This document shows positions 1 through 64,000 of a stretch of 64,000 nt of DNA, piece after piece. Within the stretch, counting starts at the first letter, position 1; each line of letters begins with the position of its first letter. The position numbers and the translations under genes are program-made. Under the pieces are notes generated by a model. That model saw only the letters and a program-made list of their open reading frames with translations. It was not told where the DNA came from and did not search any database. Origin of the DNA: Collinsella aerofaciens (GTDB lineage: Bacteria; Actinomycetota; Coriobacteriia; Coriobacteriales; Coriobacteriaceae); assembly GCF_005844325.1 (NCBI RefSeq), contig NZ_SPFY01000009.1, positions 1 to 64,000 of the forward strand. The letters are read 5' to 3'.

Positions 1-448
1 ACTCCACGACGCCGAAGCGCTCGGGGTCGTCCACGTGGTAGCCGAAGACCGTGGCGCGGCCCGACTCGGCGTTCTGGACGGCGCGCGTCAGGTGGCGGGA
101 CAGGCCGTTGCCGTAGAAGATGTTGTCGCCCAGCACCAGGGCGCACGGCTCGCCGGCGATGAACTCCTCGCCGATGGTGAAGGCCTGCGCGAGGCCGTCA
201 GGGCTCGGCTGCTCGGCGTAGGAGAGGTTCACGCCGTAGCGCGAGCCGTCCCCGAGCAGGCGCTCGAAGTTGGGCAGGTCGGTCGGCGTGGAGATGACCA
301 GGATGTCCCTGATGCCCGCCAGCATGAGAGTGCTAAGCGGGTAGTAGATCATGGGCTTGTCGTAGACCGGCAGCAGCTGCTTGCTGGTGACGAGCGTGAG
401 CGGGTACAGGCGCGTGCCGGAACCTCCGGCGAGGATGATGCCTTTCAT
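1..448 (-). CDS. rmlA: Glucose-1-phosphate thymidylyltransferase (partial)
   Basis: Makes dTDP-glucose from glucose-1-phosphate and dTTP, the first step toward dTDP-L-rhamnose. Only the first 149 codons are in the window; the gene continues past the left edge. The ATG at 446-448 is followed by the nucleotide-binding motif [17 protein letters not shown], and [19 protein letters not shown] follows, both diagnostic of RmlA. It is the last visible gene of the minus-strand polysaccharide operon, and the DUF1972 (rhamnosyltransferase-like) enzyme upstream fits a rhamnose-containing polymer. The family call is secure; the activity is by homology. Confidence 0.93.
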
Positions 449-565
449 ATAATCTGTCCTCTACAATCGAAATGCGTTTAAATCGTGCGATAAATAAGAC
501 TTAGATATCCTATTTTGCTAAACGACTGAGGCTTCGGTAGTTTGTGTGGTTAGGAAGCTGACTCA
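449..565. other. A+T-rich gap upstream of rmlA
   Basis: Short A+T-rich non-coding stretch between the transposase remnant and rmlA. It could hold a separate rmlA promoter, but I could not assign -35/-10 boxes. Together with the remnant and the short gap to ugd it makes up the roughly 310-base break between ugd and rmlA. Confidence 0.4.
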
Positions 566-724
566 CTAAGCCGCTTTTCTTATCGACGTCGACTGATTCC
601 ACGGCAGCTGCGGTTTCGCGTCCGAGCATCTCAACATCAGCAGCGCTATGAGATTGTCCGTGCTCCTGAAGCCGTAGTCCATCTTCACCGTGGCTTTTAC
701 TCCTGAAGCCTCTAAATAGTTCAT
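566..724 (-). pseudogene. Transposase C-terminal remnant (ISL3-like)
   Basis: About 52 codons reading MNYLEASGVKATVK, then YGFRSTDNLIALLMLRC, then a short tail and stop. The YGFR-x-DNLIALLMLRC pattern resembles the extreme C-terminus of ISL3-type transposases from Coriobacteriia. The catalytic DDE core is absent, and upstream the same frame runs into ugd, so this is a decayed fragment. It sits between ugd and rmlA, suggesting that an insertion took part in assembling this end of the polysaccharide locus. The family assignment is from memory of the motif and is moderate. Confidence 0.45.
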
Positions 725-759
725 GTAAAAGCCCGGCAGGAATCCCAGGCGGGGACTAT

Positions 760-2019
760 CTAGTCCCTCCTGAAAAGGTCCCTCGTGTAGACCTTGGCCG
801 AGACGTCCGCGAGCTCGTCGCTCCAGCGGTTGGCGACGATGACGTCGCAACGCGACTTGAAGTCCTCCAGGTCGTGCGTGACCTCGCTGCCGAAGAAGTC
901 CCCAGCGTCCAGCGTGGGCTCGTAGACCACCACGGGCACGCCCTTGGCCTTCACGCGCTTCATGATGCCCTGGATGGAGCTCGCACGGAAGTTGTCCGAG
1001 CCGCTCTTCATCGTGAGTCGATAGACGCCCACCGTGGGCGCCGCGGTGCCGGAGTACACGAGCTGGTTGACGCGCTGGAGCACCTCGTCGGCCACGTGGT
1101 CCTTGCGCGTGCGGTTGGAGGCCACGATGGCGCCGATGAGGTCCTGCGGCACGTCCCTGTAGTTCGCGAGCAGCTGCTTGGTGTCCTTTGGCAGGCAGTA
1201 GCCGCCGTAGCCGAACGATGGGTTGTTGTAGCCCTCGCCGATGCGAGGCTCGAGGCACACGCCCTCGATGACGTCGGCGGTGGCGAGGCCGCGGAGCTCG
1301 CAGTAGGTGTCGAGCTCGTTGAAGTAGGAGACGCGCAGCGCAAGATAGGTATTGGCGAATAGCTTCACGGCCTCCGCCTCGGTGGAGCCGAGCACGAGCT
1401 CGGGGATGCCCCGCGTGCCGTCGGCGTTCTCGCGGGAGCGCTCCTCGGGAGCGGCGCCCTCGGCAAGCAGCGCCGCGAAGCCCTTGGCGGCCTCGACCGC
1501 TGCGACATCGTCCTTGTCGCAGCCGACAACGATTCGGCTCGGGTGCAGGTTGTCGTAGAGCGCCTCGCCCTCGCGCAGGAACTCGGGAGAGAAGAAGATT
1601 CGCGAGTCGCCACGCTCCTCGCGCAGCTGCGCGGTATAGCCGACGGGAACCGTGGACTTAATGACAATCCAGGCGTTCGGGTTCACCGAACGAACTGCGT
1701 CGACGGCCGCCTCAACGGAGCTGGTGTCGAAGAAGTTCTTGTTGGGGTCGTAGTTCGTGGGCGTGGCCACCACGACGTAGTCCGCCCCCGCGTAGGCCTC
1801 GGCCGGGTCGAGCGTGGCGCGGAGGGACAGCTCCCTCTCCCCCGCCTCCGCCTCGCGCATGAAGCGCTCGATCTCGCGGTCCCTGATGGGCGAGCGCCAG
1901 GAGTTTATCTTCTCCACCTTCCCCGGCACGATGTCGAGCGCCCTGACCTCGTTGTGCTGCGAGAGCAGCACCGCCATCGAGAGACCGACGTATCCGGTGC
2001 CTGCGACTGCTACCTTCAT
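760..2019 (-). CDS. ugd: UDP-glucose 6-dehydrogenase
   Basis: Oxidises UDP-glucose to UDP-glucuronate with two NAD+, supplying an acidic sugar for the polysaccharide. The 419-residue protein starts [17 protein letters not shown], a Rossmann GxGYVG motif. The middle has the conserved STVPVG and SPEFLREG motifs, and the catalytic cysteine is Cys275 in [11 protein letters not shown]. Length and domain order are normal for the family. It lies downstream of the flippase gene in the same orientation, with about 60 bases between them, and is probably co-transcribed. UDP-mannose or UDP-N-acetyl dehydrogenases are related, but the motifs best fit Ugd. Confidence 0.93.
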
Positions 2020-2079
2020 TGCTGGTTCCTTCCTATACGGTTATCAAGTGAAAAACAAAATTGTGGTGCCAGTGAGTGC

Positions 2080-3537
2080 TCACGCCTTGCGGCGGAACCT
2101 CGAAACGGTCCCTTTGAGCATGGGCAAGACGAAGTCGAGCCAGTAGCGGTTACCGCTGGCCGCAAGCCACGCCCAGGAGAGCAGGGCGAAAAGCATCCCG
2201 CCGACGAGAACCTGGGCCGCGAGCGTCGCGACACGCAAGCCCATGAGAGAGCCGAGCCAGCGCACCGCGACGAACATCGCGGCGCCGACGGCGACGAAGG
2301 GCAGGTTCTCCCCGAGCCAGCGCCGCTGGGGGAGCATCCCCCTCACCTCAACCACCTGGACGACGCAGACGGCGACCTCGGCGAGCGTGGTGCCCCACGC
2401 CGCCCCGAGCGCGCCGAGCCTGGGGATGAGGGCAACATTCGCGGCCACGTTGACCGCCGCCCCGACGACGACCGAGAGCACGTAGGCTCTGTCCATGCCC
2501 TTGGGGATGAGGTACTGTGTCCTCAGGACGTTGGCCCAGGCCATGAAGGGCATGTTGAGCACGAGTACGCAGAGAACCGGCACGCACGCCTGGTAGCCCG
2601 GCCCGAAGTAGACCGGCGCAAGGACCGGAGCCACCCCGGCGATGCCGAAGGAGAACGCCAGGGAAAGGCCGAGCGCGAGCCACATCGACACGCCCAGGTA
2701 ACGCCTCCCCTCCCCCTCCCTGCCGGACGCGATAAGGTTAGACATCCTGGGGAGCATCACCGTGCCGAGAGCGGTCACGAGCGTGAAGGGCATCTGGGAG
2801 ACCTTGAGGGAGTTCTCGAAGAACCCGGTCTGCTCGAGCGTGCTCATGTGGCCGAGCATCACCTTGTCGAGGACCGTGTAAAGGGAGACCGCGACGACCG
2901 GGACAAATAAAACAAGGTTTGGAACTATATGTGTTGTCACCCCACGAATTGTGGGACGAACCCATATTATTCGCGCTCTCAGAAAGGGCCAAAGAATTAA
3001 TACAGATACGAGAGTGGACCCACTAATTAGCATGCAATAAGCAAAGACGGCATGCTCACCGCGAACCACTATAAACATTAAAACAAATGTGAATAATTTA
3101 ATTAAGAAATTACGACCGACTGTTACCTTAAACTCTTCAAGGCCAAAAAAGAACCAGTTAATATCAAAAATAGAAGAGATGACGTAGAATATCCAAGAAA
3201 ATGCAATGGACCCAAACGAAGAGCTTAACGAGTACAACAAATAAAAGAATACAGCAATTAAACCTAGTAACGCCTGAAGCGTCCAGACTTCCCAGAAAGA
3301 CTTGCTCATCTTAGTTTTGTCTGATCTAAGCCTAGCGATTAAGCGATTGCCATAGTTATTAATGCCAAGCATCGCAAACAAAACAAAGTAATAAGAAACA
3401 GAATAGGTAAATGAATATGTTCCCAAACCAGAAGGACCAACTACACGTGATAAATAGGGGGCGGTGATTAAGGGAAGAAGGAGCAATAGAACTTGATAAG
3501 CTATATTATAAATAAAGTTCTTTTTCACTGAAGGCAT
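2080..3537 (-). CDS. wzx: Wzx-type oligosaccharide flippase (MATE/MOP family)
   Basis: Predicted integral membrane protein of 485 residues that flips undecaprenyl-linked repeat units across the membrane. It begins MPSVKKNFIYNIAYQV and has the RVVGPSGLGTYSFTYS segment typical of the polysaccharide transport family, then about 12-14 hydrophobic segments. The DNA is mosaic: the 5' part (about 2905-3537, roughly the first 211 codons) is near 30% G+C in sampled lines, while the 3' part is above 60%. The frame is intact across the junction, so this looks like a recombinant but functional gene. It follows wzy by six bases. Confidence 0.88.
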   Translation of the reverse strand: MPSVKKNFIYNIAYQVLLLLLPLITAPYLSRVVGPSGLGTYSFTYSVSYYFVLFAMLGINNYGNRLIARLRSDKTKMSKSFWEVWTLQALLGLIAVFFYLLYSLSSSFGSIAFSWIFYVISSIFDINWFFFGLEEFKVTVGRNFLIKLFTFVLMFIVVRGEHAVFAYCMLISGSTLVSVLILWPFLRARIIWVRPTIRGVTTHIVPNLVLFVPVVAVSLYTVLDKVMLGHMSTLEQTGFFENSLKVSQMPFTLVTALGTVMLPRMSNLIASGREGEGRRYLGVSMWLALGLSLAFSFGIAGVAPVLAPVYFGPGYQACVPVLCVLVLNMPFMAWANVLRTQYLIPKGMDRAYVLSVVVGAAVNVAANVALIPRLGALGAAWGTTLAEVAVCVVQVVEVRGMLPQRRWLGENLPFVAVGAAMFVAVRWLGSLMGLRVATLAAQVLVGGMLFALLSWAWLAASGNRYWLDFVLPMLKGTVSRFRRKA

Positions 3538-3543
3538 AAGGAA

Positions 3544-4839
3544 TCACCTAGTCGTTAATTGTCTTGAGGAACTAGTATTTCCTTGCTTTGATCCTCGTCC
3601 GTAAAAAACAAAAACCAACAGGACAATCATCAAAGCATAATTCGGCAGGGTAAACTGCAAACGAACAAAGGAAAAGACGATAGTGCTAAACATGAGTAGG
3701 CAAAGAGAGAGCTCGAAAGATCCTTTATTATTTAAATAAGAAAGGTAACACCAGTTGCACCACATGCCGAATAAAAGCGAGCCTAGAAATACACCGAAGA
3801 CACCGAGATCGGCGTAGAAATACCAAAACAGACTTACATATGCATTAGCGGGAACTCCTGAACCGACAATAATCCAATCAGAAACTGTAGAATTTACCAG
3901 GTCATATACCTCTTGAAAGCCAAGCGGCATTAAAGGTAGCCTTAGTAGCAGCTGAACGGGATAGAGAATAATAAAAAAGAAACCACCTAAGGATGCTTGC
4001 CCAAATGAATAGCCAGTAACGCTGTCGGACCATTTCTGAAACATGATTGGAGGAATGGCTAAATCAAGATAGAGACTTCTCCAAACTTGCATATTGCGAG
4101 AAAGCGTCATTGCGACGAACAATACAATTCCTAAAACAAGAACCGCCAATAGCTTTAGGCTAATTCCTTTTTTTATCCTCTTTACTTTATAAACTTTTTC
4201 TACATTTTTGTTGATATTGTAGGCGATAATACCGTACATAAAAAGGAACAGAAGTGTTGAGCGACTGCCAGTCGCGAGCATTTTAATAGTTAAAAGCAGA
4301 GCGGTCTCTACAATTGATCTGCTTTTAATTCCTTCGGTAAAAAATAGAGCTATAACAACGATTGGGGCTAAGCTAGATACCGGTCCCGCAATAAATGATC
4401 CAAATAATCTTATCGAAGATGAAGATATTAAAGACTCGATATCCATAGTCCTGTTATATCTTTGGATTGAGTAGAGATCAATGCTGCCAAGGTCAATGTA
4501 TATCCTGTATAAGAGGTAGGCATAAAAAAGGATTGATAAGCATATGAGTATTTCAACAATCTCTGTCCTGATATGGTAGCTATGAGTGTTGGCATTGCGC
4601 TTTACTGTAATTGGACGAGCAATGCCGCATCCCAACGAGAATCCAAACAAACCTAAGGCGATCAAGAGGTATGACCGCGTCTCTGTTTCATAGAGACCGT
4701 AGAGATGTATGTAGGAGAAGAGGGAGATAATCATCCACAGTATTGCGAATACTCCTAAAGGTGTCAAAATAGTTCTATTAAAATAAGTCGTCAAAATTAT
4801 GCTAGTCAAGCAGACCAAGCTGATAAAGAGCAGCTCCAT
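3544..4839 (-). CDS. wzy: Wzy-like O-antigen/capsule polymerase
   Basis: A 431-residue protein made almost entirely of hydrophobic segments, beginning MELLFISLVCLTSIILTTYF, with a longer extracytoplasmic loop in the second half (around TVSDWIIVGSGVPANAYVSL). This is the pattern of oligosaccharide repeat-unit polymerases, whose sequences are poorly conserved. It lies between a glycosyltransferase and the flippase, as expected in Wzx/Wzy loci. A+T-rich like the flanking half of wzx. The call rests on topology and context rather than a sharp motif. Confidence 0.75.
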   Translation of the reverse strand: MELLFISLVCLTSIILTTYFNRTILTPLGVFAILWMIISLFSYIHLYGLYETETRSYLLIALGLFGFSLGCGIARPITVKRNANTHSYHIRTEIVEILICLSILFYAYLLYRIYIDLGSIDLYSIQRYNRTMDIESLISSSSIRLFGSFIAGPVSSLAPIVVIALFFTEGIKSRSIVETALLLTIKMLATGSRSTLLFLFMYGIIAYNINKNVEKVYKVKRIKKGISLKLLAVLVLGIVLFVAMTLSRNMQVWRSLYLDLAIPPIMFQKWSDSVTGYSFGQASLGGFFFIILYPVQLLLRLPLMPLGFQEVYDLVNSTVSDWIIVGSGVPANAYVSLFWYFYADLGVFGVFLGSLLFGMWCNWCYLSYLNNKGSFELSLCLLMFSTIVFSFVRLQFTLPNYALMIVLLVFVFYGRGSKQGNTSSSRQLTTR

Positions 4840-4840
4840 T

Positions 4841-5983
4841 TTATTTATCCAGATTAATTATAATTGTTGATATATCATCATAAGTATGCGAAATTGAAAA
4901 GTTACTCGCATATAAGAAGGCAGCATCTGACAATCTTTTTCGTAAACTATCATCGAGCAGCATGTGTATCTTTAGAGCCAGATCATTTTCGTCTTTATTC
5001 TTATAAAGCAGACCATTCATGCCATTAATGATAAGCTCTCCCGTGCCAGCAGTATCAGCACCAATAACCGGCAGGCCGCTTAGCATCGACTCAAGTGTGA
5101 CCCTTCCAAAAGCTTCTGATGAGGAGCAGACAAGTGCTGCATGCATATTAGCTCTAACTTCTGCCAGGTTTTCAACCTGCCCAAGATAGTGAATATAATA
5201 TGGACTTCCTGCTTTTTTCATTTCTGATTGCAGAAAGTACTGGTCTCCTCTACCAGCTATAAATAGGCTAGCTTTGTAGTTCGGAGAGTATTTTTCATTA
5301 AATAATTTGACGGCTTTGATTGCCTGATCTTGTCCTTTGTTCTTAGAGAGCTGTCCGACAATTAGTAGGTTGAGACTATTATCTACCCTTGGTATAAACT
5401 TATTTTTAAATAAGCTAATGTCAAGTCCATTATAGACAGTCTCTATATCACAGCTCGAACTAATTCCCTTGTAGTAATCACTTATCGAATTCGAAACTGC
5501 TATCAACTTACCATAATTAAGCCTGTTAACAAAACTACTTCGCGGCAACAGCCTCCTAAAATTAAAGTCTTTGTCCCCAAATTCTCTTAAGTGCCAGACA
5601 TGTGCAACATTGGCCTTTTGCGCAGCCCTTGATGAAAAGGTAATCGTACTCGTATTTGTATAGACAACCCCTATATTCTCGTCTTTAATTAGTTTGACAA
5701 GCTTTCGAACTGCGACTTCATTTTGCAGAAGCCTCAGATAGCCACGGGAAATAACTGCGACATTGCGCGCCACCGATGACCTCGTTGGCACACATGACCA
5801 CCAGTAACGCATTCTTACTACCTGTATGCCCAGCTTCTCCAGGACATCAGGCAGATTCCCCTCAGTCTTGTTTACAAGAACTACAACTTCGTAATCTTTA
5901 TTGAACCGCTCAATTAGACTTATAATCGAACGGTTTGCCCCACTCTTTTCATTATTGTTATGAGTAACAAAGAGTATTTTCAT
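4841..5983 (-). CDS. Glycosyltransferase family 4
   Basis: 380-residue GT-B fold enzyme. The N-terminal lobe opens MKILFVTHNNNEKSGANRSI; the C-terminal nucleotide-sugar lobe has LLIVGQLSKNKGQDQAIKA, LFIAGRGDQ and the donor-binding stretch SSSEAFGRVTLESMLSGLPV followed by GADTAGTGELI, all typical of GT4. It probably adds one sugar to the lipid-linked repeat unit on the cytoplasmic face. The start overlaps the stop of the upstream GT2 gene by four bases. A+T-rich, part of the putative exchanged cassette. Donor and linkage cannot be read from sequence. Confidence 0.88.
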   Translation of the reverse strand: MKILFVTHNNNEKSGANRSIISLIERFNKDYEVVVLVNKTEGNLPDVLEKLGIQVVRMRYWWSCVPTRSSVARNVAVISRGYLRLLQNEVAVRKLVKLIKDENIGVVYTNTSTITFSSRAAQKANVAHVWHLREFGDKDFNFRRLLPRSSFVNRLNYGKLIAVSNSISDYYKGISSSCDIETVYNGLDISLFKNKFIPRVDNSLNLLIVGQLSKNKGQDQAIKAVKLFNEKYSPNYKASLFIAGRGDQYFLQSEMKKAGSPYYIHYLGQVENLAEVRANMHAALVCSSSEAFGRVTLESMLSGLPVIGADTAGTGELIINGMNGLLYKNKDENDLALKIHMLLDDSLRKRLSDAAFLYASNFSISHTYDDISTIIINLDK

Positions 5984-6834
5984 TCCATGCTCGTATCATT
6001 CAAAATATCTTTAAGAACCCGCAACGACTTGATCTCATTCTTGAACACGAACAGGTTCTTCTCGCGCTTGTTCTTAACCGTGCTGTTTGTCGAAGAATCC
6101 TCTGCGTGCCAAATGCGCAGGTTGGGGTTATAGACCATCTTGAGACCCGTCTGCTTCGCACGCCAATAGAGGATGTCCTCCTCAAAGTACAGGAACGTCT
6201 TATCGCAGAAACCCTCATACCTCTCGAAGTACTTATCCGAAAAAATGAGACAAGCCCCATGAAGCTTCACGTCTTCATACCGGCAGTTATAGTCATAGAA
6301 CACATCGACCATCTTGCCAGTACCAGCTTCCTTTACAAGTCCCTCAAGGTGTGCCAAGCACAGCGCGTACTTAATCATTCTCTTGTAAATAAGCTTGAGA
6401 GCTTGCTGACGACTTGTGATAAGCCCCGGCGCCGGACTGGAATCCACCTTGCCGTCCCAGGTCTCAATCTGGGGTCCCAATACGGCAAATTGGCTTTGAG
6501 CGTATTCGTCGTTGACGAGCTTCTCGAAGTCATCCTGCAAGAGCTTTGTGTCGTTGTTGAGCACGACTACAAAACGCACACCCGGAATGGAACGCGCAAC
6601 CTTGATGCCCACGTTGTTACCGCGGGCAAACCCCAGGTTCCGCTCTTCAAGAATTACCCGTACATCCTCATCAGCCTTGTACTCTGACGCAAGCAATTTG
6701 CCAGATCCGTTACCAGAGCCGTTGTCCACCACGACAACATGGGCACCTGGAACATGCTGTCGAATAGACTCGACGCAGGCCCGCGTATCATCCGCCGTCT
6801 TGAAGTGCAGAATCACAAACCCGAGGTTAGACAT
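5980..6834 (-). CDS. Glycosyltransferase family 2
   Basis: GT-A enzyme of 284 residues from the ATG at 6832-6834 (MSNLGFVILHFKTADDTRAC). This start is preferred over an upstream one at 6885 because it gives only an 8-base overlap with the preceding gene. VVVDNGSGNGSG and RNLGFARGNNVGI mark the nucleotide-binding region and VVLNNDTKLL carries the metal-binding acidic motif; this layout resembles rhamnosyltransferase-like GT2 enzymes. FLYFEEDILYWRAKQTG is the conserved ED region. Intermediate in base composition between the A+T-rich block downstream and the G+C-rich genes upstream. Confidence 0.88.
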   Translation of the reverse strand: MSNLGFVILHFKTADDTRACVESIRQHVPGAHVVVVDNGSGNGSGKLLASEYKADEDVRVILEERNLGFARGNNVGIKVARSIPGVRFVVVLNNDTKLLQDDFEKLVNDEYAQSQFAVLGPQIETWDGKVDSSPAPGLITSRQQALKLIYKRMIKYALCLAHLEGLVKEAGTGKMVDVFYDYNCRYEDVKLHGACLIFSDKYFERYEGFCDKTFLYFEEDILYWRAKQTGLKMVYNPNLRIWHAEDSSTNSTVKNKREKNLFVFKNEIKSLRVLKDILNDTSME

Positions 6835-8038
6835 TCGCCGCACCCCCAACTGCAGCCTCGAGACAATCGACAATCTGTCCGGCACGATGCTCCCACGTGC
6901 ACTCTGACGGAATCGATGCCGCTACCTTGGCAGGATTGACGCAGCCAACTCTCACCGCAGCAGCAACCTCGCCAACAAACTTTACAAAGGTATCCGGCGA
7001 GCCAGCAACCTTCACAAAATCAGAAATGTCGGATACGCCCGCAACGCTCGTAGACACTACAGGCTTCCCTGCCGCAAGATACTCATAGAGCTTGAGCGGG
7101 TTCATGCTTGCCGTAAACTCATCAACCTTGTGGGGGATGAGCGCGAAATCGACCTCCTGCAGAGCCTCGGGCAGGTTCTCATACCGCACGTCACCGGTAA
7201 AACTGATGTTGGCATAGCTCCTCTTCAGCCCGTCAATAACATCTTGTTGGGAGTAAGCCGGCCCGATGAATTTAAAACTGATATCAGAATAAGTCTCGAG
7301 ACACCGACGCACAAGATCAAAGTCCACACGATCCTGGATTTTTCCCATGTAGCCAACAGTAATTGGACCGCCTTCGTAGGCATGTCGAGCCGGAGCGAAG
7401 AAGTCCGGATCCACGCCATTGGGAATCCAGTTCACCGACTTGGTGTGTGCGTCAGAGAAATCGTCCGCAAGGGCTTTGGAGACGGTCGTGATAACGTTCG
7501 CACACTCACGAATGAACTCGTAGCTCTTCACCACTTGCTCATGGTTCGACTTCATCTGCGGGTGGTGAAGCCAGTTGTCTATGGCATCAAACGCCAGTAG
7601 CGAGTGGCCAAGGTGCGGAACGACAGCGACAGACATGGGATTCTGAAGCAGCAACACGGGCTTTTCGATACCGAGCTTGGCCATTGCCCACTTGATGGCC
7701 TCAATCGTCTTTGGATTCTCCAGTGCAGAGAACCACCACGCCTTTTTCTCGCGAGCAACCCTAAGGAAGTCGGGAAGCTTAGAATCCAAGCAATAGGTCT
7801 TGTCGCCAAGCTGCGAGAGGGCTCGAGAGGACTCCTCGGCAATTGCTCGCGTACCTGGGGCTCTCCAGTCCTGCCTCTTGACCACTATCTCCGCCAGGGA
7901 AACCGGCCGTTCCACGACAAGCATCTTACCAATGCGTGGGTCCTTCTGGAAATGCTCCACAAGGTGGGCATCGCGCGTTCGCCATCCCTCGCTGGCCCAC
8001 TTTTTTGCTCCCTGGAAGGGGAAGATGACGAGGTCCAT
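6827..8038 (-). CDS. Glycosyltransferase, GT-B fold (GT4-like)
   Basis: 403-residue protein starting MDLVIFPFQGAKKWASEGW. The N-terminal half is divergent; the C-terminal half has the GT4-type donor lobe: NWIPNGVDPDFF, ITVGYMGKIQDRVDF, and PHKVDEFTASMNPLKLYEYL followed by GKPVVST. The NPLK-YEYL-AGKPVV pattern is common in capsule and teichuronic-type transferases. It starts one base before the stop of the DUF1972 transferase, so translation is probably coupled. Substrate unknown. Confidence 0.85.
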   Translation of the reverse strand: MDLVIFPFQGAKKWASEGWRTRDAHLVEHFQKDPRIGKMLVVERPVSLAEIVVKRQDWRAPGTRAIAEESSRALSQLGDKTYCLDSKLPDFLRVAREKKAWWFSALENPKTIEAIKWAMAKLGIEKPVLLLQNPMSVAVVPHLGHSLLAFDAIDNWLHHPQMKSNHEQVVKSYEFIRECANVITTVSKALADDFSDAHTKSVNWIPNGVDPDFFAPARHAYEGGPITVGYMGKIQDRVDFDLVRRCLETYSDISFKFIGPAYSQQDVIDGLKRSYANISFTGDVRYENLPEALQEVDFALIPHKVDEFTASMNPLKLYEYLAAGKPVVSTSVAGVSDISDFVKVAGSPDTFVKFVGEVAAAVRVGCVNPAKVAASIPSECTWEHRAGQIVDCLEAAVGGAANV

Positions 8039-9241
8039 CTACTCCTCCCCCTCGCCCTTGACCGCCAGCGGCCCCTCGAGGAACAGGCGCTCGTACTCGT
8101 AGGCGATGTGCTGCCAGCTGTAGGCAATGGCGACACGTGCCTTGGCGCGGCGACCCAGTTCGGAAATCTCGACCGCGTCCATGGCATCCGCACGCGCAAT
8201 CAGCGCGGCAAGATTGCCAGGCTCCTTGGTCCAGTACAGGGCCGCGCCCTCGGCCACCTCATGGTTGAAGCCAACCCCAAGTAGCAGATTCAGGTCGGTG
8301 GAACCCAGAGCCTCGAGCAGGCTCGGGTTCGTGCCGCCCACCTCGTGGCCGTGGAAATAGCCGTAGGCCTGCTCACGGATCTTCGCGAGGAGGTCACGGT
8401 CGTAGACCGTGCCCACGAACTTAATGCGGGAGTCGCGGCTGTAGTGCGTCCGCTCCTCAAGCTCGGCGAGGAACTTGTCGTTGACGTTGGTAATCAAGGC
8501 GAAGTCGCGCTCGGTGCTGCTAGACATGAACTCGCGGATCATTGTCTCGTAGTTGTTCTCCGGCACAAAGCGGCCAACCACGAGGTAGTAGCCCTTGGGC
8601 GAAAGCCCGTGCTCGGCACACCAGCCAGTAAAATTCGGGGCGTCGTCCGCAAGCGGGCTCCTATGTGTATCCGCACCGTAAGCGATAAACTTAGTGGCCG
8701 GTCTATAGGTCGGCGAATCGTACTCCTCGTGGATGTACCTCTCGATGTTCTTAGAGTCGCAGACCAGCAGATCGCAATTGCGGACCATCATGGACTCGGA
8801 GACCTTCCAGTAGCGGCGCACGGGGGCGCTCCACTTGGCGCGCTTCCACTCGTGCCCGTCTGGGTTCACGTAAAGTCTTCCACCCAAAGCGTGGATACGC
8901 TTCTGGAAGTGGGCGCAGAAGGGCCCGATGCGGCACGCCAAGACGTAAACAATCGGGTGCTTGACGTGGTTGTCCTCGACGTAGCGGCAGACGCGGCCGA
9001 GCGCCGCAACGTCGTACAAGATTGCCTGGGCGGGTCCCACGTCGGGAACCTTCACGTTGAAGCAGCGGGCGCCGTGATACTCGAACTCGCCATCCTCGCT
9101 GGCCTTGCAAGCCACATGGTACCTGATGCGAGGGTCGCCCTCGTGCGCCTCGGTCAACCGGTCGACAAAGGTCTCGTAGCCACCGTAATTGCCCGGAATG
9201 CCCTTAGAGCCTACAATGAAGATGTGTTGTGTTTCCGACAT
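8039..9241 (-). CDS. DUF1972/GT4 rhamnosyltransferase-like enzyme
   Basis: 400 residues. The N-terminus IFIVGSKGIPGNYGGYETFV is the hallmark of the DUF1972 domain found in WchF/Cps2T-type beta-1,4-rhamnosyltransferases, which act second in repeat-unit assembly. RLYVNPDGHEWKRAKW and a GT4 C-terminal lobe with YYLVVGRFVPENN, HGHEVGGTNPSLLEALG and NHEVAEGAALYW follow. Its position just after the initiating transferase and the rmlA gene in the same operon are consistent with adding L-rhamnose to the first sugar. The family is secure; the donor is inferred. Confidence 0.87.
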   Translation of the reverse strand: MSETQHIFIVGSKGIPGNYGGYETFVDRLTEAHEGDPRIRYHVACKASEDGEFEYHGARCFNVKVPDVGPAQAILYDVAALGRVCRYVEDNHVKHPIVYVLACRIGPFCAHFQKRIHALGGRLYVNPDGHEWKRAKWSAPVRRYWKVSESMMVRNCDLLVCDSKNIERYIHEEYDSPTYRPATKFIAYGADTHRSPLADDAPNFTGWCAEHGLSPKGYYLVVGRFVPENNYETMIREFMSSSTERDFALITNVNDKFLAELEERTHYSRDSRIKFVGTVYDRDLLAKIREQAYGYFHGHEVGGTNPSLLEALGSTDLNLLLGVGFNHEVAEGAALYWTKEPGNLAALIARADAMDAVEISELGRRAKARVAIAYSWQHIAYEYERLFLEGPLAVKGEGEE

Positions 9242-10020
9242 TAAGCTGCACCTTCCCCAGAGAGCATCGCCTTCAGCGTTCCGAATATCAACCGCAGGTC
9301 CTGGAGCAGACTGCGATTCTCTATGTAGCGAAGATCCAGCTCAACCATTTCGTTGAAGCCCAGATAGCTGCGGCCCATTACCTGCCAGGGCCCGCCGCAG
9401 CCGGGCTTTACGGCAAGGCGCTTCATGTCATGCTCGCTGTACAAGGCAACCTCGCGCGGCAGGCCGGGGCGCGGGCCAATGAGGTTCATTTGGCCCAAGA
9501 ACACGTTGATAAGCTGGGGCAGCTCGTCGATACTGTGCTTGCGAATGAAGTTGCCCACGCCGGGAATAATGCGCGGGTCGTGCTTCATTTTAAACATGGG
9601 GCCGGTGGCCTCGTTTTGAGCCTGCAAGTCCTTGAGCATTTGGTCTGCGTTGGGCACCATGCTGCGGAACTTATAGATCTTAAACAGGTAGAATGTGCCG
9701 TCTTTGCGCACGCGGCCCACGCGCCACTGCGAATAAAGGGGGCTGGCGCCCGGGCTCTTAATGCAAATGACCATGCTCAGAATTACCCCGGGTATAAAGA
9801 GCAATACCAAGGCTCCGCCGGCGGCGACAATGTCCACCGTACGCTTAACAACGCGGTAGAGTCTGCGCCCAAGCTCGGGCTTCACGCCGGAGTTCGCACC
9901 GCGCAGCATCTCGGTGGCCTCTTCGTTTGTAAGGTAATCCCCCGCAGCACCCGCTGCGGCAGGGACGGAATTCGCCATGGCAGCGGCGCACGTCTCCCGT
10001 GCACCCTGCTCCATGGTCAT
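9241..10020 (-). CDS. Undecaprenyl-phosphate sugar phosphotransferase
   Basis: Starts repeat-unit synthesis by moving a sugar-1-phosphate onto undecaprenyl phosphate. It has a cytoplasmic N-terminal segment, one hydrophobic hairpin (VAAGGALVLLFIPGVILSM) and the bacterial sugar transferase domain: LFKIYKFRSM, RKHSIDELPQLINVFLGQM, LIGPRPGLP and GCGGPWQVMGRS. It is the short form lacking the multi-span WbaP N-terminus. Start uncertain: ATG at 10018-10020 has GGAG nine bases upstream, and a TTG at 10033-10035 has its own purine-rich site. It follows loaP closely and its stop overlaps the next start. The sugar (galactose or glucose) cannot be decided. Confidence 0.9.
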   Translation of the reverse strand: MTMEQGARETCAAAMANSVPAAAGAAGDYLTNEEATEMLRGANSGVKPELGRRLYRVVKRTVDIVAAGGALVLLFIPGVILSMVICIKSPGASPLYSQWRVGRVRKDGTFYLFKIYKFRSMVPNADQMLKDLQAQNEATGPMFKMKHDPRIIPGVGNFIRKHSIDELPQLINVFLGQMNLIGPRPGLPREVALYSEHDMKRLAVKPGCGGPWQVMGRSYLGFNEMVELDLRYIENRSLLQDLRLIFGTLKAMLSGEGAA

Positions 10021-10089
10021 TATCGTAGGCTCCAAGAGCCCCTCCCCCGATACTTTTTTGCTTTCGGTCGTCCGCTTGCGAGCTTGCAG

Positions 10090-10635
10090 CTAGGCGATCG
10101 CTTTTCTGTGATTGCGCATGACGCGCTGTTCGTTTGAAAGCACCGCGAGGCCAACGCGGGTGGTTACGCGTCGGCCGCACAGGTTGAGCTCCAGATAAGC
10201 AGTGCATTTACGTCTATTAATGGTTTTGATGAGGCCCTCGTGGCCCAACAGCGGACCAGCCGTCACTACGACCTGGTCGCCCTCTTTTAAGGCCTCGCTC
10301 ATGGGCACCACGCGGTCTCCCCTATTGGTAAAACTGCCAATGAGCTGGGTCTCTTCTTTTGCCAACGGCACAAACTGACCGTCCTGGGAAAGCACCCGGG
10401 CAAAGTCATCCATGCGCAGCAGGTACTGTTGCACGGTACGGGGATCTGCCGTGTCGCAGATAAGATAACCGGGAAAGAGCGGCTTGGTCGTATTGACCCA
10501 TTCGCCGTGTACTTTGATCTCCGTTTGATATTGGGGATAAAAGAGCTCTTGCATGGCACCAGCCGGCACCATACGCTCGATGCGCTCGCGCATTACGTCT
10601 TCGCGACCGTTAATGACCTGAATCACATACCACAC
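10090..10635 (-). CDS. loaP: LoaP/NusG-like transcription antiterminator
   Basis: 181-residue NusG paralogue heading the polysaccharide operon. The N-terminal NGN domain opens WYVIQVINGREDVMRERIER and contains FYPQYQTEIKVHGEW and PLFPGYLI; a KOW motif follows near residues 118-145 (EGDQVVVTAGPLLGHEG). LoaP and other operon-specific NusG paralogues allow RNA polymerase to read through terminators in long polysaccharide operons. The GTG at 10633-10635 is preferred because AAGGGGG lies about eight bases upstream; the longest frame starts at 10644. An RNA hairpin in its leader is listed separately. It is not the housekeeping NusG, judging from its context and divergent sequence. Confidence 0.85.
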   Translation of the reverse strand: MWYVIQVINGREDVMRERIERMVPAGAMQELFYPQYQTEIKVHGEWVNTTKPLFPGYLICDTADPRTVQQYLLRMDDFARVLSQDGQFVPLAKEETQLIGSFTNRGDRVVPMSEALKEGDQVVVTAGPLLGHEGLIKTINRRKCTAYLELNLCGRRVTTRVGLAVLSNEQRVMRNHRKAIA

Positions 10636-10683
10636 GAGCACCACCCCCTTGCTGTCTTACGTGTGGCTCACGGGGTTTTGGTA

Positions 10684-10720
10684 TGGCTTCGCCAGTGCGC
10701 TTGTGCGCGAAGGCGCTCCA
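10684..10720 (-). promoter_or_regulatory. Small leader hairpin near the loaP start
   Basis: On the minus strand CTTCGC pairs with GCGAAG around a G+C-rich interior, 50-85 bases before the loaP start codon. It lies between the larger leader hairpin and the gene. Function unknown; it may be a second element of the same leader RNA. Confidence 0.3.
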
Positions 10721-10792
10721 TATTCAAACCCTGAGCCCAGTCAGACAAGCACGTGGCTCTGCCCCACCGTGAACGGTATATACAAAAGCAGC

Positions 10793-10837
10793 GCTGAGGT
10801 TGTTGGCATGTATCGCAAATACACCAACGACCTCAGC
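10793..10837 (-). promoter_or_regulatory. Long stem-loop in the loaP/polysaccharide leader
   Basis: A 14-bp stem (GCTGAGGT-x-GTTGG against CCAAC-x-ACCTCAGC, one mismatch) is extended by a two-base bulge, a 5-bp stem (TGTAT/ATACA) and a 5-base loop. It lies about 160 bases upstream of the loaP start in the untranslated leader. LoaP proteins recognise an RNA hairpin in the leaders of the operons they control, so this is a candidate recognition site. GCTGCTTTTG follows on the minus strand, so a weak attenuator is the alternative. Confidence 0.5.
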
Positions 10838-11366
10838 TGGCTGCGTGCGATCCAGTCAAGCGAATTCGAAACTGGACCGCACGCAAACAGCTGAAAGACT
10901 GCTTCACTTTGGCATACAAGCTATTAATGCATCTTAGAATTAAAGCAATGCAAATTAATAACGTCGCATGACTTCTTTATTGGAGCTCGTGGTGTTTCTG
11001 GCACCGCCGTTACGGCCGGATGCTGATCGACCCTGCGCTTTGCAACTTGCTGGAGCCGCGAGCACAGTTGAACTCATGTAACGTTAGGTATCCTAGCACA
11101 AGCTGTTAGTGAAACTGATTTGGCTTGTGGAGGACAACTTATCGTTCATTTAACGTGTTCAAGGGGGTTGTTTTGGGATGTTGTTCACATTGATGCAGGT
11201 TATTGAGGTACTGACGGTGATTAGGCGCGTTCCTGATGCCCAAATGGAACGGCGATCTACACTGATAATCGCGTTTGGCTAACAAACTATGTACAGACAC
11301 GGGAAAAAATTTGTGCAACTTTTTGTTGGCGTAGTTGGGGTTTGTGGCGCATGGTGTTTTGGCATT
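10838..11366. other. Non-coding region upstream of the polysaccharide operon
   Basis: About 530 bases with no convincing gene on either strand. It must contain the polysaccharide promoter; an A+T-rich part at about 10915-10965 (minus strand TTGCTT, 16 bases, TAATAG) is the best but weak candidate. No further long repeats or RNA genes were recognised. Confidence 0.45.
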
Positions 11367-11368
11367 AA

Positions 11369-11396
11369 AAAAGGCCTTCGGAATTCCGAAGGCCTT
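11369..11396 (-). terminator. Terminator downstream of tRNA-Ala
   Basis: Perfect stem AAAGGCCTTCGG/CCGAAGGCCTTT with an AATT loop, followed on the minus strand by a run of T. A typical intrinsic terminator 12 bases after the tRNA CCA end. Confidence 0.85.
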
Positions 11397-11407
11397 TGCA
11401 TTCACAA

Positions 11408-11483
11408 TGGTGGAGACGAGGGGGATCGAACCCCTGACCTCTTGACTGCCAGTCAAGCGCTCTCCCAGCTGAGCTACGCCCCC
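11408..11483 (-). tRNA. tRNA-Ala (anticodon GGC)
   Basis: 76-nt cloverleaf including an encoded CCA. Acceptor GGGGGCG pairs with CGTCTCC (two G-U pairs), D stem GCTC/GAGC, anticodon stem CTTGA/TCAAG around loop CTGGCAG (anticodon GGC, reading GCC), T arm AGGGG-TTCGATC-CCCCT. All arms fold. It is followed by its own intrinsic terminator. No integrated element was seen at its 3' end. Confidence 0.96.
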
Positions 11484-11599
11484 GTGACGAGGTAGTACTA
11501 TAGGGGAAGATCTTCGGGGATGCAAGTGGGAATTTTGGATTGATTTTCCGTCTTACGGGTTTTCCTGGGGCGGCGGTTAAAACCCTGATGCGATAGACC

Positions 11600-12241
11600 T
11601 TACTTGTAGAGGTAAGCGATGGCGGTACCGGTGTGGACTTGGATCTTTGCTGTACCCCTGACGACGTTGCTAATGCCCATGTCGGCTAGCAGGCCCAGGG
11701 GGCTGTGGTCAAGCTCCCATTCTAGGCCGTGTTCGCTTACCACCGTTCCGGGGGCAATGGCGATGATGGAGAACGTCTTGCCTTCGGCACCCTCGATGGT
11801 CCACGTCTCACCTGCGTGAAGGATGCGGGCGACCACCTTGTCCTCGGCGATCCAGATGGGGGCATCCTCATAGCCTGCAAGCAGCCCCAGTACGGAAAGC
11901 GCCATATCCGGGCGGCCGCCGGTGGCGCAAGTCGCAACTAATTCGGCACCAGGCCAGCGGCGGCGCACGGACTCCAAAGCCAACGCTAGGTCGGTATAGT
12001 CCTTATAGGGGTCGTGGCGCTCAACTTCAAAGTCGGTGGCGGCATCGACCAACGCACGACCCGCATCACTCACCGTGTCGGCATCCCCCACATACACGTC
12101 GCAGCCCAGGCCGGCGCCCAGCAGCGCGTCGAGTCCGCGGTCCACGGCGACAACGTGGTCGCACTCCCCTGCTAGCCTACGCAACAGACCCGCGCTTGCC
12201 ACCACGGGCGAGCCGCAGACCACTAATACTTTGCAAGCCAC
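11600..12241 (-). CDS. thiN: Thiamine pyrophosphokinase
   Basis: 213 residues; transfers pyrophosphate from ATP to thiamine to make the cofactor TPP. VVCGSPVVAS and VVAVDRGLDALLGAG precede the acidic motif VGDADTVSD, and HDPYKDYTDLALAL is the conserved K-D-x-TD block; a TPK C-terminal beta domain (GKTFSIIAIAPGTVVSEHGLEWEL) follows. The start is GTG (12239-12241), with AGG about eight bases upstream. It lies nine bases downstream of the HAD phosphatase gene, so the two are probably co-transcribed. A thiamine salvage link is plausible but not shown. Confidence 0.9.
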   Translation of the reverse strand: MACKVLVVCGSPVVASAGLLRRLAGECDHVVAVDRGLDALLGAGLGCDVYVGDADTVSDAGRALVDAATDFEVERHDPYKDYTDLALALESVRRRWPGAELVATCATGGRPDMALSVLGLLAGYEDAPIWIAEDKVVARILHAGETWTIEGAEGKTFSIIAIAPGTVVSEHGLEWELDHSPLGLLADMGISNVVRGTAKIQVHTGTAIAYLYK

Positions 12242-12250
12242 AGCCCTCGC

Positions 12251-12940
12251 CTATCCCTCAAACGAAAGCACACGGTCAAGGTCCAGCTCTTCATAGCTGT
12301 CGATAAAGATATCGCAGTTGGAACGCACCTCGTCGCGCTTCATGCGGCCGTGCGGGTCATAGATGCCCACGCGCTTAAAGCCGGCGACCCCAGAGCTCTT
12401 AAGGCCAAAAACGGCGTCCTCAAACACCCATGCGCGCTCAAACTTGTGCCCATGGCGCTCTTCCAGGCGGCGCAGCGCCAGCTCGTATACGTCGGGGAAC
12501 TGTTTGGAGCGTCCTGCCTCGCCCGTCGTGGTAACAAATTCCATGTAAGCGTCGAGCCCGGCACCAGCGAGCGCGGACTGCACCAGCTCGGCCGGCGTGG
12601 ACGTAGCCACGCACATGGCAATGCCCGCCGCCTTCGCCTGCTCCAAAAATGCCAGGAGACCCTCGCGCGGCGGCACCTTGGAGTACCCATCAATCAAAAT
12701 CTCGCCCAGCTCGCGATACAGCTCCTCGCCATTCGCGCCAATGCCCCACGTGTCGTGGTAGGCCTGGCACTCGTCCTCCAGCGACAGGTGCTCAAATTGG
12801 GCAAAGTCATCCACGGTCACGTCGACACCGTGGCGGTGCAATAACTCGGGCTGTGCATAGGCCCAAACGGGGGTGCTATTAACCAGCGTGCCGTCGCAAT
12901 CGAAAATAAAAGCAACCTTGGGAGCGGCGGTATGGGACAT
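12251..12940 (-). CDS. HAD-superfamily phosphatase/phosphomutase
   Basis: 229 residues from the ATG at 12938-12940, which has AAAGG nine bases upstream and is preferred over a start seven codons earlier. Motif I is VAFIFDCDGTLVNS, motif II VATSTPAELV, motif III a lysine in GEAGRSKQFPD, motif IV VFEDAVFGLKSS. The cap insertion and order match beta-phosphoglucomutase/phosphoglycolate phosphatase-like HAD enzymes. Substrate unknown; the adjacent thiN gene might hint at phosphate-ester housekeeping. Divergent from glgB across an operator-rich region. Confidence 0.85.
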   Translation of the reverse strand: MSHTAAPKVAFIFDCDGTLVNSTPVWAYAQPELLHRHGVDVTVDDFAQFEHLSLEDECQAYHDTWGIGANGEELYRELGEILIDGYSKVPPREGLLAFLEQAKAAGIAMCVATSTPAELVQSALAGAGLDAYMEFVTTTGEAGRSKQFPDVYELALRRLEERHGHKFERAWVFEDAVFGLKSSGVAGFKRVGIYDPHGRMKRDEVRSNCDIFIDSYEELDLDRVLSFEG

Positions 12941-12976
12941 AAACGAACCTTTCGATATCAAATGGTAAACATCCTG

Positions 12977-12992
12977 CTAAAAACGTTTTACC
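12977..12992. promoter_or_regulatory. LacI-type operator-like site upstream of glgB
   Basis: CTAAAAACGTTTTACC matches the CG-centred palindrome GGTAAAACGTTTTACC at 13 of 16 positions, the kind of site bound by LacI/MalR-family sugar regulators. It lies in the 350-base divergent region between the HAD gene and glgB. An additional half-site GGTAAAC is at 12964-12970. Regulator unknown. Confidence 0.45.
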
Positions 12993-13024
12993 AAACGTCA
13001 GCCAAACAATTTTGAAACCCAAAT

Positions 13025-13050
13025 TGGTAAAACTGTCAAGAGTTTTACCA
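13025..13050. promoter_or_regulatory. Perfect operator-like inverted repeat upstream of glgB
   Basis: TGGTAAAACT and AGTTTTACCA form a perfect 10-bp inverted repeat with a 6-base spacer. It shares the GGTAAAAC half-site with 12977-12992 and with 23131 upstream of the GH13-GH77 gene. It is probably an operator for a sugar-responsive repressor or activator of the glycogen/maltodextrin genes. No other gene is present between 12941 and 13286. Confidence 0.5.
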
Positions 13051-13286
13051 CGTCAATTCTGCCAGTGGTATAAACATGTCGCTTACCGATTAAACGCCCC
13101 CGCAAATCCGCTTTCGTCCATAAAACTAACGCACAGGTGTTATCGTAGTTTCTGCCGAAAGTTCCACCGAGCACGCGAGGTGGAACGAATCATAGAACTA
13201 TCGCCGTCCCTTCGATTCGTGCAGCCTTGGACCTTTCGCATCTAGTCACCAAGGCAACACGCTGCCGCGTCATGATGGGATCAAAC

Positions 13287-15533
13287 GTGAGCGATACAAA
13301 GCTAAAGCCAGCAACCAAAAAGCCTGCTATCCGTAAAGCCGCCCCGCACGCGCCGGAGCTCACCAAGGACGATGTCTATCTGTTTGGCATCGGTACGTGG
13401 GAGCGCAGCTGGGAAAAGATGGGCGCGCACCCCGACACGCAGAACCGTACGCGCGGCTGGCGTTTTTGCGTTTGGGCTCCCGACGTAAAGAGCGTCCATG
13501 TCATTGGTGAATTTAACGACTGGGACGAGGAAGCCAACCCACTGGCGCCCATGCATACGAGTGCTATTTGGGAAGGTTTTATTCCTGGCGCCGAGCAGGG
13601 CCAGCTCTATAAGTATCTCATCGAGACCAACGAGGGCGAAAAGCTCTACAAGGCCGATCCGTACGCCTTTAAGGCCGAGTGCCCTCCGGGTACCGCGAGC
13701 GTGCTGTGGACCCTCGATGGCTACAATTGGAACGACGCCGCATGGCTCAAGCGCCGCGCCAGCCATAACCACATGTCGCAGCCCCTTAACATCTACGAGG
13801 TGCATATTGGCTCGTGGAAGCGCCACGGCGACGCGCCGCAGGGCGAGCCCGACGAGTACGGCAACTACCCCGGACCCATGGATCCCTTCCCCGCGCAGCG
13901 CGGCGAGTTCTATACCTACGACGACCTGTCGGTGGAGCTCGTGGACTACGTACGCGACATGGGCTATACGCATATCGAGGTCATGCCGCTTATGGAGCAT
14001 CCCTTCGATGGCTCCTGGGGCTACCAGACGTCCGGCTATTACGCCGCAACGTCGCGCTACGGCAACCCGCAGCAGCTCATGCACTTTATCGATGCATGCC
14101 ACGAGGCAGGCATCGGCGTGATCATGGACTGGGTACCCGGCGGTTTTTGCGCCGACTCCCACGGCCTTGCCACCTTTAACGGCCACATGCTGTTTGAGCA
14201 CGAGATTCACCCCAACTGGGGCACGCACAAGTTTGACTTCGCCCGCGGCGAGGTCCGCTCCTTCCTGGTCTCCAACGTGCTGTACTGGCTTGAGAACTTC
14301 CACGTGGACGGCATTCGCATGGACGGCGTGTCCAGTATGCTGTACCTCAACTTTGGCATTGACGATCCCAGCCAAAAGAAGTTCAACAAGTACGGTACCG
14401 AGGAGGACCTGGACGCCAGCGCGTTTATCCGTCAGGTCAACTGTGCCGTAGAGGCGCACTACCCCGACGTGATGATGATGGCCGAGGAATCCACCGCATG
14501 GCCGCTCGTGACCTATCCGCCGCAGGACGGCGGCCTGGGCTTCCACTACAAGTGGGACATGGGCTGGATGAACGACACCCTGCACTACATGCAGACCGAT
14601 TTTCCGTGGCGCCCCGGCAACCACGGCCTGCTCACGTTCTCCATCATGTACGCCTTTACCGAGAACTTCATCTGCCCGCTGAGCCACGACGAAGTCGTGC
14701 ATGGCAAGTGCTCGCTCATCGGCCGCATGCCGGGCGACTGGTGGCGCCAGTTTGCCGGCCTGCGCACGCTGGCCTTCTACCAGATGACGCACCCCGGTGC
14801 CAAGCTCAACTTTATGGGCAACGAGATCGGCCAGTTTATTGAATGGCGCTACTACGAGTCCATTCAGTGGTTCTTGACCGAGGAGTACGAGACCCACCGT
14901 CATCATCAGGCGTTTATCAAGGCGCTTAACCACCTGTATACCGCCGAGCCCGCCCTGTACGAGCGCGGCTACACCGACGATGGCTTTACCTGGATCGACG
15001 CGGACAACTCCAAGCAGTCCATCGTGAGCTTTGTCCGTCAGGGCGAGGACGTCGATGACGACCTGGTGATCCTGATCAACTTTGACCCGGCGAGCTATGA
15101 GAGCTTCCGCGTGGGCGTGCCGCGCGAGGGCGATTGGGAGGTCATCTTCGATTCCGACCGTCCCGAGTTTGGCGGCAGCGGCTACGCCGGCGAGGAGCCC
15201 TACACCTGCTCGAGCGAGCCCTATCCCTGGAACGGGCAGATGGACTCCATCGAAATTAAGGTGCCCGGCCTGGCAGGCGTGGTGCTTAAGCGCCGCGGTC
15301 CCAGCAGCTATAAGCCGCCCGTGGTTAAAGAGCCCAAGAAGGCGACGCGCAAGCGGACGTCCTCGGTAAAGCCCAAGACCGCGGCTGCTAAGAAGGCTCC
15401 GGCTAAGACGAAGGCTGCCAAGTCTGCTGCCAAGGCTTCGGCCAAGTCCAGCACGGCCAAAAAGGCATCCACTAAAAAGGCTGCTCCCAAGGCCAAGGCA
15501 GCTGCTGTTAAGCCATCTGCCAAGGATGCGTAA
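13287..15533 (+). CDS. glgB: 1,4-alpha-glucan branching enzyme with histone-like C-terminal tail
   Basis: Creates alpha-1,6 branches in glycogen. Using the GTG at 13287 (GGGA upstream; in-frame ATGs at 13272 and 13275 and a TTG at 13227 are alternatives) it has 748 residues. CBM48 comes first (FCVWAPDVKSVHVIGEFNDW), then the GH13 barrel with nucleophile Asp346 in GIRMDGVSSML, acid Glu400/401 in MMAEEST, and LSHDEVVHGKCSLIGRMPGD. The last roughly 67 residues (from about 15330) are a Lys/Ala/Thr/Ser tail with AAKKAPAKTKAAKSAAK-type repeats, about 20 Lys and 22 Ala, absent from usual GlgB. The N-terminus also has TKKPAIRKAAPH. First gene of the glg cluster. Confidence 0.95.
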   Translation: MSDTKLKPATKKPAIRKAAPHAPELTKDDVYLFGIGTWERSWEKMGAHPDTQNRTRGWRFCVWAPDVKSVHVIGEFNDWDEEANPLAPMHTSAIWEGFIPGAEQGQLYKYLIETNEGEKLYKADPYAFKAECPPGTASVLWTLDGYNWNDAAWLKRRASHNHMSQPLNIYEVHIGSWKRHGDAPQGEPDEYGNYPGPMDPFPAQRGEFYTYDDLSVELVDYVRDMGYTHIEVMPLMEHPFDGSWGYQTSGYYAATSRYGNPQQLMHFIDACHEAGIGVIMDWVPGGFCADSHGLATFNGHMLFEHEIHPNWGTHKFDFARGEVRSFLVSNVLYWLENFHVDGIRMDGVSSMLYLNFGIDDPSQKKFNKYGTEEDLDASAFIRQVNCAVEAHYPDVMMMAEESTAWPLVTYPPQDGGLGFHYKWDMGWMNDTLHYMQTDFPWRPGNHGLLTFSIMYAFTENFICPLSHDEVVHGKCSLIGRMPGDWWRQFAGLRTLAFYQMTHPGAKLNFMGNEIGQFIEWRYYESIQWFLTEEYETHRHHQAFIKALNHLYTAEPALYERGYTDDGFTWIDADNSKQSIVSFVRQGEDVDDDLVILINFDPASYESFRVGVPREGDWEVIFDSDRPEFGGSGYAGEEPYTCSSEPYPWNGQMDSIEIKVPGLAGVVLKRRGPSSYKPPVVKEPKKATRKRTSSVKPKTAAAKKAPAKTKAAKSAAKASAKSSTAKKASTKKAAPKAKAAAVKPSAKDA

Positions 15534-15558
15534 CAAAAGCGTTACAGCTGTAATTACC

Positions 15559-15626
15559 CGCCCCGCGGGGGCGTAGGATACAAGTCATAACCGTTCCGGG
15601 AGAAACATCCCCGGGGGAAAGGAACG
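15559..15626 (+). promoter_or_regulatory. Hairpins in the glgB-glgP spacer
   Basis: CGCCCC/GGGGCG with a 3-base loop (15559-15573) is followed by CGTTCC (15592-15597) pairing with GGAACG (15621-15626), which encloses the GGGGGAAAGGA ribosome site of glgP. They could act as a processing, stability or translation-control element. Seen by eye only. Confidence 0.35.
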
Positions 15627-15627
15627 T

Positions 15628-18054
15628 ATGAATAAGATCTTCGACAACAAGCAGGAGTTTACCGAGCTCTATCGCGATGCCGTCATGAGCATCAGCGGCA
15701 AGAGCGTCGAGGCTGCCAGCGATCTGGACCGCTTTAACGCCCTGGCCAAGCTCGTGGCCGAGAAGGCACGCACCGTTGCCACCAAGAGCGACGCCCGCGT
15801 CACCGCCGAGGGCAAGAAGCGCGTGTACTACTTCTCGATCGAGTTTTTGATCGGCCGCCTGCTTGACAACTACCTGCTCAACTTTGGCGTGCGCGACATG
15901 GTCGCCGAGGCGCTCGACGACATGGGCTTCGACCTGTCCGTCATCGAGAACCAGGAGCCCGATCCGGCTCTGGGCAACGGTGGCCTGGGCCGTCTGGCCG
16001 CATGCTTCCTGGATTCCATGGCAGCCGAGGGCATTGCCGGCTACGGCAACGGCATGCGCTACCGCTACGGCCTGTTTAAGCAGGAAATCGTCAACGGCAG
16101 CCAGGTCGAGGCCACCGACGAATGGCTCACCCACGGCTATCCCTGGGAGGTCCGCCGTCAGGACAAGGCCGTGACCATCAAGTTTGGTGGCCATGTTGAG
16201 GGCTTTGAGGAGAACGGCCGCACGTTCTACCGCACGGTGGACACGCAGGATATCCTGGCCGTTCCCTATGACATCCCCGTTGTGGGCTATGCCGGCGAGA
16301 CCGTCAACAAGCTGCGCGTCTGGGCCGCCGAGCCGGTTGAGGAGCACTTTGACCTTGAGGCCTTCAACCGCGGCGACTATGCCCTGGCCGACGCCGAGCG
16401 CGCCGAGGCCGAGGCCATCAGCGCCATCCTCTACCCCAACGACGCCGGCGAGCACGGCCGTCTGCTGCGCCTGAAGCAGGAGTACCTGTTTGTCTCGGCC
16501 GGCATCTACAGCCTGCTCGACACCTTTGAGAAGGAGCACGGCGAGAACTGGGACCTGCTGCCGCAGTTTGTGGCCATCCACACCAACGACACGCACCCCG
16601 CCATGTGCGGCCCCGAGCTCATGCGCATCCTCATCGACGAGAAGAAGCTCGAGTGGGACGACGCCTGGAACATCGTGACGCAGGTCGTGAGCTACACCAA
16701 CCACACCATCCTGCCCGAGGCCTTGGAGAAGTGGCCCATCGGCACGTTCTCCAAGCTCCTCCCCCGCGTGTATCAGATCATCGATGAGATCAGCCGTCGT
16801 TGGCACGAGTCGTTCGACACCACCCAGGAGGGCTGGCAGGAGCGTTTGCGCCAGACCGCCATTCTATGGGACGGCGAGATTCGCATGGCCAACCTGTCCG
16901 TGATCTGCAGCCACAGCGTCAACGGCGTGGCCAAGATTCACTCCGACATCATCAAGAACATCGTGCTCAAGGACTTCTATGCCCTGACGCCCGAAAAGTT
17001 CAACAACAAGACCAACGGCATCTCGCACCGTCGCTTCTTTGCCGAGGCCAACCCCACCTACGCCAAGCTCGTGACCGAGGCCATTGGCGATGGCTGGCTG
17101 AAGGACGCCTTTGAGCTGGAGAAACTCAAGGAGTTTAAGGACGACACCGAGTTCCTGAAGGCCGTTGGTGCCTCCAAGCGTGCCAACAAGGAGCGCCTGG
17201 CCGCCTACGTTAAGGCCGAGACCGGTCTGGTCATCGACCCCAACACCGTCTTCGATGTTCAGGTGAAGCGCTTCCACGCCTACAAGCGCCAGCTCATGAA
17301 CATCATGAAGGTGATGGACATCTACAACCGTCGCATCGCGGATCCCAACTTCCACGTGACGCCGACGACCTTCATCTTTAGCGGCAAGGCTGCCTCGAGC
17401 TACACCTTCGCCAAAGAGACCATCCGCCTCATTAACTCCGTGGCCGACGTCATCAACAACGACCCGCGCGTCAACGAGGTCATGAAGGTCTGCTTTATCC
17501 CCAACTTCCGCGTGAGCAACGCCCAGCTCATCTACCCCGCCGCCGAGATTTCGGAGCAGATCTCCACGGCCGGCAAGGAGGCCTCGGGCACGTCCAACAT
17601 GAAGCTCATGATGAACGGCGCCATTACGCTGGGCACCCTCGACGGCGCCAACATCGAGATCGCCGACCTGGCCGGCCGCGAGAACGAGGCTATCTTTGGC
17701 CTGACCGCTCCCGAGGTCGAGCAGCTCTGGGCATCGAACAGCTACTTTGCCTGGGATACGCTCAACAACGATCGCGAGCGTCTGGGCCGCGTGATGGACG
17801 AGCTCAAGGACAACACCTTTGCGGGTCTTTCGGGCAACTTCGAGAGCATCTACAACGAGCTCATGAACAACAACGACCCCGACCTAGTCATGGCAGACTT
17901 CCGCAGCTACGTGGATGCGTGGGAGAAGCTCACCGGCAGCTACGGCGACCAGGAGACCTGGAACCGCAAGGCCCTGCTCAACACCGCCTCGAGTGGCTGG
18001 TTCTCGAGCGACCGCACCATTCGCGAGTACCGCGACGAGATCTGGCACGCGTAA
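15628..18054 (+). CDS. glgP: Glycogen/starch phosphorylase
   Basis: 808 residues; releases glucose-1-phosphate from alpha-1,4-glucan ends using PLP and phosphate. FSIEFLIGRLLDNYLLNFG and the catalytic-site segment PALGNGGLGRLAACFLDSMA are present, as are AIHTNDTHPAMCGPELMR, VQVKRFHAYKRQLMN and the PLP-lysine region GKEASGTSNMKLMMNGA-TLGTLDGAN. Length is normal. GGGGGAAAGGAACG precedes the ATG. Located between glgB and glgC, so synthesis and breakdown are encoded together. No Lys/Ala tail, unlike GlgB and GlgA. Confidence 0.97.
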   Translation: MNKIFDNKQEFTELYRDAVMSISGKSVEAASDLDRFNALAKLVAEKARTVATKSDARVTAEGKKRVYYFSIEFLIGRLLDNYLLNFGVRDMVAEALDDMGFDLSVIENQEPDPALGNGGLGRLAACFLDSMAAEGIAGYGNGMRYRYGLFKQEIVNGSQVEATDEWLTHGYPWEVRRQDKAVTIKFGGHVEGFEENGRTFYRTVDTQDILAVPYDIPVVGYAGETVNKLRVWAAEPVEEHFDLEAFNRGDYALADAERAEAEAISAILYPNDAGEHGRLLRLKQEYLFVSAGIYSLLDTFEKEHGENWDLLPQFVAIHTNDTHPAMCGPELMRILIDEKKLEWDDAWNIVTQVVSYTNHTILPEALEKWPIGTFSKLLPRVYQIIDEISRRWHESFDTTQEGWQERLRQTAILWDGEIRMANLSVICSHSVNGVAKIHSDIIKNIVLKDFYALTPEKFNNKTNGISHRRFFAEANPTYAKLVTEAIGDGWLKDAFELEKLKEFKDDTEFLKAVGASKRANKERLAAYVKAETGLVIDPNTVFDVQVKRFHAYKRQLMNIMKVMDIYNRRIADPNFHVTPTTFIFSGKAASSYTFAKETIRLINSVADVINNDPRVNEVMKVCFIPNFRVSNAQLIYPAAEISEQISTAGKEASGTSNMKLMMNGAITLGTLDGANIEIADLAGRENEAIFGLTAPEVEQLWASNSYFAWDTLNNDRERLGRVMDELKDNTFAGLSGNFESIYNELMNNNDPDLVMADFRSYVDAWEKLTGSYGDQETWNRKALLNTASSGWFSSDRTIREYRDEIWHA

Positions 18055-18091
18055 AGGCGCGCGAGCTCCCCTATGCCAGCACGGCATTACT

Positions 18092-18122
18092 CGACGGGCG
18101 TGACGTTGCGCCGCGCCCGTCG
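18092..18122 (+). promoter_or_regulatory. Hairpin upstream of glgC
   Basis: CGACGGGCG pairs perfectly with CGCCCGTCG around a 13-base loop, about 40 bases before the glgC start. No T-run follows, so it is not a classical terminator. It may be an attenuator or an mRNA-stability element. Confidence 0.35.
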
Positions 18123-18162
18123 CTAATGGGTTTAGGAACATCGATGACAGAAGGAGAAATCG

Positions 18163-19311
18163 ATGAGTAAGAAAGAATGCATCGCGATGCTCCTCGCAGG
18201 AGGACAGGGCAGCCGATTGGGGGCACTCACCCAAAAGATCGCCAAGCCGGCGGTTAGCTTTGGTGGCAAGTTCCGCATTATCGACTTTTCGCTCTCCAAC
18301 TGCTCCAACTCGGGCATCGACACAGTGGGCGTTCTGACGCAGTATCGCCCCTACCTGCTGCATGCCTACGTGGGCTCCGGCGAGGCGTGGGATCTGGACA
18401 GCCGCGACGGCGGCGTGTCGATCCTGCCGCCGTACGAGACGCAGACCGGTGGTGCCTGGTATGCGGGCACGGCCGATGCCATTACGCAGAACCTCGACTA
18501 CATCAAGGCCAACGACCCCAAGTACGTCCTGATTCTTTCGGGCGATCACCTGTATCGCATGGACTACCGCAAGATGCTCAAGACGCACATCGAGAACAAC
18601 GCCGACCTCACGGTGAGCGTTATGCCCGTGCCGTGGGAGGAGGCCAGCCGCTTTGGCATCCTGACCACCGACCCCGAGGACGGCCGCATCACCAAGTTCA
18701 CCGAGAAGCCCGATAAGCCCGATTCGAACCTCGCGTCCATGGGCATCTACATCTTCTCGGCCGACGTGCTGATCGAAGCACTCGAGGAGGACGCTCTGGA
18801 CCAGCGCTCGAGCCACGACTTTGGCAAGGACATCATCCCCAAGCTGCTCGGCGAGGGCAAGCGCCTGTACAGCTACGAGTTCCACGGCTTTTGGAAGGAC
18901 GTCGGCACCATCGCCAGCTTCCACGAGACCTCGATGGACCTGCTGGGCAACAACCCTGAGTTCGATCTGTTCGACAAGCACTTCCCCATCATGTCCAACA
19001 TCACCACGCGTCCGCCGCACTACATTGGCCCGGACGGCCGCCTGGATGACTGCCTGGTCTCCAACGGCTGCAAGATTTACGGCACCGCTCGCCACTCAAT
19101 CCTTTCGACCGATGTCATCATCGAGGAGCGCGCCGTGGTCGAGGACTCCGTGCTGCTGCCGGGTGCGCACGTTAAGAGCGGTGCGCACATATGCCGCGCT
19201 ATTCTGGGCGAGAACTCCACGGTCGAAGAGGGCGTGAAGCTCGGCTCTGTCGATACCACCAAGGATACGGCCGTCGTTGGAAATGACGTCGTTATCGGGA
19301 AGGGGGAATGA
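18163..19311 (+). CDS. glgC: Glucose-1-phosphate adenylyltransferase, catalytic subunit
   Basis: Makes ADP-glucose, the donor for glycogen synthase; 382 residues. The nucleotide site is [15 protein letters not shown], with [20 protein letters not shown] next; the glucose-1-phosphate region includes [14 protein letters not shown], and a C-terminal left-handed beta-helix ([20 protein letters not shown]) follows. AGAAGGAGAAATCG precedes the ATG. The stop lies four bases before glgD, the usual pairing of a catalytic GlgC with a regulatory GlgD in Gram-positive bacteria. Confidence 0.97.
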
Positions 19312-19315
19312 TCCG

Positions 19316-20443
19316 ATGATCAATCGCAAGGCCATCGGTTATATCACCGCTAACTACTCTTCGACCTACGGCAGCGTGCTGCTCAAGGACCGCCCCATTG
19401 CGTCCGTACCGTTTTTGGGCCGCTACCGCCTGATCGACTTCCCGCTGTCCAACATGATGAATGCCGGCATCAAGACCGTCGGCGTCGTCATGCCGGGTAA
19501 CTACCGCTCCCTGATCGACCACGTGGGCTCGGGCAAGGACTGGGGCCTGGACCGCAAGAAGGGCGGCCTGTTCATGGTGCCCGGCAACGCGTATGGCACC
19601 ACCAAGGGCGGCATGCGCTTCTTGCTGCGCGACATCATCTCCAACAAGACGCTGTTCCAGCGCTCGGACAAGCCCTATGTTGTGATGATGGGCACCAACA
19701 TCATCTTTAACATGGACCTCAACACCATCATCGAGGCGCACGAGAACTCCGGTGCCCAGATGACCGTGGTGTACTGCAAGGCCACGCGCAACGTCGATGA
19801 CGAGACCAAGCTCGAGATTAACGAGAACGGCCGCCTGACGGGCGTGAGCGCCGGCGTCGTGTACGGCGACAACGCCTCTATGGACTGCTGCATCGTCAAT
19901 CGCGAGACGCTGCTCGAGATCATCGACCACTACCAGGCCGCCGACTATCTGGACCTGCTCGAGGCACTCCAGGGCGACTTTGGCAACATCGACGTGTGCA
20001 GCTACGAGTACAAGGGCGAGGTCGTGGGCGTATTTAGCGAGAAGTCACTGTATCGCCGCAGCATGGACCTGCTCGACCAGACCGTCGCCGACCAGCTCTT
20101 TGATCCCGAGCGCCCGATCCTGACCAAGGCTCACGACGTGCCGCCTTCGCGCTATGCGACCGGCAGCCACGCCTGCAACTCGATCATCTCGGCCGGCTGC
20201 ATCATCAAGGGCACCGCGCGCAATTCGATCCTGTCGCGCGGCGTTGTGGTTGAGGAGGGCGCATCGGTGACCAACTCGATCATCAACCAGAGCTGCATCA
20301 TCAAGAGCGGCGCCCGCGTCGAGAATGCCATTCTGGACAAGAACAACGTGGTTCCCACCAACACCGAGCTTCGCGGCACGCCCGAGAACATCCTGGTGCT
20401 GGGCAAGGCTCCGTTAACTTCCGACACCACCATCGTACGTTAA
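19316..20443 (+). CDS. glgD: GlgD, regulatory/non-catalytic ADP-glucose pyrophosphorylase subunit
   Basis: 375 residues from the ATG at 19316, with GGGGGA at the expected distance; a longer in-frame start at 19277 lies inside glgC. The fold matches GlgC, but the N-terminal GGxGxRL nucleotide motif is missing: it reads YITANYSSTYGSVLLKDRP instead, typical of GlgD, which forms heteromers with GlgC and raises its activity. RYRLIDFPLSNMMNAGI and a C-terminal beta-helix are retained. Immediately downstream of glgC, so the two are very probably co-translated. Confidence 0.95.
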   Translation: MINRKAIGYITANYSSTYGSVLLKDRPIASVPFLGRYRLIDFPLSNMMNAGIKTVGVVMPGNYRSLIDHVGSGKDWGLDRKKGGLFMVPGNAYGTTKGGMRFLLRDIISNKTLFQRSDKPYVVMMGTNIIFNMDLNTIIEAHENSGAQMTVVYCKATRNVDDETKLEINENGRLTGVSAGVVYGDNASMDCCIVNRETLLEIIDHYQAADYLDLLEALQGDFGNIDVCSYEYKGEVVGVFSEKSLYRRSMDLLDQTVADQLFDPERPILTKAHDVPPSRYATGSHACNSIISAGCIIKGTARNSILSRGVVVEEGASVTNSIINQSCIIKSGARVENAILDKNNVVPTNTELRGTPENILVLGKAPLTSDTTIVR

Positions 20444-20474
20444 CGTTGGCACCGCAACATCGCTCGTAACATGT

Positions 20475-20510
20475 AGAATAGCCGCCCGGTTAGCGCCAGG
20501 CGGCTATTCT
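20475..20510 (+). promoter_or_regulatory. Perfect hairpin between glgD and glgA
   Basis: AGAATAGCCGCC and GGCGGCTATTCT form a perfect 12-bp stem with a 12-base loop. No T-run follows, and the glgA ribosome site begins about 15 bases later. It is more likely a processing, attenuation or translation-control element than a simple terminator. Confidence 0.5.
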
Positions 20511-20533
20511 CGAATTGCAACATGGGAGACAAT

Positions 20534-22840
20534 ATGGCTGATTCCAGCAAAAAGATGCAGATCGTGTTTGCCTCGGCCGAGTGCGCACCGTTTGTGAAGA
20601 CCGGTGGCCTGGGTGACGTGGCGGGCTCGCTGCCTGCGGCGCTTGTGCGCGCCGGCGCCGAGGTCATCGTGATGGTGCCCAAGTACGCCACCATCAAGGA
20701 CGAGTACAAGGCGCAGATGGAGCACTTCTCCGACTTTTACGTGAGCCTGGGCTGGCGCAACGAGTACTGCGGGCTCGAGAAGCTCGAGCACGACGGCGTC
20801 ACCTATATGTTCATCGACAACGAGCGCTACTTTGCGCGCGACTATCCGTACGGCTTCTTTGACGACGGCGAGCGCTTCGCGTTTTTCTCCAAGGCCATTA
20901 CCGAGAGCCTGCAGCACCTGCCCGAGGGCTTTGAGTGCGACATCCTGCACTGCAACGACTGGCAGACGGCATTGGCGCCCGTATTCTTGCGCGAGTTCTA
21001 CCAGGGTCTGCCGCTGTACGAGCGCGTCAAGACCGTGTTCTCGATCCACAACGTGGCGTTCCAGGGCCAGTTTAGCGACACCGTGATGGAGGACATCCTG
21101 GGTGTGGCGCATATTCCGGCGGCAGCTACGCAGTTGCGCTGCGACGCCTGCAGCATCAACTACATGCTGGGCGCGCTGCACTATGCCGATGCCATCACCA
21201 CGGTGAGCCCCACCTACGCGGGCGAGATCCAGACGCCCGAGTTTGGCGAGGGCCTGGACGGTGTGCTGCGCGAGCGCTCCTATGCGCTGCAGGGCATTTT
21301 GAACGGCATTGACGTGGCGGGCTTTGACCCCGCGACCGACAAGCGTATTGCCGCCAACTACACGGTTGACGACCGTTCCGGCAAGGCCGTGTGCAAGGCC
21401 AAGCTGCAGGAAGAGCTGGGGCTCGAGGTTCGAGACGACCGCCCGCTCATGGTGATGGTCACGCGCCTGACGCGTCAAAAGGGCATGGACCTGGTCATGT
21501 ACGCGCTCGACCGCATCCTGGCCGGCGGCGTTCAGGTGGCCGTGCTGGGCACCGGCGACCGCGACTACGAGGACGGACTGCGCTACTTCCAGGACAAGTA
21601 CCCCGGCACCATGGCCGCGCGCATCGAGTTTGACCCGGCGCTGTCGCAGCGCATGTATGCCGCCGCCGACATGTTCCTGATGCCTTCGAAGTTTGAGCCC
21701 TGCGGCCTGTCGCAGATCATCGCCATGCGCTACGGCACCCTGCCCATCGTGCGCGAAACCGGTGGCCTGAAGGACACCGTGCAGCCGTATAACGAGTTTA
21801 CCGGCGAGGGCACGGGCTTCTCGTTTAGCAACTTTAACGGCGATGAGATGGGCGACGCGGTGTTCCGCGCGGCTCGCCTGTTCTGGGATAACCGCGAGGC
21901 ATGGAATCAGCTGGTCACGCAGGCCATGAGCCAGGACTTTAGCTGGACGCGCTCGGCCGATAAGTATCTTGATCTGTACTTCTTTATGCACCCGGAGATT
22001 GAGCGCCCGGCGGCTGTGGAGGCTGCTGAGGCTGTCGAGGAGCCGGTTGCTGCTGAGGCCGAGCCTGCGGCGCCCGTTAAGGAGCCCGCTGCTGCCAAGG
22101 AGTCCAAGGCCGAGGAGAAGCCCGCTGCCGAGGCCGAGGTTAAGCCTGCGGCGAAGCCTGCCGCCAAGAAGACGACGGCCCGCAAGACGACGGCTAAGAA
22201 GGCCACGACCACGAAGGCCGCTGCGAGCAAGACCACCGCTGCCAAGGCAACTACCACACGCAAGCGTACCACCGCAGCCGCCAAGAAGGCAGCCGAGGCC
22301 GAGGCCGCTCACGAGGTAAAGGACGAGGCCGCCGAGGCTAAGCCTGTGGCAAAGGCTCCGGCTAAGACCCCTTCCAAGAAGACGACCGCGCCCAAGACCG
22401 CAACCGCCAAAAAGGCCACGACTACGAAGTCGACGACGACCAAGGCTACTACGACGAAGGCTACCGCAAAGATGACCCCGAAGGTTGCTGCAAAACCAGC
22501 CGTCAAGGTCGAGGAGGCGGGTGCCGAGCCCAAGGCCGAGGCAGCTATCGAGGCAAAGCCGGCCGCCAAGACCACCGCGCGCAAGCGCGCCACGACGACG
22601 GCCAAGAAGACCACGACCAAGGCTGCTGCTCCCAAGGCGGAGGCCAAGGTCGAGGAAAAGCCCGCAGTAAAGGCCGAGCCGACCCCGAAGACTGCCGAGG
22701 TTAAGGCCGCTCCCAAGGCTAAGGCAAAGACCGAGTCCGCCAAGGAGGCCCCGGTCTCCCCCGCCGCTCCGGCCGAGGAAAAGGCTCCTACCAAGAAGAC
22801 CTCCGTCCGCAAGGCTACGACTGCCCGCAAGCGCCGCTAA
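20534..22840 (+). CDS. glgA: Glycogen synthase with long histone H1-like tail
   Basis: GT5 ADP-glucose-dependent synthase extending alpha-1,4 chains. Start ATG 20534 with GGGAG five bases before; the ATG at 20522 lies upstream of that site. The catalytic part (about 489 residues) has AECAPFVKTGGLGDVAGSLP, LHCNDWQTAL, MVTRLTRQKGMDLV and SKFEPCGLSQIIAMRYGTLP. After DLYFFMHPEIERP a roughly 280-residue tail (from about 22001) follows, with acidic Glu/Ala blocks alternating with basic KKTTARKTTAKKATTTK-like repeats and ending TARKRR. Normal GlgA stops near 480 residues. The frame is intact to the end. The tail resembles histone H1 or AlgP-like proteins; its role is unknown. Confidence 0.95.
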   Translation: MADSSKKMQIVFASAECAPFVKTGGLGDVAGSLPAALVRAGAEVIVMVPKYATIKDEYKAQMEHFSDFYVSLGWRNEYCGLEKLEHDGVTYMFIDNERYFARDYPYGFFDDGERFAFFSKAITESLQHLPEGFECDILHCNDWQTALAPVFLREFYQGLPLYERVKTVFSIHNVAFQGQFSDTVMEDILGVAHIPAAATQLRCDACSINYMLGALHYADAITTVSPTYAGEIQTPEFGEGLDGVLRERSYALQGILNGIDVAGFDPATDKRIAANYTVDDRSGKAVCKAKLQEELGLEVRDDRPLMVMVTRLTRQKGMDLVMYALDRILAGGVQVAVLGTGDRDYEDGLRYFQDKYPGTMAARIEFDPALSQRMYAAADMFLMPSKFEPCGLSQIIAMRYGTLPIVRETGGLKDTVQPYNEFTGEGTGFSFSNFNGDEMGDAVFRAARLFWDNREAWNQLVTQAMSQDFSWTRSADKYLDLYFFMHPEIERPAAVEAAEAVEEPVAAEAEPAAPVKEPAAAKESKAEEKPAAEAEVKPAAKPAAKKTTARKTTAKKATTTKAAASKTTAAKATTTRKRTTAAAKKAAEAEAAHEVKDEAAEAKPVAKAPAKTPSKKTTAPKTATAKKATTTKSTTTKATTTKATAKMTPKVAAKPAVKVEEAGAEPKAEAAIEAKPAAKTTARKRATTTAKKTTTKAAAPKAEAKVEEKPAVKAEPTPKTAEVKAAPKAKAKTESAKEAPVSPAAPAEEKAPTKKTSVRKATTARKRR

Positions 22841-22864
22841 TCCGGACGATTAAAACTTAATCAT

Positions 22865-22909
22865 CAACGCAATAGAGGGCGCCCCAACCAGGCGCCCTCT
22901 ATTGCGTTG
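22865..22909 (+). terminator. Strong terminator after glgA
   Basis: A 19-bp perfect stem (CAACGCAATAGAGGGCGCC and its complement) with a 7-base loop lies about 25 bases after the glgA stop. A weak T-rich stretch (TTCTCTATT) follows. It probably ends the glg transcript. Confidence 0.75.
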
Positions 22910-22932
22910 AACTTCTCTATTAAATAAAGGGC

Positions 22933-23064
22933 CGGTTTACTACGACAAAATGGCTCCGGCCGACCACGGAGAGTATTCTATGAAATTGGCAACGCTTCTA
23001 CCTGCGGTTTTAATATCATCATAATGACCGTGGTTGAGATCATCCAATTCATCGTAGTAAACCG
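22933..23064. promoter_or_regulatory. Widely spaced 13-bp inverted repeat upstream of the GH13-GH77 gene
   Basis: CGGTTTACTACGA at 22933-22945 and its exact complement TCGTAGTAAACCG at 23052-23064 are separated by 106 bases. They could be two operators permitting looping, or boundaries of an element. Between glgA and the next gene (22841-23271) I see only these sites, the terminator and the GGTAAAAC elements. Confidence 0.4.
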
Positions 23065-23130
23065 AGGTACTTTTGTTTAACTACAAATAGTATCGGTATA
23101 GACGTTTTTGAATATCGCGATAATTTGGGT

Positions 23131-23173
23131 GGTAAAACGATTTTCTAGGACAACCGTTCGCCGATGGTAAACG
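23131..23173. promoter_or_regulatory. GGTAAAAC operator-like elements upstream of the GH13-GH77 gene
   Basis: GGTAAAACGATTTTCT at 23131-23146 and the half-site GGTAAACG near 23166 resemble the operator-like palindromes upstream of glgB. They support shared control of glycogen and maltodextrin enzymes by a LacI-family regulator. The regulator gene is not in the window. Confidence 0.35.
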
Positions 23174-23271
23174 GATGTTGTTTATACAGCCTGTGTACAA
23201 CAGATATACTTACATCCTGTGCGTAAAGCCCATGGCCCTCAGGCCGTGATTCTATTGAACTGGACCGTATT

Positions 23272-26200
23272 ATGAGATTGATTCACAACAGCCGTCTACC
23301 GCAGTTTCGTACTCCGTTTGGCGCTGTGACCACTGGAACTTCCGTTTCGCTATCGGTGATTTTGGAGGATGCCGACCCCAACCAGGCAACCCTTACCCTG
23401 CGTACCTGGGTCGATGAAATCGGTGAGTCTCTGTATCCCATGGCGCACGAGGGCGACGGCATATTTACTGCAGAGCTTGAGTGCACCGAGCCCTGTCTTA
23501 TCTGGTACAGCTTTATCTGCAATATCGAGGGCCAGCCCGAGGTCCGTTTGGGTGCACCGCAGGGTCGCACCGGTGGCGAGGGCGTAACCTACGACTACGC
23601 CGAGGTTCCATCTTTCCAGATTACCGTCTATAAGCAGCGCGAAAACCGTCCCACCTGGTACGAGCGCGGTATGGTCTACCAGATCTTCCCCGACCGCTAT
23701 GCCCGCGACGAAAACTGGCGCGAGCGCACGCTGGCCGAGGTCGAAAAACCACGCAACGGAATCCAGCGCCGCATGGTCGAGGACTGGAACGAGCCGCCCG
23801 TGTACGAGCGTGCCGAAGATGGCTCCATCAAGACCTGGGACTTTTACGGCGGTTCGCTCAAGGGTATCCAAAATGACCTACCTCGCATTGCCGAGCTAGG
23901 CTTTACGGCCATCTACCTCAACCCCATCTTTGAGGCCGCGAGCAACCACCGCTACGATACGGCCGACTACACCAAGATTGACCCGATTCTGGGCACCGAG
24001 CAGGACTTTACGGAGCTGTGCGAGGCGGCTGAGAAGCTCGGCATTTCCATTATCCTGGACGGCGTCTTCAACCATACGGGCGACGACTCGATCTACTTTA
24101 ACCGCTACGGCAACTACCCCGGCGTCGGTGCATGGCAGAGCGAGGACTCGCCGTGGCGCGATGCGTTTTACTTCCATGAGGACGGTTCGTATGACTGCTG
24201 GTGGGGCGTGGGCAACATGCCCGCCATCAATGAGAGCTCCGAGCTGGTACGCGAGCGGCTCCTGGGCAAGGACGGCGTGATCCGCAAATGGCTGCGCGCC
24301 GGCGCCCATGGCTGGCGTCTGGACGTGGCCGACGAGCTTTCCGACGACTTCCTGGCCGAGATTAAAAAGGCCGTGCTCGCCGAGAAACCCGATGCGCTGC
24401 TGCTCGGCGAGGTCTGGGAGGATGCCTCCAACAAGATCAGCTACGGCCATCTGCGCCGCTACCTGCAGGGCTCCGAGCTGGACTCTGCTATGGATTACCC
24501 CTTCCGCGACATGGTCATCGGCTTTTTGATGGGCTACAAGAACGCCTACCAGGCAGCCGAGGATATCGAAACCCTGCGCGAGAACTACCCGCGCGAGGCA
24601 CTGGCCTGCGCACTCAATCTGCTTTCGAGCCACGACCGCCCGCGCATTATCTCGGTGCTCGGCGGCGGCCCCGACGAGTCGCAGCTACCCGAGAGCGAGC
24701 GCAGCAAGTGGCGCCTGGACGAGAATTCCATGGGCTTGGCCAAGAGCCGCTTTTGGTTGGCGACGCTCATGCAGATGACCTTCCCGGGCGTGCCTTCGAT
24801 CTATTATGGCGATGAGTACGGCCTGGAGGGCCTCACCGATCCGGGCAACCGCCGCACCCTGCCTTTGAAGGAAGACCTGCACGACTTCGATACGCTGGCT
24901 ATCGTTAAGAACGCGTCTGCCGTGCGTCGCGCGCTGCCTTTTATGGTCGATGGCGAAATCAAGGCCTTTGCGCTCAACGACGACGTCTTGGCCTACACCC
25001 GCACGGGCAAAGACGGCGAGGCCGCGACGGTTATCATCAACCGCAGCCTGCGCAATTCGCACTGCGTGACGATCCCAGCGCTCGGCGAATGTGCGAGCGA
25101 CGTGATTAGCGGCCACGAGTGCGAGATCCACAACGGCACGGTTACGCTCGACCTGTACCCGCTGGGCTCTTCGATCATCTATCACCATGCCGAGAAGCGC
25201 CTGCAGGAGCCGCTCGATCACGGCGCGGGCGTCGTGTGCCACATCACCTCGGTGCCGACCGATGACGGCAAGCCTGGCACAATCGGTGCGCCCACGCGTC
25301 GCTTTATCGATCACCTAGCCGCCATGGGCATGCGCTACTGGCAGGTCCTGCCCGTCAATCCTACGGACTTTTTCCGCTCCCCTTATGCCGGCCCTTCGGC
25401 CTTTGCAGGCAATATCGACCTGCTGCCCGAGAGCCACGAGGAGCTGGCTGCCGACTTCGTCACCTGGAAGGCCCGCGGCGGCGAGGATGCCGACCCGCTG
25501 TACACGGCGTTTAAACATCGCAATGCCGATTGGCTCGAGAAGTACTGCGTCTACATGGCGGTAAAGAAGTACTTTGAGGGGCTGTCGCGCCACGATTGGC
25601 CGGCGAATGTCGCGCGCTACAACGAGCATCTGATCGATGACAAGCGCTTCCACGACGAGGCCGAGCTGCAGGCGTACATGCAGTATCGCTTTGACCTTGC
25701 CTGGTGCGAGCTTATGAACTATGCACACAAGAAGGGCATCGAGGTCATCGGCGATATCCCGATGTATGTCTCGGACGATTCGGCCGACGCGTGGAGCGAG
25801 CCCGAAAACTTCTGGCTATCCGACACCGGCAAGGCGATTGAAATTTCGGGCGCGCCGCCCGACAACTTTGCGCCCGAGGGCCAGGTGTGGGGAAACCCCA
25901 CCTTCCGCTGGGATCACATGAAGAAGAACGGCTATCGCTGGTGGATGGATCGCCTGCGTCGTGCGTTCGCGCTCTACGACCGTGTGCGCCTGGACCACTT
26001 CCTGGGTTTCCACAGCTACTTTAGCATCCCCGCCGGCGAGGCCTGTGCCGACGGCCGCTGGCTTGCGGGACCAGGCAAAGACCTGTTCCAGACCGCCTAC
26101 GACGAGCTGGGTCCGCTCAACTTTATCGCCGAGGATCTAGGCTATCTGACGCCTGGCGTTCGCGCCATGGCTTCGACCTGCGGTTTCCCCGGCATGGACG

Positions 26201-26568
26201 TGCTGGAGTTTAGCAACTACGACGTTCGCTGCGGAATTCATCCCACGCCTGGCAAGATCCTGTACACCTCGACGCACGACACCTCAACGCTTGCCGGATG
26301 GTGCACGCATTCCTTTGCGGGCGGCGACGACCCGAGCGGCATTGCATTGGCAAGCGAGCTCATGGGCGATGCCCTGGCAAGCGATGCTCCGCTCGTGATG
26401 ATGCCGCTGCAGGACGTGCTGGGGCTGGGCGACGATGCACGTATGAACGTGCCGGGCGTGGCCACGGGCAACTGGACCTGGCAGGCGCAGGAGGCCGACA
26501 TTGCTGCGGCTGAGGAGAAAACTGCGGAGCTCCTGCGCAGCACCCATAGATTCTGGGGCGAAGCGTGA
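23272..26568 (+). CDS. Bifunctional GH13 alpha-glucanase / GH77 4-alpha-glucanotransferase fusion
   Basis: 1098 residues joining two alpha-glucan enzymes. After an N-terminal beta domain, the GH13 part (about 125-640) has MVYQIFPDRY, nucleophile Asp351 in WRLDVADE, acid Glu380 in LLGEVWED and Asp455 in SSHDRPR; it resembles neopullulanase/cyclomaltodextrinase-type enzymes. From about residue 646 a MalQ-like GH77 domain follows: WQVLPVNPTDFFRSPYAG, nucleophile Asp908 in RLDHFLGF, AEDLGYLTPGV, STHDTSTLAG. Both catalytic sets look intact. It probably degrades and rearranges maltodextrins released from glycogen or diet. The ATG at 23272 has no obvious ribosome site. Followed by a terminator. Confidence 0.93.
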   Translation: MRLIHNSRLPQFRTPFGAVTTGTSVSLSVILEDADPNQATLTLRTWVDEIGESLYPMAHEGDGIFTAELECTEPCLIWYSFICNIEGQPEVRLGAPQGRTGGEGVTYDYAEVPSFQITVYKQRENRPTWYERGMVYQIFPDRYARDENWRERTLAEVEKPRNGIQRRMVEDWNEPPVYERAEDGSIKTWDFYGGSLKGIQNDLPRIAELGFTAIYLNPIFEAASNHRYDTADYTKIDPILGTEQDFTELCEAAEKLGISIILDGVFNHTGDDSIYFNRYGNYPGVGAWQSEDSPWRDAFYFHEDGSYDCWWGVGNMPAINESSELVRERLLGKDGVIRKWLRAGAHGWRLDVADELSDDFLAEIKKAVLAEKPDALLLGEVWEDASNKISYGHLRRYLQGSELDSAMDYPFRDMVIGFLMGYKNAYQAAEDIETLRENYPREALACALNLLSSHDRPRIISVLGGGPDESQLPESERSKWRLDENSMGLAKSRFWLATLMQMTFPGVPSIYYGDEYGLEGLTDPGNRRTLPLKEDLHDFDTLAIVKNASAVRRALPFMVDGEIKAFALNDDVLAYTRTGKDGEAATVIINRSLRNSHCVTIPALGECASDVISGHECEIHNGTVTLDLYPLGSSIIYHHAEKRLQEPLDHGAGVVCHITSVPTDDGKPGTIGAPTRRFIDHLAAMGMRYWQVLPVNPTDFFRSPYAGPSAFAGNIDLLPESHEELAADFVTWKARGGEDADPLYTAFKHRNADWLEKYCVYMAVKKYFEGLSRHDWPANVARYNEHLIDDKRFHDEAELQAYMQYRFDLAWCELMNYAHKKGIEVIGDIPMYVSDDSADAWSEPENFWLSDTGKAIEISGAPPDNFAPEGQVWGNPTFRWDHMKKNGYRWWMDRLRRAFALYDRVRLDHFLGFHSYFSIPAGEACADGRWLAGPGKDLFQTAYDELGPLNFIAEDLGYLTPGVRAMASTCGFPGMDVLEFSNYDVRCGIHPTPGKILYTSTHDTSTLAGWCTHSFAGGDDPSGIALASELMGDALASDAPLVMMPLQDVLGLGDDARMNVPGVATGNWTWQAQEADIAAAEEKTAELLRSTHRFWGEA

Positions 26569-26612
26569 TAAAACCCCGGATATAGGGTACAGTTACAGCT
26601 GTTTGAATTTTT

Positions 26613-26634
26613 GCGGGCAGAGTGATCTGCCCGC
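26613..26634 (+). terminator. Terminator after the GH13-GH77 gene
   Basis: Stem GCGGGCAGA/TCTGCCCGC with loop GTGA, followed by TTTGTG, lies about 45 bases after the stop codon and just before the fmdB-like gene. Confidence 0.7.
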
Positions 26635-26656
26635 TTTGTGCTGAAAAGGAAGTATT

Positions 26657-26893
26657 ATGGCGCGCTACGATTACAAGTGCACGAGCTGCGGCAACGTGTT
26701 TGAGGTTGAGCATCCCATGACCGAGACGCCCGAGGTCGTATGCCCCAGCTGCGGTGCCCCGGCATCCAAGACGTTCTCGGCCAGCGGCATTAAGTTCGAC
26801 GGCAGCGGTTTCTACAACACCGACCAGCGCAGTGGTGGCTCCAGCACCAGCGCCACCAGTGGCTGTTGCGCCAACTGCCCGCATAACCACTAG
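26657..26893 (+). CDS. FmdB-family zinc-ribbon protein
   Basis: 78 residues, a small zinc-ribbon protein of the FmdB/CxxC family: YDYKCTSCGNVFEVEH and VVCPSCGAPASKTFSASGIKF supply two CxxC pairs. A Ser/Gly-rich linker then leads to a Cys-rich end, CCANCPHNH, also common in the family. GAAAAGGAAG precedes the ATG. The name 'regulatory protein' is historical; the function is not established. Bounded by terminators on both sides, so probably transcribed alone. Confidence 0.88.
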   Translation: MARYDYKCTSCGNVFEVEHPMTETPEVVCPSCGAPASKTFSASGIKFDGSGFYNTDQRSGGSSTSATSGCCANCPHNH

Positions 26894-26898
26894 TGACA

Positions 26899-26934
26899 AG
26901 CGGCCCCGCGATCAACTCCGATCGCGGGGCCGCT
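26899..26934 (+). terminator. Terminator after the fmdB-like gene
   Basis: A 15-bp perfect stem (AGCGGCCCCGCGATC and its complement) with a 6-base loop is followed by TCTTTG. It faces the convergent orphan membrane-protein gene and may work in both directions. Confidence 0.8.
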
Positions 26935-26979
26935 TCTTTGCGCTATGGGTCGATAATTATTTTTAAAAATTAGTATATT

Positions 26980-27915
26980 TTAAAATCCGCCCATACCAGC
27001 AGAATAGGGATCGTCACAGGTACCATCGCTATACCAATGAGTAGACCCCACATAATTGCCATTTTCGTCATAAACATCCAGAGTTTTAATGACTACTTTA
27101 CCGCCGCCGTTAGAGGAGCCTCCCGAATAGCCGCTTCCACCAGAATAATTATTACCGCTATAAGAATTGTTGGAATAATTATTTTGCTGAGAAGCCTGCT
27201 GCTGAGTCTGCGCCACTTCCTCTTGAGTCTTCGCCTCAGCCTCTGCTTTTGCCTTATTTACATCATCAATACGAGTTTGATAACGACTAATCTGTTCATT
27301 GATTTGATCAATGAACAGATTAGAATCCTTTTTGGCATCTTCAAAAATAAGCTTCTGATTATCTTTATTAGAAATATCATTAAGAAGACCATTGAGGCTA
27401 TTAATATGCTGTTGGAGAGAGTCAGTATCTTCAGTAGAATTTACATCAAAATTAACATGGTCAGTTACAGAAGTATTCCACTCATTATTTTGAGCCTTAC
27501 GGCAGCCTTTAATAATGGAATCGTATTTATTGAGCAACTTCGTCCAATCAGGGGAAGTGCCATCCGCATACTTAAAACTGTCATTAGAGATTTCTTTATT
27601 CAAAATCTCTTTATTATTTTGAGCATTTTTAATGGTATCAAGACGTTGCTCAAAAGTTAGTAGCCCAGGATCAACCTTAAAGGCAGCAACACTATCGCTA
27701 GCCTTTGAATACAAAACTTCAACCTGCTGATTATGTTCACTACATGCTTGTTTGTAATTGTAACCAGCATAACCACCGACACAACCAGCAATGAGCAAAG
27801 CAACAATACCGGCACCAATAATTACCCGCTTTTTAATCGAAGAATTCTCAACCTCTTCATTTTCCTGAGTATTATCTTCAGGATTGTCAATCTTGTCACT
27901 ATTAAGTTCGTTCAT
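26980..27915 (-). CDS. Hypothetical single-pass membrane protein, A+T-rich
   Basis: 311 residues, no family recognised. An acidic cytoplasmic N-terminus (about 28 residues) precedes one membrane segment (RVIIGAGIVALLIAGCVGGYAGYNY). A long polar, probably helical region follows, with a coiled-coil candidate (INEQISRYQTRIDDVNKAKAE), then a Gln/Asn/Ser/Gly/Tyr linker and a short conserved-looking end (VVIKTLDVYDENGNYVGSTHWYSDGTCDD). The layout suggests a surface-facing anchored protein. The gene is near 35% G+C in a roughly 60% region, so recent acquisition is likely. Flanked by a terminator and a palindromic repeat. Confidence 0.8.
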   Translation of the reverse strand: MNELNSDKIDNPEDNTQENEEVENSSIKKRVIIGAGIVALLIAGCVGGYAGYNYKQACSEHNQQVEVLYSKASDSVAAFKVDPGLLTFEQRLDTIKNAQNNKEILNKEISNDSFKYADGTSPDWTKLLNKYDSIIKGCRKAQNNEWNTSVTDHVNFDVNSTEDTDSLQQHINSLNGLLNDISNKDNQKLIFEDAKKDSNLFIDQINEQISRYQTRIDDVNKAKAEAEAKTQEEVAQTQQQASQQNNYSNNSYSGNNYSGGSGYSGGSSNGGGKVVIKTLDVYDENGNYVGSTHWYSDGTCDDPYSAGMGGF

Positions 27916-28032
27916 TTTAACCCCTCAATATTAAATCTGCGAGCGGTTCATGCATCCAGAAACTTACCAAACCCAACCGCTTACTTTCATACCCGATTTA
28001 TTAATCCCAGTTCCAGAAAAATCTTCCTTATG

Positions 28033-28099
28033 AGTTGCGGTGAAATAAGGACTGTTTGGCGGGCAGAAGCCGCTATTCAATCCCTATTTCACCGCAACT
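28033..28099. repeat. Palindromic repeat copy 1 (AGTTGCGGTGAAATA arms)
   Basis: 22-base arms AGTTGCGGTGAAATA-AGGACTG and the complement of AGTTGCGGTGAAATA-GGGATTG (two differences) flank a 23-base middle. The same arm sequence occurs at 44325-44391 with an unrelated middle. Between the 5' end of the orphan gene and the 3' end of rsmB. Could be a REP/MITE-like element or a terminator family. Confidence 0.75.
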
Positions 28100-28105
28100 T
28101 AGTAG

Positions 28106-29506
28106 TTACTTGTGGACCAGACGAGCGCAGAAGTGACCGTCGTAGGAGTCGGCGTTTACGGGGACGCTTTGGAAAAGTCCACGGTCGTTTTGGCGTACGG
28201 AGACGAGCTTCTTGGCTTGTTCGAACTCGGGTAACTGCAGAATCTGGGCTTCGGAGAGGGGTGCCACGGTAAAGCCGGCACCCTCGGGAGAAGCAAGGAA
28301 AGCGTCCACGACCTGCGTGTTCTCCTCGTCGAAGACCGAGCAGGTGGCATAGATAAGCTCGCCGCCGGCAGCCACGCGCGCGGCTGCTTCCTTGAGCATC
28401 GTCAGCTGCAGGCGGGGCAGCTCAGTCGTAACGTCGTTCTCGGTCAGACGCCACGGAATCTCAGGATGACGGCGCATAGTGCCGGTGCCAGAGCACGGCG
28501 CATCGATAAACACCGTGTCGAACAGGGCAGGCTCGCCGAGCATGGCATCAAAGGTCGTGAGCACCTCATTGAGCTCGCAGGCATCGCCCGACACCGTACG
28601 AACACCCGAGATACCCGCCTTGTGCAGGCGCGCGAGATTCTGATCGCACTTGCGATCGTGCAAATCGAGCGCGGTATGCTGACGCTCGTAGCCGGCACGC
28701 TTGGCCTGGCACATCATCACATAGGTCTTGGTGCCGCGACCGGCGCCAATCTCCAGGCAGCGACCGGGACGTGTCGCGGCAGTAGCGATAAGCTGGGCGT
28801 TAAGGTCCGAGGCCACGGCCGCCGCGCGTTCAAACACACCCGACGCAACGGTGGCCTGCGCATCGACCGGCGCATGGCAGCCCGGGAATACCGGCGCCAC
28901 AAGCTGCGATAGGTACGGATCAGGCTTAGTTGCAAAGGCATTCTCGTGCAAAGCGAGCGGCGCGGGCGCCAGATTTCCGGCAAAGTTGAGCGCGCCCTCG
29001 GGCGTATCAAACGAGGCCATAATGCGAGCACACAGCCAGCGCGGCATACCCATCAGACGAGACAGGCGAACCAAACGGCGCTCGGACTCATCGGCACCCG
29101 CGGCGGCGGCAAAGTCCTCAACGTTGTCCGCGACCTTATACAGCACGGCGTTCGCCAGACCGGCGGCCGACTTAGCGCCGCTACGAACCAGCTCAACACC
29201 CTGACTCACGGCAACGCGACCTGGGGTATGCAGGTAGAGCATCTCGAAGGCCGAGATTCGAAGCGCCATGCGAACGCGCGGCGCGACCTTTTTGGGCTTA
29301 TCGAGAAACTGATCGAGCAGCTCATCCAAAATTCCCTGCGTGGCGGCAACACCGAGCGCCAAACGCGCGGCAAAAGCGGAATCGCGCTGGTCAATGGCCT
29401 TGGCGGAAGCACGGGAAGACAACACGTCGCGTGCGTATATACCGCGACGGTCGGCCTCCATCAGCACATCGAGCGCGAGCTTACGCGCGGGGGAAAGCTT
29501 GCTCAT
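28106..29506 (-). CDS. rsmB: 16S rRNA (cytosine-967-C5)-methyltransferase
   Basis: 466 residues from the ATG at 29504-29506, which overlaps the fmt stop by four bases (ATGA). The N-terminal NusB-like RNA-binding domain (ARKLALDVLMEADRRGIY, RVRMALRISAFEMLYL) is followed by the SAM-binding methyltransferase domain: CLEIGAGRGTKTYVMM, DAPCSGTGTMRRHPEIPW and the catalytic-cysteine motif IYATCSVFDEEN. Fused NusB plus Fmu/Sun domains define RsmB. Last gene of the gltX-priA-def-fmt-rsmB string. Confidence 0.93.
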   Translation of the reverse strand: MSKLSPARKLALDVLMEADRRGIYARDVLSSRASAKAIDQRDSAFAARLALGVAATQGILDELLDQFLDKPKKVAPRVRMALRISAFEMLYLHTPGRVAVSQGVELVRSGAKSAAGLANAVLYKVADNVEDFAAAAGADESERRLVRLSRLMGMPRWLCARIMASFDTPEGALNFAGNLAPAPLALHENAFATKPDPYLSQLVAPVFPGCHAPVDAQATVASGVFERAAAVASDLNAQLIATAATRPGRCLEIGAGRGTKTYVMMCQAKRAGYERQHTALDLHDRKCDQNLARLHKAGISGVRTVSGDACELNEVLTTFDAMLGEPALFDTVFIDAPCSGTGTMRRHPEIPWRLTENDVTTELPRLQLTMLKEAAARVAAGGELIYATCSVFDEENTQVVDAFLASPEGAGFTVAPLSEAQILQLPEFEQAKKLVSVRQNDRGLFQSVPVNADSYDGHFCARLVHK

Positions 29507-30423
29507 GACAAAGCACCCCACGTCAGATCGGCGCCCTGCAGGCCGGCAGCCCAGGCAGAAGCAGCCATAGCGCGCTTGCCATCGGGCTTAACCTCAAGCA
29601 GCTCGACCGCACCATCGGAAAGTCCCAGGTAGACACGCTTGCTCTTAACGGCAACAGCGCCCTCGCCAAGCGACACATCCGCCAGCGCAGCATCGAGCAC
29701 GCGAACCGACTTACCGGCAATCACGCAGCGAGCGGGTGCAGTGTCGGACGAAGCCAACACGTGACGCACGCAATCGAGCGCCGCCATCTGCGGATCCAGA
29801 CGCATCTCCTGCTTGGAAATCTTGGCAGCATGCGTGACGAGCGACTCATCCTGCTCGGTCCACACCGCTGTATCATCGGCAAGCGAGGGCAGCGTATCGG
29901 CCAGCAGCTTACCGCCCAGCTCGCCAAGCTCCATCGTCAGTGCCTCGGCATGCTTGCCGGCAACCGACGTGGAAGCCTGAGCACAATAAGCACCAGTATC
30001 CACGCCATGCCCAATGCGCATAATGGAAACGCCAGCAACCTCATCACCAGCAAGAATGGCACGCTGAATGGGAGCAGCCCCACGCCAACGAGGCAACAAG
30101 GACGCATGAACATTCACAATACCAAGCGGCGCCATATGCAGCACTTCATCAGGCAAAATGCAACCGTACGCGGCCACACAGAAAATATCAGCCCGCGCAG
30201 CCTGGAGAGTATCAACTACCTCAGGCGTCATACGATTAGCCTCAACAACCGGCAGGCCAAGCTCGAGCGCCTTGGCCTTAACAGGAGACGGCTCAAGCTT
30301 CTTACCACGCCCACGAACAGCATCAGGACGAGTAATGGCAAGCGCAATCTCATTCCCAGCCTCAACAAGCGAAGTCAGCGAAGGCACAGCAAAATCAGGC
30401 GTACCCATAAACACAATACGCAT
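29503..30423 (-). CDS. fmt: Methionyl-tRNA formyltransferase
   Basis: 306 residues; formylates initiator Met-tRNA. MRIVFMGTPDFAVPSL and the catalytic loop NVHASLLPRWRGAAPIQRAI, with IMRIGHGVDTGAY, identify Fmt, followed by the C-terminal tRNA-binding beta domain. GGGAG lies upstream of the ATG. Functionally paired with def in the same string, although a 327-base gap with a long inverted repeat separates them. Confidence 0.96.
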   Translation of the reverse strand: MRIVFMGTPDFAVPSLTSLVEAGNEIALAITRPDAVRGRGKKLEPSPVKAKALELGLPVVEANRMTPEVVDTLQAARADIFCVAAYGCILPDEVLHMAPLGIVNVHASLLPRWRGAAPIQRAILAGDEVAGVSIMRIGHGVDTGAYCAQASTSVAGKHAEALTMELGELGGKLLADTLPSLADDTAVWTEQDESLVTHAAKISKQEMRLDPQMAALDCVRHVLASSDTAPARCVIAGKSVRVLDAALADVSLGEGAVAVKSKRVYLGLSDGAVELLEVKPDGKRAMAASAWAAGLQGADLTWGALS

Positions 30424-30612
30424 AAAGGACGTCTCCCCTCAACCAAAGCCGAGACGGCTACAAATAACAGCGGAAAGCCAATTACCAAGCCCATCCGCAA
30501 TAACAATTCAACAAGAACAAATATACCCAAAAACAAAGAAAGAGCCGCATAAAAGCAGCCCTCCCAATAAAGCACCTATCAGCGAAGACGCCCCTCCCTG
30601 GCCCGACGGCAC

Positions 30613-30768
30613 CCGGGCGAGACAAGCAGCGTCAACGTAGTCCCTGGGATGGGCCCACACATATCGTCCCGCGCGCAGTTTCGCAGCAAAGCGAGAATGT
30701 TTGAGCACGGGATGATATGTGTGGGCCCATCCCAGGGACGGACAATTAACCTATTCAGTCTCGCCCGG
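30613..30768. repeat. Long inverted repeat between def and fmt
   Basis: Inner arms 30640-30671 and 30708-30739 are 32 bases each with one mismatch (GTCCCTGGGATGGGCCC start) around a 36-base loop. Outer arms CCGGGCGAGAC (30613-30623 and 30758-30768) extend it into the end of def. Large enough to block or terminate transcription between two co-directional genes. The rest of 30424-30612 shows nothing firm. Confidence 0.75.
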
Positions 30769-31287
30769 TCGAGCGCCGCGGGCCAGGGCGTCCTGGTACT
30801 CCTTGACGGCCTTGATCCTCTGCATGGGCTTGAGTCGCTCAAACATGGTATTGCCGTGCAGATGATCGATCTCGTGCTGCAGGCACACGCAGAACAGGTC
30901 GCCCGAGGCCTCGTAGCGAATCAGGTTGGCATCCAGGTCGTACGCCTCGACGACGACATGGTCGGGACGCTCGATCTCGCAGCTAATACCAGGAATGGAA
31001 AGGCAGCCCTCGCTAAACGGCACCAGATGGTCGCTCTGCTCCACGATCACGGGATTAATGAGCACGTACGGATCGTAGTCGCTCTTGTCGCTGTAGTCGC
31101 AGTCGATGGTGACCAGCTGAATGAGCTCGCCGATCTGCGGGGCAGCCAGGCCGCAGCCGCCGTTCTCGAACATCATCTTCTTCATCTTCTCGGCAAGTGC
31201 CTCGATCGCCGGGGTGATCTCCTCGATGACGGCGCACTCCTGGCGCAGACGAGGGTCAGGCGACAGTACGATTCCGTTGGCTTCCAT
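30751..31287 (-). CDS. def: Peptide deformylase
   Basis: 178 residues from the ATG at 31285-31287, which has AAAGGA five bases upstream; an ATG two codons earlier is too close to that site. Removes formyl groups from new proteins using Fe2+/Zn2+. All three motifs are present: GCGLAAPQIGE (motif 1), EGCLSIPG (motif 2, metal Cys) and QHEIDHLHG (motif 3, two metal His and the catalytic Glu). Follows priA by 18 bases. Confidence 0.96.
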   Translation of the reverse strand: MEANGIVLSPDPRLRQECAVIEEITPAIEALAEKMKKMMFENGGCGLAAPQIGELIQLVTIDCDYSDKSDYDPYVLINPVIVEQSDHLVPFSEGCLSIPGISCEIERPDHVVVEAYDLDANLIRYEASGDLFCVCLQHEIDHLHGNTMFERLKPMQRIKAVKEYQDALARGARPGETE

Positions 31288-31305
31288 GGCCATCCTTTCG
31301 GGTTG

Positions 31306-33759
31306 TTACATCAAATCATAGGCGTCGACGTCAACGCTCACGCTCACGCCGCGCACGGAGCCCACCTCTTTGAGGCAGGCGTCGATATCATCAGAGACAT
31401 GGTACCCCACGGGCGACTTCACAAGCAGATGGAAGCGGTAACGGTCCTTGGCTCTCTCGATTACACACGAAGCCGGGCCCAGCACCTGCGGCACGGTACT
31501 CCCCGCCCGCAAAAAGTCGGGCGCGGCGGCATGCCAGCGGCGCTTAAGAAGCTTTGCGATACGTCCGATGTAGTTCTGCGCGTCGTCTCGGTTCGCCGAC
31601 CACACCAAGATGTTGACCAGGCGAACAAACGGCGGGTACAGCGCGTCGCGGCGCTGATCCAGGTCGTAGTCGGTAAAGATCGAACGATCGTGCTCAGCGA
31701 CGGCGCGAATGACCGGATCCTCGGGCAGGTAGGTCTGGATGATAACCTCGCCGGGGCGATCGCCGCGGCCGGCACGGCCTGCAACCTGCTCCAGCAGATC
31801 GTAGGCGCGCTCCCCCGCTCTAAAATCGGGCAGCTTTAGCGCAAAGTCGGCATTGACCACGCCCACCAGCGTGACCTCGGGAAAGTCAAGGCCCTTTGCA
31901 ATCATCTGGGTGCCCAGCAGCACCGCGCAATCGGCGGCATCGAACTGCTCGAGCAGCTTTTTGTGCGCGTCCTTGCCGCGCGTGGAATCGGCATCCATGC
32001 GAATGATGGCGACGTCGTCGGGCAGCATCTGGTGCAGTGCGTCCTCGATCTGCTGAGTGCCCAGGCCCATTTTTGCCAGGTAGCGACTGCCACATTTGGG
32101 GCAACGGCTCGTGGCCGCCGGATAGGGCTGCACGCGCCAAGACGAACCGCATGTGTGACACTGCAGCGTGTGTGTGCGCTCGTGATACGTAAGCGCGGTG
32201 GAGCAGTGGTTGCAGGTGGGGACGCAGCCGCACTCGCGGCACATCAGGAACGGCGCAAAGCCACGGCGGTTATGCAGCAGCACGGCCTTCTCGCGGCGCT
32301 CGACCACACGCTCAAGGCCTTCTGTAAGCGGTTTTGAGAACATGGAGCGGCTACCGTGCGAGAACTCGCGACGCAGATCGGCAATGCGAACCGTGGGCAA
32401 CACGGCGTGTCCCGGGCGCTCGGGCATCTCGACGCGCGTCCAGGTGACACCGTTATACGTGCCACGGCGGCAGCGGTCGAGGGACTCGGCAGATGGCGTG
32501 GCGGAGCCCAACACGAGCGGGCAGCGGTAGCGCCGCGCCATCTCGGCTGCCACCTCGCGCACGTGGTAGCGCGGACTGGAGCCCTGCTTATAGCTAGTCT
32601 CGTGCTCCTCGTCGATGATGATGAGACCAAGGTCGCTGAGCGGGCAAAAGAGCGCCGAGCGGGCGCCGACGACCACGCGGGCCGCACCGCTGGCGACCAT
32701 ATCCCACTGGTCCAGGCGCTCGCCGGCCGAAAGGCGCGAATGGAACACGGCGACCGTCTCGCCAAAGCGCGAACGGAAGCGGCCGACGGTCTGGGCCGTC
32801 AGCGAGATCTCGGGCACCAGCACGCAAGCCGAACGGCCGGCCGCCAGCACGCGCTCGATGGCGGAGAGGTACACCTCGGTTTTGCCGGAGCCGGTGACGC
32901 CGTCGACCAGCACCACGTCGCCATGAGCGTCCAGACGGGCGCGCTCAATCTGCGCGAGTGCCTGCTTCTGGCCGTTGGTAAGGGAGACCGGCGCCTTGCC
33001 GCTTGCCGAGGACAGCGTGGTCTGCTCGCTGCAGCCACGCCACGCACGACGCTCCTTCACCACGACGACGCCGCGTTTTTCGAGCGCCTTGATGGTCGCC
33101 GACATGCTGTTATAGAGAAGGTTGAGGTCGCGCGTCGTGACCGGGCCGCACTGGAGCGCCTCGATGAGCTGACGCTGACGAACGGCGGTCTTGGGCGGCG
33201 TATAGTCGAAACCCTCAGGCGTGAGCATGACCCAGCGGTTTTGAATAGGCTTGACGGCTGGGCGCTCAACCGTCCACGCCCCGTCATCGCCCTTCACGAC
33301 ACGCGGGCTGCCGCCCGGAGGCAAAAACAGACGCAGGCATTCGGAAAGCGTCGCGACATACTCGCGGCTCATCCAACGCGCAATGCGGGCGGCCTCGGCG
33401 CCAAAGAGCGGTTTGCTGAGGATGGCCTCGACGGGCTTGATGCGCACTGGATCAAGGACGGTGTCTCCTTGCAGCTCGCCCAGCCCAGACGCAATGTCGA
33501 CGATATAGCCAGCGGCCGCACGGTTTCCAAAATGAACTAGGACGGTGGAGCCGATCTGGGCCTCATTGGCAAGGGACTGCGGAATGCCGTAGGCAAAAGG
33601 CTCGGACAGCGCACGGGTGGGAATGTCCAGGACCACGCTCGCGTAGGCGGCAATGGGCTCTGGCGCAGGCTCAGGTTTGGCCTGCTCGGCCGTGCGGGCA
33701 TGCTTCATGGGAGCTTGCTCCGGTTCGGGCGAACCAAACAGCGACAGTTGCTCGGCCAT
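31306..33759 (-). CDS. priA: Primosomal protein N' (replication restart helicase)
   Basis: 817 residues; reloads the replisome at stalled forks. A roughly 40-residue N-terminal extension begins MAEQLSLFG, then comes the 3'-end-binding domain (VVLDIPTRALSEPFAYGIP). The helicase core has Walker A VDGVTGSGKTEVYL and DEEH in IIIDEEHETSYKQ; the zinc-binding insert has paired cysteines (CRECGCVPTCNHC and CHTCG/CPKCG), and QMIAKGLDFPEVTLVGV follows. Complete length. QLSLF in the extension matches the beta-clamp-binding consensus. Lies between gltX and def. Confidence 0.95.
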   Translation of the reverse strand: MAEQLSLFGSPEPEQAPMKHARTAEQAKPEPAPEPIAAYASVVLDIPTRALSEPFAYGIPQSLANEAQIGSTVLVHFGNRAAAGYIVDIASGLGELQGDTVLDPVRIKPVEAILSKPLFGAEAARIARWMSREYVATLSECLRLFLPPGGSPRVVKGDDGAWTVERPAVKPIQNRWVMLTPEGFDYTPPKTAVRQRQLIEALQCGPVTTRDLNLLYNSMSATIKALEKRGVVVVKERRAWRGCSEQTTLSSASGKAPVSLTNGQKQALAQIERARLDAHGDVVLVDGVTGSGKTEVYLSAIERVLAAGRSACVLVPEISLTAQTVGRFRSRFGETVAVFHSRLSAGERLDQWDMVASGAARVVVGARSALFCPLSDLGLIIIDEEHETSYKQGSSPRYHVREVAAEMARRYRCPLVLGSATPSAESLDRCRRGTYNGVTWTRVEMPERPGHAVLPTVRIADLRREFSHGSRSMFSKPLTEGLERVVERREKAVLLHNRRGFAPFLMCRECGCVPTCNHCSTALTYHERTHTLQCHTCGSSWRVQPYPAATSRCPKCGSRYLAKMGLGTQQIEDALHQMLPDDVAIIRMDADSTRGKDAHKKLLEQFDAADCAVLLGTQMIAKGLDFPEVTLVGVVNADFALKLPDFRAGERAYDLLEQVAGRAGRGDRPGEVIIQTYLPEDPVIRAVAEHDRSIFTDYDLDQRRDALYPPFVRLVNILVWSANRDDAQNYIGRIAKLLKRRWHAAAPDFLRAGSTVPQVLGPASCVIERAKDRYRFHLLVKSPVGYHVSDDIDACLKEVGSVRGVSVSVDVDAYDLM

Positions 33760-33798
33760 GGCGCCAGCACCTCCTATCCCATACGTCTACAGAAACAA

Positions 33799-33825
33799 GA
33801 GCCCCACTCGCGGTGAGCGGGGCTC
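33799..33825 (-). terminator. Terminator-like hairpin between gltX and priA
   Basis: GAGCCCC/GGGGCTC stem with a partly paired inner loop; TTGTTT follows on the minus strand. It may partly terminate gltX transcripts before priA. Confidence 0.55.
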
Positions 33826-33848
33826 GGATACATACGTTTGCGCAGCGA

Positions 33849-35324
33849 TTACAGCGCCATCGTGCGGGCGCGGTCGATGCGCGCCAGGCAGTCGTCGCGG
33901 CCGACGAGCGCCATGGTCTCGCCCAGCGGAGGGCTCACCATGTTGCCGCAGACGGCGACGCGCACGGCCTGGAACACCACGCGCTTCTTGAGGTCCATCT
34001 GCTCGGGCAGCGGCTCAAGCGCGGCATCGATGGCCTCGGCCGTCCACTCGGTAACACCCTCAAGCGCGGCCTTGGCGGCATCCAGAATGGCACCCATGCC
34101 CTCCTTGGCCAGGCCCTTGTTGACAGACTTCTCGTCATACTCGAGCGTCTCGGCCGTGGCAAAGATGGGAGCGGCAACGGTCACGGCGTCGGCCGGCATC
34201 TTGGTGCGCGGCTTAACGATGGCGGCAAGCGCGTCGATCCAGTCCTCGCCGTACTCGACGTTACCCTCGATGAGACCCGCCTCGTGCAGCTCGGGGACCA
34301 TGATCTCGTCGGCAAACTGGGCGTCAGACATGCCGTTGATGTACTCGGCATTGACCCAGTCGAGCTTCTTAGGGTCGAAGGTCGCCGGGTTCTTGGAAAT
34401 GCGGTCGAGCGAGAACTTGCTGGCCAGGACGTCGCGCGGGATAATCGTGGTCTCGCCGTCGAGCGACCAGCCGAGCAGCGCCAGGTAGTTGACGAAGGCA
34501 TCGGACAGGTAACCGGCGTCGCGATACTCCTCCACCGAGGTGGCGCCGTGGCGCTTGGAGAGCTTTTTGCCGTCGGCACCCAGAATCATGGAGATGTGGG
34601 CGAACGTGGGCACGGGCGCGCCGAGGGCCTCGTAGACCATGACCTGGCGCGGGGTGTTGGACAGGTGATCGTCGCCGCGGATGACGTGGGTGATCTTCAT
34701 CATGGCGTCGTCGACGACGGTCGCGAAGTTGTACGTGGGCGTGCCGTCGGAGCGGAAGATGACAAAGTCGTCGAGCTCCTTGGCATCGAAGGTCACCTCG
34801 CCGTGGACGGCGTCGTGGATGACGACGTCACCGCGGTCCTCGGGCACCTTGATGCGCAAGACGTAGGACTCGCCGGCCTCGATGCGGCGACGGGCCTCCT
34901 CGGGATCAAGATCGCGGCAACGACGCTGATAGCCCTGGAAGGGGTCCTTGCGCTCTTGCGCGGCCTTACGGTCGGCGTCGAGCTGCTCCTTGGTGCAGAA
35001 GCAGGGATAGGCCTTGCCCTCGTCCCAAAGCTTCTGGGCGGCCTGCTTATACAGGTCCAGGCGCTCGGTCTGGGCGTAGGGGCCATAGTCGCCGCCCACC
35101 TCGGGACCCTCGTCCCAGTCCAGGCCCAGCCAACGCATGGCGCGCAGAATGATCTGCGTGTTCTCGTCGGTGGAGCGGGTGGGGTCGGTGTCGTCGATGC
35201 GCAGGATGAACGTGCCGCCGTTTGAGCGGGCGAAAGCCCAGTTATAGATAGCGGTGCGGGCGCCGCCGATGTGCAGCTTGCCCGTCGGTGAGGGTGCAAA
35301 GCGGACGCGAACGTCTGATGCCAT
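33849..35324 (-). CDS. gltX: Glutamyl-tRNA synthetase
   Basis: 491 residues from the ATG at 35322-35324 (MASDVRVRFAPSPTG), with GAGGAG at the right distance; the longest frame starts 13 codons earlier without support. Class I signature PTGKLHIGGARTA (HIGH type) and KKLSKRHGA (KMSKS type) are both present, with the GluRS-specific insertion between and a C-terminal anticodon-binding domain. Charges tRNA-Glu. Whether it also charges tRNA-Gln cannot be told here. First gene of the string leading to rsmB. Confidence 0.95.
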   Translation of the reverse strand: MASDVRVRFAPSPTGKLHIGGARTAIYNWAFARSNGGTFILRIDDTDPTRSTDENTQIILRAMRWLGLDWDEGPEVGGDYGPYAQTERLDLYKQAAQKLWDEGKAYPCFCTKEQLDADRKAAQERKDPFQGYQRRCRDLDPEEARRRIEAGESYVLRIKVPEDRGDVVIHDAVHGEVTFDAKELDDFVIFRSDGTPTYNFATVVDDAMMKITHVIRGDDHLSNTPRQVMVYEALGAPVPTFAHISMILGADGKKLSKRHGATSVEEYRDAGYLSDAFVNYLALLGWSLDGETTIIPRDVLASKFSLDRISKNPATFDPKKLDWVNAEYINGMSDAQFADEIMVPELHEAGLIEGNVEYGEDWIDALAAIVKPRTKMPADAVTVAAPIFATAETLEYDEKSVNKGLAKEGMGAILDAAKAALEGVTEWTAEAIDAALEPLPEQMDLKKRVVFQAVRVAVCGNMVSPPLGETMALVGRDDCLARIDRARTMAL

Positions 35325-35398
35325 GGATATCTCCTCGATTGCAGGATGGATGTCTAACTGCACCAGTATAAAGCATCAAAGCAACCTCCGCACAAAGG

Positions 35399-35542
35399 GC
35401 ACCGACCCAGTCATTGGGTAGCTAATTTTGGGACGGGGCTTTTTTAGCTACCCTATATCGAGATTGGTCTTAGGCTCCGAAGACTCCGGATTGGGTAGCT
35501 AAAAAAGCCCCGTCCCAAATTAGCTAACCAATGGCTCGGTGC
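35399..35542. repeat. Long nested inverted repeat between gltX and metK
   Basis: Arms 35413-35453 and 35493-35532 match over about 40 bases with one mismatch and one indel; each arm also contains TAGCTA palindromes and GGGACGGGGC followed by a T-run. An outer 7-bp pair (GCACCGA/TCGGTGC) extends it. It lies between divergent genes, so it is not a normal terminator. The remainder of 35325-35646 holds the metK leader. Confidence 0.8.
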
Positions 35543-35596
35543 GGAAAGGGTGTGAATGTTGGATTTACGCGCTATGATGTGCCCTTGCATACAGAG

Positions 35597-35623
35597 CCCG
35601 GCGGAATGGTAACGGTCGCCGGG
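35597..35623 (+). promoter_or_regulatory. Hairpin in the metK leader
   Basis: CCCGGCG/CGCCGGG perfect 7-bp stem with a 13-base loop, 24 bases before the metK ATG. I could not match it to any SAM riboswitch class. Its closeness to the ribosome site (GAAAGGA) could affect translation. Confidence 0.3.
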
Positions 35624-35646
35624 ACACGTTATTCGAAAGGACAATC

Positions 35647-36927
<1,281 letters not shown>

Positions 36928-36965
36928 TTGGGAACCGCTAAGGTCATAACAACATATGCACTTTC

Positions 36966-36999
36966 AAAAGAAGTACCGGTCCCAAACGGTACTTCTTTT
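36966..36999 (+). terminator. metK terminator
   Basis: AAAAGAAGTACCG/CGGTACTTCTTTT perfect 13-bp stem with an 8-base loop and a following T-run. A classical intrinsic terminator about 40 bases after metK. Confidence 0.9.
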
Positions 37000-37095
37000 T
37001 TATTTAAAGGTGGTGAAGATGAGCCTACCTGGGACATGGAATAAATCACAGGCCGATAAATTTTGCAGCAGAGCGACTCCAACCATGTATCCTAA

Positions 37096-37216
37096 GTTCC
37101 GAGGGCTTTAGTATTTGGTCGATCGCGAGTTCCGCACGAGCCGGAGGCCACTTAATGTGGCCTCCGTGCGAGCAGGACTGTCCGAGCAGGCGACCAAATA
37201 CTAAAGCCCTCGGAAC
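37096..37216. repeat. Long inverted repeat upstream of the serine ammonia-lyase gene
   Basis: Arms 37096-37121 and 37191-37216 are perfect 26-bp complements (start GTTCCGAGGGCTTTAG). A second stem, GGAGGCCAC/GTGGCCTCC with a TTAAT loop (37143-37164), sits inside. It occupies most of the 344-base metK-sdaA gap, about 55 bases before the start codon. Could be a leader attenuator or a mobile palindrome. Confidence 0.75.
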
Positions 37217-37271
37217 GGCGGGACAGAGTATGCCCCGCCCCTCGGGACGACGGGATAGATAAGGAGCACCC

Positions 37272-38879
37272 ATGGCAGGCAAGCCGCAAACACTAGCTAC
37301 GACCTCGGCATTCGAGATCTTGGGCCCCGTCATGGTCGGCCCCAGCTCATCGCACACCGCCGGCGCCCTGCGCTGCGCCCAAGTTGCCGCCAGCCTGCTG
37401 GAAGGCCGCATCACCAAGGTCACCTTTGGCCTGTGGAACTCCTTCGCCCACACCTACCGCGGCCACGGCACCGATCGTGCGCTCGTCGCGGGCATCCTGG
37501 GCCTCGACACCGATGACGAGAACATCAAGCAGGCCTTCGACCTCGCGCGCGAGCAGGGCCTCGAATATCACTTTGACATCAAAGGCGACGACGCCTCCAT
37601 CCACCCCAACACCGTCGACATCGAAATGGTCGACGACACGGGCGCCACCGCCCAGGTTCGCGGCGAGAGCCTGGGCGGTGGCAAGATGCGCATCAGCCGC
37701 ATTAACGGCGTCGGCGTCGACATCTCGGGCATGTATTCCACGCTCTTCGTGGCGCACAAGGACGTCCCCGGTGTACTCGCCGCGCTCACCAACCTACTCG
37801 CCTACGCCCACGTAAACATCGCCTTCTGCCGCACCTACCGCACCGAAGTGGGCGGCCAGGCCTACTCCGTCTTTGAGACCGACGGCGCGCCCGACGACAC
37901 CGTCGTCCCCATGCTGCGCAAGCTCGACAATGTCGATTACGCGACCTTTATCGAGCTCCCCGGTTCTGCCTCGTCGCTCTCCCCCGGCGTCTCGGCAAAG
38001 GAGATCTTCGACGACGGCGAGCAGCTGCTCGATGCGTGCGAGGAACTGGGACTCAGCATCGGTGCCGTCATGGCCGTTCGCGAGGCACGTCTGACCGGCG
38101 AGGCCCACGCCGTCGCCGCCATGCGCCGCGTGCTCGACGTCATACGCGAGGAGACAACGGCCCCCATCGCCAATCCGCAGCGCTCGCTCGGCGGGCTTAT
38201 CGGCGGCGAGGCCAAGCTCGTCGAAGCAACCCGCTGCAACGATTTGAGTGAAAGCCTGATGGGCCCCGTCCAGACCGAAGCCGTGGCCCGCGCCATGGCC
38301 GTGCTCGAGCGCTCCGCCACCATGGGCGTGATCGTCGCAGCTCCGACGGCAGGATCCGCGGGTGTCGTGCCCGGCTGCGTGCTGGCGCTCGCCGATCACC
38401 TTCAGCTCGACGACGAGCAAGTCATGGACGCGCTCTACTGCGCAGCCGCCATCGGCCTCAACCTCACCACAAGCGCCTGCGTTGCCGGCGCCGAGGGCGG
38501 CTGCCAAGCCGAGGTCGGAAGCGCCGCCGCCATGGCAGCCGCCGCGCTGGTGCAGATGCTCGGCGGCACGCCCGAGCAGGCGCTTGACGCCAGTTCCATC
38601 GCGCTGAGTAACCTGCTGGGCCTCGTTTGTGACCCCGTCGGTGGCCTCGTGGAGGTGCCCTGCCAAAACCGCAACGCCATCGGCGTGGCAGCGGCCTTTA
38701 GCTCGGCACAACTCGCCCTCGCAGGCATTAAGAGCCTGGTGCCGTTTGACCAGATGGCACATGTCATGCTCTCAGTGGGCCACGCGTTGCCGGCCACGCT
38801 GCGCGAGACGGCAAAGGGCGGCATCGCGCAGGCTCCGGCCGCACTTTCGGCCTGTGCAAAATGCGGTGTGTGCGGATAG
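37272..38879 (+). CDS. sdaA: L-serine ammonia-lyase, single-chain iron-sulfur type
   Basis: 535 residues; converts L-serine to pyruvate and ammonia with a [4Fe-4S] cluster. The beta domain begins FEILGPVMVGPSSSHTAGAL and an ACT-like stretch (DVPGVLAALTNLLAYAHVNI) follows. The alpha domain has PTAGSAGVVPGCVLALADH, cysteines in SACVAGAEGGCQAEVGSA and VCDPVGGLVEVPCQNRN, and a Cys-containing C-terminus (CAKCGVCG). Both chains, separate in Bacillus, are joined here. GATAAGGAGC precedes the ATG. Transcribed alone between a palindromic leader and a terminator. Confidence 0.94.
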   Translation: MAGKPQTLATTSAFEILGPVMVGPSSSHTAGALRCAQVAASLLEGRITKVTFGLWNSFAHTYRGHGTDRALVAGILGLDTDDENIKQAFDLAREQGLEYHFDIKGDDASIHPNTVDIEMVDDTGATAQVRGESLGGGKMRISRINGVGVDISGMYSTLFVAHKDVPGVLAALTNLLAYAHVNIAFCRTYRTEVGGQAYSVFETDGAPDDTVVPMLRKLDNVDYATFIELPGSASSLSPGVSAKEIFDDGEQLLDACEELGLSIGAVMAVREARLTGEAHAVAAMRRVLDVIREETTAPIANPQRSLGGLIGGEAKLVEATRCNDLSESLMGPVQTEAVARAMAVLERSATMGVIVAAPTAGSAGVVPGCVLALADHLQLDDEQVMDALYCAAAIGLNLTTSACVAGAEGGCQAEVGSAAAMAAAALVQMLGGTPEQALDASSIALSNLLGLVCDPVGGLVEVPCQNRNAIGVAAAFSSAQLALAGIKSLVPFDQMAHVMLSVGHALPATLRETAKGGIAQAPAALSACAKCGVCG

Positions 38880-38897
38880 CGGCAAAGAACGACTCAA

Positions 38898-38919
38898 AGG
38901 TGGGACAAATGTCCCACCT
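38898..38919 (+). terminator. Terminator after the serine ammonia-lyase gene
   Basis: AGGTGGGACA/TGTCCCACCT perfect 10-bp stem with a 2-base loop, followed by CTTTTG, 18 bases after the stop. Confidence 0.8.
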
Positions 38920-39028
38920 CTTTTGAATGCCACCGTTTCCGTACCACAAACAGCAGGGCAATCGCTATAATGCAAGCCCAGTAAAAACACGATGAACCGC
39001 AAGGCGAAAATCGAAGGATATGCATACG

Positions 39029-40762
39029 ATGTCGCAAAACGATCGAACTCAACTGATTCCCGATCCGCAGCAGCCGAGCAGGCACACCGGCGGCGTTCAG
39101 TCGCCGCGTCCTATCGCGCCGAGCCACGGTCAGCAGCGTGGTGCGGCAAACGCTTCCCAACGCCCGAACCAACAGCGACAGCAGCGTCAACAACGTCAGC
39201 AGCGCCAGGCAAACGGCAATGCGCCCAAGCAACCCCCCACGCACGCTCGAGGCGATCGCGGCCCCGCGCGCAAACCCGCCGAGAACAATAAGTCGGGCAA
39301 AAAGACGACGCTCTTTGTCGTCTTGGGTCTTATCGTCATTGTCTATATCGTGGGCGTCGTAGCGTTTTCGCAGGTAGCCTACCCCAACACCACCATCGCC
39401 GGCGTCGACGTCTCGTTCTCCAACGCTTCGTCTGCCGCAACCAAGGTCAACTCGGCATGGAAGCACTATAAGCTCACCGTGACAGGCGATGACTTTAGCT
39501 GGACCTATCAGCCCGACTCCGATGAGCCCATCGTCGACGGCGAAGCTGCCGCAAAAGAGATTATCGGCCACAACGAGGCCTTTATATGGCCGGTCCGCCT
39601 TGTGGAATCCTTAAGCGGCAAGACCAAAACAACCGCTACCTCCAACGAAGTCGATCTTGATCAAGACGTCGACCTGTCCATGATCTCCGGCACCTTTGAC
39701 CATAAGAAATTTGAGAAGGATCTGGGCGCCGCCATCGACGAGTTTAACGAGGGGCGTTCGGGCACGTTCGAGGCCAATAGCTCCTATGACGAGCAAGCGG
39801 GCAAGTTTACCGTCGAGAAGGCGCGCTCCAACGAAAAACTCAACCGCGAGCACGTCATTAAGTATGCCGAGCTCGAACTTGCCTCGCTGGCCGAGACCGT
39901 AGATCTTTCCAAGCTCGGCAACGATGCCTATGAGCCGCTCAATGGAACGCTGACCGATGATCAGATTCAGGCCGCATGCGATGCCGCCAACAACTTCCTA
40001 GGCGTCAACGTGACCCTCAAGCTCAACGGCGAGGATGCCGGCAAGGTTGATGGCAGCTCCGTATTGCAGTGGATCAGCTTTGCCGATCCCGCCAACCCCA
40101 CACTCGATACGACGCAGATCAGCAGCTGGGCAGCCGAGCTCGCCAACGGCTTTAATACCGTGGGCTCCACTCGCTGGTGGACGTGCGCCGATGGCAAGCA
40201 GTGCGCCGTCGAAGGCGGTGACTTTGGTTGGTCCATCGACAGCAGCTCGCTCGCCAAGCAGGTCGAGGACGCCATTAACAACAAACAGACCGGCGAAATC
40301 GAGATCAAGTACTCCCAGAAGGCCGACACCTTTACCGCAAAGGGAGAGCCCGACTGGAAGGCGTATATCGACGTCGACCTGTCCGAGCAGCACGCGCGCT
40401 ACTATGACGAGAACGGTAATATCGTTTGGGAGGCCAACTTTATTTCCGGCAAACCGGGCGAAGACGCAACCCCCGAGGGCGTGTGGCAGATCAACAGCAA
40501 CGACGGCGGCAGCACCCTGATTGGAGCCAAGGACCCCGAAACCGGTAAGCCCAAATACGAGAGCCCGGTGAGCTACTGGATGCCGTTTGAGGGCAACATG
40601 ATCGGCTTCCACGATGCCACCTGGCAAAACGACAAGAGCTTCGATAACGCCGAGTCGTACAAGTGGTGCGGCAGCCACGGCTGCATCAACCTGCGCCTGG
40701 CCGACGCCAAGGCACTTCACGACTGCATCAAAGTCGGCCTGTGCGTGGTTGTCCACTCGTAG
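39029..40762 (+). CDS. L,D-transpeptidase (YkuD) with peptidoglycan-binding domain
   Basis: 577 residues from the ATG at 39029 (GAAGGA ten bases upstream); an ATG at 39020 sits too near that site. A Gln/Arg/Pro-rich cytoplasmic head of about 85 residues contains QQRQQRQQRQ repeats. Then come one membrane segment (TTLFVVLGLIVIVYIVGVVAF), a YoaR-like putative peptidoglycan-binding domain with VAYPNTTIAGVDVS, and a C-terminal YkuD domain whose active site is IGFHDATW plus SHGCINLRLADA. It probably forms 3-3 crosslinks or attaches proteins in the wall outside the membrane. Confidence 0.92.
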   Translation: MSQNDRTQLIPDPQQPSRHTGGVQSPRPIAPSHGQQRGAANASQRPNQQRQQRQQRQQRQANGNAPKQPPTHARGDRGPARKPAENNKSGKKTTLFVVLGLIVIVYIVGVVAFSQVAYPNTTIAGVDVSFSNASSAATKVNSAWKHYKLTVTGDDFSWTYQPDSDEPIVDGEAAAKEIIGHNEAFIWPVRLVESLSGKTKTTATSNEVDLDQDVDLSMISGTFDHKKFEKDLGAAIDEFNEGRSGTFEANSSYDEQAGKFTVEKARSNEKLNREHVIKYAELELASLAETVDLSKLGNDAYEPLNGTLTDDQIQAACDAANNFLGVNVTLKLNGEDAGKVDGSSVLQWISFADPANPTLDTTQISSWAAELANGFNTVGSTRWWTCADGKQCAVEGGDFGWSIDSSSLAKQVEDAINNKQTGEIEIKYSQKADTFTAKGEPDWKAYIDVDLSEQHARYYDENGNIVWEANFISGKPGEDATPEGVWQINSNDGGSTLIGAKDPETGKPKYESPVSYWMPFEGNMIGFHDATWQNDKSFDNAESYKWCGSHGCINLRLADAKALHDCIKVGLCVVVHS

Positions 40763-40833
40763 TGCAACGCGCGCATTCCTACAACGTGGAACTGCTGCGA
40801 CCAATCTAACAGTTCCGAAAGAAACCGTCCTAT

Positions 40834-40857
40834 GCGCCCGCCCCAACCGGTGGGCGC
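40834..40857 (+). terminator. Terminator after the L,D-transpeptidase gene
   Basis: GCGCCCGCC/GGTGGGCGC stem with one G-U pair and loop CCAACC, followed by TTATAATTAT. The TATAAT inside that tail could double as a -10 box for the next operon, but no -35 box is evident. Confidence 0.55.
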
Positions 40858-40893
40858 TTATAATTATCGAGGTTTTTCTATAAAGGAGACGCT

Positions 40894-42327
40894 ATGCCGA
40901 ATGTCCCCACGATCACCCCGGGCCCAGATGATACCGAGTGCACGCCCGAAGGTGCCACCGAAACGATTCCTCTGATTACAAACGTACATGCCGACAAGCA
41001 GAGCGAACGCACGAACGATACGGCCGAGATTTCCGATGAAGAGGCATATGCCAAGCTCAAGGCAAAACGCGCCGAACGTCGACACAAAAAGCTGATTCGA
41101 CACGGTATTGCCGCCGGCGTCGTAGGTGCCATCGCACTCATTGCCATTGTCGCAACCTTGGTTATCAATGCGCAGCCACAGGGCGCTAGCGGGGCTGTGA
41201 CCGACATGGTGACCGAGGGCACGTTTAGCACAACGGTCGAGGCGAAAGGCCAGCTCAAACCCATTTCATCCTCAGTGGTCTCCCCTTCTGTCGACGGCAC
41301 GGTCGATTCGATCAACGTGCAGGCAGGCCAATCCGTCAGCGAGGGCGACGTGCTTATGACCATTAAAAACGACGAGCTCGATCGCAACGTTGCCGAGGCG
41401 CAGCGTGCAGTTGCAGCCGCCCAGGAAGACCTCACCAACGCGCAGAAAGCCGCCGCTGTCGCGCAGGCCACCCCAACGACGGACGTCGATGGAGCTTCCG
41501 CAGCGGCTGGCGTCTCCGCTGCATCAGTGGACACGAACGCCGTATCGGCCGCGCAGCGCAGCCTCGCTTCGGCCCAGGCAAACCTAGACCAGGCGAACGC
41601 CAAGGCCGCCAGTCGCACGGTCACGGCCCCGAGCTCGGGTAGCATCGTGGAGCTCAACGCCAAGGTGGGCGCCACGGTAACAGGCGGCATGATCATGGGC
41701 GAAAGCGATACGAGCGGCGGCAAGCAGTGCATGCAGATCGCCGACCTATCCAAGATGAAGGTGACCGTGCAGGTGGGCGAAAAGGACATCGCCAAGATCG
41801 CCGTTGGGCAGAGCGCCAACGTCACGTATCCCGCTTTTCCCGATATCGTGAGCCAGGGCACCGTCACGGCTATCGCGTCGGTGGCAAACTCCGACGCCGC
41901 CAACGGCGGCGGCAGCGTGACCTTTAACGTCGACATCCTCATCGAGGCGCCCGACGCGCGCCTGAAGCCGGGCATGACGGCCGAGGTATCGGTGGTGACC
42001 GAGCAGCTCGACGACGTGGTGATGGTGCCGACGATGGCGCTCATGACCGAAGACGGCGAACACTATTACGTCAACGTGGCAACCGATGACGAAGGCAAGG
42101 AAACGCGCCGCGTCAAGGTGACCGTCGTGACGCAAAACGACAACGAAGCCGTAGTCGGCAAGACACAGGTCAAGCGCGACGACCAGGGCAACGAGATCAA
42201 CCCCAACGTACCGGTTACCAAGCTGCGCGATGGCGACACGCTCGTCATGGACACCGGAGCGGACGCAACGGCTGACGGCGGCTACAGCGCGGATTCGGGC
42301 AGTATGTCTGCCGATGAGGACATGTAA
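40894..42327 (+). CDS. MacA/HlyD-type efflux adaptor protein
   Basis: 477 residues. A cytoplasmic head of about 70 residues precedes one membrane segment (GVVGAIALIAIVATLVI). A biotinyl-lipoyl-like half (SSVVSPSVDGTVDSINVQAGQSVSEGD), an Ala/Gln-rich helical hairpin, the second lipoyl half (TVTAPSSGSIVELNAKVGATV) and a beta-barrel (MTAEVSVVTEQLDDVVMVPTMAL) follow. It pairs with the downstream ABC proteins as a tripartite-like exporter without an outer-membrane partner, as in other Gram-positive MacA-like systems. Ends in an Asp/Ser-rich tail. The stop overlaps the ATPase start by one base. Cargo unknown. Confidence 0.88.
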   Translation: MPNVPTITPGPDDTECTPEGATETIPLITNVHADKQSERTNDTAEISDEEAYAKLKAKRAERRHKKLIRHGIAAGVVGAIALIAIVATLVINAQPQGASGAVTDMVTEGTFSTTVEAKGQLKPISSSVVSPSVDGTVDSINVQAGQSVSEGDVLMTIKNDELDRNVAEAQRAVAAAQEDLTNAQKAAAVAQATPTTDVDGASAAAGVSAASVDTNAVSAAQRSLASAQANLDQANAKAASRTVTAPSSGSIVELNAKVGATVTGGMIMGESDTSGGKQCMQIADLSKMKVTVQVGEKDIAKIAVGQSANVTYPAFPDIVSQGTVTAIASVANSDAANGGGSVTFNVDILIEAPDARLKPGMTAEVSVVTEQLDDVVMVPTMALMTEDGEHYYVNVATDDEGKETRRVKVTVVTQNDNEAVVGKTQVKRDDQGNEINPNVPVTKLRDGDTLVMDTGADATADGGYSADSGSMSADEDM

Positions 42328-43100
42328 TGCGTCCCGTTATCGACATCCGCAACGTGCACCGCATCTTTGAGAGCGAGGCGGGTTGCGCCCACATCCTGCA
42401 CAACGTGAGCCTGGCGGTAAATCCCGGCGAATTCGTCGCTATCACTGGCCCCTCGGCCTCGGGCAAATCAACGCTCATGAACATCCTAGGCTGCCTGGAT
42501 AAGCCGACGGCGGGCGACTACTACCTGCAAGGGCTCAACGTGGCCGAGCTTGACGATGACGAGCTCACCGAAGTCCGCGGCCTGAGCATTGGCTTTGTCT
42601 TTCAGAGCTTCAACCTGCTGCCGCGCCTGTCGGTTATCGAAAACGTGATGCTGCCGCTGGCCTACACCAATGTGCCCCGTAGCCAGCGCGAAATGCGCGC
42701 CGTGCATGCGCTGCAGGCTGTCACGCTGCCCGTCGACCACTGGGACCACCGCATATCCGAGCTCTCGGGCGGCCAGATGCAGCGCGTCGCAATCGCGCGC
42801 GCCCTCGTCAATGACCCGCCCATCATTCTGGCCGACGAGCCTACGGGAAACCTGGACTCCGCTACCGGAGCGCTTGTGATGGAGACCTTCCATAAGCTCC
42901 AGAAACGCGGCAAAACCATCGTGCTTATCACACACGACCCCGGCATCGCCGCCGAGGCCGACCGTGCCGTGACCATCCGCGACGGTCGCATTCACGACGG
43001 CGCGTATATTCCACATGCACCGCGGACCCTGCGCAGCGCCGTAGATAGCCTGCCCATGATTTCCGCCTCCGCCAACCCGCCGAAAGGAGTGGTGGCATGA
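42327..43100 (+). CDS. ABC transporter ATP-binding protein (MacB/LolD-like)
   Basis: 257 residues. Walker A is [13 protein letters not shown], the Q-loop lies in [13 protein letters not shown], the signature is [16 protein letters not shown], Walker B is [12 protein letters not shown] and the switch His is in VLITHD. The RxQ-MRAVH-LQAV type belongs to the MacB/LolD/FtsE exporter class. It is coupled on both sides: the start overlaps the adaptor stop, and the stop overlaps the permease start by four bases. Confidence 0.93.
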
Positions 43101-44311
43101 GCGCCCGCGATCTCATCCAGGAAGCCCTTCACTCGCTCGAGGCCAACAAGGGGCGCAGCCTGCTCACCATTCTGGGCATTGTCATCGGCATCGCCTCGGT
43201 TATCGCCATGACTTCGCTCATCGGCGGCATCCAAAACAGCCTGGTCAACAGTCTGGGCCTCAATGCGGCACGCATGGTGCAAATCTATTCGTCGCAAGAA
43301 CTCACCGAGTCGGACATCGAGAAGCTTCAAAAACTGGTGCCGCAGATAGAGCAGATCGGCATTGTCGACAGCGCGTATACCGAGTATAAGACCGGCGATA
43401 AAAGCTATACCGTCATGGCACAGGGTGTCGATAGCGACATGCTCGACGCCGTGGGGGCCAGCAAGCTCGTTGCGGGGCGCACCTATTCCCAGGCCGAGTC
43501 CCAATCAGGCTCGCGCGTGGCGCTCATCAGCCGCAACGGCGCCGATCAGCTTTACGGCAACGAACAGGATGCGCTGGGGAAAACCATCAAGGTGTCCAAC
43601 GGCGAGGTGCAGATTGTAGGCGTGATTGATGGCGGCAGCGACTCCATGGGCTCGCTCACGCTGTATATGCCACGCGAAACTATCTCCGGACTGTTTGGCG
43701 ACGAGAATCCTTCATTCCCCAGCGTGACGGCACTTGCCGCCGAGGGCACGGACATGGATGAGCTCTGCAAAACCATCGAGTCCAAGGTGCGCGCGATGAA
43801 GGGCATCGAGGAGGAGGACGAGTACGACAGTGTATCGGCAACCTCCATGAAAAGCGCTATCGATGCACTCAACTCCTTTATGGGCGCATTCTCGCTCATC
43901 ATGGGTGCTGTCGCCAGCATCTCGCTGCTTGTCGGCGGTATCGGCATTATGAATATGATGCTCACCAACGTATCTGAACGCATCCGTGAGATCGGCATCC
44001 GCCGTGCTCTGGGCGCAAGTCGTCGCGATATCACCGCGCAGTTTTTGGCCGAATCCTCGGCGCTGTGCGTCACCGGCGGACTGCTAGGTGTCCTGATTGG
44101 CTATCTGCTGGCATGGGGCCTCGCGATGTTTGCCTCCGGATCCGGGATTCTTGGCGAGCTCGGTGCCAGCGGGCAAATCACACCGAGTTTTTCAATCGCC
44201 ACGGTGATGCTGGCCTTCGCCGTCTCCGTCGGCATCGGCGTGATCTTTGGCTTCTACCCCGCTCGCCGCGCGGCGAAGCTCGACCCGGTGGAGTGCCTAC
44301 GCTACCAGTAA
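43097..44311 (+). CDS. MacB-type ABC transporter permease
   Basis: 404 residues with the MacB layout: an N-terminal membrane segment (NKGRSLLTILGIVIGIASVIAM), a large extracytoplasmic MacB-PCD domain with a QxxV-like mechanotransmission region, and three C-terminal segments containing VGGIGIMNMMLTNVSERIREIGIRRALGA, the FtsX/MacB coupling motif (quoted here only to mark its position near residues 277-305). Works with the two genes above to expel a peptide, antibiotic or lipoprotein-like substrate; the substrate cannot be read. Confidence 0.92.
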   Translation: MSARDLIQEALHSLEANKGRSLLTILGIVIGIASVIAMTSLIGGIQNSLVNSLGLNAARMVQIYSSQELTESDIEKLQKLVPQIEQIGIVDSAYTEYKTGDKSYTVMAQGVDSDMLDAVGASKLVAGRTYSQAESQSGSRVALISRNGADQLYGNEQDALGKTIKVSNGEVQIVGVIDGGSDSMGSLTLYMPRETISGLFGDENPSFPSVTALAAEGTDMDELCKTIESKVRAMKGIEEEDEYDSVSATSMKSAIDALNSFMGAFSLIMGAVASISLLVGGIGIMNMMLTNVSERIREIGIRRALGASRRDITAQFLAESSALCVTGGLLGVLIGYLLAWGLAMFASGSGILGELGASGQITPSFSIATVMLAFAVSVGIGVIFGFYPARRAAKLDPVECLRYQ

Positions 44312-44324
44312 GCCACCACCAACA

Positions 44325-44391
44325 AGTTGCGGTGAATTAGGGACTAAATATGCTATCTAGCAGCAAATACAGACACTATTTCACCGCAACT
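44325..44391. repeat. Palindromic repeat copy 2 (AGTTGCGGTGAAATA arms)
   Basis: Arms AGTTGCGGTGAATTAGGGACT and the complement of AGTTGCGGTGAAATAGTGTCT (three differences) flank a 25-base middle unlike that of copy 1 at 28033-28099. It lies 14 bases after the permease stop and before the convergent end of the cobalamin operon, exactly at the edge of the more G+C-rich cobalamin region. Nothing else was recognised up to 44522. Confidence 0.75.
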
Positions 44392-44522
44392 TATTGAAGG
44401 GCTGCTTGCGCCAGTTCCGGGCGTCGTCCTCGAGCTATTGGCGGATGACGGTCTTGTACGGTTCGAGCTTGCTCGGGGCGCTCCTCCTCGCAGGCGGGAG
44501 GGCACGCATGCGCGGCGAGCAC

Positions 44523-45296
44523 CTAGCGCGCGAACTCCCGTAAGAGCGCGTCTTTCACTTCCCGAAGCGAAAGGGCCCCGCCTCCCTCGGCGGGACGGGC
44601 GACCACGATACAGCGCGCTCCCACGTCGTGCGCGGAGGCGATCTTCTCGGCCGTGCCGCCTACGGTTCCCGAGTCCTTGGTCACAAGCCACTGGGCGCCC
44701 ACCTGCCGAAGCATCGCCACGTTGAGCTCGCGGGTGAAGGGCCCCTGCATGCCGATGACGTGCGACGGCGAAAACCCCGCGTCGATGCACTTCGTTATAG
44801 CACCGGGCAGCGGGAGCACACGCACGAAGAAGCGCTCCGCGAAATCGGCGACGCGCGTGTAGGGAGCAAGCTCCTTGCTCCCCGTCGTGAGAAGCGCGCG
44901 ACCCGGGTTCTCGGAGAGAAAGCGCGCCGCGCAGGCGATCGACTCGACCGAGACGACGCCTTTGGGCAGCGCCTCGACCGGGCGCGCAAGGCGCAGGCAT
45001 CGTGCACCCACGGCGAGCGAAGCGGCCCGGATGTTGCCGCTGGCGAGCGTAGCGAAGGGGTGCGTGGCGTCGACGACGATGCGCGCGCCGGAAAGCTCGC
45101 GCTCCATGTCGGCCTCGTCGAGCCTGCTCGCATGCACCTCGATGCCCGGAAGCTCGCCCAAAAGCTCGCCTCCGTACTCGGTTGCCGCGTAGGCACGGGC
45201 GGGGATGCCCGCCCCGCTCGCCCATTCGCACAGAAGGCGGCCCTCGGTGGTGCCGGCGAAGATGCGCAGCGCCGGCGCAGATGCGGGCGCCGTCAC
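44523..45296 (-). CDS. cbiJ: Cobalt-precorrin-6A reductase
   Basis: 257 residues; NAD(P)H-dependent reduction of the corrin ring in the anaerobic pathway. The GTG at 45294-45296 overlaps the cbiC stop by four bases (GTGA) and places RIFAGTTEGRLLCEW, the family's GTTEGR motif, near the N-terminus. VVDATHPFATLASGNI, TGSKELAPY, VIGMQGPF and WLVTKDSGTVGGT-EKI are all conserved CbiJ/CobK motifs. The long frame further upstream is a shadow of cbiC. Last gene of the operon. Confidence 0.92.
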   Translation of the reverse strand: MTAPASAPALRIFAGTTEGRLLCEWASGAGIPARAYAATEYGGELLGELPGIEVHASRLDEADMERELSGARIVVDATHPFATLASGNIRAASLAVGARCLRLARPVEALPKGVVSVESIACAARFLSENPGRALLTTGSKELAPYTRVADFAERFFVRVLPLPGAITKCIDAGFSPSHVIGMQGPFTRELNVAMLRQVGAQWLVTKDSGTVGGTAEKIASAHDVGARCIVVARPAEGGGALSLREVKDALLREFAR

Positions 45297-45934
45297 TTCG
45301 GGCCGCCTGGGCGCGTGATCTGGTAGAGCAGCGCGTTCATAATGGCGGCCGCCACGGTCGAACCACCCTTGCGACCCCTCGCGACGATGGCCGGCGCGCG
45401 TCGCGCGAGTAGCTCCTCTTTCGCCTCGACCACGTTCACAAACCCGACCGGCACCCCAACGACGAGCGCGGGCGCGATCTTCCCCTCGTCCATGAGCTCG
45501 GCGAGGCGCAGAAGTGCTGTGGGAGCGTTGCCGACGGCCACGATGAGCGGACCCTCGATGCCGCAAGCTTTGTCCATGCTCGCAACGGCGCGAGTCGTGC
45601 CCGCGGCGCGCGCAGCCACGGCGACATCAGGGTCGGCCATGTAGCACACGGCCTTGCAGCCGAGCTTCGCGAGCGCAGGCTTGCTTATGCCTGCGAGCGC
45701 CATGTTCGTATCGGTGAGCACCGTGGCCCCTGCGCGCAGTGCGTCGAGCGCACAGTGCGCGGCGTCATGAGTGAAAACGAGGGAATCGGCGTACGAGAAG
45801 TCGGCAGTGGTGTGGATGACGCGCTTCACGACGGGTTCTTCGAGCGGCGGGAACGTGCGGCCGCCGAGCTCTTCGGTGATGATCTCGAAGCTGCGCCGCT
45901 CGATGTCGCCGGGCGCCATCTCCTTGGAATCCAT
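45293..45934 (-). CDS. cbiC: Cobalt-precorrin-8 methylmutase
   Basis: 213 residues; moves the C11 methyl group to C12 to give cobyrinate. The catalytic His is in KRVIHTTADFSYADSL; VLTDTNMALAGI, CYMADPDV, RAVASMDKA and VGNAPTALLRL are conserved. Start and stop are coupled to cobO and cbiJ. Length normal. Confidence 0.95.
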   Translation of the reverse strand: MDSKEMAPGDIERRSFEIITEELGGRTFPPLEEPVVKRVIHTTADFSYADSLVFTHDAAHCALDALRAGATVLTDTNMALAGISKPALAKLGCKAVCYMADPDVAVAARAAGTTRAVASMDKACGIEGPLIVAVGNAPTALLRLAELMDEGKIAPALVVGVPVGFVNVVEAKEELLARRAPAIVARGRKGGSTVAAAIMNALLYQITRPGGPK

Positions 45935-46450
45935 CTAGTACTCCACTCCTTCCCTTGCACATATCCCCTGCTCGTAGGGGTGTTTCTCGCACCGCATCTC
46001 GGTTATGTAGTCGGCCTTCTCCACGATCTTGCGGGAAGGCGCGCGCCCGGTGAGCGCTACTTCGACGCCGCGCGCGGACATATCGAGCGCGCGGTCCACG
46101 AGCGCCTCGTCGACAAGCCCCTTCGAAAGCGCATCGAGCGCCTCGTCGAGCACGAGCAGCCCCTCCTGCGCGCCCTCGAGCTCGGCAAGCGCGGAAGCGA
46201 GGTTCCCATCGTGCAGCTCGCACGTAGCGGCAAGTTCTTCCGACGACATCGACCAGGTAAACTTGTCCGACACCTTCCCCGCGAACACGGGCACGCCGAA
46301 ATGCTCGGCGAGCAGGCGCGCCTCCCCGCTTTCGCCGTCTTTCAGGAACTGCACGACGACGACGCGGCGGCCTGCGGCGAGCATGCGAAGGGCGAGGCCC
46401 ATCGCCGCCGTGGTCTTGCCTTTGCCGTCGCCATGATACACGTGAATCAT
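45935..46450 (-). CDS. cobO: Cob(I)alamin adenosyltransferase (CobA/CobO/BtuR type)
   Basis: 171 residues; attaches the 5'-deoxyadenosyl group to cobalt. The ATG at 46448-46450 overlaps the cbiP stop (ATGA) and starts MIHVYHGDGKGKTTAAMGLA, an intact P-loop. VVVVQFLKDGESGE and LLVLDEALDALSKGLV, plus the C-terminal EMRCEKHPYEQGICAREGVEY, match the family. The frame upstream of the ATG overlaps cbiP and is not used. Confidence 0.94.
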   Translation of the reverse strand: MIHVYHGDGKGKTTAAMGLALRMLAAGRRVVVVQFLKDGESGEARLLAEHFGVPVFAGKVSDKFTWSMSSEELAATCELHDGNLASALAELEGAQEGLLVLDEALDALSKGLVDEALVDRALDMSARGVEVALTGRAPSRKIVEKADYITEMRCEKHPYEQGICAREGVEY

Positions 46451-47946
46451 ACGCCCTCCTCGATAATGCGGTAGACATACTCCATGTCGAGCGCTCCGCG
46501 CACGACGTCGGCCAGGCGGTCGAACTCGCGCGCACGGTGATCGGCCGCGGACGCCGCGCCCGCAGCACCCACGACGCTCTCGGGCAGGCCGCGCATGCGC
46601 GCGAGCGAGCGCGCGAGGGCGAGCGCCACCCCCGGTTCGTCGAACAGGCCGTGGAGATAGGTTCCGAACACGTTTCCGCAGGCCGCGCCTTCTGGTTTGC
46701 CGCCAATCGTGCCCGCAGGGGCGCAGGAGACGGTCGTTTCGCCGTCGTGAATCTCGTACCCACGCGCCGTCATGCCGTTCCACACCGAGAACGCGCCTTG
46801 GGCGCCCGTGATGCGCAGCTCCGACTGGGCGAGGCGCTTTTCCTCCTTGAACACCGTACTTGCAGGGATGAGCCCGAGCCCGCGCGCGGTGCCAGCGCCT
46901 TCCCTGCCGTGCGGGTCCGAAAGCTCGTCTCCCAAAAGCTGGTAGCCTCCGCATATGCCGAGCACCGGCGTGCCCGCGCCCGAAAGCGCGCGTACACAGG
47001 CTCCGATGCCGCTAGCCGCAAGCCAGCGCGCGTCGTCGACCGTGGACTTCGAGCCGGGAAGCACCACCAGGTCGGGTCGGCCCAGATCGGTCGTCGAGGA
47101 AACGTAGCGCACGCCCATGCCGGGCACGCGCGAAAGCGGGTCGAAGTCGGTGAAGTTCGACAGATGCGGAAGGCGCACGACGGCGACGTCGATGACGCCG
47201 CGCGCCTCGCGGGCAGTTAGGCGCGGCGCGAGCGAGTCCTCGTCGTCCAGGTCGAGCGTAAGATACGGCACGACCCCCACGACGGGAACCCCGCACATTT
47301 TCTCGAGCGGAGCCAAACCCGGACGCAGGATTTCCACATCGCCGCGGAACTTGTTCACCATAAGCCCCCGCAAAAGCGCGCGGTCCTCGGGCGCAAGGAG
47401 CGCGACCGTGCCGTAGAGCTGGGCAAACACCCCGCCTGGGTCGATGTCGCCCGCGAGCAGCACGGGGGAGGACACGGCGCGCGCGAGCCCCATGTTGACG
47501 ATGTCGTTTTCGGCAAGGTTGATTTCGACGGGACTGCCGGCGCCCTCGATGACGATGACGTCGTTTTCCTCCGCGAGCGAATCGAACGCCTCCAAAATCT
47601 GCGGCATGAGCGCCTTCTTTCGCGCGAAGTAGTCCCTCGCAGCGAAGGCTCCCTGCGCCTTGCCGGCCACGATGAGCTGGCTTCGGTGATCGCTTTCGGG
47701 CTTGAGCAGGATGGGGTTCATGCGCACGTCGGGCGCGATGCCGCACGCCTCGGCCTGCATGATCTGAGCGCGCCCCATCTCGAGCCCGTCGGCCGTGACA
47801 CCGCTGTTGAGCGCCATGTTCTGGCTCTTGAAGGGAGCCACGCGCAGGCCGTCCTGCGAAAGCACACGGCACAGCCCCGCCGCAAGCAGGCTCTTCCCCG
47901 CGTTCGACATGGTGCCCTGGATCATGATGGGCTTCGCCCTACCCAC
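46447..47946 (-). CDS. cbiP: Cobyric acid synthase
   Basis: 499 residues; amidates four side chains of adenosylcobyrinate diamide using glutamine and ATP. The GTG at 47944-47946 has a near-perfect AAGGAGGT eight bases upstream, and the protein begins VGRAKPIMIQGTMSNAGKS. FKSQNMALNSG, VIEGAGSPVEINL and the ATP-domain features lead to a GATase domain with the nucleophile in VLGICGGYQLLG and the His in YLHGLFDEPG. It overlaps the cobD stop by eight bases. Confidence 0.94.
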   Translation of the reverse strand: MGRAKPIMIQGTMSNAGKSLLAAGLCRVLSQDGLRVAPFKSQNMALNSGVTADGLEMGRAQIMQAEACGIAPDVRMNPILLKPESDHRSQLIVAGKAQGAFAARDYFARKKALMPQILEAFDSLAEENDVIVIEGAGSPVEINLAENDIVNMGLARAVSSPVLLAGDIDPGGVFAQLYGTVALLAPEDRALLRGLMVNKFRGDVEILRPGLAPLEKMCGVPVVGVVPYLTLDLDDEDSLAPRLTAREARGVIDVAVVRLPHLSNFTDFDPLSRVPGMGVRYVSSTTDLGRPDLVVLPGSKSTVDDARWLAASGIGACVRALSGAGTPVLGICGGYQLLGDELSDPHGREGAGTARGLGLIPASTVFKEEKRLAQSELRITGAQGAFSVWNGMTARGYEIHDGETTVSCAPAGTIGGKPEGAACGNVFGTYLHGLFDEPGVALALARSLARMRGLPESVVGAAGAASAADHRAREFDRLADVVRGALDMEYVYRIIEEGV

Positions 47947-49162
47947 GGGTATCGACCTCCTTCGCCGAGCCTCGGCCATCCGCGCCCGCCATAGCGCCGC
48001 TGCAAGAAGCGCCGCCCCGTTCGTCGGGTTCGCCTTCGCCCGATGCGCCTTCCGCCCGAAGCGCGCGGCTGAACGCCATCGCAAGCCGGGCATTCTCCTT
48101 GTGCGTGCGCACGGCGACGCGGCACCAGAAACGGGACAGTATCGAAAACGAGTCGCACGTGCGGACCAAAAGCCCCTGTTTATACAGGCGCTCGGGGATG
48201 TCTTTCGCCGGCGTGCGGACTAAAAGGAAGTTCGCATCCGACGGCACGACGGAAAGCCCGAGCGAGGAGAGCTCGTGGGAAAGCCACGCTCGCTCGCCCG
48301 CCAATACATCGCGCGTGCGCGAGACGTATTCGACGTCTTCCAGGGCGGCGATGCCCGCGGCCTCGGCGACCGAGGAGACGGGCCACGCCTGCCCCGCCCG
48401 ACGAATCCCCTCGATGAGTTGGGCGTTTCCGCTGATCAGATACCCCAACCGCAACCCTGCCATTCCGTAGAGCTTGGTGAACGCGGAGAGCACGGCCACA
48501 TGGTGCGAACACGCGGCGCGTGCGGCCACGCTCCTTTCGCGGGCGTCGGGCGCAAATCCGAGGAAGCACTCGTCCACGACGAGCAGCGCGCCCACCTGCT
48601 CGCAGCGGCAAGCCGCGGCATCGATCACGCGGGGGTCGACGAGGCGCCCCGTCGGGTTGTTCGGATTGCAGAGGTACGCCACGTCTCCCGGCCCCTCGAT
48701 CGCGCGGGCGAAGGAGGCGGGCACGTCGAAGTCATCCGCCTCGGAGAGCGGGAACTCCTGCACGCATGCACCGTAGTACGATGCCGCCTCCGCATATTCA
48801 GAGAACGTCGGCGCGCACACGACGATGCGTTTCGGGCGCACCGCCGCGGCGAGCCGCCAGATGATGTCAGACGCGCCCGCGCCGCAGACGATAGTATCTT
48901 CGGGAATGCCCTGGGCGCGCCCTAGGGCGCGAACGAGTGCGAGGCTTTCCCTATCGGGGTAGGCGTCGATTCGAGAAAGCGCCTTGCAAGCTGCGGCGAC
49001 GGCGCGCGGCGAGGGGCCTGCCGGATTCACGTTCACCGAGAAGTCAATGAGGTCGGAGGCGCCCCCCTCGCAAGCGATGCCGAGCGATTGCGAGCTGCCC
49101 CCATGCGTACGGGCGCGCAGGATTCCCCCGGCAGCCTGGGGCGCGGCGTGGTCTTCCCTCAT
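47939..49162 (-). CDS. cobD: Threonine-phosphate decarboxylase-like aminotransferase (CobD)
   Basis: 407 residues, PLP-dependent, fold type I. Makes (R)-1-amino-2-propanol phosphate for the nucleotide loop. DLIDFSVNVNPAGPSP, CNPNNPTGRLVDP, LVVDECFLGFAPDA and the PLP lysine in SAFTKLYGMAGLRLGYL are the family motifs. The ATG at 49160-49162 overlaps cbiB by four bases. A roughly 40-residue Gly/Glu/Ser-rich tail after the normal end overlaps the cbiP start. A related histidinol-phosphate aminotransferase is the alternative, but the context decides for CobD. Confidence 0.9.
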   Translation of the reverse strand: MREDHAAPQAAGGILRARTHGGSSQSLGIACEGGASDLIDFSVNVNPAGPSPRAVAAACKALSRIDAYPDRESLALVRALGRAQGIPEDTIVCGAGASDIIWRLAAAVRPKRIVVCAPTFSEYAEAASYYGACVQEFPLSEADDFDVPASFARAIEGPGDVAYLCNPNNPTGRLVDPRVIDAAACRCEQVGALLVVDECFLGFAPDARERSVAARAACSHHVAVLSAFTKLYGMAGLRLGYLISGNAQLIEGIRRAGQAWPVSSVAEAAGIAALEDVEYVSRTRDVLAGERAWLSHELSSLGLSVVPSDANFLLVRTPAKDIPERLYKQGLLVRTCDSFSILSRFWCRVAVRTHKENARLAMAFSRALRAEGASGEGEPDERGGASCSGAMAGADGRGSAKEVDTRG

Positions 49163-50133
49163 GCCATCGCCCCCACGGCGAGCACGACCGCCGCGCGCGC
49201 GGCGCCGAAGACGACGAGCGCGCATACGGACGCGGCGAGCATGAGCCTTGTCGCCCGTGCGATGTCGCCCCACTCGATTTCGCGGGACGCGTCGCCTATC
49301 GTCGGTTTCTCAACGAGCTTGCCGAAATACACCGCGGGTCCCGCCAGGCGCAGCCCGAGCGCGCCCGCGCACGCTGACTCGGTCTGCGCCGAGTTGGGGC
49401 TCGCATGGCGACGCCTGTCGCGGCGCCAGATGCGCGCCGCCCCGCGCGCGTCGAGCCCGACGATCGGGCACACGGCGATCATGAGCAGGGCCGATAAGCG
49501 CGAGGGAATCCAGTTCACCGCATCGTCGAGGCGCGCCGAGGCGCAGCCGAAGTCGATGTAGCGCTCATTTTTGTAGCCCACCATGCTGTCGAGCGTGTTC
49601 ACCGCCTTGTACGCCATGCCCAAGGGCGCACCCCCGATCATAAGGTAGAAAAGCGGCGCGATGACGCCGTCGCTCGCGTTCTCCGCCACCGTTTCCACGG
49701 CGGCGCGCGCAACGCCCTGCTCGTCGAGAACAGACGTGTCGCGTCCCACGATGAGCCCGACGGCTTCGCGAGCCGCGACAAGGCCGCCCTTCGAGAACGC
49801 GCGGGCCACGGCCAGGCTCTGGCGGCGAAGCTCGCATGCCGCGAGAATCTGATAGCTTGCCCATGCCTCGGCCACGAAGCGCAAGCCGGAGTGAACCATG
49901 CCGCAAAGATGCAGGATTCCCCAGGTCAAAAGCCCACACGCAAGCGGAAGCGCCACGGCGAGCACAAGCCCTGCGGCGCGCGTGCCCGCGGACGTTTGCG
50001 GGAATGCGCCCCGCAGGCGGCCTTCGGCCCACGTGATCGCGCGCCCCATGGCGACGACGGGATGGGGAAGCCAGCGCGGGTCGCCGAAGGCAAGGTCGGC
50101 CGCTAACCCGGCGGCGACGGCAAGAATCGTCAT
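49159..50133 (-). CDS. cbiB: Adenosylcobinamide-phosphate synthase
   Basis: 324 residues, integral membrane; joins aminopropanol phosphate (from CobD) to adenosylcobyric acid. The ATG at 50131-50133 overlaps the preceding stop by one base (TGATG). LAADLAFGDPRWLPHPVVAMG, VGRDTSVLDEQGVARAAVETVAENASDG and NTLDSMVGYKNERY are conserved. Five or so hydrophobic segments. Confidence 0.94.
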   Translation of the reverse strand: MTILAVAAGLAADLAFGDPRWLPHPVVAMGRAITWAEGRLRGAFPQTSAGTRAAGLVLAVALPLACGLLTWGILHLCGMVHSGLRFVAEAWASYQILAACELRRQSLAVARAFSKGGLVAAREAVGLIVGRDTSVLDEQGVARAAVETVAENASDGVIAPLFYLMIGGAPLGMAYKAVNTLDSMVGYKNERYIDFGCASARLDDAVNWIPSRLSALLMIAVCPIVGLDARGAARIWRRDRRRHASPNSAQTESACAGALGLRLAGPAVYFGKLVEKPTIGDASREIEWGDIARATRLMLAASVCALVVFGAARAAVVLAVGAMA

Positions 50134-51134
50134 CACCGGGCATCGCCCCCCGAAGCGGGCCGAACGTCGCGAAGGCAGCGCCCATCCCAGGTGGCGGCCC
50201 ATGCACCACCCGGCTCGGTATGCACGTCGAAGTATCCCATTTTCGGGACAGCTAGCTCGGAGAGCAGCGCTTTCACGGTACCCGCGTGAACGACGAAGAC
50301 GGCGCGCCCACTCCCCTGGGCGCGCTCCGATTCGCACGCCTCCCGAAACGCCGCGACGACGCGGCGGGTGAAATCGCTCTTGCCCTCGCCATGCGGGCAG
50401 CGCGTCTCACACCAGGAGTCTACCCAGGCGCGGTAACGCGCATCCTCTTTAAGTTCGGCGGCGCTTCGCCCCTCGAAGTCGCCGAAATCTATCTCGCGCA
50501 GACCGGGGCACGCCATAAGCTCCGCGTTCGGGAAGAGAATGCGTGCCGTCTGGTCGGAGCGGGCCATGCCGCTCGTGATAACACGGAACACGTCACGATC
50601 GCACGCGAGGTCGCGCAAAGCGCGCTCGCCCGCGCTCGACAGGGGCTCGTCGGTGCCCGCCCCGCTGTAGCGATGGTCTTCCGTGCCCGCCGTGGCACCA
50701 TGGCGCACGAAGATGACTTCCAAAGGCGCGCCCGCGCCCAGCGTCCCTCGAGGCGCATCGGCAAGGTTTCCTTTGATGACCTGGGGAATCCCGCACGTCA
50801 TGCGCACGACGACGTCGGCGCGCGCAGCGAGCGCGCATCCCAGGCGCCCCGCGCGCTCGCGCCATTGGGCGTCTTCCGCACGCATAGGGACGACCCCCGA
50901 GCCGACCAAGGTCAGAATCACTGCGTCGAAGCCAATCAGCCGCTCGAGCGCCCGGTCAGCGTCGAGCGTGCGTACGAGTTCCTCAGCACGGTACGCGACA
51001 CGGCCGGCAAAAACCGCGGGCACGACGCCCTCCGCAAGCTGCGCCGCGTCGACGAAATCGTCCGCCGCGAACCCGAGCTTTTCGCGCACGAAGGTCCTCT
51101 TCCCCGAATGCGCGCCACCTACCACGAGCATCAT
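50133..51134 (-). CDS. CobU-like kinase domain fused to alpha-ribazole phosphatase (CobC)
   Basis: 333 residues. Residues 1-150 resemble CobU: P-loop-like VVGGAHSGKRTF, then VGSGVVPMRAEDAQWRERAGRLG and CGIPQVIKG; but I see no His of the HR-x-x-R loop that is guanylylated in true CobU. Residues about 155-333 are a histidine phosphatase with VIFVRHGATAGTEDHRYSG and the second His in FVVHAGTVKALLSE, fitting alpha-ribazole-phosphate phosphatase. A separate, canonical cobU lies two genes upstream. The fusion may therefore combine a non-guanylylating kinase-like domain with CobC. Start ATG overlaps the cobS stop. Confidence 0.85.
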   Translation of the reverse strand: MMLVVGGAHSGKRTFVREKLGFAADDFVDAAQLAEGVVPAVFAGRVAYRAEELVRTLDADRALERLIGFDAVILTLVGSGVVPMRAEDAQWRERAGRLGCALAARADVVVRMTCGIPQVIKGNLADAPRGTLGAGAPLEVIFVRHGATAGTEDHRYSGAGTDEPLSSAGERALRDLACDRDVFRVITSGMARSDQTARILFPNAELMACPGLREIDFGDFEGRSAAELKEDARYRAWVDSWCETRCPHGEGKSDFTRRVVAAFREACESERAQGSGRAVFVVHAGTVKALLSELAVPKMGYFDVHTEPGGAWAATWDGRCLRDVRPASGGDAR

Positions 51135-51898
51135 AGGAGCATGCCCCCCGCCACCAGCATGGCAAGCATCGCGAGCTCGGCCCATTGCAGAAACCATCCG
51201 GCCAAATCCCCCGTCACCCCGCCGAAGCGGGACAGGGCAACATGGCGATACCACGCGAGCGCCAAAAGCCCCGCCACCGCCATAAGGGCGCCGACGGCCC
51301 GAGCGCACGCGACCATCCCTGCAGCCGAAGCCGCAGCGAAAGCGCAAAGCGGCACGACGATCGCCGCGCGCTTCTTCGAAGGCGAGAGTCCCGCGGCCAT
51401 GCCGTCCGCCCGCGCGGCAGGCCAGCATTCAACGGCGAGCCCCGAAAGCGCGCGGGAGAACACGAGCGAGCACAGAAGCGCGAGGAACGCCCCCGCCGTA
51501 AGCGGCAGCGCGGTGAACAGGGAAAACTGCAGAATAAGGTACACGACAACACCGATGACCCCGAAGGCGCCCGCCCGCGGGTCGTGCATGATCTCGAGCT
51601 TTCGCTCGCGCGGGGCCCAACTTGCAAGCGCATCGGAGGTGTCGCAGAGCCCGTCTAGGTGGATGCCACCCGTCACCGCCACAGGCAGCGCCACGAGCAC
51701 GGCCGCGACGATGGTCGCGGGCACGACAAGCAGGTTAGCCACGTACCCCCACGCCGTCATGAGGAAGCCTTCCGCAAGGCCCACCAGGGGAAACGCGGCA
51801 AGCGCATGGGTTGACCCGAAATCGGTCCAGGCCGATTTCGGGACGGGGATGCGCGAGAACGTTCCGAACGCCGCGCCGATTGCCTCTGCTATCTTCAC
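51131..51898 (-). CDS. cobS: Adenosylcobinamide-GDP ribazoletransferase (cobalamin synthase)
   Basis: 255 residues, polytopic membrane protein joining the upper and lower halves of cobalamin. The GTG at 51896-51898 overlaps the cobU stop (GTGA) and gives AFGTFSRIPVP near the N-terminus. GGIHLDGLCDTSDALAS and MHDPRAGAFGVIG are the conserved metal/substrate motifs, and GGVTGDLAGWFLQW is the C-terminal one. A small palindrome within its 5' part (around 51818-51847) is noted elsewhere. Confidence 0.94.
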   Translation of the reverse strand: MKIAEAIGAAFGTFSRIPVPKSAWTDFGSTHALAAFPLVGLAEGFLMTAWGYVANLLVVPATIVAAVLVALPVAVTGGIHLDGLCDTSDALASWAPRERKLEIMHDPRAGAFGVIGVVVYLILQFSLFTALPLTAGAFLALLCSLVFSRALSGLAVECWPAARADGMAAGLSPSKKRAAIVVPLCAFAAASAAGMVACARAVGALMAVAGLLALAWYRHVALSRFGGVTGDLAGWFLQWAELAMLAMLVAGGMLL

Positions 51899-52443
51899 CT
51901 TGTAGGTCCTTCGCCTTTCATCCACACGGGAATCCCGCATACCACTTCGACTGCGCGGTCGGCCATCGCCGTCACGCCCTCGTTCACGCGCGCGAGCGCG
52001 CGCCTCCACGCCTCGGTCCCCTCATCGTAGCGCATCCCATCGGCGAACACGTCGACGGTGACCACCACCGTATGCACAGCGGCCTGAGCGAGCCGTTCGA
52101 TGCCTCCGAGCACCTCGCGCGCCGCAGCATCGGGGTCACGTGGGGGCAAGCCGCCTTCCGGGAAGAGCTCGTTCGCAACCAGGTTGCCCACGTCCTCCAA
52201 AAGAAGCGTGCAGCCGCGCGGAAGCCCGGGCACTGCGGCGCCCACGTCACGCGTGCGCTCGAGGGTGGAAAACCCCTTGCCCTCGCGCAGCGCCCGATGG
52301 CGCGCGATGCGGCGGGCGCCCTCTTCCCCGAAGGGCTCCATCGTTGCCAGGTACACGCGGGGCCCGTCGTGCCCGAGGCACAGGGACTCGGCGTAGGCGC
52401 TCTTGCCGCTCGCGGCGGCGCCGATAACGAGCGTCACCGTCAT
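51895..52443 (-). CDS. cobU: Adenosylcobinamide kinase/guanylyltransferase
   Basis: 182 residues; phosphorylates adenosylcobinamide and transfers GMP to it. Canonical features: P-loop LVIGAAASGKSAYAESL, YLATMEPFGEE, the guanylylated His region RIARHRALREGKGFSTLE, LLLEDVGNLVANELF and EVVCGIPVWMKG. It starts by overlapping the cobT stop (ATGA). Contrast with the CobU-like domain encoded at 50133-51134. Confidence 0.93.
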   Translation of the reverse strand: MTVTLVIGAAASGKSAYAESLCLGHDGPRVYLATMEPFGEEGARRIARHRALREGKGFSTLERTRDVGAAVPGLPRGCTLLLEDVGNLVANELFPEGGLPPRDPDAAAREVLGGIERLAQAAVHTVVVTVDVFADGMRYDEGTEAWRRALARVNEGVTAMADRAVEVVCGIPVWMKGEGPTR

Positions 52444-53582
52444 TTCCAGGCCTCGAAATGCTCGTAAGCAGCCATGCCGGTCGCCGTGAACGTCTTCCCA
52501 TCCCGGTACACGCGCAGCGCCGAATCCAGAAGGGGCAGATACGCCATGGCGCCCGCGCCCTCGCCCAAGTGCATGCCTGCGTCGAGGGGTGCCTTTATGC
52601 CGAGCTCGCGAAGGAGCTCCTGGCTTGCGGGTTCACTTGATGCGTGGGTGCCCACGAGGTAGCCCAAGGCGTTGGAGCACAGGCGCGCCGCGCACAGGGC
52701 CGCCGTGCAGGATACTACCCCGTCGAGGAGCGCCGGAGCCTTCGAGGCCGCGGCCCCCAGGTAGAAGCCGCACATCGCCGCGATGTCGAAGCCGCCCACC
52801 TTCGAGAGCACGTCGATCGGGTCGGCGGGATCGGGCGAGTTCGCGTCGATAGCGCGCTCGACCACGTCGCGCTTGCGCGCGAGTGAGGCGTCCGAGAGCC
52901 CCGCGCCGCGCCCGACGAGGCTCCGCGCGTCCGCCCGGAGGAGCACTGCGGCCACCGCCGCCGAGGTGGTCGTGTTGCCGATGCCCATCTCGCCCGCGAC
53001 GAGAAGGCGCACGTCGGCGCGGGCAAGCCCGCACGCGACGGCGATTCCGACCTCGATTGCGCGCACGGCCCCATCGCGAGACATAGCGGCGCCGTGCGCG
53101 ATGTTGTCGCTCCCCCGCCGCACGTTCGCGCGCACCATGCGCGCGTCTTCTATGCCCCGGGCCATACCCACGTCGACGGGCACGACCTCGGCACCCGCGA
53201 ACGCCGCCATGCGGCAGGCACTCGTGGCCCCCTCGCACATGTTGCGCGCGACGGCTCGCGTCACGTCTTGCCCGCTTTGCGACACGCCTTCGGCAACGAC
53301 CCCGTTGTCGGAGAAGAATACCGCGAGTGCACGGGGAAACTCGGCCACCTCGGCGCTCCCCTGAGCCGCGGCGATACACGCGACGGCGTCTTCAAAGTCG
53401 CCCAATCCCCGCAAGGGATGCGCGATGGAGTCCCACTCGGCGTACGCGGCGGCGCGGGCGCACTCGTCTGCGGGCGCGATCCGGGAGAGCGCGGCTTCGA
53501 GCACGGCGCCCGGCGCCGACGAGAACGCGCGCTCGACTTCCTCGCGGATGCAGGCCAACGCGGTTTCGGTTGCTTCAGCCAT
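52440..53582 (-). CDS. cobT: Nicotinate-nucleotide-dimethylbenzimidazole phosphoribosyltransferase
   Basis: 380 residues; activates the lower-ligand base as alpha-ribazole phosphate. The ATG at 53580-53582 has GAGGAG upstream and overlaps the cbiA stop by eight bases. FFSDNGVVAEGVSQSGQDVT, PVDVGMARG, EMGIGNTTTSAAV, VGRGAGL, and the catalytic Glu in HLGEGAGAMAYLPLLD are present. The lower ligand in this organism cannot be predicted from this gene. Confidence 0.94.
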   Translation of the reverse strand: MAEATETALACIREEVERAFSSAPGAVLEAALSRIAPADECARAAAYAEWDSIAHPLRGLGDFEDAVACIAAAQGSAEVAEFPRALAVFFSDNGVVAEGVSQSGQDVTRAVARNMCEGATSACRMAAFAGAEVVPVDVGMARGIEDARMVRANVRRGSDNIAHGAAMSRDGAVRAIEVGIAVACGLARADVRLLVAGEMGIGNTTTSAAVAAVLLRADARSLVGRGAGLSDASLARKRDVVERAIDANSPDPADPIDVLSKVGGFDIAAMCGFYLGAAASKAPALLDGVVSCTAALCAARLCSNALGYLVGTHASSEPASQELLRELGIKAPLDAGMHLGEGAGAMAYLPLLDSALRVYRDGKTFTATGMAAYEHFEAWK

Positions 53583-54957
53583 GCCGTCTCCTCTCTGCGA
53601 ACGACGCTGCGGCAGACGCGAACGTGCGCGCAACGTCGGGGTTCGCAGGATAGTACACATGCGGGAAGCCCGCAACCAGGGACGGGGTGGTCGTCATGCA
53701 CGGCCAGCCCTTGTCGCGCCGGGGCTTCTGCGCCCAGAAGTCGCCGCCCGGGCAGGTGGACTGCCAGTAGTGGAACTCGTGCGCGCGGATGCGTGTGCCG
53801 CGCGGCCCGTAGAGCCCGTCGCGTTGGGAAGTGAGCTCCACGTACCCGAAATGGGACAGCCTTCCCCCGTTCTCGCTTGCGCCTTCAAGGGCGCCCGCAA
53901 CAGGCCAGCGCCGCCCCTCGCTATCGGCGATTTCACGCTGCAGGTACAGAAACCCACCGCATTCGGCGACCGTCGGCATGCCGGATTCCACCGCGCGCCG
54001 CACCGCCTCGCGCATAGGCGCGTTCTCGGAGAGCTGCCGCGCATGGAGCTCCGGGTAGCCGCCTCCCAGATAGAGGGCGCTTGTCCCCCGGGGCAACTCA
54101 CTATCACACAAGGGGCTGAAAAAGGCCAGCTCGCAACCCAGGTCCTCGAGCGCGCGCAGGTTCTCCTCGTAGTAGAACGAGAACGCCTCGTCACGGGCGA
54201 CGGCGACGATGGGCCGCGCTCCCGCGATCGGCTCCAACCGGTAAGGTTCCTCGCGGATATCGGGTGCCGTCGCCGCTGTTTCGAGCAAGCGGTCGACGTC
54301 GACGGTCTTTTCCACCAGCTCGGCCATCTTGTCGATGCGCGCGGAGAGCTGCTCGACCTCGTCGGCGGTCACAAGCCCCAGATGCCGGCTTTCGAGCGAG
54401 AACGCCTCGTCGGCGGGGATATTCCCCAAAACCGCGACGCCCGTGTGCTTCTCGATCGCAGGCGCCGCGTAGGCGCAGGCAGCGGCGCTCGTCTTGTTCA
54501 ACACGACGCCGCGCACGTTCGCACAAGGCAGGAACTCGGCGATGCCGCGGATTACGGCGGCGAGCGATAAAGACGCCCCGCGCCCGTTCACCACTAAAAC
54601 GACCGGCGTTTCCGTGTCGCGCGCAACCTGGTAGCTGCTCGCGTCGGCCACGCCGGGCGCCATGCCGTCGTAGAAGCCCATGACCCCCTCGAGCACCGCG
54701 ACATCCGCACTCGCGGCGCCGCGTGCGAGCAGGGCGCGCAGCGTCGGGGCGTCGGTGAAGAAGCCGTCTAAGTTGCCCGAGCGCGCACCCACGACGCGAC
54801 GATGAAAGAGCGGGTCAATGTAGTCGGGGCCGCATTTGAAGGCCGCGCATGCAAGGCCGCGGCGTGCGAGCGCGCGCAGGAGCGCGCACGTAACGACCGT
54901 CTTGCCGCTCCCGCTCGAGGGCGCAGCGACCATGAAGCGCGGGATGGTCGTGCTCAC
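53575..54957 (-). CDS. cbiA: Cobyrinic acid a,c-diamide synthase
   Basis: 460 residues; amidates the a and c side chains. The GTG at 54955-54957 overlaps the cbiET stop by four bases and yields FMVAAPSSGSGKTVVTCAL, an intact ATP motif. FKCGPDYIDPLFH, EGVMGFYDG, PVVLVVNGRG and the GATase domain with Cys in PTVAECGGFLYLQ and His in HEFHYWQ are present. Normal length. Confidence 0.95.
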   Translation of the reverse strand: MSTTIPRFMVAAPSSGSGKTVVTCALLRALARRGLACAAFKCGPDYIDPLFHRRVVGARSGNLDGFFTDAPTLRALLARGAASADVAVLEGVMGFYDGMAPGVADASSYQVARDTETPVVLVVNGRGASLSLAAVIRGIAEFLPCANVRGVVLNKTSAAACAYAAPAIEKHTGVAVLGNIPADEAFSLESRHLGLVTADEVEQLSARIDKMAELVEKTVDVDRLLETAATAPDIREEPYRLEPIAGARPIVAVARDEAFSFYYEENLRALEDLGCELAFFSPLCDSELPRGTSALYLGGGYPELHARQLSENAPMREAVRRAVESGMPTVAECGGFLYLQREIADSEGRRWPVAGALEGASENGGRLSHFGYVELTSQRDGLYGPRGTRIRAHEFHYWQSTCPGGDFWAQKPRRDKGWPCMTTTPSLVAGFPHVYYPANPDVARTFASAAASFAERRRHG

Positions 54958-56303
54958 CGGGCGCCGCCTTCCCCACCTGCACCACGCGCGCTGACGAGGA
55001 ACACGGGGTTTTGCGCCTTCATAAGATGGTGCGAGCCTACAGCCTCGGCGCGGGCGGCCGACACCTGGCACGCCTCGAACCCCTTAAAGCGCGAACCCGA
55101 GAGGAGCGCGCACGCCTCGGTGAGCGTCTCAACGGTGACGCATGGCACACACAGGCGAACCTGCGAGTTTTTCTCGAGCGCCGCCTCCACGATGGAGGGA
55201 AGCTCACCCGCGCTCCCGCCGACGAACACGGCGTCGGGGACGGGCAGTTTCGCGAGCGCTTCGGGGGCGACACCGGGGACCGCATGCACGTTGCCGCAGC
55301 CGAATGCATCCGCGTTCTCTCGGATGAGCCGCACGCCGGCCGCGTTGCGCTCGACCGCCCATACCGACCCCACTCGCGCGACGAGCGCCGCCTCGATCGA
55401 CACGCTCCCCGTGCCGGCGCCGACGTCCCACACGGTGTCGGTCGCGGTAAGGCGCAGCTTCGCGAGCGCGACGGCGCGCACCTCCTGCTTGGTCATGGGA
55501 ACGTCGCCGCGGATGAAGAGCTCGTCGGGAATGCCCGAGGAAGCGTACGGCCAGCGGGAGCTCGCGGCGCGGGATGCGCCCGCAGAGTCCGCCGCGGAAG
55601 AAGCCGCCGTGGGCGCAGACGCACCGGCAGGCGCCTCAGAGGCTACGCTAGAGCCCGCGGGCGAGCCGGCGCCGCCTGCGAACTCGATAAGCATCACGTT
55701 CAAGTCGTCGAACGTCTGACCTGCAATTTCACTTGCGGTCGCGCAGGTGATGCGCTCCTCGGGGTACGACAGGCGCTCGGCCACCGTCACGCGCGCGTCC
55801 CCGAAGCCCGCATGCACAAGCTCACCCGAAAGCCGCGAGGGGTCTTCCCCGCCCGACGTGACGAGGAAGAGTTCACCTGCGCGCTCGGCCTCGGCCACGA
55901 TGTCGCACGCCACGCCGTGAGCGCTCGCGAAGCGCCAATCCTGCCATGGACGCGCGAGGCGCGCGGCGAGATACGACGCTGAGCTTATGCCGGGAATGAC
56001 GCGCACGTCCACCTGCGCGTCGCCGGAGAGCGCCTCCACCAGGCGGCGCGCGCCACTGAACAGCCCCACATCGCCCGTCATCACGACCACGGCGCGCTGC
56101 CACGACGCCGCATCGGTGAGCGCGGCGACGATGTCCGCCGTCTTCACGAGCTCGCATCTCACCACGTCGGGCGGCACGTCGATGCCGGCAAGCGCGCGAT
56201 GAGCGCCGATGACCACATCGGCGATGTCGATCGCGTCGAGCGCCGCGCGCGAGAGCAAGTCGGGGTTTCCGGGCCCCGCCCCGATTATCGTTACCTTTCG
56301 CAT
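54954..56303 (-). CDS. cbiET: Fused cobalt-precorrin-7 C5/C15 methyltransferase and decarboxylase (CbiE-CbiT)
   Basis: 449 residues equivalent to CobL. The N-terminal CbiE domain (about 1-200) is a tetrapyrrole methylase with KVTIIGAGPGNPDLL and VVVMTGDVGLFSGAR; the C-terminal CbiT domain (about 250-449) has ELFIRGDVPMTKQEVRA and the SAM motif WDVGAGTGSVSIEAAL, then FVGGSAGEL. They are joined by an unusually long Ala/Ser/Gly linker (about 45 residues). It overlaps cbiH by 13 bases. Confidence 0.94.
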   Translation of the reverse strand: MRKVTIIGAGPGNPDLLSRAALDAIDIADVVIGAHRALAGIDVPPDVVRCELVKTADIVAALTDAASWQRAVVVMTGDVGLFSGARRLVEALSGDAQVDVRVIPGISSASYLAARLARPWQDWRFASAHGVACDIVAEAERAGELFLVTSGGEDPSRLSGELVHAGFGDARVTVAERLSYPEERITCATASEIAGQTFDDLNVMLIEFAGGAGSPAGSSVASEAPAGASAPTAASSAADSAGASRAASSRWPYASSGIPDELFIRGDVPMTKQEVRAVALAKLRLTATDTVWDVGAGTGSVSIEAALVARVGSVWAVERNAAGVRLIRENADAFGCGNVHAVPGVAPEALAKLPVPDAVFVGGSAGELPSIVEAALEKNSQVRLCVPCVTVETLTEACALLSGSRFKGFEACQVSAARAEAVGSHHLMKAQNPVFLVSARGAGGEGGAR

Positions 56304-57034
56304 GGAATCTCCCGATACCCGCGCGGCGTGACCATACGGCCGCCTACGCGCTTCGTGTCCGCGTTGCCGACGAACACGGTGGTGAACATGTCGGCGTCGA
56401 GCTCCCCCAGCTCGGAGAGCCTGCACATGCCCGACTGCTGCCCCTCGCGCCCGATGTTGCGTACCCAGCCGCAGAGCGTGTCGGGGGCCTTCCATTCGAG
56501 CATAATCTTCGCCGCGCGCGAGAGCCTGTCGGCGCGCTTTCTGCTGCGCGGGTTGTACAAACAGATGCAGAAGTCGGCGCTCGCCACGGCGGCGAGCCTG
56601 CGCTCGATGACCTCCCACGGCGTGAGCAGGTCGGAGAGCGACACGACCGCGAAGTCGTGGGCAAGCGGGGCGCCGAGCACCGCCGACCCGCTCTGAGCCG
56701 CGGTGGCCCCGGAGATAACTTCCACGTCTACATCGGGGTAGTCCTCCGCAAGCTCCAGCACGGGGCTCGCCATGCCGTAAACGCCCGCGTCACCGCTGCA
56801 CACGAGCGCCACGGCTTCTCCGCTCTGCGCGCGCGAAAGCGCCAGACGGCACCGTTCGACCTCGTGCATCATCGGCGTCGCGAGATGCGCCGCGTCGGGC
56901 ACGGCGGCAAGCGCGAGCTCCACGTATTTCGTGTACCCAACAACGATGTCGGCCGCCTCGAGCGCGCGCCGAGCCGCAATCGTCATGCCGTCGGGGCCGC
57001 CCGGGCCGATCCCCACCACGAAGAGCTTTCCCAT
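56291..57034 (-). CDS. cbiH: Cobalt-precorrin-3B C17-methyltransferase
   Basis: 247 residues; SAM-dependent, performs ring contraction and C17 methylation. LFVVGIGPGGPDGMTIAA, VALVCSGDAGVYGMASPVLE and VEVISGATAAQSGSAVLGAPL identify CbiH/CobJ, and ICLYNPRSRKR is conserved. AAGGAG lies five bases before the ATG at 57032-57034, which overlaps the cbiG stop by one base; a GTG one codon upstream is possible. Confidence 0.93.
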   Translation of the reverse strand: MGKLFVVGIGPGGPDGMTIAARRALEAADIVVGYTKYVELALAAVPDAAHLATPMMHEVERCRLALSRAQSGEAVALVCSGDAGVYGMASPVLELAEDYPDVDVEVISGATAAQSGSAVLGAPLAHDFAVVSLSDLLTPWEVIERRLAAVASADFCICLYNPRSRKRADRLSRAAKIMLEWKAPDTLCGWVRNIGREGQQSGMCRLSELGELDADMFTTVFVGNADTKRVGGRMVTPRGYREIPCER

Positions 57035-58167
57035 CACCGCTCCTTAAACGAAAGTTCGATAGATACTTTGGAAAACGCGACGGTCACGCCGCCGTGAGCG
57101 AGCTTCGGGAAGATAAGTTTGCCCCCGCCCGCGAGCGCCGCGCGCTCGCACACATTGTCGACCCCCACCGTCGCGCGCACGAAATCAGATGGCGAAACGC
57201 TGCCTTCGACCTGCGACAACTCCTCTGCGGAATACGTCGCAAGCGGGATATTGCGCGCGCGGCAGAAGGCGAGCAGACCCTCCTCGTGCGCCTTCACGTC
57301 GATCGTCGCCGCCTCGCGCACGGCCAAAGGCGAGATGCCCGCCTGCCCGCACGCGAGAAGAAACGCCTCCCCGATCGCTTCGGCGCACGCACCGCGACGG
57401 CACCCTATGCCCGCAACGATACAGGGCACGACAAGGCGAAGCGGCTCGGGCGCAGGCGCCTGCACCCGCATGCCCGCCGGCATCCCCGTCTCACCGGCGG
57501 GCACGACCTCGTCCGTTGTCTCCGCCGCGCGAACGAACGCGCCTGCATTCGCGCCAGCGAACGGCGACACGATGATATCGGCCCGAGCGCGGTCGGACGC
57601 AATGTCTACCCCCTCAGGCGGCTGTCCCGAAATCGGCATGTCGGAATAGAGTGCCACGCGCCCGCCCGAAAGCAGCCGCGCCGACACTCGCTTGATGGCC
57701 TCGGGATTCGAAACGGCGAGCCCCGCACAGCGCGCCCACGTATCCACCGCCCACACGCCGCGGACGTCGGTCGCCGTGGTGATGACGGGGATGGCCCCTA
57801 CCGCGCGGGCCACAGTTTGCGCAAGCTCGTTCGCACCGCCCAAATGCCCCGACAAAAGCGGGACGGCAAAGCGCCCCGCCTCGTCAATCACCACAACCGC
57901 GGAATCGGTTGCCTTCGAAGCGACATGCGGCGCGATCGCCCGCACGGCGATGCCCGCCGCGCCCACGAACAGAAGCGCGTCCGACGCTTCCCACGCGAGC
58001 GCCGTCCATGCGCGCAGGTCGGCCTTCCCCTCGCCGAACCCGCGCGAAACGGAAACGTCCCAGCCAGGGTCGTCTTCACCTGTCTGTGCGCAATCGGAAA
58101 GCGCGTGTGCGGTGCGCACCGCCAACGCATACCCCCTCTCAGTGAACGCTATGCAGGAAACCCTCAT
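57034..58167 (-). CDS. cbiG: Cobalt-precorrin-5A hydrolase
   Basis: 377 residues; opens the delta-lactone, releasing the C20 fragment as acetaldehyde. LLFVGAAGIAVRAIAPHV and VIDEAGRFAVPLLSGHLGGAN are the central motifs, and the C-terminal domain has CIVAGIGCRRGAC followed by STIDVKAHEEGL-like residues (ATIDVKAHEEGLLAF). It starts directly after the stop of the cbiL remnant. Normal length. Confidence 0.93.
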   Translation of the reverse strand: MRVSCIAFTERGYALAVRTAHALSDCAQTGEDDPGWDVSVSRGFGEGKADLRAWTALAWEASDALLFVGAAGIAVRAIAPHVASKATDSAVVVIDEAGRFAVPLLSGHLGGANELAQTVARAVGAIPVITTATDVRGVWAVDTWARCAGLAVSNPEAIKRVSARLLSGGRVALYSDMPISGQPPEGVDIASDRARADIIVSPFAGANAGAFVRAAETTDEVVPAGETGMPAGMRVQAPAPEPLRLVVPCIVAGIGCRRGACAEAIGEAFLLACGQAGISPLAVREAATIDVKAHEEGLLAFCRARNIPLATYSAEELSQVEGSVSPSDFVRATVGVDNVCERAALAGGGKLIFPKLAHGGVTVAFSKVSIELSFKER

Positions 58168-58401
58168 CTAGCGCACCACCATCGTCGAGAAGTAGCTGCC
58201 CCGATCGGGCACATCGTCGAGCGAGCGGTACACGCGCTCGCCCGGAAGCCCACAGTCCTCTACAAGCTCGGCACCGTCGAAGGCACCCTCCTCGCAAAGG
58301 AAGCGCTTCGTGTCCGCAAGCGAGCGGCGCGCCTTCATGACCACCTTCGTCCCCGGCCAGCCGATTGCACGGCGCACCCCGTACAGAACGCCTTTACTCA
58401 T
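58168..58401 (-). pseudogene. cbiL: Internally deleted precorrin-2 C20-methyltransferase (cbiL remnant)
   Basis: 77 codons in frame. The first nine residues, MSKGVLYGV, are exactly how CbiL begins before its VGPGDP SAM-binding motif. The next residues (RRAIGWPGTK) lead straight into the CbiL C-terminus: VVMKARRSLADTKRF, GAELVEDCGLPGERVY, GSYFSTMVV. About 150 residues containing the methylase core are missing, so it cannot be an active C20-methyltransferase. The start overlaps the cbiD stop, and cbiG begins right after, so the operon frame is undisturbed. Assignment by motif memory; an assembly deletion is possible. Confidence 0.8.
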
Positions 58402-59578
58402 ACGTCGCCCCCAATTTCCCGATAACTGCATCGGCGCCCGACGTGCGGAAAAGCTCGCGGCGCTCGGCGTCGAACACGACCGCGGCGATGTCGCATGCGC
58501 CCGCCGCGCGGCGGCGCAACCTGTCCTCGATTGCCGCAGCGAGCGAGGCGCGCGCAGCGTCCCCCACGCCGGCGGCCTCGATTACCTCGAGCGCCGCCGT
58601 GGTCGTGACCGACGACAGGATCTCACGCACGGTCTTCGCGCCCGCGCCGGCCAAGGCCGCGTGGGCGGCCAGAATCTCCGCGCGGCAGTCGGCGGTACGC
58701 GAATGGGTGTCCATGATGCCGCCCGCGACCTTCACCAACTTGCCGATGTGTCCCACAAGAAGGACATTAGTAAATCCCTCGCGAACGCAGCAATCAATCG
58801 CATCGCCCACAAAGTTGGAGATAAAGACCACCGGCGCACCGTTTAGGTGGAAATGCCCCGAGATGAACTGCCCGCCGTAGTTGCCGGGCGTGAGCACGAC
58901 TCCGCGCCGCCCCATAGCCGCATGCTGCCGAATCTCGAGCTCGATGCTGTCGCGCAAAGCAGCGAGGCTGCGCGGCTCGACGATGCCCGTCGTGCCCAGG
59001 ATGGAGATGCCGTCCTTTATCCCCAGGTGCGGGTTGAAGGTCTTTTCGGCAAGGGCAACACCCTCGGGTACCGAAATCGTCACAGCAATATTTCCAGAAA
59101 AGCCGTGCGCGGCGCACACCTCGCGCACCGCCGAAGTGATCATCGCGCGCGGCGTCGCGTTGATGGCGGCCGCCCCCACCGGCTGCTCGAGCCCGGGCAA
59201 CATCACGCGCCCCACGCCCACGCCGCCATCGACGGAAACTTCCGATTCGCGCGCGGGCACGCCCTTGCTGCCCGCAGCGCCCGCGCCCGAGCCCGCATGT
59301 TCCACGCGCGCGTACACGAGCACGCCGTCGGTCACATCGGCATCGTCGCCTGCGTCCTTTCGCACGGCGCACTGGGCGCACCCCTCGCCGATGCATGCGT
59401 CGACCACGTCCACCTCGACGGGCAGCCCGCCGGGGGTGACGATCGACACGCGGCCGACGGGCTTTCGCGACAAGAGCATCTCGCAGGCCGCCTTCGCCGC
59501 GAGCGCGGCGCAGCTCCCCGTGGTGTAGCCGCAGCGCAGGCGGGTCGTCCCGGTATATATGTAGTGCTCGAAGGCCAC
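58394..59578 (-). CDS. cbiD: Cobalt-precorrin-5B C1-methyltransferase
   Basis: 394 residues; methylates C1. The GTG at 59576-59578, one base after the cbiF stop, places LRCGYTTGSCAALAAKAA, the family hallmark, near the N-terminus. VSVDGGVGVGRV, NATPRAMI, NPHLGIKDGISILGTTGIVEP, GNYGGQF and LLVGHIGKLVKVAGGIMDTHS are all conserved. The coding frame further upstream is a cbiF shadow. Confidence 0.94.
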   Translation of the reverse strand: MAFEHYIYTGTTRLRCGYTTGSCAALAAKAACEMLLSRKPVGRVSIVTPGGLPVEVDVVDACIGEGCAQCAVRKDAGDDADVTDGVLVYARVEHAGSGAGAAGSKGVPARESEVSVDGGVGVGRVMLPGLEQPVGAAAINATPRAMITSAVREVCAAHGFSGNIAVTISVPEGVALAEKTFNPHLGIKDGISILGTTGIVEPRSLAALRDSIELEIRQHAAMGRRGVVLTPGNYGGQFISGHFHLNGAPVVFISNFVGDAIDCCVREGFTNVLLVGHIGKLVKVAGGIMDTHSRTADCRAEILAAHAALAGAGAKTVREILSSVTTTAALEVIEAAGVGDAARASLAAAIEDRLRRRAAGACDIAAVVFDAERRELFRTSGADAVIGKLGATYE

Positions 59579-59579
59579 G

Positions 59580-60371
59580 CTAGCTGCTCGCCTTCCGATA
59601 CCCCGTGGCAAACGAAGGGTCATAAAGCTTGCTGCGCTCGTAGGACTCCGCTTGCGCGCCGTCGTGCGCAAGTCCGCCGCGAGCTCCGAGCACGCGGCCC
59701 ACCACCACGAGCGCCGTGCGGTCGATGCCCTCTCGCGCGCCCGCATCGGCGAGCGTGCCCACTGTGCATCGCACCACGCGCTCCTCAGGCCAGGTCGCCT
59801 TGTACACGAGCGCCGCCGGCTCATTGGAGCTGCGGCCCGCGGCCAAAAGCTCGGCGGAAAGCTCGGCGAGCATACCCGAGCTCAGGAAGATGACCATAGT
59901 CGAGCCGCTTTCCGCCATGGTGCGCATGCCCTCGCCCGCGGGCATGGGGGTGCGTCCGGAAAGCCGCGTGATCACGACCGACTGGCTGATTCCCGGCAGC
60001 GTGTATTCCTGGCGAAGCGCCGCCGCGGCACCGCAAAAGCTCGACACGCCGGGCACCACCTCGTAGTCCACGCCGCGCGCGTCGAGCGCGTCCATCTGCT
60101 CCTGGATGGCGCCGTACAGGCACGGGTCGCCCGTGTGCAGGCGCACCACTTCCTCGCCCCGTGCATCCGCCGCGCACATCACGACGAGCACTTCCTCCAA
60201 GGTCATGTGCGCGCTGTCGTAGACGACGCAGGATTCCTTGCACTCGGCGAGCAGCTCGGGGTTCACAAGGCTCCCCGCCCAAACGACCACGTCGGCCGCG
60301 CGCAGAAGGCGCGCCCCGCGCAGCGTGATAAGGTCGGCGGCGCCCGAGCCTGCGCCAACGATATGAATCAT
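59580..60371 (-). CDS. cbiF: Cobalt-precorrin-4 C11-methyltransferase
   Basis: 263 residues; first gene of the minus-strand operon. MIHIVGAGSGAADLITLRG is the SAM-binding start, then VVWAGSLVNPELL, VVRLHTGDPCLYGAIQEQMD and YEVVPGVSSFCGAAAAL, all typical of CbiF/CobM. GGAAGGGAAGG lies upstream of the ATG at 60369-60371. Normal length. Confidence 0.95.
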   Translation of the reverse strand: MIHIVGAGSGAADLITLRGARLLRAADVVVWAGSLVNPELLAECKESCVVYDSAHMTLEEVLVVMCAADARGEEVVRLHTGDPCLYGAIQEQMDALDARGVDYEVVPGVSSFCGAAAALRQEYTLPGISQSVVITRLSGRTPMPAGEGMRTMAESGSTMVIFLSSGMLAELSAELLAAGRSSNEPAALVYKATWPEERVVRCTVGTLADAGAREGIDRTALVVVGRVLGARGGLAHDGAQAESYERSKLYDPSFATGYRKASS

Positions 60372-60605
60372 CCGAGCCTTCCCTTCCCGTTTCTCATCGC
60401 AACCGTTTACGCCGCCATTCGCGCAGCGGACAAAACACGGCGCCTGCGGCGGCAATCGGCGCAAATACGCAGGCAGGAGGCGCAATGCCGCCCGCCCTGA
60501 CTTTGACACGTTCACAAGTGCCCTCTATCATAGTAAAAGTTTCGGCAACGAGCATATGACAATCGGATAAAAGGAAATGACCGGCGCGGCGCCCGCACAG
60601 CCCGC
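60372..60605. other. Divergent promoter region between cbiF and the riboswitch
   Basis: About 235 non-coding bases separating the minus-strand cobalamin operon from the plus-strand riboswitch. On the minus strand TATGAT near 60535 is a possible -10 box, without a clear -35. No B12-box (GGGAA-x-CNGGTG type) is visible on the minus strand here, unlike on the plus strand. Confidence 0.4.
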
Positions 60606-60700
60606 GCTGGCTTGCGGAGGGAACCAGGTGGGAATCCTGGGCAAGGGACATTACTGTGTAGGACGCGCAGGCGAACCGTCTCGCGCCCCAAGCCAGACTG
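60606..60700 (+). promoter_or_regulatory. Cobalamin riboswitch
   Basis: The core reads GAGGGAACCAGGTGGGAATC, then CTGGGCAAGGGACATTACTGT, matching the cobalamin-riboswitch pattern GGGAA-CnGGTG-AATCC...ACTGT. The outer stem CTGGCTT (about 60607-60613) pairs with AAGCCAG (60690-60696). A C/G hairpin (CCCCGAGGGG) and TTTTCTTT at about 60750-60772 could be the expression platform. It precedes cbiK on the plus strand by about 130 bases. The variant GACATTACTGT differs from the commonest CCGCCACTGT, so the subclass is unsure. Confidence 0.85.
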
Positions 60701-60829
60701 CTTCGCCTTTTCCTCACGGCATCGCCGTGGCGTTAGCTCCTTGTGAACCCCGAGGGGCGCGCTTTTCTTTCGCTTGTGCCGACAAGCAACTGTCGCCGGG
60801 GGACCGGCAAACCGAGGAAAGGAAAAACC

Positions 60830-61756
60830 ATGTCCGACCAGATGTCACGCCGCGGCTTCATGGGCGCCGCAGCAACCGGAGCCTTCGCGCTCGCCGGAGT
60901 CGCGCTCGCGGGCTGCTCCAGCACCTCCGCGAGTTCCGAGAAATCGAGCGAAAAGGAGAAGGCCGTGAAGCCGGTCATCCTCGTCACGAGCTTCGGCACG
61001 AGCTACAACGACTCGCGCCACATCACCATCGGCGCCATCGAAGACGCTATCCGCGAGAAGTACTGGCAGGACTACGACATCCGCCGCGCCTTCACCGCGC
61101 AGATCATCATCGACAAGCTGAAGAAGCGCGACGGCATCACGATCGACAACATGACCGAGGCGCTCGACCGCTGCGTGGAAGACGGCGTGAAGGAAATTGT
61201 CGTGCAGCCGACGCATCTCATGGCTGGCCTGGAATACGCCGACGTGAAAGACGAGCTCGACAAGTACGCCGACAAGTTCGACAAGATCTCGCTCGGCGAC
61301 CCGCTGCTCACCTCCGACGACGACTACAAGAAGGTGGCCGCAGCCATTAAGGAGAACATGGCGTCCTTCGACGACGGCAAGACGGCGCTGTGCCTCATGG
61401 GCCACGGCACCGAAGCCGATTCCAACGCCGACTATGCCAAGATGCAGGAAGTGTTTAAGAACGAGGGCTTGACGCAGTTCTTCGTCGGCACCGTCGAGGC
61501 TGAGCCGACCTGTGAGGATGTTATCGCCGCCGCGAGCGCCGCAGGGTACAAGAAGGCCGTGCTCGCGCCGTTCATGGTGGTCGCGGGCGACCACGCGAAC
61601 AACGACATGGCAGACGAGACCGACCCCGACAGCTGGGCTGCAAAGTTCGTGGCCGCTGGCTTCGAAGTGACGTGCCTGCTCCAGGGTCTGGGACAGAACG
61701 CCGCGGTCGACGACATCTACGTCTCGCACGTGGACGACGCCATCGCCAAGCTGTAA
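60830..61756 (+). CDS. cbiK: Predicted exported lipoprotein sirohydrochlorin cobaltochelatase
   Basis: 308 residues from the ATG at 60830 (GGAAAGGAAAAACC upstream). The first 34 residues are a Tat-type signal, MSDQMSRRGFMGAAATGAF, ending in a lipobox (ALAGC), then a Ser/Lys linker. The rest is CbiK: PVILVTSFGTSYNDSRH, FTAQIIIDKLKKR, VVQPTHLMAGLEY, and the two metal-site His regions LCLMGHGTEADSN and MVVAGDHANND. Family members insert Co2+ into sirohydrochlorin; periplasmic forms are known in Desulfovibrio. Here the protein should be anchored outside the membrane. No cytoplasmic cobaltochelatase is in the window. Confidence 0.92.
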   Translation: MSDQMSRRGFMGAAATGAFALAGVALAGCSSTSASSEKSSEKEKAVKPVILVTSFGTSYNDSRHITIGAIEDAIREKYWQDYDIRRAFTAQIIIDKLKKRDGITIDNMTEALDRCVEDGVKEIVVQPTHLMAGLEYADVKDELDKYADKFDKISLGDPLLTSDDDYKKVAAAIKENMASFDDGKTALCLMGHGTEADSNADYAKMQEVFKNEGLTQFFVGTVEAEPTCEDVIAAASAAGYKKAVLAPFMVVAGDHANNDMADETDPDSWAAKFVAAGFEVTCLLQGLGQNAAVDDIYVSHVDDAIAKL

Positions 61757-61765
61757 ACTCGCCGC

Positions 61766-61838
61766 GCACGGGGGCGCCGGTCGCGTCCCCGTGCAACGGG
61801 CATGCGCCTTCCCCGACCGACGGCGCATGCCCGTTGCA
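61766..61838 (+). promoter_or_regulatory. Tandem hairpins between cbiK and the small lipoprotein gene
   Basis: GCACGGGG/CCCCGTGC (61766-61794) runs into a second, perfect 17-bp stem TGCAACGGGCATGCGCC (61792-61808) with its complement at 61822-61838. The two share three bases, so only one can form fully. Little T follows. May attenuate or protect the mRNA, or set unequal protein levels. Confidence 0.5.
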
Positions 61839-61901
61839 TTCGCATCCCGCCCGCCCACCGCACGGCGCGGGCGGTCGAAGCGATTGAAAGGAACCCCCTC
61901 C

Positions 61902-62435
61902 ATGTTGAAGAAAACCCTCGCCTTCGCCCTGTCGGCGGCGCTTTTCGCGTTCTCGCTCGCCGGCTGCGGCGGAAATTCAATCGACAGCGCAAAGGCAAGC
62001 GATGCCGATTCCCAGGAAAAGACCGAACAGGCGGCCGATGCGCCCGAGGGCGCAAGCGCTGCCCCCATCACCGCCGACAAGGTGGCCGACGGCACCTATC
62101 CGATCACCGTAGATTCCAGCTCGAACATGTTCAGGATTGTGGACGCCCAGCTCATCGTGGAAAACGGCTCCATGCACTGCGTGATGACACTTTCCGGCAC
62201 GGGCTACGGCAAGCTCTTCATGGGCACGAGTGACGAGGCTGCCGCCGCGAGCGAGGCCGACTTCATCCCCTATGTGGAAAACGCGGAAGGCAAGTACACC
62301 TACGACGTGCCCGTTGAAGCGCTCGACGAGGACACCGCCTGCGCCGCGTGGAGTATTAGAAAAGAGCAGTGGTACGACCGCACGCTCGTGTTCGAATCCG
62401 CCGGCGTCGATCTGCGCGCCGACGCACTGAAGTAA
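61902..62435 (+). CDS. Small lipoprotein, beta-sandwich (NEAT-like) candidate
   Basis: 177 residues. Signal peptide MLKKTLAFALSAALFAF ends in lipobox SLAGC; an acidic linker follows. The C-terminal roughly 120 residues read as a beta-rich domain: DGTYPITVDSSSNMFRI, VENGSMHCVMTLSGTGYGKL, YTYDVPVEAL, KEQWYDRTLVFES. The spacing of strands and the Y-x-R-x-L end recall NEAT-type haem-binding domains, but I cannot confirm the Tyr pair. GAAAGGAACCCCCTCC precedes the ATG. It lies between cbiK and a metallo-chelate binding protein, suggesting a tetrapyrrole or metal-chelate relay outside the membrane. Function unproven. Confidence 0.75.
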   Translation: MLKKTLAFALSAALFAFSLAGCGGNSIDSAKASDADSQEKTEQAADAPEGASAAPITADKVADGTYPITVDSSSNMFRIVDAQLIVENGSMHCVMTLSGTGYGKLFMGTSDEAAAASEADFIPYVENAEGKYTYDVPVEALDEDTACAAWSIRKEQWYDRTLVFESAGVDLRADALK

Positions 62436-62439
62436 CGCC

Positions 62440-64000
62440 ATGCGGTCGATTCTTCCCAAGGGGGAAAACAGAAAGCGCCGCAGCATCGCGGCGCGCGCGA
62501 TCGCCTGCGTTCTCGTCGCCCTGCTCGCGCTTCCCTTCGCGGGGTGCAGTGCGAGCCCGAACGCGACCGGTGCCACGACGGGCTCTCAGGAATACACTGT
62601 GAGCGTCTCGCTTTCCGGCGGGTCAGGGCGCGCAAGCATCGCCTCACCAACCACAATTGTGAAGGATGGCGACACCTACACCGCGACCATCACCTGGTCG
62701 AGTTCGAACTACGACAAGATGACCGTCGACGGCGTGGACTACGCGCCCATAAACGACGGCGGCAACTCCACGTTCGAGATACCCGTCACGCTCGACGAGG
62801 ACATCGCCGTGTCGGCCGAGACCGTCGCCATGTCGACGCCGCACACCATCGACTACACGATCCACTTCGACTCATCCACCATGAAGGAGAAATCGGGCGA
62901 CGAAGCAAGCGGCGGCTCCCCTGCGGGAACGGCTTCAAGCGCCGCGGCCGACTTCCACAACGCCGATTTGGGCTGCGGCTGGAAGCCGACGGGGACGCTT
63001 CAGCTTGAATACGCCGAACACTTCACTGTCGACGAGTTCGAAGGCGGCCTGCGGCTTATCTGCATTTCGAACGGGGAGCGCTTCCTCGTGGTGCCGCAAG
63101 ATGCGAAGGTACCTGATGGGTTGAGCTCCGACATCGCGGTCATAAGGCGCCCCGCCGACAAGGTGTACCTCGTGTCGTCGGCGACGATGTGCCTGGTCGA
63201 CGCGCTCGATGCGAACGACAATATCATCATGTCGGGCACGAAGGCCGACGATTGCTCGGTCGCGGGCTTCAAAAGCGCACTCGAAAGTGGGGCGATCGCC
63301 TACGGCGGCAAGTACAGCGAGCCCGACTACGAGCGAATATCGGCCTCGGGCTGCACGCTCGCCATCGAGAACACCATGATCAACCACACGCCCGATGTGA
63401 AGGAAAAGCTGCAGAAGCTCGGGCTCGTCGTGCTCACCGAACAGTCGTCGAGCGAGCCCGAAGCACTCGGGCGCGTCGAGTGGATTAAGCTTTTCGGCGT
63501 CCTGTTCGACAAGGAAGACGAGGCCGCGCACCTGTTCAACGAGCAGAAGACCCGCGTCGAGCAAACGTCGGGGCTCGCGTCGTCAGGTAAAACCGTGGCG
63601 TATTTCTACATTAACTCGAACGGGGCCGCCGTCACGCGGCGGGCGGGCGACTACGTGGCGCAGATGATCGAGCTTGCAGGCGGCAGCTACGCGCTCGATG
63701 ACGCGCAGACGGCGTCGACGTCAGGTTCATCAGTAACGCTCGAAATGGAGCGCTTCTACGCGACGGCGAAGGATGCCGACATCATCATCTACAACGGCAC
63801 CATCGACGAATCGGTTGCCACCTTGAACGACTTCGTAGGCAAAAACGCGCTATTGTCGCAGTTCAAAGCCGTGAAGAACGGCAACGTCTGGGTCACAAGC
63901 GCCGACATGTACCAGCAGATGACTTCTACCGCCGACATTATCGACGAGCTGCACGGGGCGTTCACCGGCGATGACGCGAGCGACTTCCATTATCTGAGAA
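62440..64000 (+). CDS. BtuF/FepB-type ABC substrate-binding lipoprotein with N-terminal beta domain (partial)
   Basis: 520 codons visible; the gene leaves the window. Signal AARAIACVLVALLALPF with lipobox FAGC. Residues about 40-145 form a beta-rich domain (EYTVSVSLSGGSGRASI, DTYTATITWSSSNYDKM, PHTIDYTIHF) similar in style to the upstream lipoprotein. From about 165 the protein matches the metal-chelate periplasmic-binding family: ADKVYLVSSATMCLVDAL, ALENTMINHTPDVKEKL-like residues (AIENTMINHTPDVKEKL), LGLVVLTEQSSSEPEALG, VAYFYINSNGAAV. It probably captures a corrinoid, haem or siderophore. It starts four bases after the previous stop. Confidence 0.85.
   Translation, partial: MRSILPKGENRKRRSIAARAIACVLVALLALPFAGCSASPNATGATTGSQEYTVSVSLSGGSGRASIASPTTIVKDGDTYTATITWSSSNYDKMTVDGVDYAPINDGGNSTFEIPVTLDEDIAVSAETVAMSTPHTIDYTIHFDSSTMKEKSGDEASGGSPAGTASSAAADFHNADLGCGWKPTGTLQLEYAEHFTVDEFEGGLRLICISNGERFLVVPQDAKVPDGLSSDIAVIRRPADKVYLVSSATMCLVDALDANDNIIMSGTKADDCSVAGFKSALESGAIAYGGKYSEPDYERISASGCTLAIENTMINHTPDVKEKLQKLGLVVLTEQSSSEPEALGRVEWIKLFGVLFDKEDEAAHLFNEQKTRVEQTSGLASSGKTVAYFYINSNGAAVTRRAGDYVAQMIELAGGSYALDDAQTASTSGSSVTLEMERFYATAKDADIIIYNGTIDESVATLNDFVGKNALLSQFKAVKNGNVWVTSADMYQQMTSTADIIDELHGAFTGDDASDFHYLR

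Follow-up and report, generated by a model that had tools for sequence, protein, structure and literature searches.

A probable LoaP-recognition RNA in the leader of a loaP-led polysaccharide operon of Collinsella aerofaciens

The loaP operon and the hairpins of its upstream leader

The window (i.e. the whole stretch of 64,000 nucleotides of Collinsella aerofaciens contig NZ_SPFY01000009.1 that was analysed) contains loaP on the minus strand at 10090..10644. The encoded protein scored 134 bits against the NCBIfam model NF033641 (antiterm_LoaP; curated cut-off of 125 bits) and has NGN/NusG (PF02357) and KOW (PF00467) domains; translation probably begins at the GTG at 10635 (MWYVIQ...). The first gene after loaP encodes a priming sugar transferase (Bac_transf; 9241..10035, minus strand), and the other same-strand genes located 3' of loaP encode a Cps2T rhamnosyltransferase, further glycosyltransferases, a repeat-unit polymerase, a flippase and Ugd. 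A prior sequence-only reading of this DNA had placed a NusG paralogue at the head of a polysaccharide operon with a structured RNA 5' of loaP itself, and both statements were borne out, the leader comprising two hairpins (HP1 and HP2) and a core RNA. An Rfam 15 scan of the window at gathering scores returned only tRNA whilst permissive Rfam scans produced chance-level matches only. The leader was present as a single copy in the genome, and a REP or MITE repeat was ruled out on this basis. No sigma-70 promoter was found in a scan of the leader. A block of ~100 nt located 5' of HP1 (10986-11085), and parted from it by a variable stretch, was 80–96% identical among relatives and is a possible promoter or operator region. 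The EAR (epsC) RNA of Bacillales, a structured RNA in the leaders of polysaccharide operons where it promotes read-through, is not known to be LoaP-linked; the window leader is likewise a structured leader RNA of a polysaccharide operon but has no Rfam match.

HP2 (10793..10837, minus strand) was the hairpin highlighted by the sequence-only reading and exists as described, except that the '14-bp' stem contains one C.A mismatch and so consists of 8 + 6 pairs, with a 2-nt bulge and 5 apical pairs. The predicted fold has an energy of -24.1 kcal/mol (z -5.6) and none of 200 shuffles were equally stable. The hairpin also held up when covariation was checked in 21 genus relatives, as 7 of 15 pairs were changed on both sides. 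Its apical loop contains a nearly invariant UUUUGCGAUAC with UGCG, an UNCG-type sequence. The genus clade comprises 22 relatives (one with a broken loaP) having the same leader and LoaP proteins of 90–96% identity. Adjacent to HP2 is the larger HP1 (10834..10893, minus strand), a hairpin of 22 pairs (z -8.9) having 4 nt in common with HP2, such that the two structures compete for this GCUG. Joint analysis of HP1 and HP2 gave a covariation score of 0.227 as compared to 0.156 ± 0.008 for shuffled alignments, with double changes in 10 pairs, seven of which were in HP2. A possible closing helix (GCAGU/GCUGC; 10788..10902, minus strand) around both hairpins was paired in ~90% of cells but exhibited zero double changes in 21 leaders. 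The 3' base of HP1, GCAGCCAGCUG, resembles a GCAGG(A/G)AACUGC motif of other families. Motifs of this type were located at the base of a hairpin 5' of the core in 21 of 61 Coriobacteriia leaders and in 1 of 122 control stretches, and are probably the counterpart of HP1.

The stability of HP2, its covariation within the genus and its UNCG-type loop would fit the proposal that this hairpin is the LoaP-binding RNA, with read-through being controlled at the U-rich stretch that follows. HP2 was not recognised beyond the genus clade, however, and has been swapped for a quite different hairpin in a close relative (L012) whose LoaP is 92% identical. Attenuation at GCTGCTTTTG, the second element of this proposal, found no support, as the T run after HP2 is not conserved (i.e. 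TTTTG, CACTT, CACGC and CGCCT in relatives) and a scan of the window for intrinsic terminators between the leader element and loaP detected none. The core RNA is a far closer match to the known LoaP RNA than is HP2, whose role as the recognition RNA is considered very unlikely. Both HP1 and HP2 are regarded as accessory structures.

A conserved core RNA and its linkage to loaP

The core RNA (10717..10782, minus strand) sits 11 nt downstream of HP2 and has the order (C)AUAYC, helix P1 enclosing hairpin P2, and then the joint GNNUGAAUA. P2 (10742..10766, minus strand; columns 24-49 of alignment A2) folds locally. Comparison of 20 genus leaders indicated that a segment containing the core (10636..10785, minus strand) is more conserved than loaP, with mean pairwise identities per 25 nt of 93.7–99.6% for 10785-10636, of mostly 87–96% for the loaP coding sequence and of 69–87% for the HP2-containing stretch. 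The fold of the core in the window was only as stable as its shuffles (z 0.5), P1 being weak with two strong pairs. A model trained without the genus clade of the window (i.e. R2) ranked the core first in the window, at 20.9 bits versus 13.1 bits for the runner-up, and first in the whole genome (E 0.14). In an alignment of 36 sequences, 83% of cells were paired and 14 of 16 pairs were changed on both sides, giving a covariation score of 0.535 as compared to 0.279 ± 0.020 for shuffled alignments.

Searches with the core model detected 143 matches in 100 of 396 Coriobacteriia genomes (~1/4). A same-strand LoaP match was located downstream of 126 of these, at distances of 26–571 nt (median 86). 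Inspection of the remaining 17 matches identified an intact or broken LoaP downstream of at least 11, and L030 and L028 also have LoaP downstream whilst L137 is at a contig end. No LoaP was present downstream of the matches in L127, L133 and L134, of which the latter two were weak (25.3 and 23.6 bits, respectively).

Several loci exhibited variations in arrangement. Tandem copies of the element precede a single loaP in G283 (contig C1, 1414768 and 1415250), and G086, G160 and G372 contain two consecutive loaP genes with the element in between. A further NusG-like paralogue (207 aa), which lacks the usual FPGY motif, is encoded directly 5' of another sugar-transferase-like gene (G000 contig C37, 535-1158, minus strand; L092), and models R1 and R2 reported no element at this paralogue. 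A sub-threshold match to the Collinsella-1 RNA was observed in L079 (1734-1929; 28 bits, gathering score of 35). In L074 (540-640, minus strand), GAAAAGAGGATGAATAGCTG has a perfect 20-nt complement 40 nt further along the strand, with TTTTCTTTT after it; the P1 3' strand could therefore form a terminator instead, a possible antiterminator/terminator switch in this one species.

Comparison with the LoaP hairpins of Bacillota

Among NusG-type proteins, LoaP alone is known to recognise a specific RNA; the target leaders that have been studied are two, both in one Bacillus. A small UNCG hairpin in these dfn and mln leaders is required by LoaP (PMC12691694). The window locus resembles this system in containing a member of the LoaP family and in the placement of the element before a long biosynthetic operon (PMC12691694, refs 53-55) but differs in that the element is 5' of loaP itself and that no leader terminator was found in the window. 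The dfnA leader hairpin of B. velezensis is CAAUCGCUGUUUCGGCACGUUG (L145, 4605-4626, minus strand), 5' of a long trans-acyltransferase gene, and the mln-type leader contains another copy. Of 25 Bacillota loci, 16 have the dfn hairpin in the vicinity of loaP, with chance-like matches excluded.

P2 has the same plan as the dfn hairpin, namely a stem, a bulge, two base pairs, a bulge and three base pairs. This arrangement of two single-nucleotide bulges separated by two pairs and topped by three apical pairs was found for P2 in alignment A2 with covariation, and the commonest form of P2 in Coriobacteriia (CAAUCGUCGC-loop-GCGCGUUG) has most letters in common with the dfn hairpin. A pattern made from the joint P2/dfn plan occurred 31 times inside elements and nowhere else in 363 kb. 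The window P2 follows the order of lower stem, bulge, CA/UG, bulge, AGC/GCU and loop CACGU, although its lower bulge is ambiguous in that the predicted fold closes it. This P2 is a divergent form, in which CA/UG replaces the CG/CG of dfn and a CACGU pentaloop replaces the UNCG, and hence lacks the UNCG tetraloop; loops of 5 nt predominate in Coriobacteriia. A strict search for UNCG hairpins, in which the stem had to be continuous, was uninformative, as the stem of dfn is itself bulged.

Model R1 gave a single 11-bit chance match in the 25 Bacillota LoaP loci, and a Bacillota-only model (i.e. R3) detected no elements in Coriobacteriia with default filters. With filters off, R3 matched 35 kb of Coriobacteriia loci at just two places, each match being full-length and exactly on the element (E 0.79 and 4). 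No joint model is presented for Coriobacteriia and Bacillota, as joint alignments misplaced the P1 3' strand of the latter.

A helix is also present at the P1 position in Bacillota, where all six pairs vary on both sides, with partner-shuffled flanks reaching the best-helix score in only 11 of 2000 trials. The small dfn hairpin as published includes neither P1 nor the 12-mer described below. In the dfn leader, P1 is CCUAUU/AAUAGG and the 10 nt located 5' of the hairpin correspond to the P1 5' strand plus linker. Deletion of the 10 nt immediately 5' of the dfn hairpin leads to loss of antitermination, and nothing similar to these nucleotides occurs at the equivalent place in the mln leader (PMC12691694). 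P1 could explain the former observation, and a helix kept by pairing and not by letters would account for both the deletion effect and the dissimilar mln sequence. This explanation stays a proposal since the mln leader, on which LoaP does act, contains P2 whilst neither a clear P1 in the usual position nor the 12-mer was found.

Recognition of the hairpin by the B. velezensis LoaP is impaired by mutation of E40, R41 or I143. The corresponding residues of the window LoaP are I/K/I, such that I143 and a basic residue at 41 are kept whilst residue 40 is Ile and not Glu. Across Coriobacteriia, residue 40 is mostly K/R in proteins associated with an AUCG-type RNA and mostly I/M/T in those associated with a GCC-type RNA. 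Residue 40 may thus track the hairpin type, an association that is suggestive only because the sequences are related.

The core could alternatively be a riboswitch-like element that senses a ligand or exerts translational control of loaP without binding LoaP. The strong conservation of the core beyond its paired bases, its constant proximity to the loaP start, the closeness of the SD region and a long predicted fold (10650-10750) that ends near the SD are all compatible with such a function. Against these stand the match of P2 to an experimentally defined LoaP hairpin and four Bacillota loci (L155, L158, L161 and L162) in which the element is 3' of loaP and before the next gene, and a riboswitch-like role is judged unlikely. 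The leader contains a conserved, covarying RNA with class-wide linkage to loaP and an architectural match to the dfn hairpin. With this architecture and linkage on one side and the genus-only distribution of HP2 and its replacement in L012 on the other, LoaP most likely recognises the core and not, as had been proposed, HP2.

A downstream 12-mer and a proposed route of LoaP loading

Downstream of the core is a 12-mer, GGCGAAGCCATA (10682..10693, minus strand), which contains a C-GAA-G triloop. A consensus, GGGCGAAGCTATG, was fixed from Bacillota sequences and the 150 nt after the core were then searched in Coriobacteriia leaders. Matches at ≥10 of 13 positions were present in 39 of 65 leaders, in 1 of 65 upstream controls and in 3% of shuffles, with nearly all of the Coriobacteriia matches being 13–45 nt after the core. 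P1 and the downstream GGCGAAGCYATG element occur in Bacillota too, in which most elements then carry GGGCGAAGCUAUG downstream. A degenerate copy of the 12-mer in dfn, GGGAGAAGTGTG, is ~60–70 nt after the hairpin, slightly short of the published dfn pause, which was mapped only to about halfway between the hairpin and the terminator.

This 12-mer resembles the ops pause site of RfaH, which like LoaP is a NusG paralogue acting on polysaccharide operons (PMC5995543). The ops element (GGCGGTAGCGTG) is a consensus pause with a non-template-strand loop closed by C3:G8 and with T11 and G12 favouring pausing (PMC5995543). Both sequences have G1 G2 C3 G4 and T11, a short non-template-strand loop and a C-G closing pair, whereas the 12-mer has a GAA triloop (C3:G7) in place of the GGTA loop (C3:G8) of ops. 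At position 12, the 12-mer has an A in the genus of the window and a G in many other Coriobacteriia as compared to the TG of ops at positions 11-12. The LoaP system also differs from RfaH/ops in having an additional RNA hairpin. On these resemblances, the 12-mer is a candidate pause site.

Judged from sequence comparisons, the leader probably carries at 10717-10782 a Coriobacteriia-type LoaP-recognition RNA that would load LoaP for read-through of the operon under positive autogenous control. As the product of the first gene, LoaP would recognise P2 in the growing transcript, where the enclosing P1 would stabilise this hairpin. Polymerase would then meet the 12-mer GGCGAAGCCATA ~24 nt further on, and a pause there, which in the leader would fall at GGCGAAGC, may help LoaP to move from RNA to polymerase. 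Once modified by LoaP, polymerase would transcribe past termination signals within the long operon. In the scan for intrinsic terminators, 10 of 16 Bacillota hairpins had one downstream (that of dfn being the known terminator), as compared to almost none of the Coriobacteriia elements. Leader attenuation is a Bacillota arrangement, and LoaP would therefore act further down the operon in Coriobacteriia. Terminator-like sites within the operon numbered 11 versus 10.4 expected (i.e. no excess).

As loaP is the first gene of the operon, positive autogenous control would result, and autogenous control through the core is a plausible and natural reading of the layout. An RNA-binding site ahead of the gene for its own protein is also a frequent layout for negative feedback, and LoaP might act on its own leader to lower loaP expression with the operon being regulated elsewhere. 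Such autorepression is most improbable, as the known action of LoaP is antitermination (PMC12691694) and the element heads the whole operon.

A broader and more tentative possibility, for which the odds are rated as rather low, is that LoaP loading depends on a signal in two parts, conserved in both Actinomycetota and Bacillota and consisting of the P1/P2 module and an ops-like GGCGAAGCYATG with a small non-template-strand loop tens of nucleotides downstream. If true, LoaP would be both recruited through an RNA tether and, in the manner of RfaH, loaded where polymerase pauses. P1 offers a structural reason for an unexplained published deletion and the 12-mer is a concrete candidate for a LoaP-aiding pause. 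The covarying motif, located 5' of loaP in roughly one in four of the Coriobacteriia genomes sampled, allows LoaP targets to be predicted in gut bacteria and exhibits a recognition hairpin that varies together with the LoaP protein.
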